From an uncultured Actinomycetes bacterium (lineage in GTDB: Bacteria > Actinomycetota > Actinomycetes > Nanopelagicales > Nanopelagicaceae): a DNA stretch of 54,579 bases. The stretch spans positions 1 through 54,579 of the forward strand of contig CAINVP010000032.1 of NCBI GenBank assembly GCA_903854185.1, read 5' to 3'. A program made the translations under genes and the position numbers. This document shows, piece after piece, positions 1 through 54,579 of the stretch; the stretch's first letter is position 1, and each line of letters opens with the position of its first letter. Below the pieces are notes generated by a model. That model was not told where the DNA came from, did not search any database, and saw only the letters and a list, made by a program, of their open reading frames with translations.

Positions 1-32
1 GCGATGTTCTTTCAGGAAAGGAGAATGCATAA
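1..32 (+). CDS. secD: Protein translocase subunit SecD, C-terminal end (partial)
   Basis: Only the last codons are in the window. Reading in the frame that begins at base 3 gives DVLSGKENA and a TAA stop at 30-32. The stop overlaps the secF ATG by one base (TAATG), as expected for translationally coupled secD-secF. The tail itself has no diagnostic motif, so the call rests on position immediately before secF and on the tight overlap. The bases 15-23 also form the purine-rich ribosome binding site for secF. Confidence 0.6.
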   Translation, partial: DVLSGKENA

Positions 33-1108
33 TGGCTATCTCAGGTATCGGTGGTCGTCTTTATCGCGGTGAGAAATCTTTTCAATTCATCGCCCATCGC
101 CGTCGCTTCTACGCATTCTCTGGACTGCTGATTATCATCTCCGCAATTGCATTGAGCACGCAGGGTCTTAAGCTAGGAATTGAGTTCAAGGGCGGCTCGG
201 CCTTCACAGTTACAAGTCCGACCGGATCTATTGAGAAAGCACGGACATCACTATCTGATGCCGGCCTCTCCTCGGAGAATATCGTTCAGAAAATTGGTAC
301 AAATAAGTTCCGGGTCCAAACTGGAACTCTCACTCTTGCCCAGAACAACTCACTTCAAGATGCACTTGCAAAGAATTTCAGTGTAGATATCACAACGATT
401 GATACTCAGAGCATTGGACCTTCATGGGGTAAAGAGATCACTCACAAAGCTCTCTACGGTCTCTTTGGTTTCATCGCAGTAGTGATGTTGTATCTGGCCC
501 TCGCCTTCGAACCCAAGATGGCTATTGCCGCAATTCTTGCCGTAATCCACGACGTCTTTATCACCGTCGGCATCTATGCTCTCGTGGGCTTCGATGTCAC
601 CCCTGCGACCGTGATTGGTTTCTTGACGATTCTCGGCTACTCGCTCTATGACACCGTTGTGGTCTTCGACAAGGTTCGCGAAAATACTCGCGCCCTTACA
701 ACAACAGCGCGGTACACGTATTCGGATGCTGCAAATCTTGCGGTGAATCAGACTCTCGTCCGCTCTTTCAACACCTCTCTGACAGCGTTGATGCCAGTCG
801 CATCGATTCTCTTTGTGGGTGCAGGTTTACTTGGTGCTGGAACCCTTAAGGATCTCTCACTTGCTCTGTTTATTGGACTCGCCACTGGAACATATTCATC
901 TATCTTCGTAGCGACTCCGATTTTGGCTACCTTGAGAGAGCGTGAACCAGCAATGCAGGCCTTAGCAAAGCGCGTCGCAACACGAGGTGGATCAGATACG
1001 TTGTTGGCCTCCTCTGGTGCACCTCTCAGCCTTGGTCAGAGCGATAAGAAGATTGTGACTGAGCGCGGTCCGCGTAATCAACCAAAGCGTAAACCTCGCA
1101 GGAGATAA
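32..1108 (+). CDS. secF: Protein translocase subunit SecF
   Basis: SecF works with SecD in the plasma membrane and uses the proton motive force to help pull secreted proteins through SecYEG. The 358-residue product has a first membrane helix at about 27-43, then the family motif LGIEFKGGSAF (48-58). A periplasmic domain runs to about 135. Five further helices fill about 140-305, including the signature GYSLYDTVVVFDKVREN (202-218). A basic cytoplasmic tail closes the protein. The strong Shine-Dalgarno GGAAAGGAG precedes the ATG. rel follows after 18 bp, and the apt gene often found between secF and rel in other actinobacteria is absent. Confidence 0.96.
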   Translation: MAISGIGGRLYRGEKSFQFIAHRRRFYAFSGLLIIISAIALSTQGLKLGIEFKGGSAFTVTSPTGSIEKARTSLSDAGLSSENIVQKIGTNKFRVQTGTLTLAQNNSLQDALAKNFSVDITTIDTQSIGPSWGKEITHKALYGLFGFIAVVMLYLALAFEPKMAIAAILAVIHDVFITVGIYALVGFDVTPATVIGFLTILGYSLYDTVVVFDKVRENTRALTTTARYTYSDAANLAVNQTLVRSFNTSLTALMPVASILFVGAGLLGAGTLKDLSLALFIGLATGTYSSIFVATPILATLREREPAMQALAKRVATRGGSDTLLASSGAPLSLGQSDKKIVTERGPRNQPKRKPRRR

Positions 1109-1126
1109 CCGCTTAGGTGCATCGCT

Positions 1127-3298
1127 GTGCAAGACACTCTGAAAGTTCTCGTCGGGCATCTCAGGTCCCATCATGCTCAAATAGGTGAGAGTGAGCTTTC
1201 AGAGCTCTATCGCGCGTACGAGATTGCCGAGATGGCACATAGGGGACAGCTCCGAAAATCTGGGGAGCCCTACATCACCCACCCGGTTGCGGTTGCGGAG
1301 ATTCTTGCTGAACTCGGTCTAGATCTCTCCACGATTATCGCCGCGCTTCTTCACGATACTGTTGAAGATACTGATTATCCCCTTGAGCAATTGAGGAAAG
1401 ATTTCTCATCCGAGGTCGCCGCCCTCGTCGATGGCGTTACTAAGTTAGACAAGTTGTCATATGGCCCTACCGCGGAGGCTGAGACACTTCGCAAGATGGT
1501 CATTGCGATGTCTAAAGATATCCGCGTGCTCGTCATCAAACTGGCCGATCGACTTCATAATGCCCGAACGTGGAAATTCGTCGCTGCCGAGAGTGCGGCG
1601 CGCAAGGCTCGAGAGACGCTTGATATCTATGCACCACTAGCCCACAGATTGGGTATGAATGCAATCAAATGGGAGTTAGAAGATTTATCGTTCAAAGTCT
1701 TGGAACCAAAGAAATTTGAGGAGATAGAGCGACTTGTTCAAGAGCGTTCCCCATCTCGAGATGCATTGACTTCAGAGGTCGTTAGTGCCGTGGAGTTTGA
1801 CTTGGCTGCAGAGAACATCACGGCAAAGGTGACGGGCCGGCAAAAGCATTATTACTCGGTCTACCAGAAGATGGTGGTTCGAGGTCGAGATTTCAATGAA
1901 ATCTATGATCTCGTGGGTATCCGAGTTCTAGTGGAAAATGTCCGTGATTGCTACGGCGTTCTTGGCTCCATTCACGCACGCTGGAGCCCTATACCTGGAA
2001 GATTTAAAGATTACATCGCAATGCCCAAATTTAACCTCTACCAATCACTCCACACGACAGTCATCGGCCCAAATGGGAAAGCAGTAGAAATTCAAATTCG
2101 AACCTTCGACATGCACTCACGGGCAGAGTATGGAATTGCTGCCCATTGGAAGTACAAGGCAAAAACAAACTCATTTGAAGATAAGCCAGAGATGCTCTGG
2201 CTGAAACAGCTGCATGAATGGCAACAAGAGACAGAGGATGCAGGGGAGTTTCTTGATACTTTGAGATTTGATTTGGCGACCCCAGAAGTCTTTGTCTTCA
2301 CTCCGAAAGGTAGTGTTGTAGCTCTTCCTTCGGGTTCGACTCCTGTGGACTTTGCGTACTCGGTCCACACAGAAGTTGGCAATCGATGCATCGGTGCGAA
2401 GGTGAATGGAAAATTACTCCCATTAGAATCTAAATTAAGCAATGGTGATGTGGTGGAGGTGCTCACCAATAAATCACCTCAGGCAGCGCCAAGTTATGAC
2501 TGGTTGCATTTTGTTCAATCACCTCGGGCTCGCTCCAAGATCAAGGCGTGGTTTACCAAGGAGCGCAAAGAGGAGGCAATCGAGGCGGGGCAGGAGTCCA
2601 TCGCGCGTCAGATGCGAAAAGCTGGCCTGCCACTTCAGAAAATTTTGGCTGGACAGGCGCTGATAGAGCTAGCTCACGAGTTGCACTACACCGATATCGA
2701 ATCTTTATATGCGGCAGTAGGTAACGGCCATGTCTCATCTGCTTCCATCGTGGAGAAGCTATCAACAGTATTAGGCGATGAAGATGATCACTCTGCGCCA
2801 CTTGAGGAGATAGTTCTTCACCACATGACGCCGCAGTCGCGCAATACCTCTGGGGTGACCGTTGAGAATGTTGGTGAGGTGCTTGTGAAGCTCGCTCGCT
2901 GTTGCACCCCCGTGCCGGGGGATGAGATCACTGGTTTTGTCACGAAGGGCAGCGGCGTCTCTGTTCATCGCAGTGACTGTGTGAACGTCACGGATCTCAA
3001 AGAACACCAGGGTGATCGCATTGTTGGAGTTGTCTGGAATTCTGGTGCCAAGACGCTTTTCTTAGTCAACATCCAAGTGGAGGCGCTAGACCGTGCTCGC
3101 CTGCTCAGTGATATCACTCGAACTCTCTCTGATCAGCATGTCAATATTCTTAACGCGAGTGTAAATACCTCTAAAGATCGGACTGCTCTCTCTCGCTTCA
3201 CCTTCGAAATGGCTGACGCCAGTCACCTCGATGCGGTGCTAAAAGCGGTTAAGGGCGTCGAAGGCGTTTACGACGTATATCGCATTACAAATAATTAA
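1127..3298 (+). CDS. rel: Bifunctional (p)ppGpp synthetase/hydrolase Rel
   Basis: This is the stringent-response enzyme that makes and degrades (p)ppGpp. The 723-residue product shows the HD hydrolase domain with H52, H76-D77, E80-D81 and D141. The synthetase domain carries RFKDYIA (292-298) and EIQIRT (321-326), a TGS domain spans about 387-448, a conserved-cysteine region holds ARCCTPVPGD, and a C-terminal ACT domain covers about 645-720. Hydrolase residues are intact and the synthetase has the RFKD form of bifunctional enzymes. The start is GTG, the first possible start after the secF stop, which is in the same frame 18 bp upstream. No second RelA/SpoT gene is visible here. Confidence 0.96.
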   Translation: MQDTLKVLVGHLRSHHAQIGESELSELYRAYEIAEMAHRGQLRKSGEPYITHPVAVAEILAELGLDLSTIIAALLHDTVEDTDYPLEQLRKDFSSEVAALVDGVTKLDKLSYGPTAEAETLRKMVIAMSKDIRVLVIKLADRLHNARTWKFVAAESAARKARETLDIYAPLAHRLGMNAIKWELEDLSFKVLEPKKFEEIERLVQERSPSRDALTSEVVSAVEFDLAAENITAKVTGRQKHYYSVYQKMVVRGRDFNEIYDLVGIRVLVENVRDCYGVLGSIHARWSPIPGRFKDYIAMPKFNLYQSLHTTVIGPNGKAVEIQIRTFDMHSRAEYGIAAHWKYKAKTNSFEDKPEMLWLKQLHEWQQETEDAGEFLDTLRFDLATPEVFVFTPKGSVVALPSGSTPVDFAYSVHTEVGNRCIGAKVNGKLLPLESKLSNGDVVEVLTNKSPQAAPSYDWLHFVQSPRARSKIKAWFTKERKEEAIEAGQESIARQMRKAGLPLQKILAGQALIELAHELHYTDIESLYAAVGNGHVSSASIVEKLSTVLGDEDDHSAPLEEIVLHHMTPQSRNTSGVTVENVGEVLVKLARCCTPVPGDEITGFVTKGSGVSVHRSDCVNVTDLKEHQGDRIVGVVWNSGAKTLFLVNIQVEALDRARLLSDITRTLSDQHVNILNASVNTSKDRTALSRFTFEMADASHLDAVLKAVKGVEGVYDVYRITNN

Positions 3299-3316
3299 TA
3301 CCTCCCGAGGGAAGCG

Positions 3317-4621
3317 TTAGTTGGTGGAGAACTCTGAGAGGCCTTTCTTCGCCTCTACCAGCCAGCTGCGGCGGGCTTCAGCGGATTCACGGGCAACCTT
3401 TGCCTTCTTAACATCGCCAGCGGCCTCGGCCTTCGCGGCCTGCTTCTCATAATTTGCGATCGCCTCTTCGAGCCCTGCAACAACACTATTGGCATGCGCA
3501 ATCGCTGTTGGGTCGGTACGGCGGGAATGTTCCTGCTGAAGTTCTTCGATAGCCGCTTCAACCTTCTCCACGCGCGCCTCAAGAGCAGCGCGCTTTGATC
3601 GGTCGGTAATGCCAATCTTGTTCCAGGCATCTGAAAGTTCGTAGAACTTCTTGCGAGCTGTCGAAAGATCAGAGATCGGAAGGAGAGCCTCAATCTGAAC
3701 TATGAGCGCCTCGCGCTTAGCCAAGTTCTCCACCATTGAACCTTGACGCTTCTCCAGGTCAGCGTTCTTCGCCGCGAAGAATTGATCTTGAGCGGCTTTA
3801 AATGCATCCCAGAGCTTGGCATCGGTAGATTTCTTACCGCGACCGCTAGCTTTCCATTGCTGCATGAGCTCCTTGAAGCGGTTTGCAGTCTTTACCCAGT
3901 CGGTCGAATGCACAAGTTTCTGAGCTTCGTTAACGATCTCTTGTTTTGCAGATGCTACAACTGAAGCAGTTGCCTCAAGTTGGGAGAAGTGGGTGCGGCG
4001 ACGCTTATCAAATTTATTACGGCTTGAGGAGAATCGCTTCCACAGTGCAGAGTCTGCTGCTTTATCCAGGCGTGGGGCGGCCTTCCATTCATCCAACAAG
4101 ACTTTGAGACGCTCGCTGGTGACCTTCCACGACTCAGATAGGGCAAGGGATTCCGCTTCGACTGCAATCTTCTCTTTAATCGCAATCGCTTCTTGACGCT
4201 TCACTTCGCGCCGAGCATCATCGAGGGCTTTCTTTGCGGCGTAAGCCTCACGGCTTGCTTCAACAAGAACTGGAAGTTGTTCGACGGCTGCGGCCAAAGT
4301 TGCGAGATCTCCCACGCCATTCAGAGTCTTCACTTCATCGCGCAATTTGCGTGCCGCATCAAGGGCATCCTCAGGGAGTAGCGCACCGCTCTTAATACGA
4401 GCATCGAGAAGGGCGACCTTGGAAGCTGCCTCTTCGAATTTGCGCACAAAGTAGGCAAGGGCTTCCTCGGAACTCTTACCTGGATAGGAACCAACTGCGC
4501 GCTCTGCGCCGTCAACGCGGACGTAGACAACACCATCTTCTGCAACTCGGCCAAAGGCAGCTGGGTCTCCAATGAGAGCTGATGCTGGGCTTACATTCTT
4601 AGGTTGAGTTGGGTGGTCCAT
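3317..4621 (-). CDS. DUF349 repeat protein
   Basis: The 434-residue product is dominated by charged alpha-helical DUF349 repeats, each with a WK or W-x-x-A pattern (for example LLDEWKAAPRLDK, LMQQWKASGRGKKS, LSDAWNKIG), and by Ala/Lys/Glu-rich coiled-coil ends. No signal peptide or membrane helix is seen, so it is probably cytoplasmic. Its function is not known to me. An ATG start is supported by AAGGAG five bases upstream on the minus strand. It converges on rel (18-bp gap) and diverges from the metallo-beta-lactamase gene across a 137-bp region that holds nested inverted repeats. A DUF349 gene near rel and hisS is typical of actinobacteria. Confidence 0.85.
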   Translation of the reverse strand: MDHPTQPKNVSPASALIGDPAAFGRVAEDGVVYVRVDGAERAVGSYPGKSSEEALAYFVRKFEEAASKVALLDARIKSGALLPEDALDAARKLRDEVKTLNGVGDLATLAAAVEQLPVLVEASREAYAAKKALDDARREVKRQEAIAIKEKIAVEAESLALSESWKVTSERLKVLLDEWKAAPRLDKAADSALWKRFSSSRNKFDKRRRTHFSQLEATASVVASAKQEIVNEAQKLVHSTDWVKTANRFKELMQQWKASGRGKKSTDAKLWDAFKAAQDQFFAAKNADLEKRQGSMVENLAKREALIVQIEALLPISDLSTARKKFYELSDAWNKIGITDRSKRAALEARVEKVEAAIEELQQEHSRRTDPTAIAHANSVVAGLEEAIANYEKQAAKAEAAGDVKKAKVARESAEARRSWLVEAKKGLSEFSTN

Positions 4622-4671
4622 TGCTACTCCTTAGCGTTGCGCGTCATCCCGTGGGAATCCGTTATTTGGGG

Positions 4672-4722
4672 CCAATTAGGCGGCTAATACGTGGGTTAAA
4701 GGTACCCTTAAACCCTAATTGG
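4672..4722. repeat. Nested inverted repeats in divergent intergenic region
   Basis: Two inverted repeats lie between the DUF349 gene and the metallo-beta-lactamase gene. The outer pair is exact: CCAATTAGG at 4672-4680 and CCTAATTGG at 4714-4722. The inner pair is GGGTTAAAGG at 4693-4702 and CCTTAAACCC at 4706-4715, nine of ten positions complementary, with a three-base spacer. The position in a divergent promoter region suggests an operator or a regulatory hairpin, but neither role is shown by sequence alone. Confidence 0.5.
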
Positions 4723-4758
4723 TAGTAAATCCAACCCTGCCGCCTCGAAAGGTAAATT

Positions 4759-5445
4759 GTGCTCATAGATGTGGCTCCGGCTGAACAATTTGGAACAAAT
4801 TGCTGGGTCCTCGCCCCGGACGCCGGGAGCGAGTGCCTCATCGTGGATCCAGGTATCTCGATTCCTGACCATCTTCATTACATTGAACCAATATTGGAGC
4901 GGTACAAACTTAAACCGATTGCCTCCCTCGTCACCCACGGACATCTAGACCACACCTTCTCGGTGACACCGCTCTGTGAGGGCTATGGGATTCCCGCCTA
5001 TATCCACCCACAGGATCGTCGCCTGCTTCGTGATCCCTTTGCAGCCTTAATGCCTGGTGGTCCGCTTATCTCCATGATGTCTCAATTTGGGCGAGATGAG
5101 TTTGTTGAGCCAACTGAGGTGATTGAGGTAGTGGATGGTCAGAAGTTATCAATCGCCGGTTTAGAGATCGAAATACTGCATGCGCCAGGGCATACGACTG
5201 GCTCCATCATGTTTCTCATCAACTCTGAACACTTAATTTCTGGAGATGTTCTCTTTGAGAATGGAATCGGTCGGACGGATCTGCCAACTGGATCCGATGC
5301 GGCCATGAGAAACTCGCTACGGGAGAAGATTCTCCCGCTTGATGACGCGATAATTGTGCATCCGGGCCATGGACGTGAAACTACAATTGGTCGCGAACGG
5401 AAGAATAGTCCATATCTTCAGAGTGATTATCTTGGAAGACGATAG
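4759..5445 (+). CDS. Metallo-beta-lactamase fold hydrolase (glyoxalase II-like)
   Basis: The 228-residue product has the full metal-binding set of the metallo-beta-lactamase fold: THGHLDHT (H60, H62, D64, H65), [26 protein letters not shown] and a late VHPGHG. The fold and the GRTDLP segment resemble hydroxyacylglutathione hydrolase-type thioesterases. Because this organism appears to make mycothiol (mshC in the window), a glutathione substrate is unlikely and the true substrate is open. The start is GTG, with AAAGG upstream. It is followed by hisS after 11 bp, a common actinobacterial neighbour pair, so the two are probably co-transcribed. Confidence 0.85.
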
Positions 5446-5456
5446 GGGAGAAGCTA

Positions 5457-6713
5457 GTGGCTAAGTATCAAGCGCCTAAGGGCGTGAGTGAATATTTTCC
5501 AGATCGCTCTCTCTATTTCGAGTACGTCCGTAACACATTGATTGAAGCGGCGCGTAATTCCGGGTACAAGTTGATAGAACTCCCAGTCTTTGAGGATACT
5601 GAGCTCTTCGCTCGTGGCGTTGGCGAATCGACCGATGTTGTTTCAAAAGAGATGTACACCTTTGAAGATCGAGGCGGTCGCTCCATCACTCTAAGACCTG
5701 AAGGCACCGCCGGAGTCATGCGTTCGGTGATTGAACACAATTTAGATCGAGGTCAACTTCCCGTCAAGGTCTGGTACTCCGGCGCCTTCTTCCGCGCAGA
5801 GCGGCCACAGGCTGGTCGATACCGTCAGTTCTATCAAGTTGGAATTGAAGCGATTGGCTTAAACGATCCGGAGATTGATGTTGAGGTCATCGCTATTGCA
5901 GAACGTGCCTTTAAAACTCTCGGTCTCTCGAATTACCTTTTGGAGATAACTTCACTGGGGGATGCGGATACGAGAGGTCGATACACCAAAGATCTCCGCG
6001 CTTTTATAGCTACCTTAGATCTTGACGAAGCAACTGTTGCTCGTGCTGAGCTCAATCCACTTAGACTCTTCGATGATAAACGTGAGGAGATTCGCGCGCT
6101 GATGGCATCGGCACCAGTCCTCCTTGATTACCTATCTGCTGAGAGCGCCAAACATTTCGAACGAGTTCAGTCGGGTTTGCAAGCACTCGGTATCAACTAT
6201 GTTGTAAATAACCGGATGGTCCGCGGTCTGGATTACTACACAGAGACCGCATTCGAATTCTCACATAAGGATTTAGGAGCACAGTCAGGCATTGGCGGCG
6301 GCGGGCGCTATGACGGACTTATGGAGCAGCTCGGTGGACAATCATTATCTGGAATAGGCTTCGGTATTGGTGTAGATCGCACCGTTCTGGCTTGTGAAGC
6401 CGAAGGCGTGCCTCTTCCTCAGACCTACTTCCTTGATCTCTTCATAGTTCCACTCTCTGCTGCCGCTAAAGCCGCTGCCCTTCTTCTTGCGGAGCGGTTA
6501 CGGGCCTCTGGTCTCTCCGTAGATATCGCCTTTGGCGACCGCTCGTTAAAGGGTGGCATGAAGGCCGCAGATAAGAGTGGGGCGCGGTTCAGTGTGGTCC
6601 TTGGCGATGATGAACTTAGTTCTGGAAATGTCACGCTCAAAGATATGCGGACAGGCTCGGGTGAAGCCGTTACCATCGCCTCCTTAGATGTTCATTTACG
6701 CAGCGCACGGTAG
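5457..6713 (+). CDS. hisS: Histidine--tRNA ligase
   Basis: This class II synthetase charges tRNA-His in the cytoplasm. The 418-residue product has LRPEGT (79-84), motif 2 [14 protein letters not shown] (112-125), the histidine-binding [13 protein letters not shown], and motif 3 with GIGVDRT. The C-terminal anticodon-binding domain starts near residue 325. The start is GTG with GGGGAG six bases upstream. It sits between the metallo-beta-lactamase gene (11 bp) and aspS (14 bp), the standard hisS-aspS pair. Confidence 0.97.
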
Positions 6714-6727
6714 ATCTGGAGAAAATA

Positions 6728-8476
6728 ATGTTACGTAGTCATGATGCCGGCAAGCTGAGAAAAGCTGATGTCGGCACCGAGGTAACTCTAGCTGGCTGGG
6801 TAGCTCGCCGCCGCGACCATGGTGGGGTTGCCTTCATCGACCTTCGTGATGCATCGGGCTCTGTTCAGGTCGTCATCAAGGATGAAGTTGCTGGTGACCT
6901 GCGCGCCGAGTGGTGTGTGCTTATACGTGGCAAAGTTCTTGCCCGCCCTACAGGAAATGAAAATGCAAATATTCCGACAGGTGAAATCGAAATCGAGTGC
7001 AGCACACTGACTGTTCTCTCAGAGGCGGCTCCGCTGCCATTTCCGGTTGATAGCGGTGATACCTCCAATATTTCAGAGGAGATTCGCCTCAAGTATCGTT
7101 ACCTTGACCTACGTCGTGAAGGTCCTGCTAAGAATCTTCGCCTGCGCTCCAAGGTTACTTCCGCAATTCGCACAGTTATGGACGAGTTAGAGTTTCTAGA
7201 AATTGAGACCCCGAACCTCACGCGTTCTACTCCTGAGGGCGCTCGTGATTTCCTTGTTCCGGTTCGCCTACAACCCGGAAGTTGGTATGCACTTCCGCAA
7301 TCACCACAACTTTTCAAACAGTTGCTTATGGTCGCTGGCATGGAGCGTTACTATCAAATTGCGCGCTGCTTCCGCGATGAAGATTTTCGTGCTGATCGTC
7401 AGCCAGAATTTACTCAGTTAGATATCGAGATGTCCTTCGTGGACCAAGCAGATGTTCTTGCAGTGGCTGAACGAGTTCTCAAGAAGGTCTTCAAATCCGT
7501 TTTGGATTACGAAGTGCCAACTATTGAACATATGACATATGCAGAGGCAATGTCTCGTTACGGGTCGGATAAGCCGGATCTTCGCTTCGGCCAAGAGCTC
7601 CACGAAGTTACCGAATTTTTTAAGGAGACCACTTTCCGGGTCTTTCAAGCAGAATATGTCGGAGCAGTGGTAATGCCAGGAGGAGCAACATCTCCCCGCC
7701 GTGAACTTGATGCTTGGCAGGATTGGGCGAAGGCTCGTGGCGCAAAGGGTCTGGCTTATATTCTCGTTGGCGATGATGGAACACTCTCTGGTCCAGTCGC
7801 TAAAAACCTCTCCGAGAGCGAGAGCGCTGGAATTGCCGCCGCCGTCGGTGCGCAGAATGGTGATGCCATCTTCTTTGCAGCTGGCAACCGAGTTCAATCC
7901 CAGAATCTCCTAGGGGCGGTCAGAGTTGAGATAGGTGCTCGTTGCAACCTGATCGCGCCTAACCAATGGAAATTCCTCTGGGTCGTCGATGCTCCCATGT
8001 TTGAACTCGTGGATGCAGAGAATCCCAATGGTGGTTGGACCGCCGTTCATCACCCTTTTACTGGACCAAAGCCAGAGTTTGCCGATAGCTTTGATAAGGA
8101 GCCAGGAGAAGCTCTCGCATATGCCTATGACATCGTGCTCAATGGCAATGAAATTGGTGGCGGATCCATCAGAATTCATGACCGCGCAATCCAACAACGC
8201 GTCTTCTCCACAATTGGTCTCTCACAATCAGAGGCAGAGAGTAAGTTCGGCTTCTTGCTCGAAGCCTTTAATTATGGCCCACCACCCCATGGCGGAATCG
8301 CGTTGGGTGTAGATCGCCTCTGCGCTCTTCTTGCTGGTGCCGATTCCATTCGTGAAGTCATCGCCTTTCCTAAGACCGCCTCCGGTGGCGATCCGCTAAC
8401 TGGGGCACCGACTCCCATCACGCCAGCACAGCGCAAAGAGGCTGGGATCGATTTCGTTCCCGAAGAGAAGAAGTAA
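6728..8476 (+). CDS. aspS: Aspartate--tRNA ligase
   Basis: This is a bacterial-type class II synthetase. The 582-residue product carries an N-terminal OB-fold anticodon domain (about 1-105), then QSPQLFKQ (191-198) and motif 2 [18 protein letters not shown] (215-232). A GAD insertion domain lies in the middle, and motif 3 [14 protein letters not shown] is near 525-538. GGAG precedes the ATG. I cannot tell from sequence whether it also charges tRNA-Asn; no asnS or gatCAB gene is in the window. A lipoprotein gene starts two bases after its stop. Confidence 0.96.
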
Positions 8477-8478
8477 TT

Positions 8479-9132
8479 GTGTCGGAGAGGTTGCGCGTTG
8501 CATTCGCTTTAATCTTCTCCACTCTTCTCCTCAGTGGTTGTATGCAGACGTCGCAAAATTATGCGACGAGTAAATCCACGGGAACCTACTTCACCGCACC
8601 ATCATCGTGGAGTCGAATATCGCAGAAGGAAATTGCCACAATCGAGTCTGCCTCATCGAGCTCCACTGTAAAGGAGAAGCTCTCTCTCACCCGTTGGGCC
8701 GAGGCATATTCCTCCTCATCCAGCGTGAGCGCTGCAGATGTTTTGAGCGCTAACGCGCCGAAGAGCCCAATCGCCTTTGCTCAGGTGCGCTATCTCAGTG
8801 GCACTGAGATAAACGAGGCCTCATACAACTTCCTTCGGGATTTAGTCTTTCCCATCACAGGTTGGGCTGAGGGCTCAATCTCAGCACCAACGGACCTCTC
8901 CATCCTCGATGACTCAGAGGTGAAGGAGAAGGGTGCATCTGGCATCCACACCCAGATAACTTTCACTGGCAGCGATGGTCAGCTCCAGACCTTTGATCAG
9001 ACTTCACTTCTGGCCAATGATCGAAGAAGTATCTATGTATTTCTCGTCCGCTGCACCACCACCTGCTTTGAAAAGAACCAGAAGGTACTTCAAAAGATCA
9101 TTGATTCATTCACTGTAAGGGGAGATGCATGA
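8479..9132 (+). CDS. Predicted lipoprotein of unknown function
   Basis: The 217-residue product starts with a basic n-region, a hydrophobic stretch and the lipobox LLSGC with C21 as the predicted lipidated residue. The mature part is Ser/Thr-rich near its start and then forms an apparently globular domain with two close cysteines (RCTTTCF) near the end. I do not recognise the family. The start is GTG, two bases after the aspS stop. The stop overlaps the following FtsH-like gene by four bases (ATGA), so the two are translationally coupled. Predicted location is the outer face of the plasma membrane, next to where the FtsH-like protein would sit. Confidence 0.75.
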   Translation: MSERLRVAFALIFSTLLLSGCMQTSQNYATSKSTGTYFTAPSSWSRISQKEIATIESASSSSTVKEKLSLTRWAEAYSSSSSVSAADVLSANAPKSPIAFAQVRYLSGTEINEASYNFLRDLVFPITGWAEGSISAPTDLSILDDSEVKEKGASGIHTQITFTGSDGQLQTFDQTSLLANDRRSIYVFLVRCTTTCFEKNQKVLQKIIDSFTVRGDA

Positions 9133-11366
9133 GCCAGAAGTCTCGAATTCGCGATGACGAGAGGCGCGTGCGTGCCCAGCTATCCCTGTGGGACCGCTCA
9201 AAATTCCTGCTTCTTCTTGGGGCGTTACTCTTCTTTGCTGCTTGGAGTGATGCCTCTTCAAACCCACTTCTCACACTTCGCGATGCCGTTGTTAGCCAGA
9301 TCAACCACCGTTGGTGGATTCCAGCTCTTCTCATCGCTGAAGCATTAAGACAGATCCACTTTCTCATCAGCGAACACTGGGCTGCGTATTATCAAGTGTG
9401 GAAGCAAATCTTTGCGGTATCAGAGCTTGCTTCTGCACGTTTCTCCGATTGGACTCGTTATCGCCTCATAAGGACAGCGAAGTCTCTCTTCTATGTCGCT
9501 CTCTTAGCCATTGGCCTTGGCGTGTACTACAAGGAACCGCCAATTCAGGCCATAACTAAGGCTCCGGTCGCTCTGTGGAAGATGATGCCATTTATCGCTC
9601 AGCTAGCCTTTGCATTGGTCTTCATCGTTATCCAATTTGTTGGAATGTTCTGGTTCCTCTCCAAGGGTGGAGTCGAGACGTATCTCCCTGATGACATTCG
9701 AACTCGTTTCACTGATGTTTGGGGCCAAGATCATGTCTTGGACAAGCTCCGCGAAAATCTTCACTTCCTTGAGGCACCAGAGGAGATTGAGAATCATGGG
9801 GGATACGTTCCGGGCGGCATTCTGCTCTGGGGTCCACCGGGAACGGGAAAGACTCTCATGGCAGAGGCGATGGCGGGTGAGACGGGTAAGCCCTTCGTCT
9901 TTGTTGATCCTGGTGCATTTAATGCGATGTTCATGGGCGTTGGAATTCTCAAAGTTAAATCACTCTTTAAAAGATTACGTAAACTTTCTCTGAGATACGG
10001 TGGAGTCGTTGTCTTCTTCGACGAGGCTGATTCACTTGGAAGCAGAGGAAGCATCAGCAGCTCCACTCTTCCCGATGTCTTTCAATCAACTTCCTGTCAC
10101 GGCGGGAATTACTTGAGCGAACCGGCGGCGGCGTTGATTGCAAATAAGGTTGTTGTTGTTGGTGGCGGCATGAACGGAATGGGCGGTGGCTCCGGAACGC
10201 TGCAAGCGCTCCTGACTGAACTCTCTGGCCTTAAGAAACCTCGAGGCTTTTTCAATCGTGTGCTTCGTAGAGCTCTTGGTCTTCGCCCGAAGAATCCACC
10301 TAAATATCGCATCCTTGTGGTGATGGCGACAAATCTTCCAGGGGCACTAGATGAGGCTCTCCTTCGTCCGGGCCGGATTGATCGCATGTATCGAGTTGGA
10401 TATCCAAGTAAAGCTGGTCGAATTCGTACATATGAAGGTTATTTAGAGAAAGTCTCCCACCTTCTCAACGACGAAGAGATTGAGAAGCTCGCAACCATTA
10501 CGCCATATTCTACCGGCGCTACTATTAAAGACACTATCAACGAGGCACTCATCACTGCGATCCGAGATGGACGGACCACAATCACTTTTGCGGATGTGCT
10601 TCGCGCAAAGCAATCCAAGGAGCTTGGTCCATCTGAAAATGTTGAATATATCGAACGCGAACGTCACGCAGTTGCGATTCACGAGGCCTGCCACGGAACA
10701 ATGGCCTACTTAGTTCGAAAGCACATGGAGGTAGATCTTGCCACGATTGAAAAGGGTTCTGACTATTTAGGTATGGTCGCCTCAATTCCGCCAGACGATC
10801 AATTCACTCGATGGAAGAGTGAGTACAAGGCAGATATCTTGGTTGCGCTAGCTTCATTAGCGGGCGAGCGCCTCTTCTTTGATGGTGACAATTCCTCTGG
10901 CGTATCCGGAGATCTAGAGAGCGCCACAACCATTGCCAGCTTCATGGAAGGGCATTGGGGGATGGGTTCAACTATCAGCTCTCACGCATCAAATAGGAGA
11001 AATGAGACTGGAACTCCCGGTGGGACACGTGGGGGCAAGAATGAGAGTGGCGCCAGAGAGTTGCAACGGGGTCTGGCAGATCGGATTGAAGCCAATCTCG
11101 CGACTCTTCTGAAGGAGGCCGAGAGCATTCTTAAGAAGAATCGAGGAAAGGTACTCTCGTTGGCACACGCCTTAGAGGTCCACAAAACTATTAGTGGCGA
11201 CGACTTAGTCGCGGTAATGGAGGGTGGCGTTGGGCCGCTTGCCGATGGCCGCCCGTACCTAAAAGTTGCAAATATTAAGCGACTTGAGGAGTACCACAAA
11301 GCGGTTCTCGTTGCCCATAAAGCGCATCAGACGCCATCGACTCAACTTCCAAATCTGAAGGGGTAG
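9129..11366 (+). CDS. Membrane-bound FtsH-like AAA+ metalloprotease, divergent
   Basis: The 745-residue product resembles FtsH but is not canonical. Three to four hydrophobic segments precede the ATPase (about 25-39, 62-76, 119-134 and 154-178). The ATPase has Walker A GPPGTGKT (235-242), Walker B VVVFFDEAD (293-301), sensor ATN (400-402) and second region of homology RPGRIDR (413-419). About 98 residues separate DEAD from ATN, against roughly 40 in typical FtsH; the extra part is Gly-rich (VVVVGGGMNGMGGGSG). The M41 protease site is present: HEACH (518-522) with a likely third zinc ligand D595 in SGDLESAT. Canonical ftsH is usually elsewhere in actinobacteria, so this is probably a paralogue. 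GGGGAG precedes the ATG, and the gene is coupled to the upstream lipoprotein. Confidence 0.82.
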   Translation: MSQKSRIRDDERRVRAQLSLWDRSKFLLLLGALLFFAAWSDASSNPLLTLRDAVVSQINHRWWIPALLIAEALRQIHFLISEHWAAYYQVWKQIFAVSELASARFSDWTRYRLIRTAKSLFYVALLAIGLGVYYKEPPIQAITKAPVALWKMMPFIAQLAFALVFIVIQFVGMFWFLSKGGVETYLPDDIRTRFTDVWGQDHVLDKLRENLHFLEAPEEIENHGGYVPGGILLWGPPGTGKTLMAEAMAGETGKPFVFVDPGAFNAMFMGVGILKVKSLFKRLRKLSLRYGGVVVFFDEADSLGSRGSISSSTLPDVFQSTSCHGGNYLSEPAAALIANKVVVVGGGMNGMGGGSGTLQALLTELSGLKKPRGFFNRVLRRALGLRPKNPPKYRILVVMATNLPGALDEALLRPGRIDRMYRVGYPSKAGRIRTYEGYLEKVSHLLNDEEIEKLATITPYSTGATIKDTINEALITAIRDGRTTITFADVLRAKQSKELGPSENVEYIERERHAVAIHEACHGTMAYLVRKHMEVDLATIEKGSDYLGMVASIPPDDQFTRWKSEYKADILVALASLAGERLFFDGDNSSGVSGDLESATTIASFMEGHWGMGSTISSHASNRRNETGTPGGTRGGKNESGARELQRGLADRIEANLATLLKEAESILKKNRGKVLSLAHALEVHKTISGDDLVAVMEGGVGPLADGRPYLKVANIKRLEEYHKAVLVAHKAHQTPSTQLPNLKG

Positions 11367-11373
11367 TTTCAGG

Positions 11374-11379
11374 TATCCT
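11374..11379 (+). promoter_or_regulatory. Candidate -10 element, leaderless start of DUF948 gene
   Basis: TATCCT, within AGGTATCCT, is followed by exactly six bases and then the ATG at 11386. With normal spacing, transcription would begin at or next to the A of the start codon. No Shine-Dalgarno sequence is visible before this ATG, and no -35 consensus is evident. Confidence 0.5.
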
Positions 11380-11385
11380 GCACTC

Positions 11386-11667
11386 ATGGGCCCAGGTGGA
11401 ATAGCAGCAGTTATCGCGGCAGTCTCTCTGCTGATTATTAGCGTTGCGATTGCGTATGCAATCTTCAGAGTTGGACGTCTCATTGATGAGGTCCAGGAGT
11501 CGGTGCGCAGCGTTAATAAAATTACGCACACGGCAGAGGAGATCACAGCGAAGATTTCCAAGGGCGTCAACACAGTCTTCGATAAGAATGCCAACCTCGT
11601 AAAGTTACTTACAGGTGTTGCAACGACGCTTATTAACCGCAAGCGCGGTTCGAAGGATTCTGAGTAA
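11386..11667 (+). CDS. DUF948 family small membrane protein
   Basis: The 93-residue product has one N-terminal membrane helix (about 5-26, rich in Ile, Ala and Val). An amphipathic helical stretch with DEVQESVRSVNKI follows, and the C-terminus is basic. This matches the general DUF948 layout; its function is unknown. It lies between the FtsH-like protease gene (19-bp gap) and alaS (3-bp gap), a place where small DUF948 proteins occur in other actinobacteria. The start probably lacks a leader because TATCCT lies six bases upstream of the ATG. Confidence 0.75.
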   Translation: MGPGGIAAVIAAVSLLIISVAIAYAIFRVGRLIDEVQESVRSVNKITHTAEEITAKISKGVNTVFDKNANLVKLLTGVATTLINRKRGSKDSE

Positions 11668-11670
11668 GTC

Positions 11671-14352
11671 GTGAACTCCGCCGAAATTCGTTCTCGTTGG
11701 CTGCAATTTTTCGAATCAGGAAATAGCCAAGGTCTCACTCATACCGTTATTCCATCAGCCTCACTTATCGCGGATGATCCGAACTTGCTTCTGGTCAACG
11801 CCGGCATGGTGCCGTTTAAGCCTTTCTTTCTCGGTGAGGTCAAACCGCCATATACGCGCGCGACCTCAGTTCAGAAATGCGTACGAACGCTAGATATTGA
11901 TGAGGTAGGAAAGACCACTCGACATGCCAGCTTCTTTCAGATGTGTGGCAACTTCTCCTTTGGGGATTACTTCAAAGAGGGTGCTATCTCCATGGCATGG
12001 GAACTCCTCACCAAGCCAATCGCGGATGGCGGTTATGGCTTCCCAGAGGAACGGCTCTGGGTAACGGTATATCTTGACGATGATGAAGCGGCCGATATCT
12101 GGCATAAGAAGATTGGCGTACCTCGCGAGCGAATTCAACGTCGCGACATGGCGGATAACTTCTGGTCGATGGGCGTTCCTGGCCCATGTGGACCATGTTC
12201 AGAAATTTACTATGACCGCGGCCCGGAATATGGATCTGAAGGTGGACCCATTGCTGATGAAAATCGGTATATGGAAGTCTGGAATTTGGTCTTCATGCAA
12301 AATATCCGAGGCGCCGGTACTAGCAAAGATAGTTATCCCATTCTCGGTGAACTTCCAGCAAAGAATATTGATACCGGCTTAGGGCTGGAGCGGATGGCTG
12401 CGCTTCTTCAAGGCGTTGAAAACATTTACGAAATCGATACCACGATGCAGATCCTGAGCAGAGCGAGTGATATTTCTGGAATCACATACGGTTCAGCCGA
12501 GAAGAGCGATATCTCGCTTCGAGTAGTCGCCGATCACGCTCGCACTGCCATGATGCTTATCGGTGATGGTGTTCTACCGGGTAACGAAGGCCGTGGATAT
12601 GTACTTCGCCGGATGATGCGACGAACGATTCGCAATATGCGAATTCTTGGGGCTCCCGACCACAATACTTCTGAGTTAATTACAGCCGCTATCGGCGCGA
12701 TGGGTCCACAGTACCCAGAACTCATAACAGATCAAGAGCGAATCCTCGCAGTGGCTAACGCGGAAGAAGAGTCGTTCCTCCAAACGCTAAAGAGCGGTAC
12801 AACGATTTTCGATGTTGCAGTTACCGAGACGCAGAGCAAAGTTCTCTCTGGCGATACGGTCTTTAAGTTGCACGATACCTACGGTTTTCCCTTCGATCTC
12901 ACCCTTGAAATGGCAACAGAGCAGGGGCTCTCTGTTGATGAGACTGGGTTTAGATCCTTAATGAAGGAGCAGAAGGAGCGGGCGAAGGCCGACGCTAAGG
13001 CTAAGAAGACTGGTCATACTGACCTCTCGGAGTACCGCTCGATTATTGACCGAGTTGGCTCAACAAAATTCCTTGGTTACACGGAAGTTTCGAGTGAGGC
13101 TTCGCTTAAGGCGATTTTGGTTGATGGCAAAGAAGTAGCTGAGGCCACGGTGGGAACTGATGTTGAGATTGTTCTAGACCGCACGCCGTTCTACTCTGAG
13201 GCCGGTGGCCAACTCGCCGATGGTGGAACCATCACACTTGCTAATGGCGCGATGATTGAAATCGATGATGTACAAAGTCCCGTCCCTGGTCTCTTTGTTC
13301 ATCGGGGACGAATTACCGATGGCGTTGCTGCCCGCGAAGTAGATGTTCTTGCGAGCATTAATAATGAGCGACGTATGGCAATTTCTCGTGCCCATACGGC
13401 TACGCATATGGTTCATAAAGCATTTCGCGAGGCGTTAGGTGAGACGGCAACTCAGGCGGGCTCTGAGAATGCACCAGGTAGATTCCGGTTTGATTTCCCA
13501 GCTTCTGGCTCAGTGCCAGCATCGGTATTGGCAGATGTTGAGGCACGAGTGAATTCAGTACTCGTAGAAAATCTGGCAGTGACTGCTGCCTCGATGTCAC
13601 AGGCTGAAGCGAAGGCTATAGGCGCGATGGCGCTCTTCGGTGAGAAGTACGGCGATACCGTGCGCGTGGTGAGCATTGGTGACTGGGCTCGCGAACTCTG
13701 CGGCGGCACACACGTATCGAGCTCTGCTCAGCTTGGTCTTGTTAAATTGACCAGCGAATCATCTATTGGTGCCGGTGTCCGACGCGTAGAAGCGCTGGTG
13801 GGTTTTGACGCCTTCGATTTCCTTGCACGAGAGCACCTCCTACTTAATTCGCTAACGGAGATAGTTAAGGGCGCGAAGGTCGAAGAATTGCCAGAGCGAA
13901 TCTCCTCGATGATCGAACGCATGAAGACGGTCGAGAAAGAACTCTCTGAATTCAAACTCGCGAAGGCGATGGCATCAGTAGAGAAACTTCAGAACAATTT
14001 TGAAGATATTTCTGGAGCGCAGACACTTATAGCCTCACTTGATCCAGGTATCGGTGTAGATGACTTGCGCTCTATCGCGATCACAATGCGCGAGCGAAGA
14101 GAGAATTCGGTAATCATTCTCTCATCCGAAAGTGAAGGTCGCACGAATCTGGTCGCTGCCGTCTCGACGGGTGCTCGTGCACGTGGTGTTAAAGCGGGAG
14201 CACTCATCAAGTCGGCTTCGACTCTCCTCGGCGGCGGTGGTGGTGGCAAGGATGACTTCGCTCAAGGTGGCGGCTCTAATATTTCCCAACTACCGGCAGC
14301 GTTCACGATTCTTCGCTCTGAAATCACCGCTGCAATAAGCGCGAGCAAGTAA
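11671..14352 (+). CDS. alaS: Alanine--tRNA ligase
   Basis: This 893-residue class II synthetase charges tRNA-Ala and edits mischarged Ser/Gly. The aminoacylation domain fills the first ~450 residues. The editing domain has the zinc ligands HTATH (H575, H579) and CGGTH (C677, H681). The C-terminal C-Ala/DHHA1 domain carries the Gly-rich [16 protein letters not shown] segment. The start is GTG, three bases after the DUF948 gene. The order alaS-ruvX-mltG-aroE is widely conserved in actinobacteria. Confidence 0.97.
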
Positions 14353-14365
14353 AGCCGTTCCAGCG

Positions 14366-14803
14366 ATGACCGCTGTAGGAAGACGTTTAGCTTTCGACTA
14401 CGGGGATATCCGTACGGGCGTAGCCGTCTCTGATCCCCACGGCATCTTGGTTACACCGCACGCTACGTTACTTACTCAAAGCGAAACCTTTCTTGCCACT
14501 CTTCAAGAGCTCGTAAGTGAAGTTGAACCTCTCTATATCGCGGTCGGTTCACCACTCCACCTTTCCGGTGAGGCAAGTGCGAAGATGGAGTCCGTCTCAC
14601 TGTTCGTAGATATCCTGAAGGGTTTGACTGAGGTACCCATCCATCTCATCGATGAGCGACTTACCACGGTAACCGCACAAGGACGGATGAGGGATGCCGG
14701 TAAGAGTTCAAAAGTGAGCAAGTCAATGATTGATTCAGTTGCAGCTGCCACGATTCTTGAACAAGCACTTCGCGCTGAGAAGAATGGCACGCTGACGCAA
14801 TGA
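14366..14803 (+). CDS. ruvX: RuvX/YqgF family ribonuclease, pre-16S rRNA nuclease
   Basis: The 145-residue product has the RNase H-fold motifs of the family: LAFDYGDIRTGVAVSD near the start, VGSPLHLSG, LIDERLTTVTA and a C-terminal MIDSVAAATILEQAL. The acidic residues of these motifs are the likely metal ligands. The family is implicated in 16S rRNA 5-prime end maturation. The stop overlaps the mltG start by four bases (ATGA), so the two are coupled. The Shine-Dalgarno before this ATG is weak, consistent with read-through from alaS. Confidence 0.92.
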   Translation: MTAVGRRLAFDYGDIRTGVAVSDPHGILVTPHATLLTQSETFLATLQELVSEVEPLYIAVGSPLHLSGEASAKMESVSLFVDILKGLTEVPIHLIDERLTTVTAQGRMRDAGKSSKVSKSMIDSVAAATILEQALRAEKNGTLTQ

Positions 14804-15801
14804 AGCGTCGCGGAAAGTTCATCGCCATCGGGTCGGCGTTTGCTCTCACCTGTGGCTTCCTAGGCGCAGTAGCGCTCCATCGCCCAAGCTCAGACTTTCC
14901 GAAGAATTCAGCGGGTCCAGAGGTCTCCATCGTTATTGCTAGCGGGGAATTTGGCTCGTCCATCGCCTCCCAGCTTCACAAGCAAGGTGTTATCAAATCT
15001 GCTGCAACCTTCATCTCGCTCATTTCAAAAGATCCTCGTGGGATGTCAATAGCCGCTGGCGCCCATCGAGTTCATACCCATATTCCAGTTTCGCAAGCGC
15101 TTGCTGAGCTATTAGAGAAAGCACGCAACGCTGGCACCCTCGAAGTGAAGGAAGGCAGTACATACCAAGATGTAGTCAGCGGGCTGAAGCGACTTGGAGT
15201 TGATTTCAGTAAGAGCGCCACTAAGAAGCCATATTTGAAGAATTCGTACAATTCACTTGAAGGTCAGCTCTCTCCAGCAATCTACGCGTTCGCACCAAAA
15301 TCCTCGCTTCAAGCTGCTCTATCGGCGATGTTGGCCAAGTTTCAATCTGAGGCCACCTCGTCCGGACTCTTGTCGGGCTATCTCTCGTATTCACCCTACG
15401 AGGTCCTGAAAGTTGCTTCCATGGTCCAAATCGAAGGTGATCCGTCTGATTTTGCAAAAGTTTCTAGGGTGATTTACAACCGGTTAAAGATTGGTATGCC
15501 ATTACAACTCAATAGCACCGTTCAATACGCTGCAAATTACCGCGGAAAGATTGCCCTATCTCGCAATCAGACCAAGATTGATTCACCATACAACACCTAC
15601 ATACATGTTGGACTCCCACCCACCCCCATAAGTAACCCGAGTGCGCTAGCTATCACGGCCTCACTCAAACCAGCGACAGGAAACTGGCTCTATTTCATCA
15701 CCGTCGCTCCACATGACACTCGATTTACAAACGATTTTGCGATCTTCCAGGACTGGAACGCGCTGTACAACAAGAATCTTGCGGCAGGGCGTTTCAAATG
15801 A
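14800..15801 (+). CDS. mltG: Endolytic murein transglycosylase MltG
   Basis: MltG cleaves nascent glycan strands at the membrane. The 333-residue product has an N-terminal membrane anchor (about 7-26), a LysM-like region, and the YceG catalytic domain. The catalytic glutamate, equivalent to E218 of the E. coli protein by motif alignment, is E212 in ASMVQIEGD. The downstream segments VIYNRL, LQLNSTVQYA and SPYNTYIHVGLPPTPISNP are conserved. The usual LEGYLFPDTY motif is replaced by LEGQLSPAIYAF. Four-base overlaps couple it to ruvX and aroE. Confidence 0.92.
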   Translation: MKRRGKFIAIGSAFALTCGFLGAVALHRPSSDFPKNSAGPEVSIVIASGEFGSSIASQLHKQGVIKSAATFISLISKDPRGMSIAAGAHRVHTHIPVSQALAELLEKARNAGTLEVKEGSTYQDVVSGLKRLGVDFSKSATKKPYLKNSYNSLEGQLSPAIYAFAPKSSLQAALSAMLAKFQSEATSSGLLSGYLSYSPYEVLKVASMVQIEGDPSDFAKVSRVIYNRLKIGMPLQLNSTVQYAANYRGKIALSRNQTKIDSPYNTYIHVGLPPTPISNPSALAITASLKPATGNWLYFITVAPHDTRFTNDFAIFQDWNALYNKNLAAGRFK

Positions 15802-16598
15802 TTAAAGCAGCAGTCCTTGGTTCCCCGATTTCGCATTCGCTCTCACCAATTTTGCATAGAACCGCCTACCAACTGCTTGAAGTGGAGGGGGAGTATCAGG
15901 CTATTGATGTCACCTCTGACACTTTCAACTCTTTCCTAAATCGTTCGCAAGGAGAAGGCTGGAACGCCTTTTCATTGACGATGCCGCTCAAAGAGCAGCT
16001 CTTTGATGTTGACTTTCCTATTCAATTTGATGAGATTGCCACTTCAATACGTTCGGCAAATACTCTCTTTGATCTCCAAGGAAGCCCGCGCGCAACATCG
16101 ACCGATTTCTCTGCTTTCCAGAGATTGCTCACTCCCTTGATTGCTCCCGGCACGTCAGTAGCAATTTTGGGAGGCGGTGGAACAGCCCGCGCCGCCCTCG
16201 GAGCAATCGCAACCAAGAATCCAGATGTTTCGGTCTACCTTCGTGGCGGTGCCGAGTCACCCCGCGCTGTCGAGCTTCGCGCGCTATTTCCGCATGTGAC
16301 TCTCCGGTTCCTTGAGTTTGGTGAGAGTCTCTTTGACGCTGAGATTGTTATTAATACGACTCCGAAGGGAGCAGCAGATCTCTATGCGAACCCGGCAATT
16401 GCAGGTTCTCAATCTCTCTTTGAATCTTTGTATTACCCGTGGCCGACTGAGATTGCCCGGGCGGCGCTCGAGCATGGGGTCCACATAATCTCCGGGAAAG
16501 AGCTCCTAATCGAGCAGGCGATGGACCAGATCGCCCTGATGACCGGGAAATCCTTTGATTTTGAGGTAATGCGCGAGAAACTCCGAGAGGTTATCTGA
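15798..16598 (+). CDS. aroE: Shikimate dehydrogenase
   Basis: It reduces 3-dehydroshikimate to shikimate with NADPH. The 266-residue product shows the substrate motif SHSLSPILH, the catalytic lysine in SLTMPLKEQLF, the partner aspartate in STDFSAF, and the nucleotide loop GGGGTARAAL (about 125-134). The length is usual for the family. It overlaps mltG by four bases. A 48-bp gap with GGGGAG separates it from aroC. Confidence 0.93.
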   Translation: MIKAAVLGSPISHSLSPILHRTAYQLLEVEGEYQAIDVTSDTFNSFLNRSQGEGWNAFSLTMPLKEQLFDVDFPIQFDEIATSIRSANTLFDLQGSPRATSTDFSAFQRLLTPLIAPGTSVAILGGGGTARAALGAIATKNPDVSVYLRGGAESPRAVELRALFPHVTLRFLEFGESLFDAEIVINTTPKGAADLYANPAIAGSQSLFESLYYPWPTEIARAALEHGVHIISGKELLIEQAMDQIALMTGKSFDFEVMREKLREVI

Positions 16599-16646
16599 AA
16601 GAATAGCCCTCAGTGTGCAGGCAAAGAGTGTGATTAGGGGAGTGCG

Positions 16647-17831
16647 ATGTTGCGTTGGTTGACCGCTGGTGAATCGCATGGTCCTGCGCTCACGGCAATA
16701 CTTGAAGGAGCCCCTGCTCATATCCAAATCACCACCACTGATATCGATAGTGAGCTGGCTCGTCGACGCTTAGGTGCAGGTCGTGGTGCTAGACAGAAAT
16801 TTGAAGCAGATATCGTTCGCATACTTGGTGGTGTCCGACACGGTGAGAGCCAGGGCGGTCCGATTTCGATTCTCATTGAAAATTCAGAGTGGCCAAAATG
16901 GCAAGAGGTGATGTCGTCAGACCCGGTCGATGAAGAGCGACTTGCAACCCTTGCTCGGAATGCACCGTTGTCGCGACCAAGACCTGGCCACGCAGATCTC
17001 GCAGGAATGCAGAAGTACGACTTCACGGATGCTCGCCCTATTCTGGAGCGGGCGAGTGCTCGAGAGACCGCGGCTCGAGTCGCCCTCGGCGCAGTTGCAA
17101 AGGCGCTCTTAAAGCAAGTTGCCGGCATTGAAGTACTCAGCCACGTGCTCTCGATCGGCTCAATCCGCACTCCTGATGAAGCTCCGTTACCGAATTTCTC
17201 TGATCGGGCAACCATCGATGAGAACGAAGTTCGTTGCTTTGATGACGAGACCTCCAAGTTAATGCTCGCCGAAATTTCTGATGCACATTCATCCGGTGAC
17301 ACACTCGGCGGCGTAGTGGAAGTGATTGCCTACAACCTGCCTCCTGGACTCGGTTCCCATACTCATTGGGATAGAAGAATCGATGCGAAGTTGGCAGCGG
17401 CCTTGATGGGAATTCAAGCAATCAAGGGCGTTGAAGTAGGAGATGGATTTACTACAGCCACTCGACGCGGATCTGTTGCTCATGATGAGATTGAGCGGAA
17501 CTCTGTCGGAGAGATTATTCGTCGAACAGATAGAGCCGGTGGAACTGAGGGCGGCATGACAAATGGTGAACTTCTACGAGTTCGAGCAGCCATGAAACCA
17601 ATTTCTACCGTTCCTAAAGCGCTCGACACCATTGATGTTGCAACCGGGGAACCAGCAAAGGCAATTAACCAACGTTCTGACGTCTGCGCTGTACCGGCCG
17701 CGGGCGTCATTGCCGAAGCGATGGTCGCTCTCGTTCTCGCAGACGCTCTCCTAGAGAAATTTGGCGGCGACAGTGTTGCGGAGACCAAGCGCAACTATGA
17801 GAGCTACCTATCCCATCTCAACATTAGATAG
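16647..17831 (+). CDS. aroC: Chorismate synthase
   Basis: This FMN-dependent enzyme makes chorismate from EPSP. The 394-residue product has the N-terminal [11 protein letters not shown], an internal [14 protein letters not shown], the Arg-rich [14 protein letters not shown] segment and the C-terminal [15 protein letters not shown]. Length and motifs match the actinobacterial form. GGGGAG lies six bases before the ATG. aroK follows two bases after the stop. Confidence 0.96.
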
Positions 17832-17833
17832 CC

Positions 17834-18364
17834 ATGAAACAAGTAATTCTCATTGGTCCTCCGGGATCGGGAAAGAGTGCGGTAGGCAGTGAACTTGCAA
17901 GCCGGCTCGGCTTTTCATTTATCGATACTGATGCGTGCATTGTTAAACGCGAGGGACGTGCTATCTCGGATATCTTCGTCGATGCTGGTGAGGCGCATTT
18001 TCGTGCGGTGGAGTGCGCGATTGTCCAAGAAGTTCTCAAGGGGGATTGCTCAGTGCTCTCATTGGGTGGCGGCGCTATTCTGGATGAAGGTACTCAGTCG
18101 CGCCTGCTCGAGGCCAGAGCCAGTGGCGCTGAAATTCTCTTTCTTATGATCTCACTCACCACTGCGGTCGAACGGATAGGTCTCAATAAAGAGCGGCCGA
18201 TGCTCCTTATAAATCCTCGCCAACAGTGGAGCGCTCTGCTCGCAGCTCGGATCGGAATCTACGAAAAGCTAGCTACAAGAACATATTCAACAGATGGTGA
18301 AACGGCAGAAGCGGTTGCCGAGAAGATTTACGTAGAGCTGGCAGGTGCTCATGCTAGAGATTGA
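17834..18364 (+). CDS. aroK: Shikimate kinase
   Basis: The 176-residue P-loop kinase phosphorylates shikimate. Visible are GPPGSGKSAVG (8-18), the shikimate-binding DTDACI and HFRAVE segments, the LGGGA motif, and the lid sequence KERPML. The gene lies two bases after aroC and overlaps aroB, so the aro cluster is translated as a unit. No EPSP synthase gene (aroA) is in the window. Confidence 0.95.
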   Translation: MKQVILIGPPGSGKSAVGSELASRLGFSFIDTDACIVKREGRAISDIFVDAGEAHFRAVECAIVQEVLKGDCSVLSLGGGAILDEGTQSRLLEARASGAEILFLMISLTTAVERIGLNKERPMLLINPRQQWSALLAARIGIYEKLATRTYSTDGETAEAVAEKIYVELAGAHARD

Positions 18365-19385
18365 GGTTAATGCCGAGCACTCGTACCAGGTGGCCATCGG
18401 GACACATTGGCAGAGTGAGTTGGAAACGATTCGCGCTAAGTATTCAAAGGTAACCATCATTGCACCGCAGTTCGTGGTTGATAATTTTGATATCCCGTCA
18501 GAGAATCTCTTTATCGTACCGGATGGTGAAGCGCAGAAGAGCTACGCGATTATTCAATCGATTTGGGAGTTCCTCGGTGAGAGGGGTATCGGCCGAAAAG
18601 ATGCCATTGTCGGAATCGGCGGAGGTGCGACAACCGATCTTGCTGGATTTGCCGCTGCAACCTGGTTGCGCGGCGTAGATTGGTTTGCCTTTCCTACATC
18701 GCTAGCCGCAATGGTCGATGCTTCGGTAGGCGGGAAGACCGGAATTAACTCCAGCCACGGAAAGAATCTGGTGGGTGCGTTTTATTCACCACAGCGAGTT
18801 GTCATTGATCGCAACTTCCTCCTCACATTGTCTGAGCGCGATTACGCAGCCGGGTTAGCAGAGGTAATCAAGACTGGCTTGATATCCGATGGGTTAATTC
18901 TTGAACTCCTTCATGCACATCCAACGGTCGCCTTGGCGCGCACTGTCGAGGAGGAGTTAATAGCTCGCTCGGTCTCTGTAAAGAGTCGGGTTGTGAGCGC
19001 CGATTTCACCGAGGGTAAACTGCGCGAAATTCTGAATTTCGGACACACCTTTGGCCATGCAGCTGAGAAGTTGAGCAATTACTCTCTTCGCCACGGTGAA
19101 GCAGTCAGTATTGGTCTTCACTTTGCATTGCTCCTGTCGCAGGATCAGGCGGGATTGGATATCTCGGTAGTTAATCGCACCCTTGCGCTCTTATCAGGGC
19201 TCGGGCTACCAATCACACCATCAAATCTTAACTGGGAAGAATCTTTCAACGTAATGCTCGGTGATAAGAAGAGTCGAGATGGAGCGGTGCGGTTCATTGG
19301 AATATCTGAAGTCGGTGAACCGGTCTGGTTAGAGCACCTCGATTCCATCACTCTGAAGTCGGTCTATGAGAGGATGCAACCATGA
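18351..19385 (+). CDS. aroB: 3-dehydroquinate synthase
   Basis: This NAD- and Zn-dependent cyclase makes 3-dehydroquinate from DAHP. The product has GIGGGATTDLAGFAAATWLR, the SVGGKTGIN motif, GKNLVGAFYSP, and the zinc-binding NFGHTFGHAAE plus LRHGEAVSIG. I chose ATG 18351 (344 residues), giving MLEIEVNAEH. An in-frame GTG at 18345 would add two residues and cannot be excluded. The overlap with aroK is 14 bp from the ATG. It overlaps aroQ by four bases. Confidence 0.95.
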   Translation: MLEIEVNAEHSYQVAIGTHWQSELETIRAKYSKVTIIAPQFVVDNFDIPSENLFIVPDGEAQKSYAIIQSIWEFLGERGIGRKDAIVGIGGGATTDLAGFAAATWLRGVDWFAFPTSLAAMVDASVGGKTGINSSHGKNLVGAFYSPQRVVIDRNFLLTLSERDYAAGLAEVIKTGLISDGLILELLHAHPTVALARTVEEELIARSVSVKSRVVSADFTEGKLREILNFGHTFGHAAEKLSNYSLRHGEAVSIGLHFALLLSQDQAGLDISVVNRTLALLSGLGLPITPSNLNWEESFNVMLGDKKSRDGAVRFIGISEVGEPVWLEHLDSITLKSVYERMQP

Positions 19386-19816
19386 AAGTGCGCGTACTCA
19401 ACGGCCCTAACTTGGCCAGGCTTGATCTGCGGTCATCGGCCATCTATGGCGATATGAACTTTTCGGCGCTCCAAGAGTTTATCCTCAAGACAGCGGCTGA
19501 GGTCGGCTTAGAGGCAGAGGTGCTTCAGTCAGATTCAGAGACAGAACTGATTCATTGGATTCATGAGGCAGCCGATTCGCACACCCCCATAGTTATCAAC
19601 CCGGCTGCATTTACGCATTATTCGTATGCGATCCGAGATGCGCTAGAAATGGTGAGCGCTCCAAAAATTGAGGTGCATCTCAGCAATACGATGGCTAGAG
19701 AAGAATTTCGACACACTTCCGTCGTTTCTGGCGTTGTGCATGGAACTATCGCTGGATTTGGTCCCGATTCCTACCGGTTAGCCCTGATTGCCCTAAAAAA
19801 TCTCGTTGGCAAGTAA
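19382..19816 (+). CDS. aroQ: 3-dehydroquinate dehydratase, type II
   Basis: It dehydrates 3-dehydroquinate to 3-dehydroshikimate and forms dodecamers in known cases. The 144-residue product has LNGPNL at the start, the mobile loop Arg and catalytic Tyr in LRSSAIYG, the substrate-binding NPAAFTHYSYAIRDAL, the catalytic His in EVHLSN and the binding Arg in AREEF. The loop reads RLDLRSS, with Asp where many type II enzymes have Gly. Catalytic residues all appear present. The gene overlaps aroB by four bases and ends 66 bp before efp. Confidence 0.93.
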   Translation: MKVRVLNGPNLARLDLRSSAIYGDMNFSALQEFILKTAAEVGLEAEVLQSDSETELIHWIHEAADSHTPIVINPAAFTHYSYAIRDALEMVSAPKIEVHLSNTMAREEFRHTSVVSGVVHGTIAGFGPDSYRLALIALKNLVGK

Positions 19817-19818
19817 GG

Positions 19819-19824
19819 TATCCT
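19819..19824 (+). promoter_or_regulatory. Candidate -10 element for efp-nusB
   Basis: TATCCT lies in AAGGTATCCT, just after the aroQ stop. It has the same extended form as the -10 candidates before the DUF948 gene and rpoZ. Transcription would begin near 19831 and give a leader of about 52 bases before the efp ATG, which has its own Shine-Dalgarno (AAGGCAAGG). No clear -35 is visible. Confidence 0.4.
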
Positions 19825-19882
19825 TCAGCGTTGAATTTAGCTCGATAAGAATATTTCGTTATAGAGAAGGCAAGGTCCTACC

Positions 19883-20446
19883 ATGGCAACAACAAACGAT
19901 CTTAAGAATGGCATGACGCTCGATATCGATGGTCAGTTATGGACCGTTGTTGAGTTCCAACATGTGAAGCCAGGTAAGGGACCAGCATTCGTTAGAACGA
20001 AGATGAAGCAAGTACTTACCGGCAAAGTTGTCGAGAAGACCTTTAACGCCGGCATTAAGGTGGAAGTTGCGATTCTCGAGAAGCGCGACATGACCTATCT
20101 TTATCACGATGGCGATGCTTACGTCTTTATGGATCAGGCGACCTTTGATCAAATCTCTATCTCAGAGGCGGTTGTTGGCGAAGCTTCAAACTATATGCTT
20201 GAAAATTGCGAAGCGATTGTGGCGATGCACGAGGGAAACCCACTCTATGTCGAACTCCCAGCCTCAGTTGAACTCATTATTACTTATACCGAGCCCGGTT
20301 TACAGGGCGATCGTTCTTCTGGTGGCACAAAGCCTGCAACAGTGGAGACTGGCATTCAAATCCAGGTTCCACTCTTTATCAAGCAAGATGAGAAGGTTTT
20401 GGTCGATACACGCACTGGGGCATATCTCGGTCGCGCTAATTCATGA
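19883..20446 (+). CDS. efp: Translation elongation factor P
   Basis: EF-P relieves ribosome stalling at polyproline. The 187-residue product has the three-domain EF-P layout. The loop tip residue is K32 in KPGKGPAF, the position that enters the peptidyl-transferase centre. The C-terminal domain has the [19 protein letters not shown] signature. No modification enzyme such as EpmA is in the window. AAGGCAAGG precedes the ATG, and a candidate -10 sits 60 bp upstream. It overlaps nusB by four bases, the usual efp-nusB pair. Confidence 0.97.
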
Positions 20447-20850
20447 GTGCTCGCAGTAAAGCACGGAAGAAGGCGCTCGATTTTCTCTTTGCAGCAGATA
20501 TTCGGGAAGGTAATCCGATCACGCTGTATAACGCTCGCGAGAAGATTGACTCAGATCTCAGCGAAGAGGCTTACGTCCTCGAACTATTAGAGGGTGTCGC
20601 GGCGCATAAAGACGCCATCGATGAGTTGATTACCACCTATGCCCAGGGTTGGGATCTGGACCGGATGCCAAGCATCGATAGGAATATTCTTCGGGTAGCG
20701 CTCTTTGAGCTGGTTCATAACGAGGGGATTCCGGACAACGTGGCTATCTCAGAGGCGGTAGAGCTGGCCGGGGAACTCTCCACTAAAGAATCCTCTACCT
20801 ACATCAACGGAGTTCTCTCTAGAATCGTGGCGATTAAGGCCTCGCTGTAG
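20443..20850 (+). CDS. nusB: Transcription antitermination factor NusB
   Basis: NusB acts with NusE at boxA in rRNA antitermination. The 135-residue product has the compact helical NusB fold pattern: an N-terminal [16 protein letters not shown], then [16 protein letters not shown] and [15 protein letters not shown], and the closing [12 protein letters not shown]. It is coupled to efp by an ATGA overlap and followed by the 67-bp pyrR leader. Confidence 0.94.
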
Positions 20851-20858
20851 GGCTCTGC

Positions 20859-20864
20859 TAGTAT
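20859..20864 (+). promoter_or_regulatory. Candidate -10 element of the pyr operon
   Basis: TAGTAT, within GCTAGTATC, lies nine bases after the nusB stop. Transcription from it would start near 20871 and give a leader of about 47 bases that carries the PyrR-binding motif. A -35 match is weak (ATTAAG region near 20833), so the assignment is tentative. Confidence 0.42.
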
Positions 20865-20888
20865 CCACACTGTTCATCCTTTAACGAA

Positions 20889-20904
20889 CCGTCCTGTGAG
20901 GCGG
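20889..20904 (+). promoter_or_regulatory. PyrR-binding RNA element before pyrR
   Basis: CCGTCCTGTGAGGCGG fits the known PyrR-binding loop pattern GUCCNGNGAGGC, flanked by CCG/CGG that can pair. It ends one base before the pyrR Shine-Dalgarno GAAGGAG (20906-20912). UMP-bound PyrR at this site would be expected to block ribosome access, as described for mycobacterial pyrR. I see no attenuator terminator in the short leader, which favours translational rather than transcriptional control. Confidence 0.72.
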
Positions 20905-20917
20905 CGAAGGAGTTGCT

Positions 20918-21451
20918 ATGGCCCATATTTTGGAGAGCTCGGATATCTCTCGAGCGCTCAAGCGCATTGCGCATGAAATCGTTGAACATAATCAAGGCGT
21001 TGAAAATATTGTTCTCATGGGCATACCAACCCGGGGGAGATACCTTGCTGACCGGCTCCAGGAGAATTTAGAGTCAATCAGCGGAGCAGCAGTTCCGACC
21101 GGAATTCTAGATATCACGCTCTACCGAGATGACTATCGAATTCGACCTCCGAAGGCGCTGGAGAAGACACTTCTTCCAGATGGCGGTATCGAAGGACGAG
21201 ATGTAGTACTCGTCGATGATGTCCTCTATTCCGGCAGGACGATTCGTGCGGCGCTAGACGCCCTTGGTGAATTTAGCCGTCCGAAGAGCGTTCAACTTGC
21301 TGTGCTAGTAGACCGTGGCCATCGAGAGCTTCCGATTAGAGCGGATTACGTGGGAAAGAATATCCCGACCTCACTTAAGGAGAGCGTCCGAGTCCACCTC
21401 ATGGAGGTAGACGGGGAAGATTCTATTGAAATCCTTGGTGAACGCCAATGA
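20918..21451 (+). CDS. pyrR: Pyrimidine operon regulator PyrR / uracil phosphoribosyltransferase
   Basis: PyrR binds the pyr mRNA leader in response to UMP and usually has uracil phosphoribosyltransferase activity. The 177-residue product has the PRTase fold with the PRPP loop [13 protein letters not shown] and upstream [13 protein letters not shown]. It is the first gene of the operon. Its own leader carries a PyrR-binding motif directly before GAAGGAG, so it should be autoregulated. It overlaps pyrB by four bases. Confidence 0.95.
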
Positions 21452-22410
21452 GTAACCTGCTCTCGATAAATGATCTCACATTGGATCAGGCACTTGGAAT
21501 CTTGAGAACGGCAGCGGAGTTGGAGAAACTCACCGAGGGTGGAGCGAAGAAGTTACCAACTCTACGAGGATTCACCATTGTGAATCTCTTCTACGAAGAC
21601 TCAACTCGCACTCGCATCTCATTTGAAAGTGCAGCAAAGCGTCTCTCTGCGGATGTGATTAATTTCAGTGCTAAAGGTTCGAGCGTAAGTAAAGGCGAGT
21701 CGCTAAAAGATACCGCGCAGACACTTCAGGCAATGGGTGCGGATGCGGTCATCATTCGCCACGGATCTTCTGGAGCTGCGGCACGCCTTGCTTCATCTGG
21801 TTGGATCAAGGCCTCGGTAATAAATGCGGGGGATGGCACGCATGAACATCCTACGCAAGCTCTTTTAGATGCCTTCACCATTGCAAAACGATTTAATCTG
21901 TTAAATAACGAAGGTCAAATCTTCGTCGGATTAAAGGTTGCTATCGTGGGAGATATTTTGCATTCGCGCGTTGCTCGTAGTAACGCGCTGCTTCTCACCA
22001 AACTCGGCGCTGAAGTCACGATGATTGCGCCTCCGACGTTGATGCCGGTCGGCGTTGCAGCATGGGGAGTGTCCTCTGATTACTCTCTAGATAATCGACT
22101 GGCCGAGTACGACGTCGTCATGATGCTTCGAATTCAATCAGAGCGGATGACTGACTCTTATTTCCCTACCGAACGTGAGTACGCCCGTAGATACGGCTTG
22201 AATTCAGAGCGACTCGGCAAGATGAAGGAATCAGCAATACTGCTTCATCCTGGCCCAATGAACAGAGGCCTGGAAATTTCCGCTGAGAGCGCAGATGCAG
22301 AGAATTCGATGGTGTTAGAGCAGGTAAGTAACGGAGTACTAGTGAGAATGGCAGTCCTGTACACCCTTCTCGGTGGTCCAACAATGGTTGATGAGGTCGT
22401 TAAAGCATGA
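21448..22410 (+). CDS. pyrB: Aspartate carbamoyltransferase catalytic subunit
   Basis: It joins carbamoyl phosphate and aspartate. The 320-residue product has the carbamoyl-phosphate motif [13 protein letters not shown], the [16 protein letters not shown] segment, and [10 protein letters not shown] near the end. No pyrI regulatory subunit gene is next to it, as is usual in actinobacteria. Four-base overlaps join it to pyrR and pyrC. Confidence 0.97.
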
Positions 22411-23705
22411 AAAGTATCGTGATTTCAGATGTGAAACTCTCAGATGGTTCTTCAGTCTCCATCGGCATGAGAGATGGCGTGATTACCGAGATTGGCGCGC
22501 AGATCAGCTCTGATTATGACGAAACAATTCTTGGAACTGGTTTAACCGCCCTCCCTGGGTTTGTGGATTTGCATACCCATCTTCGCGAACCCGGTAAAGA
22601 AGATGCTGAGACGGTCCTAACGGGATCACAATCTGCAGTTGCTGGTGGATTCACCGCCGTTTCAGCAATGGCAAATACCAATCCGGTGGCCGACACTGCC
22701 GGCGTCGTTGAACAGGTTTTTCGGCTTGGCAAAGAGGCTGGTCTCTGTGAAGTATTTCCAATCGGAGCGGTGAGTAAAGGGCTTATGGGCGAGCAGCTCG
22801 CTGAACTCGGAGCAATGGCTACCTCTGCCGCTGCCGTTCGTATCTTCAGTGACGATGGAAAATGTATAAGTGACCCTCTCCTCATGCGCCGGGCCTTGGA
22901 GTATGTAAAGAGTTTTAATGGCCTCATAGCGCAACACGCTCAAGATCCACGGCTTACAGTTAACGCCCAGATGAATGAGGGTGAGATCTCTTCAACGCTT
23001 GGTTTGGCTGGTTGGCCGGCGGTTGCCGAAGAGAGCATTATCGCTCGAGATATCCTGCTCGCAGATCACGTGCAGAGTCGACTTCATATTTGCCATGTAT
23101 CAACGGCGGGAAGCGTCGAGATCATCCGATGGGCAAAGTCACGAGGAATCAGCGTGACTGCAGAAGTGACTCCACATCATCTGCTCCTCACTGAAGATTT
23201 AATCACCGGTTATGACCCCATCTATAAGGTCAATCCACCGTTGCGATCTCAGCGAGATGTGGAGGCCTTGAGAACGGGTCTTGCAGATGGAACTATCGAC
23301 ATTGTTGCCACCGATCACGCTCCGCATCCGCGTGAGGATAAGGACTGCGAGTGGGCTGCTGCAGCTTTCGGTATGACTGGTCTGGAGACGGCATTTTCTG
23401 TTGTGTTTACCGCCATGGTGAAGAGTGGTCTGATGTCAATGGAGCGGTTAGTTGAGGTGATGTCCACCGCTCCTGCAAGGATTGCTGGCTATATCGGGCA
23501 GGGTTCACTTGCCATCGGCTCACCGGCCCACATCACCTTAGTAGATCTGGCCTCTGACTACCCGGTCAACGCCCGGAGCCATCTCTCCAAGAGTTCCAAT
23601 TCACCTTTTAACGGTCTCGTTCTCTCTGGCAGAGTCAGAGATACGCTATTCCACGGAGTCGCTGTACTCCGCAATGGAACGCTAACAGGGGAGAGGTTTG
23701 CATAG
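22407..23705 (+). CDS. pyrC: Dihydroorotase
   Basis: This amidohydrolase cyclises carbamoyl aspartate to dihydroorotate. The 432-residue product is of the long class I type, with the metal motif [13 protein letters not shown] near 50, HICHVST in the middle and the catalytic aspartate in IVATDHAPH. It overlaps pyrB by four bases, and carA starts immediately after its stop. Confidence 0.96.
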
Positions 23706-24839
23706 ATGAACTTCAGCAAAGCTTTCTTCGTCCTTGATGATGGCTCAATCTTCGAGGGAGAACCGTGGGCGTGCGAAGGTGAGACCTTTGGGGAGGCTGT
23801 CTTCTCAACCGGCATGACCGGATACCAAGAGACCCTCACTGACCCGTCCTATCACAAGCAAATTGTGGTCATGACCGCTCCTCATATTGGAAATACCGGA
23901 ATGAATCAGAGCGATATGGAGAGTTCGCAGATTTGGGTCTCAGGATTCGTTGTTCGAAATCCGACGCCGAGAGTCAGTAACTGGCGATCTGAGAATTCGT
24001 TGGAGTCAGCGCTTATCGATGCTGGTGTGATTGGCATTCAAGGGGTCGACACCCGAGCTATCACGCGACACCTTCGTGACCGAGGATCGATGCGAGTGGG
24101 CATATTCTCAGGATTGGATCTCAGTCGAGAAGAGATGGTTATGAAGGTTCGAGCCACATCAGCGATGAGTGGTTCGTATCTTGCTGAAGATGTCACAACG
24201 CCGCAAACATATATCGTTAATCCGCCGGAAGGAACTGTGCGCCGGTTTAGAGTGGCAGCGTTGGATCTGGGAATTAAATCGGCTACGCCTCGCCATATGT
24301 CGGAGCGTGGGATCGAAGTACATGTATTTCCCCTTGGTTCAACGTTAGAGGAATTGCTTGCAATTAAGCCCGATGGCATCTTCCTCTCTAACGGTCCAGG
24401 AGATCCTGCAACTATGGATGGCGTTGTTGCACTCGTGCGAGAGCTGCTGCTGGAGGCTGTTCCAATTTTTGGTATCTGTTTTGGACATCAGATTCTTGGT
24501 CGCGCCCTTGGCTTCCAGACGTATAAATTGAAGTTTGGCCACAGAGGTATCAACCAGCCGGTTATGAATCTATCGAATCGTAAAGTGGAGATTACCGCTC
24601 ATAACCATGGCTTCGCTGTTGATGCACCAAGAAATGGAAACTTCACGACAGCATTCGGTCAGGGCGTCGTAAGTCACATCTGTCTAAACGATGATGTGGT
24701 CGAAGGAATTGAATTGATTGATCGGCCAGCGTTCAGCGTTCAATACCACCCAGAATCAGCGGCTGGACCGCACGATGCCAATTATCTCTTTGACCATTTC
24801 ATCGCTTTGATGAGTAAGAATGCGGGACAGAATGCCTAA
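23706..24839 (+). CDS. carA: Carbamoyl-phosphate synthase small (glutaminase) subunit
   Basis: It supplies ammonia from glutamine to CarB. The 377-residue product has the N-terminal CPSase small domain with [14 protein letters not shown] and a C-terminal class I glutaminase domain. The nucleophile is C258 in GICFGHQ, and the partner His/Glu lie in [10 protein letters not shown]. It begins directly after pyrC and overlaps carB. Confidence 0.97.
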
Positions 24840-27800
24840 GAACGAGAAGATCAAGAGCGTTTTAGTAATTGGAAGTGGCCCCATTGTCATTGGACAAGCG
24901 TGTGAATTCGACTACTCGGGAACTCAAGCATGTCGCATCCTGCGCGAAGAGGGTATTCGGGTTATCTTGATTAACTCGAATCCGGCAACAATCATGACTG
25001 ACCCAGAATTTGCAGATGCTACATATATTGAACCGATCACTCCTGAAGTGATTGAGAGAATCTTGGATATAGAACGTCCTGATGCAGTCCTAGCTACGCT
25101 CGGCGGACAGACCGCATTAAATGCCGCCATGGCACTACATGAGCGTGGCTCGTTCACAAAGTATGGAACACGCCTCATCGGCGCCAATATCGATGCGATT
25201 AACCGTGGCGAGGATCGCGACACCTTTAAAGCAATCGTTGAAAAGGTCGGAGGAGAATCTGCCCGCTCATTTATCGCACACTCGATGGCAGATTGTTTTG
25301 AGGCAGTTGAAGTTCTGAACTATCCAGTCGTAGTTCGCCCATCCTTCACCATGGGCGGGTTGGGTTCCGGAATCGCCTTCAATAAGGATGAGCTCGAGTT
25401 GATTGCAGGTGCTGGACTTCGTCATTCTCCCACTACAGAGGTGCTACTGGAAGAGAGCATTATAGGTTGGAAGGAGTACGAACTCGAGGTGATGCGCGAC
25501 AATAAAGATAACGTCGTCATCGTCTGCAGTATTGAAAATGTTGATCCTATGGGAGTTCATACCGGCGACTCCATCACAGTTGCGCCTGCTCTCACTCTCA
25601 CGGACGTTGAGTACCAGAAACTCCGAAATCTCTCTATTGATATTATCCGTGAAGTTGGCGTGGAGACGGGAGGTTGCAATATTCAATTTGCAGTCAACCC
25701 GGCGGACGGTCGTATTATCGTCATCGAAATGAACCCGCGCGTCTCCCGCTCGTCAGCGCTGGCATCGAAGGCAACTGGATTTCCTATTGCGAAGATTGCC
25801 ACCAAACTCGCAATTGGGTATACGTTGGATGAGATTCAGAATGACATCACTAAATCCACACCCGCCTCATTTGAACCAACACTCGACTATATCGTTGTTA
25901 AAGTTCCGCGGTTCGCTTTTGAGAAGTTCCCAGAGGCAGATCCAAAACTCACCACCACCATGAAATCCGTGGGAGAGGCTATGGCGATTGGCCGCTCCTT
26001 CCCAGAGGCGCTTCAGAAGGCGCTTCGCTCAGTTGAGAAGAAGGGTGCCTCTTTCACGTGGAGCGCTAAGAATGAGGATAAATCGAAGTTATTGAAGGCT
26101 ATTTCGACACCAACCGAATGGCGTCTTCAACAGGTGCAACAAGTCATGTCGCTAGGTGCCACCATCGAAGAGGTCCAAGAGATAACGAAAATTGATCCAT
26201 GGTTCTTGGCTCAAATCGAAGTAATCAATTCTCTCGCCGACGAGTTTAAGGCCGCGCCAGAACTATCTGCCGAAATTTTTGCCAAAGTTAAACGCTCAGG
26301 CTTCTCCGACCTTCAGCTCGCCGAATTGCGAGACCTCACAGAGGCTGAGATAACCTCCCAGCGAATTCGTGCAGGTATTCGTCCGGTATTTAAAACCGTT
26401 GATACCTGCGCCGCTGAATTTGAAGCTCATACGCCATATCACTACTCCACGTATGACCAAGAGAGTGAAGTTCTTCCTAGAACAAAACCGGCCGTCTTTA
26501 TTCTCGGCAGCGGTCCAAATCGAATTGGTCAGGGCGTTGAATTCGACTATTCATGTGTGCACGCCGCCTTCGCGTTGAAGGAGGCAGAGTACGAAACCAT
26601 AATGATTAACTGCAATCCAGAGACGGTATCGACAGATTATGACACCTCAGATCGGTTGTACTTCGAGCCACTCACGCTCGAGGATGTTCTCGAAGTGATT
26701 CATGCAGAAAGCCAGGCTGGACCCGTTCTCGGGGTAATCGCACAACTCGGGGGCCAGACTCCACTTGGTCTAGCACGCGGACTGAAAGAGGCGGGGGTCA
26801 CGATTCTTGGTACTAGCCCCGATGCGATTGATTTGGCGGAAGATCGTGGCCAATTCGGCGCAGTTCTTGAAGAGAGCGGGCTTCGCGCACCAGAATTTGG
26901 AATGGCAAGATCTTTCGCAGAGGCGAAGAAAATTGCAGCGGAGATTAGCTATCCAGTTCTCGTCCGGCCATCTTTTGTGCTGGGCGGTCGTGGGATGGAG
27001 ATCGTTTATGACGATGAATCTCTCGAAGAGTTTATTAAGAAGGCAACTGAGATTACCCCTAATCATCCTGTCCTCATCGATAGATTCTTGGATGATGCGA
27101 TCGAAATTGATGTGGATGCGCTCTATGATGGCGAGGAGCTCTTCCTTGCCGGCGTTATGGAACATATCGAAGAAGCCGGTATTCACTCGGGCGACTCAGC
27201 CTGCGTGCTGCCGAGTTTCTCCCTTAATTTAGCAAAGATTGAAGAGATTCGAAGGGCCACGGAGAGCATTGCTCGACTTGTTGGCGTTCGAGGTCTTATA
27301 AATATTCAATTCGCTGTAACCCGCGACGACACTCTGTATGTGATCGAAGCTAACCCTCGCGCCTCTCGCACAGTTCCGTTCGTCAGCAAGGCAACAGGAA
27401 ATGCTCTCTCAAAGGCGGCCGCGCTGATTTGCGTCGGCAAATACATTGCAGAGCTACGGATTGAAGGTCTTCTACCGGATACTGGTGACGGAGTATCAAG
27501 TGCCGTCTCGGTAAAGGAAGCAGTATTGCCGTGGAACCGTTTCCGTCGAGTGGATGGCATGGGCGTGGATTCGGTACTTGGACCAGAGATGCGCTCGACC
27601 GGTGAGGTAATGGGAATTAGCGAAACTTTCGGTGAGGCCTATGCAAAATCGCAGACTGCCGCATTTGGACCGCTTCCACACTCTGGCAGCGTCTTCCTCT
27701 CCTTATCGGATCGCGATAAAGAGAGCTCCGTTGAGCCAGCCCGCAAGTTACTTGATCTCGGATTTACGCTATATACAACACAAGGAACACACGATTTTCT

Positions 27801-28107
27801 AGCTCGAGAAGGAATTCTCTCAACAAAAATCAGAAAGAACTCTGATAAGAATGAACCGGGGGATTCTGCGGTGGAGATTATCTCGCGAGGAGATATTCAG
27901 CTAGTGATTAACACCCCCTTGGGTCGTGGCTCGCGGCAAGATGGTTGGCTGATTCGAACTGCAAGTGTTCAACGTTCCATTCCGTGCATTACTACTATCG
28001 CAGGCTTCAAAGCAGCCGTAGAAGGAATCGGTGAGATGAAGGGTCGGCCCTACTCAGTGAAATCCTTGCAGAAGTGGCAATCACTTACCGGTAGAGGTGT
28101 CAAATAA
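24832..28107 (+). CDS. carB: Carbamoyl-phosphate synthase large subunit
   Basis: The 1,091-residue product from ATG 24832 has two homologous ATP-grasp halves. Each begins with a [13 protein letters not shown]-like or [12 protein letters not shown]-like nucleotide segment and contains [19 protein letters not shown] or [21 protein letters not shown]-terminal MGS-type regulatory domain follows. I prefer 24832 because it gives the usual start [16 protein letters not shown] and has GGGA just upstream. An in-frame ATG at 24820 adds four residues. The start overlaps carA by eight bases. Confidence 0.97.
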
Positions 28108-28962
28108 ATGTCCTCAATAAATAAGCGTGCACAACAGATTATGGCTGAGATCATCAGCAACAAGAAGGTCGGCGCTTATCATCACATCACCTTAAGCGTC
28201 GGTGAAATCGCTCAATTAATTCGTCCTGGCAATTTTGTAGCTATTGCGGTCGGCGGCGCAGATTCTCGCATGGTGTTGCGCCGCGCATTCGCAATCTATA
28301 AGGCGAGCATGGATCCATTGGATGGTGGAATCGTGGAGCTTGTAGTCGCCCCCCATGGTTCTGGCAGCACCTGGTTATGTAACGCGCCGCTACATTCAAA
28401 GATAGATATGATCCTGCCGCTCGGCAAGGCATTTGGTATTCCAGTTGAACCTGTCAATGCCCTGCTTGTGGGTGGCGGCTACGGTTCCGCGCCGCTCTTC
28501 GGGTTAGCAGAGGCACTAAAAGCGAAGCAGTGCAACGTCGATATGGTTCTCGGCGCGAGTACCGCCTCCAAGATTTACGCCCCACAAGAGGGCAAGCGCT
28601 CGACCAATTCGATGATCTTCACAACCGATGATGGCTCACTTGGCATTGAGGGCATGGTGAGTTCTGTAATTCCTGAACTTATCGAGAAGAACAAGATTGA
28701 GATTATCTACTCCTGCGGCCCGATGGCGATGCTTGAGGCGGTTACTAAAATTTCAGTCGAGTTCGGCCTCCAACATCAATGTGCAGTCGAGGAGTCGATG
28801 GCCTGCGGTATCGGAGTCTGTATGACCTGCGTTCTACCCGTTCGAGGCGAGGATGGCGTTGCGAGAATGCTTCGAACCTGCATCGACGGACCAGTCATGG
28901 AAGGTTCGGATATTCTCTGGAATACCGGCCGAACCGTCCCCAGTGAAGTGTGGGGCGCATAA
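28108..28962 (+). CDS. pyrK: Dihydroorotate dehydrogenase electron transfer subunit
   Basis: PyrK passes electrons from the class 1B dihydroorotate dehydrogenase to NAD. The 284-residue product has an FAD-binding segment with RRAFAIYKA, an NAD-binding LVGGGYGSAPLFGLAE, and a C-terminal [2Fe-2S] motif with cysteines in ESMACGIGVCMTCVLPV and LRTCID. It starts directly after carB and overlaps pyrD by one base (TAATG). Its presence means the PyrD here is the soluble NAD-linked type. Confidence 0.92.
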   Translation: MSSINKRAQQIMAEIISNKKVGAYHHITLSVGEIAQLIRPGNFVAIAVGGADSRMVLRRAFAIYKASMDPLDGGIVELVVAPHGSGSTWLCNAPLHSKIDMILPLGKAFGIPVEPVNALLVGGGYGSAPLFGLAEALKAKQCNVDMVLGASTASKIYAPQEGKRSTNSMIFTTDDGSLGIEGMVSSVIPELIEKNKIEIIYSCGPMAMLEAVTKISVEFGLQHQCAVEESMACGIGVCMTCVLPVRGEDGVARMLRTCIDGPVMEGSDILWNTGRTVPSEVWGA

Positions 28963-29903
28963 TGTCTCTTCCATTTAACTACTCCACATCCCTTGGCACA
29001 ACTACGCTTCCAAATCCCATTCTCACCGCCAGCGGTTGTGCGGGTTCAGGCAAAGAACTCGCACAATTCTTCCCACTCACCGAGCTCGGAGCGATCGTTA
29101 CGAAATCCATCATGCTCAAGCCGCGAAGTGGTCGAGCGACTCCACGCATGGCGGAGACGCCTAGTGGCATGCTCAATGCGATTGGCCTACAAGGTCCTGG
29201 CCTGGATCTCTTCATCGAAAACGATCTTCCGTGGCTTGCAGATCAAGGCGCGCGAACTATCGTGAGTATTGCAGGTGAGACGGTCGAAGATTATGCGGTG
29301 CTCGCCCGAAGAATTCGTACCCAACCGGGGGTTGTGGGAATAGAGGTAAATATTTCCTGCCCTAATGTGGAGAATCGCGGCCTTGTATTCGCCTGCCATC
29401 CAGATACGGCACGAGCAGCTATGGAGGCAGTGCGTCGCAATGTCGGGGGAGATATGCCGATAATTGCAAAGCTCTCACCAGATGTAACGGACATCGTCCA
29501 GATCGCTCGAACCGTTGTTGATGCCGGAGCGGATGGTGTCGCTCTTATCAACACTCTCCTAGGTATGGTCATTGATACTCGCACCATGCGTCCTCGATTA
29601 GCTCAAAAGACAGGTGGATTATCTGGTCCTGCGATCCGCCCGGTCGCAGTCCGAGCCGTATATCAGGTTCGTGAAGCTCTCCCGAACCTGCCAATCGTCG
29701 GCATGGGTGGAATCACATCGGGACAGGATGCACTTGAATTTGTCCTTGCCGGAGCGCAAGCAATCTCCATTGGCACATCAACGTTTGGTGATCCACAAGC
29801 AGCTACAAGAATTAAGAGCGAACTCGAAACTCTACTCATTGAGAGAGGTTTCTCAAGCTTCTCCGACGCCGTCGGTTACGCACATAGAGCGGAGAATGTA
29901 TGA
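28962..29903 (+). CDS. pyrD: Dihydroorotate dehydrogenase, class 1B catalytic subunit
   Basis: It oxidises dihydroorotate to orotate using FMN. The 313-residue product has the class 1 layout: NPILTASGCAGSGKE, LNAIGLQGPG, the active-site cysteine in VNISCPNVENRG, and GMGGITSGQDALEFVLAGA. There is no N-terminal membrane helix as in class 2. ATG 28962 overlaps the pyrK stop; an in-frame GTG at 28950 would add four residues but has less support. Confidence 0.95.
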   Translation: MSLPFNYSTSLGTTTLPNPILTASGCAGSGKELAQFFPLTELGAIVTKSIMLKPRSGRATPRMAETPSGMLNAIGLQGPGLDLFIENDLPWLADQGARTIVSIAGETVEDYAVLARRIRTQPGVVGIEVNISCPNVENRGLVFACHPDTARAAMEAVRRNVGGDMPIIAKLSPDVTDIVQIARTVVDAGADGVALINTLLGMVIDTRTMRPRLAQKTGGLSGPAIRPVAVRAVYQVREALPNLPIVGMGGITSGQDALEFVLAGAQAISIGTSTFGDPQAATRIKSELETLLIERGFSSFSDAVGYAHRAENV

Positions 29904-30601
29904 ATCCTTTAATCCTGGCCCTAGATACCAACGAAATATCTATTGCTGAGAAGTGGATAGAGGCAACCCATTCGGTCATCCCTACATTTAAAGTAGGACT
30001 CGAGTTCTATCTCGCCTTTGGAAGTGCTGGTTTGGATCGCCTACGCAAAATTGCTGACTTTGACCTCTTCCTCGATTTAAAATTGCACGACATTCCAAAT
30101 ACCGTTGAAGCAGCGGTTCGCGCAGTAGCACATCACGAACCGCGCTTTCTCACGGTCCATGCTGCGGGTGGAGCGGAGATGATTGAGCGAGCCGCGAAGG
30201 TGAACTCAAAGATCGGGATTACCGCAGTCACTGTTCTCACTTCGCTCTCAGCCGAGGAGTTGCCTCATTTAGGTTTCGCAGGATCACCAACCGAGATTGC
30301 CCAGAAGATGGCAACGAACGCCGTGAACTCCGGTGCCGCTGCCATTGTGAGTTCACCCCTTGAGGTTGCTGCTATTAGAAGCGTTGCCCCGTCTACCTCA
30401 ATTATTACTCCAGGTGTCCGTCCAATCGGAAGTGAGGCAGGAGATCAAAAGCGAGTAATGACTCCAGCGGATGCTATTGCAGCCGGATCGACTCACCTTG
30501 TTATCGGTCGACCTATCACATCGCTCTATCGCCCCGCATCCGATGACTCCCTCACCGCCATGCGAGAGAGAGCTCAGGAAATCGTGGACTCCCTTCGCTG
30601 A
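29900..30601 (+). CDS. pyrF: Orotidine 5-prime-phosphate decarboxylase (type I)
   Basis: It makes UMP, the last step of the pathway. The 233-residue product starts with LILALDT and has the catalytic DLKLHDIPNTV motif (about 58-68) of the short E. coli-like family. Later segments are TVLTSLS and ITPGVRPIGSEAGDQKRVMTP. Mycobacteria and streptomycetes generally have a longer, different pyrF subfamily. It overlaps pyrD by four bases and the mIHF-gmk gene by one base (TGATG). Confidence 0.95.
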   Translation: MNPLILALDTNEISIAEKWIEATHSVIPTFKVGLEFYLAFGSAGLDRLRKIADFDLFLDLKLHDIPNTVEAAVRAVAHHEPRFLTVHAAGGAEMIERAAKVNSKIGITAVTVLTSLSAEELPHLGFAGSPTEIAQKMATNAVNSGAAAIVSSPLEVAAIRSVAPSTSIITPGVRPIGSEAGDQKRVMTPADAIAAGSTHLVIGRPITSLYRPASDDSLTAMRERAQEIVDSLR

Positions 30602-31491
30602 TGTGCGCTCAACCTCCACAACTGACTCCAGGGCAGCGATCGTTAGCTACGGCGAAGTCGATTGAGGCCAGACGTGCACGAGCAGCTTTCAAAGCTCAGA
30701 TCAAGAGTGGCGTGGCGACGATATTTGATGCAATTAATTCCCAGAGCCCACACATCACCGCGATGCGAGTTAAGGAGCTGCTAGAAGCTGTACCGGGCGT
30801 GGGAGAGATTAAAGCAGAGCAACTCATGGAACGCGCTAAAATTTCACCCACCCGTAAGATAGCCGGGTTAGGCGACCATCAGATTTTACGACTGCGAGAG
30901 GAACTCTCTTTGACAAAGGTAGAACCTCGTCGTGGAAGACTCATAGTAATCTCAGGTCCCGGAGGAGTAGGAAAGAGCACCATTACAAGGGCGCTTCGTG
31001 ATGACCCACGCTTTGTAGTCAGCGTCTCCGCTACAACGAGAGACGCTCGTCCCGGTGAACTCCATGGTGTGGATTATTTTTTCTACTCTGAGGAAAAATT
31101 TTCAGAGATGGTCGCGAGCAATCAATTTTTGGAATGGGCAGAGTTCGCTGGGGCGCTTTACGGGACACCGGCGCAGAGCGTGGAGAAGTGGTTATCGGTC
31201 GGCAAGAACGTCATTCTTGAGATTGAGATTGCCGGGGCACGGCAAATTCGCCGGAGTGAGAGCGATGCGCTCCTCATCTTTATCTCCCCGCCCTCCTGGG
31301 AGGAGTTGGTCGCCCGCTTGGAGAATCGCGGTACGGATAGCCCTGAGCGCCGCGCCGCCCGTCTGGAATTGGCCCAAGAAGAGATGGCCTCCTCCATTGA
31401 GTTCGATCGGAGCATCATTAATCACGAGGTTCATCAGGTAATAGCTGAGATGGTATCCTTGCTAGATGAACTCGATGGACGGAATCACTAA
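30601..31491 (+). CDS. gmk: mIHF-guanylate kinase fusion
   Basis: The 296-residue product is two proteins in one frame. Residues 1-102 match actinobacterial integration host factor (mIHF): a long N-terminal helix rich in Arg/Ala, then the helix-two-turn-helix segment with [18 protein letters not shown] and [10 protein letters not shown]. Residues 111-296 are guanylate kinase: P-loop GPGGVGKST (119-127), GMP-binding [11 protein letters not shown] (143-153), and [17 protein letters not shown] in the lid. The Gmk core segment reads ILEIEIAG, where many enzymes have LDID. In most actinobacteria mihF and gmk are separate neighbours. An internal TTG at 30910 with GAGAGGA upstream could also yield a separate kinase. 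Confidence 0.9.
31454..31459 (+). promoter_or_regulatory. Candidate -10 element, leaderless start of rpoZ
   Basis: TATCCT, within TGGTATCCT, lies inside the 3-prime end of the mIHF-gmk gene. It is followed by exactly six bases and the ATG at 31466. The start has no Shine-Dalgarno sequence, which fits a leaderless transcript made in addition to operon read-through. Confidence 0.5.
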
Positions 31492-31741
31492 CCCACCAAT
31501 TGATCAGCTGCTTGAGAAGGCTGGCTCCAAGTACAGCCTCGTGCTGTATGCGGCTAAGAGAGCGCGTCAAATTAATGCGTACTACTCTCAGTTGGGTGAG
31601 GGCCTCCTTGATTACGTTGGGCCTCTGGTTGATACCCGCGTCCACGACAAGCCACTCTCTATCGCACTTCGCGAGATCAATGAAGGTCTCCTCACGATGG
31701 AGAATTTGGAAGTTAAAGCTACAGAGGATCAAGCACTCTAA
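31466..31741 (+). CDS. rpoZ: DNA-directed RNA polymerase omega subunit
   Basis: Omega stabilises the beta-prime subunit of RNA polymerase. The 91-residue product has the actinobacterial pattern [38 protein letters not shown] and [15 protein letters not shown] chose ATG 31466, 26 bases inside the end of mIHF-gmk, because a TANNNT element stands six bases before it. ATG 31475 is possible but lacks such support. The gmk-rpoZ-coaBC-metK-priA order is conserved in actinobacteria. Confidence 0.93.
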
Positions 31742-31768
31742 CCCTTCCCTCTGATGTGAAGGAATTGT

Positions 31769-32977
31769 ATGTCCAGCCCTGAACTCTCAATCATCCTTGG
31801 TGTAACGGGTGGGGTCTCGGCCTATAAATCGTGCGATTTGCTTCGTCGATTGCAAGAACTTCCTGGCGTAACTCCTTCCATCCACATTATTCCCACTCGT
31901 TCGAGTTTAAATTTTGTTGGGAAGTCGCTATGGGAAGCGCTATCAGGAAATCCCGTTCACGATGATATGTGGCAGAACACCTACGCTGTCCCGCATATCT
32001 CTCTTGCCCGCAAGGCAGATCTCATCATCATCGCGCCTGCAAGTGCCGAGAGCATCTCAAAGTTTGCACACGGTCGGGCCGATGATTTGTTATCGGCAAC
32101 TGTTCTAGCAAGTACGGCGACCAAAATTCTTGTTCCCGCAATGCATCCTGAGATGTATCAGAATGCAGCGGTTCAGAAGAATCTCCAATACTTGGAAACA
32201 ATCGGATTCATTATTGTTCAACCTGATGAAGGTCGCATGACCGGAGAAGATTATGGTCTTGGACGCTACCCGGAACTCTCCAAAATTCTCCACGAAGTTC
32301 GCCGCGCACTCGGACTTCAACGAGACTTAACTGGCGTTAAAGTGCTGGTCAGCGCTGGGGGAACACGGGAGTCAATCGATCCGGTTCGATTCATCGGCAA
32401 TCGCTCAAGTGGCAAGCAAGGTTATGCAATCGCCCAAGCAGCGTTGGACAGAGGCGCTTCAGTCACAATTGTCTCCGCAAATGTCTCGCTACCAGACCCA
32501 CGAGGATCAAGGGTAATCCGCGTGGAGTCAGCAGATGAAATGCACACTTCCCTCTCGGCCGAGGCTGCGAACTTTGATGTGGTGGTGATGGCGGCAGCTG
32601 TTGCAGATGCAAAGCCCATGGCATCGAATGAGAAGATTGCCAAAGCTGATTTCACTCGGATTGAACTTCAACGCAATCCCGATATTTTGGCAACACTCAC
32701 GGCATCGCGCCGAGCAGATCAGGTATTTATTGCCTTTGCAGCACAAACGGGATCAACCGGACTCGGGCGAGCAGTGGAGAAATACTCAGCGAAAGGTGCG
32801 GATCTCCTTTACTTTAATGATGTGTCCGGAGGAGCAATTTTTGGTGAACCTTTCACTTCAGGAGTAATTCTCGATGAACCGTCACCATCGGAAGAAATAT
32901 CGCAAATTTCTAAGTATGAGTTAGCCAATAAGCTGCTAGATAGGGCACTACATAAGTTAGGTTTCTCCAATGACTAG
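31769..32977 (+). CDS. coaBC: Coenzyme A biosynthesis bifunctional protein CoaBC
   Basis: It joins cysteine to phosphopantothenate and decarboxylates the product. The 402-residue protein has an N-terminal flavin-dependent CoaC domain with [15 protein letters not shown], catalytic His in VPHISLA and the [10 protein letters not shown] segment. The C-terminal CoaB domain carries [20 protein letters not shown]. The clamp segment reads [12 protein letters not shown] and seems to lack the cysteine described for E. coli Dfp, as in other actinobacteria I know of. AAGGAAT precedes the ATG, and metK overlaps by eight bases. Confidence 0.95.
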
Positions 32978-34163
32978 ACGCTACTTCACCTCCGAGTCCG
33001 TAACTGAGGGCCATCCAGATAAGATGGCAGACCAGATATCTGACGCGGTTCTCGACTCACTTCTCTCGCAGGATGCCAAGAGTCGAGTAGCGGTTGAAAC
33101 TCTCATCACCACTGGACAAGTTCATGTAGCAGGCGAGGTCACAACCGAGGGTTTCGCCGATGTTATGAATATCGTTCGCGAAACTGTTCTCGCTATTGGT
33201 TATGACTCATCCACAAAGGGCTTCGATGGAAATTCCTGCGGCGTCTCCCTAAGCATTGGGCAACAGTCGCCAGATATTGCTCAGGGTGTAGATAACGCAG
33301 TTGAAGGCAGAGTTGACTCATCTATCGATCCGCTTGATCTTCAGGGCGCTGGAGATCAAGGCCTCATGTTTGGCTATGCCTGCGACGACACACCTGAACT
33401 CATGCCATTACCAATCTCTCTCGCACACAGGCTCTCCGCTCGACTTGCTGAAGTCCGCAAATCAGGGGAGTTGCCATACCTTCGTCCTGATGGGAAGACT
33501 CAGGTAACTGTTGCTTATGAGGGCGATCGCGTCGTTGGTCTCGACACAATTGTGATTAGTTCTCAGCACTCTGAGGATGTTGATCTACGCGGCGTTCTGA
33601 CTCCTGAAATCACCCGCACAGTAATAAATCCTGTGATTGCAGATCTCAACTTGGAGATAAGTTCTTTGAAAATTCTTATCAATCCGACCGGCCGGTTTGT
33701 TATAGGCGGGCCAATGGGTGATGCTGGCCTCACTGGTCGAAAAATTATCGTTGATACCTATGGCGGCATGGCCAGACATGGTGGCGGCGCCTTCTCCGGA
33801 AAAGATCCATCAAAAGTAGATCGCTCGGCCGCATACGCCATGCGTTGGGTAGCGAAGAACGTCGTCGCCGCTGGGTTAGCTTCACGATGTGAAGTTCAGG
33901 TGGCCTACGCCATTGGAAAGGCCCATCCCGTAGGTTTATTTGTGGAGACTTTTGGAACGGAGAAACTTCCCGCGAAACAGATTGAGGAGGCCATCGCGAC
34001 TGTTTTTGATCTTCGTCCGGCCGCCATCATCCGCGATCTCGACCTGCTCCGGCCGATCTACTCTCAAACTGCAAGTTACGGCCACTTTGGTCGGGAATTG
34101 CCAGACTTCACTTGGGAGAAGACTTCTCGGGCGCAGGCACTGGCTAACGCAGTCAAGGGTTAG
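32970..34163 (+). CDS. metK: S-adenosylmethionine synthase
   Basis: It makes S-adenosylmethionine from methionine and ATP. The 397-residue product has [16 protein letters not shown] near the start, the methionine-loop [12 protein letters not shown], and [18 protein letters not shown] near 275-293. The length is typical. It overlaps coaBC by eight bases and precedes priA by six, a standard actinobacterial order. Confidence 0.97.
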
Positions 34164-34169
34164 TGCGTC

Positions 34170-36008
34170 GTGGCTACACCTCGGCCACTCAAACTCACGC
34201 AAGAGAGTTATAGCGCGTCACAAACTCCAGCTCGGGCGCTTCCAGTCGCTAAGGTATTGGTAAAGGTTCCAACATCCACCATAAATAGCTACTGGGACTT
34301 TCTCATCCCGGAAGAGCTTTCGGAAATAGCAACCGTTGGCCAACTTGTTCTCGTTCCCTTTGGCAATCGCCAGCTTGAAGGCTACATCCGCTCTAGAGGC
34401 GAGACGGGGGAGCCAGTTGAGCTGAAATTCATCACCAAGGTCGTTAGCTCCATACCTCCGCTATCGCCCTCGCAATTTATCTTGCTAGATAATTTATCTG
34501 ATCGTTTCGAGTGCAGTGCATCGGAATTTCTTGACTCAATCATTCCTCCATTTAGCAGAACGGGGGAGCGCCGCATCCCCGATTCGGTCCATCCACTACC
34601 GCCATCTTCTCTTTCAACCGTACCAACAAGGGAATTGCGGGTAATCCCGCAATCTTCGACTCTCAATCTCGAACTTTTCAAAATCATCGATACACACTCC
34701 GGTAAGAAGATCTTCATCTTTCCAGAGATGTCCCAACTTGAAACTTTTTCTAGTCAATTACAAGAATTGAATCGACCCCATCTTCTACTTCACTCACAGT
34801 TAAGTAAGTCTGACCGATATGAGGCCTACCTAGCAGCGAATGGAAATTCTCAAGACGTGGTACTAGGGCTGCGGTCATCGGTAATGCTAGGTACAATAAA
34901 CGGAGACATTCTCGTGGTGATTGACGATGCTGATTCATCCCACTACGAGATGCGGGCACCAACGTGGAATTCTCGCGATGTCGCATTGCTTCGAGCGAAT
35001 TTTACAAACATCATATTTCTCTGCCATGCACCGTCTTTGGAGTTAGTACGGCTCCATACTCTTCACTGGCTGCCGTCAACCTTCTCGAAGTCCTCGCAGC
35101 GCAAACGCATTTCGGCTGATTCGGAGAGCACTGAGAGCACCTATCGAAGTTTAATCACCGAATCGCTCAGATCAGGTTCAGTCCTTGTGATTCAGAATGT
35201 GAAGGGATACATCCGATCGTTCACCTGCAATGATTGCCGCAATATCGCGCTCTGTGAGTGTGGCGGGAAACTTTCACTTGAAGATTTATCGTCCAAACCC
35301 ATCTGTTCAGACTGTGCGACAAAGGTCATGCTATGGGCTTGCAGATGGTGCGGCGGAGTTAAACCAAGGATTGCATCTCGAGGTCTCAACCAAAGTGCAA
35401 AGGAATTTGGCCAACACTATCCACAGACTCCTATTGTTGTATCGACAGCTGAGCATCGGGTCCTAACGATTTCAGATGAGAAACAGTTAGTGTTTTCAAC
35501 TGTTGGATGTGAGCCATTTGGAAGATATCGAGCTGTTATCCATCTAGGTGCAGACCGAGAATACTCTGGCCTTGAAATGCGTTCGCAAGAACGCTCCCGA
35601 GTGCACTGGGCAAAACTTTTGACGCTATTGGAACCGGACGGCACTCTCTATCTTCAGATGCCTCGAGATCATGTTGCCGTTCAAGCACTTCTGACTGGCA
35701 ATCCCTTTCTTGCTGGCGAGAAAGAGATAGCGGAGCGTGACGAACTTCATCTTCCGCCAAACTTTCGCCTGATACGCATATCTGGGGCAGAGGCAGAGTT
35801 AAGAAAGATTTTGCCAGTTTTGGCAGAGTCAGATGTTCAAGTATTGGGTCCGTTCTCATCTGATGGTCGCCGTCCGCGCCTTCTCATTAAATCGAACCAC
35901 GATGCCGTTAAACCACTTCTGGCGCAGTTGGCTATTGTTAATCGCTTGCTTCAGAGCCAGGGGAGAGATCTACTCACCCTCCATCTAGACCCGTCAGAGC
36001 TCTCCTGA
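34170..36008 (+). CDS. priA: PriA-like primosomal protein without helicase motifs
   Basis: The 612-residue product keeps the PriA DNA-binding N-terminus (KVLVKVPTSTINSYWDFLIPEEL) and the zinc-binding region with eight cysteines from C353 (FTCNDC, LCECGG, PICSDC, WACRWCGG). It lacks a Walker A GxxGxGKT; the expected place reads SGKKIFIFPEM. The DEEH box is replaced by VVIDDADSSHYEMR. Actinobacterial PriA proteins are known to be helicase-dead by sequence, so a structural role in restart is likely. The start is GTG, six bases after metK. Confidence 0.86.
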   Translation: MATPRPLKLTQESYSASQTPARALPVAKVLVKVPTSTINSYWDFLIPEELSEIATVGQLVLVPFGNRQLEGYIRSRGETGEPVELKFITKVVSSIPPLSPSQFILLDNLSDRFECSASEFLDSIIPPFSRTGERRIPDSVHPLPPSSLSTVPTRELRVIPQSSTLNLELFKIIDTHSGKKIFIFPEMSQLETFSSQLQELNRPHLLLHSQLSKSDRYEAYLAANGNSQDVVLGLRSSVMLGTINGDILVVIDDADSSHYEMRAPTWNSRDVALLRANFTNIIFLCHAPSLELVRLHTLHWLPSTFSKSSQRKRISADSESTESTYRSLITESLRSGSVLVIQNVKGYIRSFTCNDCRNIALCECGGKLSLEDLSSKPICSDCATKVMLWACRWCGGVKPRIASRGLNQSAKEFGQHYPQTPIVVSTAEHRVLTISDEKQLVFSTVGCEPFGRYRAVIHLGADREYSGLEMRSQERSRVHWAKLLTLLEPDGTLYLQMPRDHVAVQALLTGNPFLAGEKEIAERDELHLPPNFRLIRISGAEAELRKILPVLAESDVQVLGPFSSDGRRPRLLIKSNHDAVKPLLAQLAIVNRLLQSQGRDLLTLHLDPSELS

Positions 36009-36038
36009 CCTTCACCAAAGCACATATTCTGGATGAAG

Positions 36039-36044
36039 TAGACT
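36039..36044 (+). promoter_or_regulatory. Candidate -10 element, leaderless start of def
   Basis: TAGACT is followed by exactly six bases and the def ATG at 36051. There is no Shine-Dalgarno sequence in the 42-bp gap after priA. This would start a def-fmt-rsmB-rpe transcript. Confidence 0.5.
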
Positions 36045-36050
36045 TGGGCC

Positions 36051-36611
36051 ATGACGATTCAATCAATTAGGCACTTTGGAGATCCGGTTCTCACCACCCC
36101 GGCAGCTGAGGTCGTCGATTTTGATAAAGAGTTGCGCAACCTTGTTCAAGATTTAACAGAGACAATGCTGGAGGCGCCAGGGGCAGGCTTAGCGGCTCCG
36201 CAGATTGGCGTCTCATTGCGGGTATTCGTTTGGAACGTCGACGATGAGATTGGTCATCTCATCAATCCAACATTGGATTTAAGCGATGAACTCCAAGATG
36301 GCGAAGAGGGTTGCCTCTCCTTCCCAGGTCTGCTGTACGAGACTCCGCGAGCCCTCAGGGCGGTAGCAAAGGGTTTCTCGATGCATGGTGATCCAATCCT
36401 GGTTGAGGGTACCGAGTTCTTGGCCCGAGCTCTTCAACACGAGACGGATCATCTCAATGGAATCCTCTTTATCGACCGCATGCCGTCAGAGCTTCGCAAA
36501 GAGGCCATGAAGGAGATTCGTGAAAGTGAATGGTTTGGAGCTGCCACAGCTCAGGGTTTCACGCCACAAATCAAAGTGTCACCACATCGTACGCAGGGTC
36601 TAGGTATTTGA
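36051..36611 (+). CDS. def: Peptide deformylase
   Basis: It removes the formyl group from nascent peptides. The 186-residue product has the three metal motifs: GAGLAAPQIG (about 43-52), EEGCLS with the Cys ligand, and QHETDHLNG with two His ligands and the catalytic Glu. It is paired with fmt, which adds the formyl group to Met-tRNA. The fmt start overlaps its stop by four bases. Confidence 0.96.
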   Translation: MTIQSIRHFGDPVLTTPAAEVVDFDKELRNLVQDLTETMLEAPGAGLAAPQIGVSLRVFVWNVDDEIGHLINPTLDLSDELQDGEEGCLSFPGLLYETPRALRAVAKGFSMHGDPILVEGTEFLARALQHETDHLNGILFIDRMPSELRKEAMKEIRESEWFGAATAQGFTPQIKVSPHRTQGLGI

Positions 36612-37537
36612 ATTTGCGGATAGCTGTAGCGTCCTCAAGCCTCTTGGCCACTCCACTTATTGAGAGCATCCAAGAGTCCGACGACGAACTAGGTGGTCTC
36701 ATCACGGTTCCAGATGCTCCAAAGGGGAGAGGTCGCTCTTCGACAGAGAGTGAGTTGGCTATCTGGTCTGGCGAACGGGGATTTCTCCTAGAAAAGTATC
36801 AGAGTGATGATGAGTTGCGAGCGTTTCTCACAGAGCACCGGATTGATCTTGTAATCACCCTCTCCTTTGGAAAAATCATTCCAACGGAACTCCTCGCTAT
36901 CCCGAACTACGGCTGGCTGAATGTCCATTTCAGTGCACTTCCAAAGTATCGCGGAGCCGCACCTGTTCAACGTTCAATACTTGCCGGAGAAGAGTCGATT
37001 GGGATCAGCGTCTTCCAGTTAGATTCCGGAATGGATACTGGGCCGGTGTACACCCAAGCAGAATTTCCACTCGGACGCACTGCAACAACCGAATCGATCC
37101 TCTCTGACCTCTCCATCGCTGCCGTACCTCTAGTGAGAGAAGCGCTACAATCAATTCGCCACGGTGAATCTCCTTCGCCACAGCCTGAGGGTGTTGCCAC
37201 CTACGCGGCCAAACTCAACTTAGATGAAGGCAGGATTAATTGGCGCTCTCACGGAGATCAGATACTCCTTCTCTTACGTGCGTTGCAGGAGAACGTGGGA
37301 ACCTGGAGCACTTTTCGAGAGGGAAAGATAAATTTTTATGGTGCAACATTTGTCAGAGAGAATCCTGAGGCAGAACCCGGCAGAATCATCATCTCTGGTG
37401 CGAAGAATGAGCCGCTCACAATTGCGTGTGGTGATGGGGTTATAGTCATCGACGAGGTGAAGCCTGCTGGGAAAAATCGAATGTCTAGCAGTGACTTTCT
37501 CCGAGGCGCTAGAGTTGAAAATGAGAGTCTGATATGA
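36608..37537 (+). CDS. fmt: Methionyl-tRNA formyltransferase
   Basis: It formylates initiator Met-tRNA. The 309-residue product has NVHFSALPKYRGAAPVQ with the catalytic Asn/His, and LDSGMDTGPVY with the catalytic Asp. The C-terminal domain begins near 205. The frame stays open upstream into def, but the usual start (LRIAVASSS) points to TTG 36608, which overlaps the def stop as TTGA. TTG 36614 is the alternative. It overlaps rsmB by four bases. Confidence 0.92.
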   Translation: MNLRIAVASSSLLATPLIESIQESDDELGGLITVPDAPKGRGRSSTESELAIWSGERGFLLEKYQSDDELRAFLTEHRIDLVITLSFGKIIPTELLAIPNYGWLNVHFSALPKYRGAAPVQRSILAGEESIGISVFQLDSGMDTGPVYTQAEFPLGRTATTESILSDLSIAAVPLVREALQSIRHGESPSPQPEGVATYAAKLNLDEGRINWRSHGDQILLLLRALQENVGTWSTFREGKINFYGATFVRENPEAEPGRIIISGAKNEPLTIACGDGVIVIDEVKPAGKNRMSSSDFLRGARVENESLI

Positions 37538-38880
37538 GTTCTCCCATGAACCGTAGAAAGTTTGAAGACCAAGCCCGACTAGTCGCATACAACGCCATCT
37601 CTGCTGTGAATAGGGAGGGTGCTTACGCTAACCTCAAACTTCCCGATCTTCTTGCGGCCTCACAGCTCAGTGAGCAGGATCGTGCCTGGGTAACGGAATC
37701 CGTTTATGGCACGCTTCGCATGCAAGGTAAACATGATTACTTTCTATCTCTGCTTTCCGAGCGCCCACTAGATCAAGTGAATACGGCAGTTCTCGATATT
37801 TTGCGACTGGGGCTTCATCAGATTTTCGAGATGCGAACGCCAGATCATGCTGCAGTTTCTGCAACGGTTGCACTCACCCGCTATATCTCTGGGGAATCTC
37901 CAACCGCCTTTGTAAATGGCGTGCTTCGAAACGCAATCCGACGCCGGGACGAGTTCGAGGGTATGGAGTTACCTTTGCATATTAGATACTCGCATCCAGA
38001 ATGGGTCGTGTCGGCTTATCGAGCTGCGCTCAAAGATGAAGTGCGCCTCGAATCGATGCTAGCTGCCAATAATGTACCCACCAAGCCACATATCGTTGCT
38101 TGGCCTGGTAAGAGTGAGGTTGAAGAGATTCTTGAGGAAGGCGGCGAACGAATTCCCACCACTCAATATGGAGTTTACGCGGCGAAAGCACCGCACTCAT
38201 ATGCGGCGATTCGTGAGCGCCGTGCTGGCGTTCAAGATCGCGGCTCACAAGCGCTTGCAGAAATCTTTCTCAATACCGCGACCAATGAAGTAGCACCTCT
38301 TCATTGGTTAGATATGTGCGCAGGTCCGGGTGGAAAAGCAGCGTTCGTATTTAATTCACTCCGCTTATCACGACCTGATGATTCCTTCCTTGCGAATGAG
38401 CCCTCGGAGCACAGAGCCGAACTTGTCGAGCATGTAATTCCAGCCGAGTATGTGAATATTGGAAGAGGAGAAGAACTCGTCGAACGCGGCGAGAAATTCG
38501 ATCGGATTATCATTGACGCACCATGTTCTGGTTTGGGAGCTTTCCGAAGGAGACCTGAGTCCCGCTGGCGCAAGCAACCCTCTGATGTGAAGGAGCTGGT
38601 CGTACTCCAACGAAGTCTGCTCGACGCCGGAGTTGAACTTCTTGCGGTAGGTGGAATTCTTGCCTACGCAACCTGCTCACCCCATAATGCCGAGACCCGC
38701 GCCCAGGTCGCCGACTTTCTTTATCGTCACAAAGATTGGGAGTTAGTGGATGCTCAGCCATACCTTTCTGAGGCGATGACTGAATCTGGGTATCTTCAAA
38801 GCGATGGCGCAATCCAGATGTGGACTGACCTTCACGGCTCGGATGCAATGTTCATGGCGCTCCTAAGGAGGAAGAATTGA
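37534..38880 (+). CDS. rsmB: 16S rRNA (cytosine-967-C5)-methyltransferase
   Basis: The 448-residue product has an N-terminal NusB-like RNA-binding domain (about 10-140) and a C-terminal SAM-dependent domain. The latter shows LDMCAGPGGKAA, IDAPCSGLGAFRRRPE and YATCSPHNAET, with the two cysteines used by m5C methyltransferases. It is coupled to fmt by an ATGA overlap and to rpe by a TTGA overlap. Confidence 0.94.
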   Translation: MSSPMNRRKFEDQARLVAYNAISAVNREGAYANLKLPDLLAASQLSEQDRAWVTESVYGTLRMQGKHDYFLSLLSERPLDQVNTAVLDILRLGLHQIFEMRTPDHAAVSATVALTRYISGESPTAFVNGVLRNAIRRRDEFEGMELPLHIRYSHPEWVVSAYRAALKDEVRLESMLAANNVPTKPHIVAWPGKSEVEEILEEGGERIPTTQYGVYAAKAPHSYAAIRERRAGVQDRGSQALAEIFLNTATNEVAPLHWLDMCAGPGGKAAFVFNSLRLSRPDDSFLANEPSEHRAELVEHVIPAEYVNIGRGEELVERGEKFDRIIIDAPCSGLGAFRRRPESRWRKQPSDVKELVVLQRSLLDAGVELLAVGGILAYATCSPHNAETRAQVADFLYRHKDWELVDAQPYLSEAMTESGYLQSDGAIQMWTDLHGSDAMFMALLRRKN

Positions 38881-39545
38881 TACGCATCTGCCCAAGCATT
38901 CTCAATGCAGATCACTCACGTCTTCAAAGTGAAATCGAGAGTATTGCTACCGCCTCTGACCTCCTTCACCTCGATGTCATGGATAACATCTTCGTCCCTA
39001 ATCGCACCTTCACCTTTGCAGAATCGGAGAAGATCATTGCGGAGTCACCTCTCCCGGTTGATTCTCACCTTATGATTGCCAATCCCGATGAGGAGGCGAT
39101 CTCCTATGCTCGTGCCGGAAGCGCCAGCGTCACTTTCCATTTTGAGGCGAGTCTCAATCCGGCTCGTACACTCAAATCTCTCAAAGATTTTGGTGTAAGA
39201 GCTGCTCTCGCAATTAAACCCGGAACGCCTTTTGAAGCTATCGCACACCTGCTTGACGAGCTAGACATGCTCCTCATCATGACCGTTGAACCAGGTTTTG
39301 GTGGGCAAAAATTCATGTCAGAGACACTTCCGAAGATTCGCCAAGCGCACGAGGCGATCTCTCAACTGGTCGGCGCCAAGCCTTGGTTACAAGTAGATGG
39401 CGGTATATCCATCGAAACCATCGCATTGGCAGCCACCGCTGGCGCAGATGCTTTTGTGGCGGGCAGTGCGGTCTTTAAGGCGGATTCACCTGCCGCCATG
39501 TGCAAGGAATTACGTGAACTCGCCGTTCAATCTCAAGTAAACTAA
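38877..39545 (+). CDS. rpe: Ribulose-phosphate 3-epimerase
   Basis: It interconverts ribulose 5-phosphate and xylulose 5-phosphate. The 222-residue TIM-barrel product has [10 protein letters not shown], the metal residues in [13 protein letters not shown] and [19 protein letters not shown], and LQVDGGIS. The start is TTG, overlapping the rsmB stop as TTGA, with a strong AAGGAGG five bases upstream, so this start is well supported. Confidence 0.94.
39538..39543 (+). promoter_or_regulatory. Candidate -10 element, leaderless start of hisE
   Basis: TAAACT at the end of rpe is followed by exactly six bases and the hisE ATG at 39550. The start has no Shine-Dalgarno sequence. This may be chance because the element overlaps the rpe stop codon. 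Confidence 0.35.
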
Positions 39546-39549
39546 GCAG

Positions 39550-39813
39550 ATGAAATCTTTCGAGGAGTTGTGGGCAGAACTTTCGAGAACAGCTGTGGAG
39601 CGTCCTGCCAACTCTGGAACTGTAAAGCAGCTTGATGCTGGGATTCATGCAATTGGTAAGAAGATTGTTGAAGAAGCAGCCGAAGTCTGGCTAGCCGCCG
39701 AGTATGAGAGTAAAGAGGCACTTGCTCTAGAGATTAGCCAACTTCTCTACCATCTACAGGTGATGGCAATAGCTCGAGGGCTGACTCTCGAAGACATGTA
39801 TAAGGATCTCTAG
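39550..39813 (+). CDS. hisE: Phosphoribosyl-ATP pyrophosphatase
   Basis: It hydrolyses PR-ATP in histidine synthesis. The 87-residue product matches the short all-alpha HisE family, with [19 protein letters not shown] carrying the metal-binding EExxE pattern, then [17 protein letters not shown]. It lies four bases after rpe and just before hisG, the usual actinobacterial hisE-hisG pair. Confidence 0.94.
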
Positions 39814-39826
39814 ACCTAAAAGGTCT
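39812..39826 (+). repeat. Short hairpin between hisE and hisG
   Basis: AGACCTAAAAGGTCT forms a six-base-pair stem with a three-base loop, starting within the hisE stop codon. Only a weak T-rich stretch follows, so it is not a convincing terminator. It could act as a mild attenuator or processing site. Confidence 0.35.
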
Positions 39827-39845
39827 CTCATTAGATTGGATGTAT

Positions 39846-40691
39846 ATGTTAAAGGTGGCCGTTCCGAATAAGGGCTCACTCTCTGAGAGTGCAACCCTCA
39901 TGCTCAAAGAGGCAGGCTACCGTCAACGTAATGACCCACGGGATCTGGTTCTCATAGATCCCGAGAACGAGATTGAGTTCTATTACCTTCGCCCTCGCGA
40001 CATTGCGATTTATGTGGGTTCCGGCGAACTTGAATATGGAATCACTGGCCGTGATCTTCTTATCGACTCTGGCGTGAAAGCGGCGGAAATCCTCTCACTC
40101 GATTTCGGTAAGAGCACCTTTCGTTTTGCGGCAGGCGATGGTTCGATTACCAAGGAAGAAGATCTGGTTGGCAGACGGATTGCCACGGCTTACCCTGGTC
40201 TCTTGTCGCGCTACCTAGCAGAACACGGTATTGCTGCAACGGTCGTTCCTCTAGATGGGGCAGTGGAAAGTAGTATTCGATTAGGTGTGGCCGACGCGAT
40301 CGCGGATGTAGTCTCAACCGGAGGCACTCTTAGAGCAGCAGGGCTTACTGTTTTTGGTTCACCTATTCTGCAGAGCGAAGCAATCCTCATTTCACGAGGG
40401 GAAGTACCAGAGAACACTCCGGGGGAAGTTCTATTGCGCCGACTGCAAGGTGTAGTCATCGCCCGACAGTATGTTCTTGTGGACTATGACGTACCCAATG
40501 AACATTTAGATCTAGCCTGTTCATTAACTCCAGGAATTGAATCACCAACGATTTCACCATTACAGAAGAGTGGCTGGACAGCGGTTCGAGCCATGGTTAA
40601 ACGTCGAGATGTAAACCAAGTTATGGACGAGCTCTGGCAAGCTGGAGCGCGCGGCATCCTCGTTACCGATATTCACGCATGCCGATTGTAA
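39846..40691 (+). CDS. hisG: ATP phosphoribosyltransferase (long form)
   Basis: It catalyses the first step of histidine synthesis. The 281-residue product starts MLKVAVPNKGSLSESA and has the two-domain catalytic core with ADAIADVVSTGGTLRAAGL, the PRPP-loop region. A C-terminal ACT-like regulatory domain (from about 205) is typical of the hexameric, histidine-inhibited long form, so no HisZ is needed. I prefer ATG 39846; ATG 39840 adds two residues. TAGATT at 39832-39837 could be a -10 giving an almost leaderless message. It converges on serB across 10 bp. Confidence 0.94.
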   Translation: MLKVAVPNKGSLSESATLMLKEAGYRQRNDPRDLVLIDPENEIEFYYLRPRDIAIYVGSGELEYGITGRDLLIDSGVKAAEILSLDFGKSTFRFAAGDGSITKEEDLVGRRIATAYPGLLSRYLAEHGIAATVVPLDGAVESSIRLGVADAIADVVSTGGTLRAAGLTVFGSPILQSEAILISRGEVPENTPGEVLLRRLQGVVIARQYVLVDYDVPNEHLDLACSLTPGIESPTISPLQKSGWTAVRAMVKRRDVNQVMDELWQAGARGILVTDIHACRL

Positions 40692-40701
40692 AAAGTCGCT
40701 T

Positions 40702-41850
40702 CTACATTCCTAGCAATGGGAGAACCAAAGAGAGATCTCGCTCATCGAGCACGATGTCGGCAACTTCTTTAAGTGAGGGCTTTGCACAGAAGGCGATACC
40801 CGTGCCAGCTACCTTCAGCATTTCTCGGTCATTCGCGCCATCGCCAATAGCGACCGTCGCAGCCAGAGAAATTTCATGCTTCTGAGATATCTCTCGAAGA
40901 AATTCAGCCTTACGCTCAGCGTTCACTATCGGACCCGTTAGCTCGCCTGTTAGTCCAGCCTCCGTAGTTTGGAGCGTGTTTGCCAGAATGTAGTCCACAC
41001 CAAGATCCTTCAGGAGTGGATCAATGACATTATGGAATCCGCCAGAAACTACTGCGACAACATGACCGCAGGCGTGAGCCCCTTGAATCAACTCAACGAG
41101 ACCAGGGGTGAGCGTCAGAACAGAACGAACTTGCTCGAGGGCGGAGTTCGCCACGCCCCTGAGCATGGAGACTCGCTGAGAGAGGGCAGATGTGAAATCG
41201 ATCTCGCCTCGCATCGCGCTCGCCGTGATCTTTGAGACCTGCTCCGCAACGCCTGCATATATCGCTAGCTGATCAATTACCTCCTCGTTGATTACCGTGG
41301 AGTCCATATCGAGCAGGATAAGCCTTCGATCAGATAACCGTTCAAGAACACTTATTGCTACACCCTCGCTTCTTGAGTACAAACTAAGCGAGGTACGAAG
41401 TGCTTTAATTTCATCACCTGTGGCATCAATCGAGATTACACAAGAGTGCGATTCAGTTGATTGTAACCGCGAGATAGCGATACTGAGCTGTGAAATCTCA
41501 GCAATAACTGAGGAGAATTGCGAACTCTTAAGGTGGCGAGAGGCAATTATTATCTTAGCCGAAGACGTGGTTGCCTCTTCTCGGCTATACGCTCCAAATT
41601 CAGTTGCAATATCAATCTCTTCCGAAGCCGCTAGTTTATTTAAATCCTCATCTAGCGCTTCAGTATGGTCTGGACTAATTTTCACAAGAATCGTTCCAAC
41701 GGAGCGATCTTTTATTCGGAATGATTCGACAGAGATCACCTCGAGTTGGAACTCCCCAAGGAGCTTCGCAACCGAAGAGAGAGCGCTCGAGCTCTTACCC
41801 TTCGGTGCCAGCACCATTATCAGACCGGTGTAGAGAGACGAAGATTCCAT
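40702..41850 (-). CDS. serB: Phosphoserine phosphatase SerB with N-terminal ACT domains
   Basis: It makes serine from phosphoserine. The 382-residue product has about 165 N-terminal residues that look like two ACT domains. The HAD core follows, with LLDMDSTVINEEVIDQLA, the Ser motif in VVSGGF, and GDGANDREMLKVAGTGIAF. ACT-bearing SerB is common in actinobacteria. ATG 41850 is chosen because TAGGGT stands six bases upstream; an in-frame TTG at 41856 would add two residues. Confidence 0.94.
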   Translation of the reverse strand: MESSSLYTGLIMVLAPKGKSSSALSSVAKLLGEFQLEVISVESFRIKDRSVGTILVKISPDHTEALDEDLNKLAASEEIDIATEFGAYSREEATTSSAKIIIASRHLKSSQFSSVIAEISQLSIAISRLQSTESHSCVISIDATGDEIKALRTSLSLYSRSEGVAISVLERLSDRRLILLDMDSTVINEEVIDQLAIYAGVAEQVSKITASAMRGEIDFTSALSQRVSMLRGVANSALEQVRSVLTLTPGLVELIQGAHACGHVVAVVSGGFHNVIDPLLKDLGVDYILANTLQTTEAGLTGELTGPIVNAERKAEFLREISQKHEISLAATVAIGDGANDREMLKVAGTGIAFCAKPSLKEVADIVLDERDLSLVLPLLGM

Positions 41851-41856
41851 GGCCAA

Positions 41857-41862
41857 ACCCTA
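41857..41862 (-). promoter_or_regulatory. Candidate -10 element, leaderless start of serB
   Basis: On the minus strand TAGGGT is followed by six bases (TTGGCC) and the ATG at 41850. It sits in the 59-bp divergent gap with the ABC ATPase gene. No Shine-Dalgarno sequence is visible. Confidence 0.48.
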
Positions 41863-41895
41863 GCGCGTTCGTTTCGCAATCACTTAAAAGGGCGG

Positions 41896-41901
41896 TATCT
41901 T
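41896..41901 (+). promoter_or_regulatory. Candidate -10 element for the ABC ATPase gene
   Basis: TATCTT, within CGGTATCTT, precedes the GTG at 41910 by eight bases. This would give a transcript starting one or two bases before the start codon. The spacing differs from the six-base pattern seen elsewhere in the window, so confidence is lower. Confidence 0.35.
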
Positions 41902-41909
41902 TCACGATT

Positions 41910-42692
41910 GTGAGCGCTATCATCGAATTTACTGAGGTGCATGTTCGCCGAGCTGAGCGCACTATTCTTGGGCCACTTTCGTGGGTTGTGCACGAAGATG
42001 AGCGGTGGGTGATTCTTGGTCCTAATGGTGCTGGCAAGACGACGCTCTTCCAGATTGCGGCTACAAATATTCATCCAACGGGTGGCGACGCATGGATCCT
42101 CGGAGAGAAATTGGGGCGCACAGATGTCTGTGAACTACGCCCAAGAATCGGTTTAACTACAAATAATCTTGCAACTGATATTCCGGGCAGCGAAACCGTT
42201 CTCAACCTGGTAATGACTGCTGCTTACGGCGTTATCGGTAGGTGGCGAGAAGAATACGATTTATGGGATGAATCTCGAGCACTCGGAATTTTAACGACAC
42301 TAGGCATGAAGGAGCTGAGAGACCAGCCTTTCGGTACGCTCAGTGAAGGCGAGAAGAAGCGAACTTTGATTGCCCGCGCTCTCATGCCCAATCCAGAGTT
42401 ACTACTTCTTGATGAACCAGCGGCAGGCTTAGACCTTGGCGGCCGAGAGGATTTGTTGAGGCGGCTACATCTGCTCTCTACTGACCCTACTTCACCGGCA
42501 ACGATTATCGTCACCCACCACATTGAGGAGATTCCGTCGGGTACAACGCACGTGATGATTCTCGGTGCGGGTAAGGCAGTTGCCATGGGGCCAATCAATG
42601 CGTCGCTCACGTCAGAGAATCTCTCTGCCGCTTATGGAATCTCTATCTCACTTGTTCAAGATAATGGACGTTACTTTGCAAGGGCTGACTGA
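41910..42692 (+). CDS. ABC transporter ATP-binding protein, orphan
   Basis: The 260-residue product from GTG 41910 has Walker A GPNGAGKTT, the signature LSEGEKKRTLIARAL, Walker B LLLLDEPAAGLD and the H-loop VTHHIEE. No permease or binding-protein gene is adjacent, so its partner is unknown. It resembles the ModF/iron-type orphan ATPases found near serB in other actinobacteria. The frame is open far upstream but collides with serB, so the GTG is the sensible start. It overlaps ung by 29 bases. Confidence 0.88.
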   Translation: MSAIIEFTEVHVRRAERTILGPLSWVVHEDERWVILGPNGAGKTTLFQIAATNIHPTGGDAWILGEKLGRTDVCELRPRIGLTTNNLATDIPGSETVLNLVMTAAYGVIGRWREEYDLWDESRALGILTTLGMKELRDQPFGTLSEGEKKRTLIARALMPNPELLLLDEPAAGLDLGGREDLLRRLHLLSTDPTSPATIIVTHHIEEIPSGTTHVMILGAGKAVAMGPINASLTSENLSAAYGISISLVQDNGRYFARAD

Positions 42693-43335
42693 TCTCATTC
42701 CTGCGCCGTGGCGTACGGTTCTTCTGCCATATCCGGATGAGTGGAGATTTCTTACGTCCAAACTTAGCGAAGATGCAAGACCATTCACACCGCAATTCGA
42801 AAATATCTTCTCCGCTCTTCGAATCCCTCCAGAAGCGGTCCGCGTAGTCATTCTCGGTCAAGATCCCTATCCATCACAAGGTGATGCGCATGGGCTCGCA
42901 TTTTCGGTTGAACGTGAGGGCTCTCTACCGCCTTCGCTTCGAAATATTTTCACCGAGTATGAGTCAGACCTAAATCTGCCCCGTCCTGCGACTGGAGATT
43001 TATCCTCGTGGGTAGACCAGGGTGTGCTTCTTCTCAACACTGTTTTGACCTGCGCGGTAGGGGAGCCACAATCCCATTCTGATTACGGATGGCAATTCTT
43101 CTCTGAACTGATTGTTCAGCGGGTTGCAGAAAATAATCCAGTAGCAATCTTGTGGGGCAAGAGTGCGGAGCGGTTCTCAAACCACTTTTCCAAAGAATCG
43201 GTGCTTGTCGCCCCTCATCCGAGCCCATTGAGCGCTTACCGAGGATTCTTCGGAAGTAAACCCTTTACCTCAGTAAACAGAATTCTTAATGGGCGGGGAG
43301 AGCAAACAATTAATTGGTCGCTGCAAAATGTTTAA
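42664..43335 (+). CDS. ung: Uracil-DNA glycosylase (family 1)
   Basis: It removes uracil from DNA. The 223-residue product from ATG 42664 has the water-activating GQDPYPSQGDAHGLAFS, LLLNTVLTC, AILWGKSA and the minor-groove loop HPSPLSAYRGFFGS. The frame stays open upstream inside the ABC gene, but homologous sequence begins near this ATG. Its 3-prime end overlaps the convergent YczE-type gene by 26 bp. Confidence 0.94.
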   Translation: MDVTLQGLTDLIPAPWRTVLLPYPDEWRFLTSKLSEDARPFTPQFENIFSALRIPPEAVRVVILGQDPYPSQGDAHGLAFSVEREGSLPPSLRNIFTEYESDLNLPRPATGDLSSWVDQGVLLLNTVLTCAVGEPQSHSDYGWQFFSELIVQRVAENNPVAILWGKSAERFSNHFSKESVLVAPHPSPLSAYRGFFGSKPFTSVNRILNGRGEQTINWSLQNV

Positions 43336-44026
43336 CGACTGCTAAATTGATGGCAATCGATTGTCCTATGAAAAGGGCGAAGAGAGCCGTTCCGATGCCG
43401 AGGGTTCCGCCCAATAAAGCTCCGATAGATAATGCAGCAATTTCAATTCCCAATCGCACACGTGCAACTCGTACACCTGATTTCTTGTGGATCGAAGTCA
43501 TTAATCCATCTCGAGGACCCGGACCTAACCCAGTAGTGATATACAGTGATGAACCCATTCCCACTAACGCAATTCCGCCAAAGACAAAGGTTAGCGAGAG
43601 GAGTGCGTTGTGATTAACTCTCGGAATAATATTCAATCCAGTCTGAAGAGCAACGGCGATAATGATGATATTTGCAATCGTTCCAAAGCCAGGACGTTCG
43701 CGAAGCGGTAGCCATAAGAGCAGAATGATTGAGCTGACCAAGAAAGTTGCCGCTCCAATACTCAGGGGTGAGTGACGGGATATTCCTTGCGCCAGTACCG
43801 ACCATGGGGCATTTCCAATGTGTGACTGAATAATGAGAGCGTCCCCGAGGCCAAAGATCGTAAGGCCAAAAAAGAGAATGGCTATTCGAGCAGGCGCAAG
43901 ATCCCATCGATGTTGAGCGGTCCAACGCATCTGGGGAATTGTTCGATGAGGTGTGAATAGTGAGCGAAGGAGGGGTGGGATACCGTGCAAGCCGCCGTGC
44001 CGTTCCGAGGGCTTCTGCTCTTCCAC
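43310..44026 (-). CDS. YczE/YitT-type integral membrane protein
   Basis: The 238-residue product has about five to six hydrophobic segments (near 48-67, 88-110, 118-136, 145-168 and 195-230) and the family-like GNAPWSVLAQGIS and ITTGLGPGPRDGLMTS motifs. A roughly 40-residue charged N-terminus precedes the first helix. The function is unknown. GTG 44026 has TAGACT six bases upstream on the minus strand. It diverges from uppP with only 15 bp between starts and overlaps ung tail to tail. Confidence 0.85.
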   Translation of the reverse strand: MEEQKPSERHGGLHGIPPLLRSLFTPHRTIPQMRWTAQHRWDLAPARIAILFFGLTIFGLGDALIIQSHIGNAPWSVLAQGISRHSPLSIGAATFLVSSIILLLWLPLRERPGFGTIANIIIIAVALQTGLNIIPRVNHNALLSLTFVFGGIALVGMGSSLYITTGLGPGPRDGLMTSIHKKSGVRVARVRLGIEIAALSIGALLGGTLGIGTALFALFIGQSIAINLAVVKHFAATN

Positions 44027-44029
44027 TGT

Positions 44030-44035
44030 TAGAGT
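44030..44035 (+). promoter_or_regulatory. Candidate -10 element, leaderless start of uppP
   Basis: TAGAGT is followed by exactly six bases and the uppP ATG at 44042. It overlaps the minus-strand -10 candidate of the neighbouring gene by three bases. Confidence 0.55.
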
Positions 44036-44038
44036 CTA
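44033..44038 (-). promoter_or_regulatory. Candidate -10 element, leaderless start of YczE-type gene
   Basis: On the minus strand TAGACT is followed by exactly six bases (CTAACA) and the GTG at 44026. Together with the plus-strand element it forms the near-palindrome TAGAGTCTA in a 15-bp intergenic gap. Confidence 0.55.
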
Positions 44039-44041
44039 GCC

Positions 44042-44920
44042 ATGTTCCATTTCACCTACCTGCAATCTATCGTCATCGGCCTTTTGCAAGGAGTGACTGA
44101 ACTCTTCCCAATCTCTAGCCTCGGACACGCTGTGCTATTGCCAGCCTGGCTCGGTGGCTCGTGGGAGAGCTTTGCTAAATCCGATCAGTATCTGCTTGTG
44201 ACCATAGCCTTCCATCTCGCCAGTGCAGTTGCGCTCTTTCTGGTCTTCTCCAAGCGATGGTTTCGTATCATCAGCACGACCTATCTTTCACTTCGGCGGG
44301 GCGAATTTGTCGGAAGTGGCATCCAACTTCTTGCCAGATTAGTTATCGGAACGATTCCGGTAGCTATTCTTGGAAAACTTTTTAGCGACTCCCTTCAGAG
44401 CACCTTCGGCGCCCCATTACGTGCAGGCATCTTCCTCACACTCAACGGGCTCATTCTCTTTGGCGTTGAACGTCTAACCCGCACTCGACATTCTCATGTT
44501 CACGCAGTAGATCCGGATGCCGCAATTGTCGAGCGAGTATCACTCGGCCAAGCGTTCCTCGTTGGCGTCGGCCAATCACTTGCACTCTTTCCTGGGATAA
44601 GCCGTTTCGGAATCTCGATGACTGCAGGAATGATGCGCGGATTAAATCGAGCCGTAGCCTCAGATTTCGCCTTCTTGCTTGCCTTCCCGGCGATTCTTGG
44701 TGCAGGTTTACTCAAAGCTCCTAAGTTGCTGGCAGCTGGTGCGATTGCGCATGATTCTGTTGGCCCACTTTTACTCGGTATTGGCGTAGCTTTTGTCGCT
44801 ACTTTCGTGAGTGTCACCTTCCTTGTTCGTTGGTTTAAGCACCACACGTTGAATGGCTTCGCGGTCTACTGCCTACTTGTAGGTGGGCTCTCAATCATCC
44901 GTTTCGGTCTCTTCGCCTAA
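44042..44920 (+). CDS. uppP: Undecaprenyl-diphosphatase UppP
   Basis: It recycles the lipid carrier for peptidoglycan. The 292-residue multi-spanning product has GVTELFPISSLGH (15-27 region) and a second motif PGISRFGISMTAGM. The usual PGxSRSxxT is changed at the second serine to Phe (SRF), although the Arg is kept. About seven or eight hydrophobic helices are visible. The message is probably leaderless. A DUF554 gene follows after five bases. Confidence 0.92.
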   Translation: MFHFTYLQSIVIGLLQGVTELFPISSLGHAVLLPAWLGGSWESFAKSDQYLLVTIAFHLASAVALFLVFSKRWFRIISTTYLSLRRGEFVGSGIQLLARLVIGTIPVAILGKLFSDSLQSTFGAPLRAGIFLTLNGLILFGVERLTRTRHSHVHAVDPDAAIVERVSLGQAFLVGVGQSLALFPGISRFGISMTAGMMRGLNRAVASDFAFLLAFPAILGAGLLKAPKLLAAGAIAHDSVGPLLLGIGVAFVATFVSVTFLVRWFKHHTLNGFAVYCLLVGGLSIIRFGLFA

Positions 44921-44925
44921 CTCGC

Positions 44926-45657
44926 ATGATCGGTCTAGGCACGTTACTCAACATCGCTGCTATCGGCATAGGAAGCGCAATCGGGGTTTTTGCCGGAAAT
45001 CGATTGCAAATTGCTACCCGCGATCTCATCACGCAGGTTCTTGGTTTTATTACTGCCCTTGCAGCCGTTGATGCTGTTAAAGGGTTGTGGGAGAAGAGTT
45101 ACACATCTGCGCTACCGCGAGGTTGGTCACTTCTCGTTCTCCTCTTCGCGCTGTTATTAGCCGCGATGCTCGGCTCGTGGCTGGGTATTGAGACCAGACT
45201 TGACGCTATGGGAATGTGGCTGAGAGAGAAGTTCTCTCAAGGCGAAGAGTCGAACTTCCTGGAAGGCTTTATTACTGCAACTCTGATCTTTGCCATCGGA
45301 CCACTTGCAATTTTAGGTTCAATGAGTGATGGCATGCGTACCGGCATAGCTCAACTTATCCTCAAGAGCACTCTAGATTTCTTTGCCGCCATGGCCTTCG
45401 CCTCCACCTTAGGCTGGGGAGTAGCAGCCTCGATCATTCCGGTTGGCATCTATCAGGGGGTCTGGACTGCGGTTGGCTGGTTTGCTGGTTCAATCCTTGC
45501 CGATTATCAGATCGCTGCCATGACTATCTCCGGCGGAATTTTGCTTCTGGCTATCGCTATGCGCCTACTTAAACTAAAAGACGTTGCCGTGGGAAATCTT
45601 TTACCTGTTCTCGTTATAGCGCCCTTGCTAGCAACGGCCGCTCACGCCTTTAATTGA
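44926..45657 (+). CDS. DUF554 family membrane protein
   Basis: The 243-residue product begins MIGLGTLLNIAAIGIGSAIG and has about six to seven hydrophobic segments with many small residues, including LLVLLFALLLAAMLGSWLGI and GPLAILGSM. This is the DUF554 pattern; a transport role has been suggested for the family but is unproven. It lies five bases after uppP without a clear ribosome binding site, so it is probably in the same transcript. A 13-bp stem-loop spans its 3-prime end. Confidence 0.84.
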   Translation: MIGLGTLLNIAAIGIGSAIGVFAGNRLQIATRDLITQVLGFITALAAVDAVKGLWEKSYTSALPRGWSLLVLLFALLLAAMLGSWLGIETRLDAMGMWLREKFSQGEESNFLEGFITATLIFAIGPLAILGSMSDGMRTGIAQLILKSTLDFFAAMAFASTLGWGVAASIIPVGIYQGVWTAVGWFAGSILADYQIAAMTISGGILLLAIAMRLLKLKDVAVGNLLPVLVIAPLLATAAHAFN

Positions 45658-45670
45658 GTGAACGGCCGCT
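45633..45670. terminator. Candidate hairpin terminator between convergent genes
   Basis: AACGGCCGCTCAC at 45633-45645 and GTGAACGGCCGCT at 45658-45670 can form a long stem with a 12-base loop. Eleven of thirteen pairs are Watson-Crick. The two mismatches are A-C on the plus strand but become G-U wobbles in minus-strand RNA, so the stem is complete for the alcohol dehydrogenase transcript. No U-tract follows on either side. It sits at the junction of the DUF554 and alcohol dehydrogenase genes. Confidence 0.5.
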
Positions 45671-45683
45671 ACCTACAATCTCG

Positions 45684-46721
45684 CTAGAAGGTTGAGGCGT
45701 CAATCACGAAGCGATATTTAACGTCGCTTGCAACTGTTCGGTCATAGGCCGTATTGATGTAGTCAGCGGCGATGACTTCAACATCGCTCACAATTCCGTG
45801 TTCTCCACAGAAGTCGAGCATCTCTTGGAGTTCCGGCATGCCACCAATCATGGAGCCACCAATCGAGCGACGCTTGCCAAGGAGAGTACCGGCACCGAAT
45901 TGGTAAGGCTTACTTGGTAGTCCGATAACTACCAGAGCGCCATCAACATCCAACAGTTGCAAGTACTTCTCGAGAACTAGATCGGCTGAAACGGTGTTAA
46001 GAATGAGATCAAAAGAGTTAGCGTTCGCAGCAAAGGCTTCATCTGAATTCATCACGACAAATGCATCTGCACCCATAGAGAGCGCATCAGCTCTCTTTCC
46101 TTCGGAGTGGGAGAGTACGGTGACATGAGCGCCGAGTGCGTGGGCAAACTTCACTCCCATGTGCCCAAGACCACCCAGACCCATGATGGCAACTCGTTTT
46201 CCTGGTCCCGCTTTCCAATGTTTCAGTGGGGAGTACAGCGTGACTCCGGCGCACATCAATGGAGCCACACCTTCCAATTTCAAACTCTCTGGAACGCGTA
46301 CTGCGTAATCCTGATCGATAACAAAGCTATCGGAATAACCTCCGAAGGCGACCGTCTTCCCATCTCGCTCGAGCGTGTTGTAGGTGCCAGTCATTCCTTC
46401 GACGCAATATTGCTGAAGTCCGGATAAGCACTGTGGACACTTTCGGCAAGAGTCGATAAAGACTCCAACTCCGATGAGATCACCCACCGCAAATTTGGTA
46501 ACGGCGTTACCAATTGAGGTTACTCGACCAACAATCTCGTGACCTGGCACCATTGGAAATAGGGCTGGACCCCACTCCTCTCGAGCTTGATGAATATCTG
46601 AGTGACAAATACCAGCAAAGAGAATGTCTAGCGCGACATCACTCTCACGGAGGTCACGTCTTTCAAAAGCAAATGGTTCAAGCGGAGCACCAGCGGATGG
46701 GACGGCATAACCTTTACTCAT
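45684..46721 (-). CDS. Zinc-dependent NAD(P) alcohol dehydrogenase (MDR, CAD-like)
   Basis: The 345-residue product has the catalytic zinc site GICHSDIHQ and GHEIVGRV, the structural zinc cysteines CRKCPQCLSGLQQYC, and the Rossmann motif GLGGLGHMGVKFAHALGA. It is closest in pattern to cinnamyl alcohol dehydrogenase/YahK-like broad-range aldehyde reductases. The real substrate cannot be read from sequence. AAGGAG lies six bases before the ATG. tdk is 47 bp upstream on the same strand. Confidence 0.93.
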   Translation of the reverse strand: MSKGYAVPSAGAPLEPFAFERRDLRESDVALDILFAGICHSDIHQAREEWGPALFPMVPGHEIVGRVTSIGNAVTKFAVGDLIGVGVFIDSCRKCPQCLSGLQQYCVEGMTGTYNTLERDGKTVAFGGYSDSFVIDQDYAVRVPESLKLEGVAPLMCAGVTLYSPLKHWKAGPGKRVAIMGLGGLGHMGVKFAHALGAHVTVLSHSEGKRADALSMGADAFVVMNSDEAFAANANSFDLILNTVSADLVLEKYLQLLDVDGALVVIGLPSKPYQFGAGTLLGKRRSIGGSMIGGMPELQEMLDFCGEHGIVSDVEVIAADYINTAYDRTVASDVKYRFVIDASTF

Positions 46722-46768
46722 GTGATTCTCCTTGGTAGGTGGCTTTCGTTGGTGTTAGAAAAACGATG

Positions 46769-47410
46769 CTAAAACTTAAAAGGAAGCGGCTCGGGTGAGG
46801 CACTGCGAGAGGACCTCGACGTTACATTTCTCATGTGATGACGTCGGCATAGAACTTCGTAGCTTATGGCGCTCTCCGAGCCAGCGGTATCGCCCACAAC
46901 AACTTGCTCGCCTTCGGTAATCATTGAACCATTGGAAAGTCGAGCGTTGTGAGTCGCTCTCTCGCCGCACCAACACAGGGCTTCCACCTGAAGAGGAAGT
47001 ACTCGATCCGCTAGTTCAATGAGGCGAGCCGAGCCAGGAAAGAGCTTGGTACGAAAGTCTGTGAGGATTCCAAAAGCAAAGACATCGATACTAAGACCAT
47101 CCACAATCTGAGCCAGTTGCTCGATATGGGCAGCTTCAAAGAACTGTGTTTCATCGCTGATGATGAAATCAACTCGCTGACCTTGCGAGAGCAGGTCTAC
47201 GACGAATTTATGTAGATCAAGCTCAGGGCCAACCTCAATTGCCTCACTTCGCAGACCAAGTCGACTGGTAATCGCCCCCGGTCCACCCCGATCGCGGTTA
47301 GTAAAAATTACTCCTTGGCGACCACGGCTTTTGTGGTTGTGGGCAGTCTGCAGCGCTAGCGTTGATTTACCGCTATCCATCGTTCCGCAGTAATACGTCA
47401 GCTCGGCCAT
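46769..47410 (-). CDS. tdk: Thymidine kinase (type II)
   Basis: It phosphorylates thymidine for salvage. The 213-residue product from ATG 47410 (MAELTYYCGTMDSGKST) has the P-loop CGTMDSGKST, the DETQFFEAAHIEQL motif, and zinc-site cysteines in ALCWCGERA and VLCRRHH. An in-frame start nine codons upstream is possible but would extend past the usual N-terminus. The sequence GGCAGGAT stands six bases before the ATG and could serve as a ribosome binding site or a variant -10. De novo pyrimidine genes are also present in the window. Confidence 0.93.
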   Translation of the reverse strand: MAELTYYCGTMDSGKSTLALQTAHNHKSRGRQGVIFTNRDRGGPGAITSRLGLRSEAIEVGPELDLHKFVVDLLSQGQRVDFIISDETQFFEAAHIEQLAQIVDGLSIDVFAFGILTDFRTKLFPGSARLIELADRVLPLQVEALCWCGERATHNARLSNGSMITEGEQVVVGDTAGSESAISYEVLCRRHHMRNVTSRSSRSASPEPLPFKF

Positions 47411-47502
47411 GGCGATATCCTGCCACTTCCATGGCAAAAATCCTTGAACCTCAGAGGTAACCCGGGGGTGACAATCGATACCTTTTAAGGAATCCTTCTC
47501 CT

Positions 47503-47994
47503 GTGAATCACGAGACGCCCTACGGCATCAACCCAGGTGTACTCCTTGTCGAATTGATCATGTCAGCTGACCGCATCATCGGTGCGAGCGAGGCGGCTCA
47601 GATTCCAACTGACCCAGAGAGGTGGCCAGCCTCAGTCATTCTCGGACATCTCACTCAGGTTGATGAAGAGGTATGGAGCGAGCGCATCCGGACACTCCTT
47701 GCTGATGGATATGAACTCAACCATCCAGATGGCGCCCTATTTCCTTGGTGGGAGCCTGATCCGGTAGAGACTCGTAAACGAACCGAGAGCGTCGAAACAG
47801 CATCTATAGCGGCTGACTTCCTGGCCATGCGCACCTCATTATTGATGCTCCTCAAGGGAGTTCCTGTGCATATCTGGCAGCGAAAGTGGCGGCACGAGGT
47901 GCGAGGTGAACTTTCGCTCACTGATTTGATTCTGTGGATTCTTGAGCACGATGAAGAGCACCGCGAGTCGTTGCTGGGGCTAGCCGCTATATAG
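47503..47994 (+). CDS. DinB-like four-helix putative metal-binding protein
   Basis: The 163-residue product looks like the DinB/DfsB helical superfamily: an N-terminal helix, a histidine in VILGHLTQVDEEVWSERI (about residue 49), and a C-terminal ILEHDEEHRESL with two histidines spaced as in the metal triad. Some members are thiol-dependent transferases that use mycothiol or bacillithiol; this link is only inference. The start is GTG with AATCCT six bases upstream and no near Shine-Dalgarno. It diverges from tdk over 92 bp. Confidence 0.72.
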   Translation: MNHETPYGINPGVLLVELIMSADRIIGASEAAQIPTDPERWPASVILGHLTQVDEEVWSERIRTLLADGYELNHPDGALFPWWEPDPVETRKRTESVETASIAADFLAMRTSLLMLLKGVPVHIWQRKWRHEVRGELSLTDLILWILEHDEEHRESLLGLAAI

Positions 47995-47998
47995 CGGC
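47983..47998. terminator. Perfect 16-bp palindrome, candidate bidirectional terminator
   Basis: GCCGCTATATAGCGGC is a perfect palindrome and can fold with a six-base-pair stem and a four-base loop. It covers the last codons and the TAG stop of the DinB-like gene. It also lies 17 bases past the 3-prime end of the minus-strand tRNA-Leu. A weakly T-rich stretch follows on the plus strand. It could stop transcription from both sides. Confidence 0.5.
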
Positions 47999-48014
47999 CA
48001 TCTGTATTTCTCTG

Positions 48015-48098
48015 TGTCCGAACGGGGACTTGAACCCCGAATCCCTTGCGAGAACTAGCACCTCAAGCTAGCGCGTCTGCCAATTCCGCCACCCGGAC
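48015..48098 (-). tRNA. tRNA-Leu (anticodon GAG)
   Basis: Read on the minus strand, the 84-base sequence folds as a class II tRNA. The acceptor strands are GTCCGGG and TTCGGAC, with two G-U pairs. The anticodon stem CTAGC/GCTAG encloses the loop TTGAGGT with anticodon GAG. A long variable arm follows, then the T-arm CGGGG-TTCAAGT-CCCCG. The discriminator base is A, as required for Leu, and CCA is not encoded. It reads CUC and CUU codons. Confidence 0.95.
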
Positions 48099-48118
48099 GA
48101 GTGCAATTGAGCAGGCGC

Positions 48119-48124
48119 ATAGTA
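48119..48124 (-). promoter_or_regulatory. Candidate -10 element of tRNA-Leu
   Basis: On the minus strand TACTAT, in the context TTGCTACTAT, would start transcription near 48112, about 13 bases before the mature tRNA. A -35 is not clear; the best T-rich candidate is 18-19 bases away. Confidence 0.42.
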
Positions 48125-48141
48125 GCAAGCCGGTGACCCTA

Positions 48142-48172
48142 GAGGGAAATTACGCTCGTTCCATTTACCCTC
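48142..48172. repeat. Inverted repeat between tRNA-Leu and M20 peptidase
   Basis: GAGGGAAAT at 48142-48150 pairs with ATTTACCCTC at 48163-48172, with one bulged base and a 12-base loop. It lies upstream of the tRNA promoter on one side and of the M20 gene on the other. An operator or hairpin role is possible but unproven. Confidence 0.35.
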
Positions 48173-48216
48173 CCGGCATAGTGTGAATTCGCCAGTGGCA
48201 GTGGCAGGATACGGAC

Positions 48217-49548
48217 ATGACTCCAGAGATGACTCTTACCCCCGCTCAAGTACTAGAGATGGAAGCAGATTGCATCCAGATCCTCCAAGAGTTGATCCGC
48301 ATTCCAAGCGTGAATTTTGGCGAAGGTCGGGGCGATGAGGAAGCAGTGGCCTCATATTGCGCAGAGAAGCTTAAAGAGGTTGGCATCGAAGCAGAGTTAG
48401 TTATCACTGGAGAGAAGCGAGTAAATGTTGTAGCCAAGATCGCCGGTTCCGACACCTCACGACCAGGGCTTGTAGTCCATGGCCATCTCGATGTGGTTCC
48501 TGCTGATGCCGCTGACTGGAGCGTGGACCCATTCTCTGGCGAGATCAAGGATGGCTATATCTGGGGTCGAGGCGCGGTCGATATGAAAGATGGCGACGCA
48601 ATGTTTCTCGCCATCGTTCGCGCATGGGCACGTGCTGGGATTAAGCCACCGCGGAATATTCTCCTCATATTCTTCGCTGACGAAGAAGCTGGAAGTCTCT
48701 TTGGCTCTCGCTGGTTCGTTAAGAATCGCCCGGAACTCTTTGAGGGTTACTCAGAGGCAATCTCAGAAGTAGGTGGCTTCTCGGTCACAATAACCGGCGG
48801 ACATCGGCTCTACTTCGTTGAGACCGCCGAAAAAGGAATCCAGTGGACCAAGATCACTTCTCACGGCAATGCCGGGCATGGCAGTTTCATTAACCCGGTA
48901 AACGCTGTGACAAAACTTGCACGAGCAGTTGCTCGAATCGGCCAGTACGAGTGGCCGCAGAGAGAGACTAAGACCGGTTCGAAATTCTTCGCGAAGATTG
49001 CTGAGCTCACGGGTGAAATCTACGACCCAACCAATCCACGTCCTCTGCTCAAACATATTGGGGGAGCGGCCAGAATGATGGGTGCGACCGTTCAAAATAC
49101 TGCCAATCCAACAATGCTTGAAGCAGGTTACAAGGCAAATGTCATTCCCCAATCTGCAACAGCGGTAGTGGACGGAAGATTCCTTCCAGGGTTTGAACAT
49201 GAATTAGCAGATACCCTCCGGGAACTCGTTGGTGATGATGGCGAGATTGAAGTCTTGGTCCGCGACAAGGCGCTGGAGGTCGATTTCGAGGGTCCACTTG
49301 TTGATGCAATGAACGGTTCCATTCTTGCCGAAGATCCCGAGGGAATTCCCGTTCCGTATCTCATGAGTGGTGGTACCGATAATAAGGCGCTCTCTGATCT
49401 TGGGATTATCGGCTATGGCTTCAGCCCACTTCGTCTGCCACCAGAGTTAGATTTCTTCGCGCTCTTTCATGGAGTCGATGAGCGAGTGCCAGTCGATGCT
49501 GTAAAATTTGGGGTACGAGTCCTCGGTAGATTTTTAGAGAACTGCTAA
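48217..49548 (+). CDS. M20 family zinc metallopeptidase
   Basis: The 443-residue product has the di-zinc peptidase set: VVHGHLDVVP (H90 ligand, D92), GRGAVDMKDG (D122 bridging ligand), FFADEEAGS (catalytic E156 and ligand E157), and a late GGTDNKALSDLG. The family includes dipeptidases, ArgE/DapE and related deacylases. Nothing here fixes the substrate, and no amino-acid biosynthesis partner is adjacent. GGCAGGAT lies before the ATG. It converges on the aldo/keto reductase gene with a 9-bp gap. Confidence 0.9.
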   Translation: MTPEMTLTPAQVLEMEADCIQILQELIRIPSVNFGEGRGDEEAVASYCAEKLKEVGIEAELVITGEKRVNVVAKIAGSDTSRPGLVVHGHLDVVPADAADWSVDPFSGEIKDGYIWGRGAVDMKDGDAMFLAIVRAWARAGIKPPRNILLIFFADEEAGSLFGSRWFVKNRPELFEGYSEAISEVGGFSVTITGGHRLYFVETAEKGIQWTKITSHGNAGHGSFINPVNAVTKLARAVARIGQYEWPQRETKTGSKFFAKIAELTGEIYDPTNPRPLLKHIGGAARMMGATVQNTANPTMLEAGYKANVIPQSATAVVDGRFLPGFEHELADTLRELVGDDGEIEVLVRDKALEVDFEGPLVDAMNGSILAEDPEGIPVPYLMSGGTDNKALSDLGIIGYGFSPLRLPPELDFFALFHGVDERVPVDAVKFGVRVLGRFLENC

Positions 49549-49557
49549 CGCACTCAC

Positions 49558-50511
49558 TTATTCTGAAATCGCTGAGACTTCATCCAACGCAAGTCGAACT
49601 TGATCTGGAAGAACTATCTCCTCGACAGTAAGTGCACCTCGTAATTGCGCCCCAGTGCGTGCGCCAATAATTGCTGAGGCAACCGCAGGGTGATCTCTGA
49701 CCCACGAGAGCGCCACTTCAAGCGGGGAGTAGCCAAGGCCCTCTGCTGCTACGCAGACGGCATCAACAATGGTTCTGCTTCTGGCATCTAAGTATCGGGC
49801 GATGGAATCTGCAAAGTGAGGTGTTGCACCGCGAGAGTCCGAAGGAATGCCTGCTCGATATTTCCCGGTAAGCACACCCCTGCCCAATGGCGACCAAGCG
49901 AGTAAACCAATTTCGAGATTTTCTACTGCAGAAGTTTCTTCTCTCTCGATTCGGCGATTAAGAAGCGAAAATTCAACTTGCAAAGATGTTATCGGCGCTC
50001 GGCCGAAGAGGGGATTTTGTAGTGTCGCCGCTTGCGCAACCTGCCATGCGGCATGGTTGGAGAGTCCCACATACCGTGCCTTACCACTTGAAACCGCAAA
50101 ATCTAACGTCGATAAAACTTCCTCCATGGATACGGTGGGATCAACAGCATGTATTTGCCACAAATCCACGTAATCAGTCCCCATTCGAGTAAGTGAACTC
50201 TCTAAATCTCGAATCAAGGCGGTTCGGGAATTGTTGACGACCCGTTCTCCATCGACGAAGGAAATTCCACCCTTAGTGGCGATCAGGAGCTCTTCCCTGG
50301 GCACGAGAGTTCCAAGAAATCCGCCGATTACTCGCTCGCTATCACCGTCGCCGTAGACAGCCGCGGTGTCGAGCAGATTTCCACCAGCGTCGACATAAGA
50401 ACGCAGCTGGTCAGCAGCCTCGTGCTCATCGGTATCTCGACCCCAGGTCATGGTTCCTAGTGTGAGGCGGGATACACGTAGCCCACTCTTCCCAAGTTGC
50501 CGCGTCTCCAT
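49558..50511 (-). CDS. Aldo/keto reductase
   Basis: The 317-residue TIM-barrel product has the catalytic tetrad: Asp and Tyr in LLDTAAVYGDG, Lys in LIATKGG and His in DLWQIHAVDP. NADPH-binding residues lie in the C-terminal SAIIGARTGAQLRGAL segment. The substrate is unknown. On the minus strand TAATCT lies seven bases before the ATG (50519-50524), close to the leaderless pattern seen elsewhere. It diverges from the histidine phosphatase gene over 48 bp. Confidence 0.92.
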   Translation of the reverse strand: METRQLGKSGLRVSRLTLGTMTWGRDTDEHEAADQLRSYVDAGGNLLDTAAVYGDGDSERVIGGFLGTLVPREELLIATKGGISFVDGERVVNNSRTALIRDLESSLTRMGTDYVDLWQIHAVDPTVSMEEVLSTLDFAVSSGKARYVGLSNHAAWQVAQAATLQNPLFGRAPITSLQVEFSLLNRRIEREETSAVENLEIGLLAWSPLGRGVLTGKYRAGIPSDSRGATPHFADSIARYLDARSRTIVDAVCVAAEGLGYSPLEVALSWVRDHPAVASAIIGARTGAQLRGALTVEEIVLPDQVRLALDEVSAISE

Positions 50512-50547
50512 ATCCGGCAGATTAGCAAAGTTTCGCTCCGAACTCGG

Positions 50548-50553
50548 TAACCT
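50548..50553 (+). promoter_or_regulatory. Candidate -10 element, leaderless start of histidine phosphatase operon
   Basis: TAACCT, within CGGTAACCT, is followed by exactly six bases and the ATG at 50560. The extended GGTANCCT form repeats what is seen before rpoZ, efp and the DUF948 gene. No Shine-Dalgarno sequence is present. Confidence 0.52.
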
Positions 50554-50559
50554 TCACTT

Positions 50560-51225
50560 ATGGCGCGGTCTACAACTATCACTCTCTTGCGACATGCGCA
50601 GTCGACCGCAAATCTTAAGGGCGTGCTGGCTGGGCGCATCGATGGCATCTCACTCTCACCAGAGGGCTTAGCGCAAGCGGATAGATTGGCAGAGGCCCTG
50701 CAGGCCATCACATTCGACCAGATATTTACCAGCCCACTTCAGCGATGCCAAGAGACCATCGCGCCTCTCTTAAAGCGAACAAAACAGAGATCTGTACGTA
50801 GTAAGTCGCTGCTTGAGATGGACTATGGGAAGTGGAGTGGAAAGAAGCTCGCGCTACTTGCGACCAAGAAGGAATGGGCAAGTATTCAGAGCGCGCCCTC
50901 ACGGTTCACTTTTCCAGATGGCGAGAGCTTTGAAGAGATGAGAAGTCGCTTGGTTGCCTTCATTGAAGAGAAGCGGAAGGTAGGCGGAGAAATTCTCCTC
51001 GTAACTCATGGGGATGTAATTAAGGTAGTTCTAGCCCATTACCTTGGAACGCCATTAGACCTCTTCCAACGGATCACCATTGATCCCTCCTCGCTCTCAA
51101 CAATCGCTTTTCGAGAAGATCGGGTCCAAGTTATTCGGGTCAACGATACGAGCTACTTGAAGAGCACGCTTTTACCGGAGAAGCGGGATGGTCATGATTT
51201 AGGTGGCGGAGCTGGACCACGATGA
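50560..51225 (+). CDS. Histidine phosphatase superfamily protein (PGAM-like)
   Basis: The 221-residue product has the catalytic LLRHAQSTAN motif (R11, H12; RHA instead of the common RHG), the acidic LLEMDYGKWSGK, and the second His in LLVTHGDVIK. It belongs to the group found beside DUF3090 and mshC in actinobacteria, whose substrate is unknown. It is the first gene of a tight three-gene operon and overlaps DUF3090 by four bases. Gly-rich C-terminal residues (GGGAGPR) look like a tail. Confidence 0.9.
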   Translation: MARSTTITLLRHAQSTANLKGVLAGRIDGISLSPEGLAQADRLAEALQAITFDQIFTSPLQRCQETIAPLLKRTKQRSVRSKSLLEMDYGKWSGKKLALLATKKEWASIQSAPSRFTFPDGESFEEMRSRLVAFIEEKRKVGGEILLVTHGDVIKVVLAHYLGTPLDLFQRITIDPSSLSTIAFREDRVQVIRVNDTSYLKSTLLPEKRDGHDLGGGAGPR

Positions 51226-51785
51226 GTAGGCGCAACTTTCTCCACGCGACCCCTGAACGTTTTATTGCCGGAACCGTTGGTGTCCCGGGTGAGCGAGCAT
51301 TCTTTATTCAAGTAAAGTCTCAACACCTGGTTACCGCGGTAGCGGTTGAAAAGACGCAGGTAGAGACACTTGCAACGAGAATTCAAGAGATTATTAAAGA
51401 TGTGAGAAAAAGTGGCTCCGCCTCTCACGATGAACTCAATCTCTCTATGCCGCGAGATAGCGAACCATTGGAATTTCCCTTGGATGAGGAGTTTCGGGTG
51501 GGCATCATCGCGTTGCTCTGGAGTCCAGACGAACAGCGACTCATTGTTGAATTTCAGGCAATTGCCGAAAGTGAAATTGAGGATTTGCTCACTGATGATG
51601 AGGCGGCACTTATTGAGGACGCGCCGGATCTTCTCGCAGTTCACTTACGGATTGCTCAGGCGCGGAATTTTGCAGAACGAGCGCTTGCCCTTGTATCGGC
51701 TGGTCGCCAACCATGCATCTTTTGCGGTCTTCCGATTGATCCAGATGGTCATCTCTGCCCTCGCGCGAATGGTTACCGTCGCTAA
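51222..51785 (+). CDS. DUF3090 family protein with C-terminal Cys/His motif
   Basis: The 187-residue product matches DUF3090, an actinobacterial family of unknown function. It has an N-terminal beta-rich domain and a C-terminal C165-x2-C168-x8-H177-x-C179 pattern that looks like a zinc or metal site. No signal peptide or membrane helix is seen. It overlaps the histidine phosphatase gene by four bases, and the kinase-like gene begins immediately after its stop, which implies a shared job. Confidence 0.87.
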   Translation: MSRRNFLHATPERFIAGTVGVPGERAFFIQVKSQHLVTAVAVEKTQVETLATRIQEIIKDVRKSGSASHDELNLSMPRDSEPLEFPLDEEFRVGIIALLWSPDEQRLIVEFQAIAESEIEDLLTDDEAALIEDAPDLLAVHLRIAQARNFAERALALVSAGRQPCIFCGLPIDPDGHLCPRANGYRR

Positions 51786-52478
51786 ATGCGCAACATCTCC
51801 CTTGACCTTTTAACGAGCGCTGAACTGCGGGTCACAGGTCGCATCATTGACGCATCGAACGCCTCGCTCCTGGGTGAGGTGGCGATTGATGATGAATGGG
51901 TAACGGTCATTTACAAGCCAGTAGTGGGGGAGCGACCACTATGGGACTTTCCTGAAGGCACCCTTGCTAATCGTGAAGTTGCAGCATTCGCGGTTAGCGA
52001 ACTCCTCGGTCTGCACATAGTCCCGCCTACAGTACTTAGAGACGGACCGTTTGGAATTGGCGCCGTTCAATTATGGTCTGAGCAAGATGAGAATTTCGAT
52101 CTTCTCTCCTTTGCTCAAAGTCGGGATGATCGTCTGCGTTCCATGGTGATCTTTGATGCATTAGTGAATAACACCGATCGTAAATTCGGCCATATTTTGA
52201 TGGACGGAGAACAACTTCTAGGTTGCGACCACGGCGTCACTTTCCATGTGGAAGATAAATTGCGGACGGTGCTCTGGCAATTTACTGGTGAAGAATTGAC
52301 CCAAAACGATCTCATCCTCCTCGACAGCGCTCTCGGAATAGATGAGAGCCAGCTACGCCCCTTACTCAGTGTCGAAGAAATTGAAGCTTTCTATGCCCGT
52401 GCCGAGCGTTTGAAGAGTGAGGGAATTTATCCTGAACCAAGCGACGATTGGCCAGCTGTACCTTGGCCACCGTTTTAG
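51786..52478 (+). CDS. SCO1664 family protein, PI3K/HipA-like kinase fold
   Basis: The 230-residue product matches the SCO1664 family. It shows a kinase-like set: K44 in VIYKPVVGERPLW, D131 and H136 in NNTDRKFGHILM (compare the DRxxxN loop of PI3-kinases), and D148 in LLGCDHGVTFH (compare DFG). Activity and substrate are unknown. It starts directly after DUF3090 and lies 53 bp before mshC. The same neighbourhood recurs in actinobacteria, so a role tied to mycothiol is possible, but this is inference. Confidence 0.85.
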   Translation: MRNISLDLLTSAELRVTGRIIDASNASLLGEVAIDDEWVTVIYKPVVGERPLWDFPEGTLANREVAAFAVSELLGLHIVPPTVLRDGPFGIGAVQLWSEQDENFDLLSFAQSRDDRLRSMVIFDALVNNTDRKFGHILMDGEQLLGCDHGVTFHVEDKLRTVLWQFTGEELTQNDLILLDSALGIDESQLRPLLSVEEIEAFYARAERLKSEGIYPEPSDDWPAVPWPPF

Positions 52479-52519
52479 CTTGAAGGTATTCAATCGACCG
52501 AGCGTCGCGGTTGGGAAGG

Positions 52520-52525
52520 TACGCT
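52520..52525 (+). promoter_or_regulatory. Candidate -10 element, leaderless start of mshC
   Basis: TACGCT, within AAGGTACGCT, is followed by exactly six bases and the ATG at 52532. This supports that ATG as the mshC start over the in-frame ATG at 52547. Confidence 0.48.
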
Positions 52526-52531
52526 TAGCAA

Positions 52532-53809
52532 ATGATTCACTCTGAAATGTTGCGTCACTCTTGGCCGTCAATCTTCATTCCCGAGGTGACTCGTACATTG
52601 CCGCCCCTCACCTTGCACACTCAAGCGGGAAATGCGCTCGTGAGCGAAGTTCCATTCACAATGTACGTCTGCGGAATCACTCCTTACGATGCTACCCACC
52701 TTGGACATGCGGCCACCTATCTCACCTACGATCTCATCCTTCGCTACCAGACCGCACTTGGTATTGGTGTTTCCTTTGCCGAGAACATCACCGATATTGA
52801 CGAGCCACTTTTAGAGCGTGCGGCGAGAGATGGTGTCGATTGGAAAGAGTTAGCGGATTCACAGATCGAGCTCTTTGCATCAGATATGACCGCTCTACAT
52901 ATTCAAGCGCCCGACAGTTTTGTCCCGGTCACACGTGTGATGTCGTTGGTAGAGCGGGCCGTTACCCGCATGCAGGAGAATGGCTTTGTTTATTCAGTTG
53001 GGGCAGATCTCTACTTTGACATCTCAACATTTTTGCCAAAATTGCCAATCTCTCTCGAAGCGGCGATGGCAATCTTCGCTGAACGTGGGGGCGACCCTGC
53101 TCGAGAGGGAAAGCGCCATCCGCTCGATCCCGTTCTCTGGATCGCCGAGCGCGCCGGTGAACCGGGCTGGGAGAGCAGCCACGGAAAAGGTAGGCCGGGC
53201 TGGCACATTGAATGTGCGGTGATAGCTTTGACGTTCTTAGCAGGTGAAGAATTTCTCTCATCCGCCGATGGGATGACTCGCTCGCTCGCAAGCTCTTCTA
53301 TTACTTTGCAAGGTGGCGGTTCAGATCTGATCTTTCCTCATCATTTTATGAGCGGGGCTCAAGCCGAAGCGATAACCGGAATTCCATTTGCCCAACATTA
53401 TGTTCACACGGCACTTGTCGGACTTGATGGCGAAAAAATGAGCAAGAGCAGAGGCAATCTCGTATTCGTCTCTCAGATGCTGCAAGACGGAACAGATCCG
53501 ATGGTCATCCGGTGGGCGCTACTCTCGACCCATTATCAGCAAGAACGGATGTGGGTCCCCGCCGAGATGGGACGATTCCAGCGCGAGGTTGACCTTGTCC
53601 GATTGGCTTTGAGCCGCGAAGAAGTATTACCCACAGATCAACTCATCAACAATATTGTCGAGGCGCTATCTACAAATCTTGATACTCCCATCGCACTTAA
53701 AGCGGTGCTTGATTGGGCAGAGGCAACTGTGGCCTCTGAGAGCGGATCTCAGCATGGAACAGGCGAGCTCTCTCGTACATTGGATGCACTTCTCGGATTG
53801 GCCCTATGA
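52532..53809 (+). CDS. mshC: Mycothiol ligase MshC (cysteine:GlcN-Ins ligase)
   Basis: MshC joins cysteine to glucosaminyl-inositol with ATP, the committed ligation in mycothiol synthesis. The 425-residue product resembles CysRS: YVCGITPYDATHLGHAATYL carries the HIGH-like motif and a zinc-ligand Cys, then NITDIDEPLLERA, WHIECAV, and KMSKSRGNLV. It lacks the long CysRS anticodon domain. Other mycothiol genes are not in the window. The start at 52532 is favoured by the leaderless -10; 52547 is the alternative. It overlaps the HAD gene by four bases. Confidence 0.95.
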   Translation: MIHSEMLRHSWPSIFIPEVTRTLPPLTLHTQAGNALVSEVPFTMYVCGITPYDATHLGHAATYLTYDLILRYQTALGIGVSFAENITDIDEPLLERAARDGVDWKELADSQIELFASDMTALHIQAPDSFVPVTRVMSLVERAVTRMQENGFVYSVGADLYFDISTFLPKLPISLEAAMAIFAERGGDPAREGKRHPLDPVLWIAERAGEPGWESSHGKGRPGWHIECAVIALTFLAGEEFLSSADGMTRSLASSSITLQGGGSDLIFPHHFMSGAQAEAITGIPFAQHYVHTALVGLDGEKMSKSRGNLVFVSQMLQDGTDPMVIRWALLSTHYQQERMWVPAEMGRFQREVDLVRLALSREEVLPTDQLINNIVEALSTNLDTPIALKAVLDWAEATVASESGSQHGTGELSRTLDALLGLAL

Positions 53810-54480
53810 GCATCTCATTTGAATCCGTGCTCTTTGATATGGATGGCACGCTCATCGACACCGAGCCATACTGGCATCAGTCTGAGGTTGATTTAATGGC
53901 GCGTTTCGGCGTGGCCTGGAGTGAAGATGACCAACACGCCTGCCTCGGTGGTCCACTCGATCGCGTTGGAAGATATATGTCAGATTTGGCGCACGGAGCG
54001 GAGAGCGCTGACTTCTTTGAGCAGACGCTAGTCACTCTCGTTGCAGAGAAATTTGCCCAAGGCATTCGATTCATGCCCGGCGCGCTCGAACTACTCACGG
54101 AAATTAAGTCAGTAGGAATACCGCTGGGTCTAGTTTCAGCAAGCCCGCGAATTCTGGTGGATTCAGCACTTCGTGCGCTCCCATTCGAGGCTTTCTCCAT
54201 CTCTATCTCGTCAACAGATGTGCAGCAGAGTAAACCTGACCCCGAGGGCTACCTTAAAGCGGCAGCAGCTTTAGGGGTGGATATCGAAAATTCGCTGGTA
54301 CTGGAAGATTCCGCAACCGGCATCACCGCTGCAAAAGCAAGTGGTGCCTTCGTGCTTGCGATCCCACATATTGTTGCACTGGAACTTAATGAAAAGTCAG
54401 TGAAGGTCGAGACGTTGGCTGGCCTCACCTATTCTGACGTAATCTCACTCTTTACCCATCTACCTAAGCAAGGGGCGTAA
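53806..54480 (+). CDS. HAD superfamily phosphatase (beta-phosphoglucomutase-like)
   Basis: The 224-residue product has all four HAD motifs: LFDMDGTLIDTEPYW (nucleophile Asp), LVSASPR, KPDPEGYLKAA (Lys) and LVLEDSATGITAA. A helical cap lies between the first two. The substrate cannot be assigned. It is coupled to mshC by an ATGA overlap and followed after one base by a trmI-like gene, an order common in actinobacteria. Confidence 0.92.
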   Translation: MSISFESVLFDMDGTLIDTEPYWHQSEVDLMARFGVAWSEDDQHACLGGPLDRVGRYMSDLAHGAESADFFEQTLVTLVAEKFAQGIRFMPGALELLTEIKSVGIPLGLVSASPRILVDSALRALPFEAFSISISSTDVQQSKPDPEGYLKAAAALGVDIENSLVLEDSATGITAAKASGAFVLAIPHIVALELNEKSVKVETLAGLTYSDVISLFTHLPKQGA

Positions 54481-54481
54481 A

Positions 54482-54579
54482 TTGCCAGCAAACAATCCAC
54501 TCTTCCAATATGGCGATCGCGTGCAGCTCACAGATGCGAAGGGCAAACTTCACACAATTACATTGAAAGAAGCGGCGGA
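54482..54579 (+). CDS. trmI: tRNA (adenine-58-N1)-methyltransferase TrmI, N-terminal part (partial)
   Basis: The window ends inside this gene. From TTG 54482 the 32 visible codons read through FQYGDRVQLTDAKGKLHTI, which matches the N-terminal beta-barrel of the TrmI/TRM61 family (GDRVQLTDPKGR-like). The place after mshC and a HAD gene fits the actinobacterial order. The methyltransferase motifs lie outside the window, so the call rests on the N-terminal pattern and context. Confidence 0.72.
   Translation, partial: MPANNPLFQYGDRVQLTDAKGKLHTITLKEAA

Follow-up and report, generated by a model that had tools for sequence, protein, structure and literature searches.

A phosphatase–DUF3090–kinase gene trio that follows MshA across the Actinomycetota and contains a candidate for the mycothiol phosphatase MshA2

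Mycothiol synthesis and the described trio families

Mycobacteria, streptomycetes and corynebacteria rely on mycothiol as their main protective thiol. MshA, which catalyzes the first step of its synthesis, leaves a phosphate on its product, GlcNAc-Ins-P, and the next step belongs to a phosphatase, MshA2. This enzyme has been described as the missing phosphatase of the pathway, and candidates of the CysQ/IMPase type are set aside by the finding that mycothiol is normal in mutants of impA, suhB and cysQ (PMC2834668). The remaining suggestion of that study, impC (Rv3137), is a HisN homologue (PMC5516325). No gene is assigned to the dephosphorylating enzyme in the literature we found.

Three gene families that occur next to mshC in Streptomyces, Frankia, Actinomadura and other genera are already represented by NCBIfam models: a histidine phosphatase (TIGR03848), a DUF3090 protein (TIGR03847) and a kinase-fold protein (TIGR03843, the SCO1664 family), corresponding to Rv2135c–Rv2134c–Rv2133c. 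Rv2135c has been purified as an acid phosphatase, poorly active towards the generic substrates on which it was assayed (PMC3866925). Chater and Chandra reported that SCO1664, the kinase, generally lies in close proximity to mshC (PMC4255298), and the CxxC..HxC motif of DUF3090 has also been noted (PMC9425974). A first-pass annotation of the locus considered here suggested an undescribed phosphorylation cycle; for the genes and their linkage to mshC, these models and papers contradict the word undescribed. No function for the trio is assigned in the literature we found.

The trio locus and its conserved residues

The window, a stretch of 54,579 nucleotides from an uncultured bacterium of the Nanopelagicaceae (class Actinomycetes), carries the same families in the same order and with the same mshC neighbourhood (Table 1). 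It differs from the described trio in two respects: the scores of its phosphatase and MshC fall a little short of the curated cut-offs, and a HAD hydrolase gene overlaps mshC. ORF calls and junction sequences confirm that three reading frames precede mshC in tight succession: the ATG of DUF3090 overlaps the phosphatase TGA by 4 bp (CGATGAG), and DUF3090 and the kinase meet at TAAATG with no gap. The shared leaderless promoter proposed for them is plausible from the sequence, as 13 of 18 near relatives have a TAnnnT box 12–14 bp ahead of the start codon. Among named organisms, the closest are actinobacteria of the freshwater type, for example Candidatus Planktophila, with 57% identity in the kinase.

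Table 1. Annotated features of the trio locus, in window coordinates
Feature	Coordinates	Strand	Basis and remarks
Putative leaderless promoter	50530..50559	+	-10 box TAACCT, starting 12 bp ahead of the ATG; lies within the 48 bp that separate the trio from a divergent aldo/keto reductase
Histidine phosphatase	50560..51225	+	ORF call; TIGR03848 / Rv2135c / MSMEG_4193 orthologue; candidate MshA2
DUF3090 protein (TIGR03847, PF11290)	51222..51785	+	Predicted PUR-type fold; C-x2-C-x8-H-x-C tail
TIGR03843 (SCO1664 family) kinase	51786..52478	+	Predicted PI4K type II / FAM20 / HipA-like fold; catalytic residues kept
mshC-like cysteine:GlcN-Ins ligase	52532..53809	+	TIGR03447 445 bits, just below curated cut-off; KMSKS at residue 302
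HAD-family hydrolase	53806..54480	+	4-bp overlap with mshC; lies outside the conserved cluster

Upstream of the trio, at 48217–50511, are an M20 peptidase gene and the divergent aldo/keto reductase, both of which are also retained in many Actinomycetes loci. The HAD hydrolase lies directly 3' of mshC in only 1 of 64 relatives, which excludes it as a member of the cluster or as a general MshA2.

Family assignment is clear for DUF3090 (193.3 bits for TIGR03847 against a cut-off of 117.25, and 170 against 27 for PF11290) and for the kinase (272 bits against 172.4). The phosphatase, a His_Phos_1 protein, reaches 200.4 bits for TIGR03848 (cut-off 203.85), with alpha-ribazole phosphatase as its second-best NCBIfam match, and the cut-off for the MshC-like ligase is 485 bits. 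Both of these putative assignments are supported by gene position, by conserved residues and by the rest of the pathway. The genome from which the window comes carries mshA, mshB, mshC, mshD and ino1.

The catalytic set of the phosphatase (R11, H12, R62, E86, H150) is present in all 70 loci compared. It is thus a histidine phosphatase as first annotated, and shares its RHA motif with its orthologue Rv2135c; the motif is nothing special in itself, the residue after RH being G in 42 proteins and A in 28. The DUF3090 tail, C165-x2-C168-x8-H177-x-C179, is likewise present as proposed, with the three cysteines in 70/70 proteins and the histidine in 69/70. In the kinase, K44, E64, D131, R132, K133, H136, D148, W164 and R205 are invariant across 70–71 loci. 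The proposed active-site set K44, D131, H136 and D148 is kept in 71/71, so that loss of kinase residues in most family members, a check named beforehand, is not seen.

Distribution in the class Actinomycetes and across the phylum

Essentially every complete locus has its genes in the order phosphatase–DUF3090–kinase (about 55 loci outside the class Actinomycetes, in addition to the named Actinomycetes loci), far beyond what chance would give. Among 148 genomes of the class, one and the same set of 140 carries phosphatase, DUF3090 and mshC, and all but one of these (139) carry the kinase as well. The other eight, from three families, lack all of these genes; one family (f78) is split, with one genome carrying all and another none. 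This joint absence could reflect a single deletion of neighbouring genes. In several of the 140, for example G194, G241 and G250, mshC lies away from the trio and both are retained.

The exceptional loci differ in which member is displaced or missing. In G227 (L235, 7605–10149), mshC, DUF3090 and the phosphatase are adjacent and the kinase is cleanly missing from between DUF3090 and mshC, while C. glutamicum, which served as a control, has both phosphatase and kinase along with mshC and mshD, and no DUF3090. The phosphatase is thus the constant member of the set. DUF3090 is located elsewhere in G213, and on another contig in G222, G246 and G273. In G269 (L236, 7173–10329) the cluster is split into two pairs, with phosphatase and DUF3090 on one strand and kinase and mshC on the other. 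In G008 (L119, 6892–8266) there is an additional phosphatase–kinase pair lacking DUF3090, whose phosphatase is about 62% identical to the copies of family f27; from this resemblance, the pair has likely moved horizontally.

Across 178 Actinomycetota genomes, the trio is found in 75 (including G163, where the contig ends inside it) and a recognisable mshC in 38, with both in 37. Frequent occurrence in genomes lacking mshC had been named as the result that would count against a tie between the two, and it is what we find: 38 of the 75 trio genomes have no recognisable mshC. The trio is therefore not an accessory of mshC, and a role specific to mshC is ruled out.

Agreement is much closer with MshA, counted at a score of at least 365 bits: 69 genomes have both, six the trio only, two MshA only and 101 neither (phi 0.91). 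The corresponding values are 0.83 for mshB, 0.63 for mshD and 0.58 for mshC. Within the 38 trio genomes without mshC, MshA is kept in 34, ten of them above the NCBIfam MshA cut-off, and three of the remaining four have an mshB-like gene. Conversely, the trio is present in 69 of the 71 genomes with MshA; the phosphatase is absent from G044 and G055, and also from the weaker-scoring G039. In genomes from outside the class Actinomycetes, neither mshA nor mshC is near the trio, and the two are also apart from each other. The agreement between trio and MshA therefore does not come from a single deletion of neighbours, mshA not being adjacent to the trio. What remains of the earlier suggestion of a missing step in mycothiol or inositol metabolism is a changed version of it, a tie to the MshA step (69/75) and not to mshC.

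G039 has mshA-, mshB- and mshC-like genes and a weak mshD match without the trio; if it makes mycothiol, another phosphatase must serve. G006, G021 and G036 (family f12) have MshA-, MshB- and MshD-family genes together with the trio and only one CysS-like gene, thus the cysteine ligase step may have been replaced or lost in them.

The same distribution bears on an explanation in which the trio has no role in mycothiol synthesis at all: it would be a housekeeping module, ancestral in aerobic actinobacteria, that shares the history of MshA by chance and lies beside mshC in one class only. Outside that class we found no conserved neighbours of the trio (acetyl-CoA synthetase, PhoB/PhoR/PstB, Ppx/GppA, RecO and others, named by eye from sequence, occur in some families only), and mshC is elsewhere, as this explanation would have it. 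However, it accounts poorly for the co-absence of trio and mshC in three Actinomycetes families, including the split within one of them, and for the retention of both where they are unlinked. We regard it as rather doubtful.

Predicted folds and the possible targets of the kinase

The structural model of the kinase (pLDDT 88.8) is nearest to phosphatidylinositol 4-kinase (PI4K) type II, with a Z-score of 16.6 and an rmsd of 3.6–3.9 over 215–217 residues, followed by FAM20 (14.2), CtkA (12.5) and HipT/HipA (about 10–11). Sequence profiles match FAM20A and PI4K II weakly (E-value 0.017 for PI4K type II). The kinase-fold lysine, the catalytic Asp and the metal Asp (K44, D131, D148) are in place in the predicted PI4K type II-like fold, and the TDRK and DHG motifs resemble the TDRG and DNG of PI4K type II and FAM20. 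The window kinase is 230 residues long and 17–20% identical to these proteins, and the likeness is one of predicted fold. A literature search returned nothing on PI4K-like actinobacterial kinases.

If the fold did reflect the substrate, the trio might run a phosphoinositide or inositol-phosphate cycle, the kinase phosphorylating phosphatidylinositol or inositol and the phosphatase dephosphorylating the phosphoinositide or inositol phosphate, in the service of membrane lipid and not of thiol. The inositol synthase gene ino1 is indeed present in 72/75 trio genomes, but it is also found in 53 of the 103 without the trio (phi 0.48), which makes inositol synthesis weak as the main link. The trio tracks MshA much better, and in the Actinomycetes it is absent together with mshC. 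Such a cycle is decidedly improbable.

HipA and HipT belong to the same kinase superfamily as the trio kinase, and HipA phosphorylates GltX. They differ from it in having an antitoxin partner and a toxin–antitoxin layout, and their structural similarity to it is lower. No antitoxin gene lies beside the trio kinase, the neighbours being the phosphatase and DUF3090, which argues against a toxin–antitoxin system; a defence system is not indicated either, the PADLOC match being weak (18 bits). A rival explanation modelled on the Hip kinases is a protein-phosphorylation switch. The kinase would modify the KMSKS serine of a class I synthetase, such as MshC or CysS, the phosphatase would reverse the modification and DUF3090 would sense the state. 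The resemblance of the model to HipA/HipT and to the protein kinases FAM20 and CtkA is consistent with this, as are the retention of KMSKS in 67/69 MshC proteins, the way kinase and mshC have stayed paired in G269 despite its rearrangement, and the phosphorylation by HipT of the KMSKS serine of TrpS (PMC6581861). However, the trio persists in the 38 genomes without recognisable mshC, and PI4K II stands well above HipA as the nearest fold. Characterised relatives of the phosphatase, moreover, act mostly on small molecules. We consider the switch unlikely.

The DUF3090 model (pLDDT 86.8) looks like a PUR-type fold, matching Pur-alpha with a Z-score of 9.5 over 109 residues against 6.4 for the next unrelated protein; Foldseek gives a weak match (E 0.02), and a sequence search found no solved structure. 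The likeness to PUR-domain proteins is one of predicted fold: identity is 8%, and DUF3090 has the extra Cys/His tail, which is modelled at low confidence.

A candidate for MshA2

As the one constant in a group of genes that tracks MshA, the trio phosphatase is a good candidate for MshA2. We propose tentatively, with a probability of about 0.4, that it is MshA2, that the kinase acts on inositol or on a regulatory target, and that the module works in that half of mycothiol-type inositol-glycoside synthesis which depends on MshA. The basis is the co-distribution, the constant order of the genes, the intactness of their active sites and the predicted folds. In this proposal the phosphatase would strip the phosphate from GlcNAc-Ins-P after MshA, as a dedicated biosynthetic phosphatase in the manner of CobC or GpgP, with which it shares the branch-1 fold and from which it differs in substrate, pathway and gene neighbours. 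The PI4K-II-like kinase may act upstream of MshA, with inositol or an inositol lipid as its substrate, or it may control flux through protein phosphorylation. DUF3090, with its predicted PUR-type fold and probably zinc-binding, may be an accessory scaffold or regulator. The module would have become joined to mshC in the Actinomycetes and stand apart elsewhere.

Several points count against the assignment. MshA-like genes occur without the trio phosphatase in G039, G044 and G055, and six trio genomes have no clear MshA. Trio and MshA could both be parts of a shared aerobic-actinobacterial gene core, and a dedicated kinase is not needed beside a biosynthetic phosphatase. A fuller version, in which the phosphatase is MshA2, the kinase makes the inositol phosphate for MshA so that the two bracket the MshA step, and lineages that have MshA and the trio but lack mshC make a relative of mycothiol, either through a cysteine ligase that is unrelated or with a different end group, is very unlikely to hold in all its parts.

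The genes and their linkage to mshC were already known; what is new is that the trio tracks MshA, the phosphate-leaving first step of mycothiol synthesis, across the phylum. The kinase and DUF3090 are thus more widespread than the mycothiol ligase, and the profile singles out one phosphatase, with a purified orthologue in Rv2135c, which makes this gap in the mycothiol pathway directly testable.
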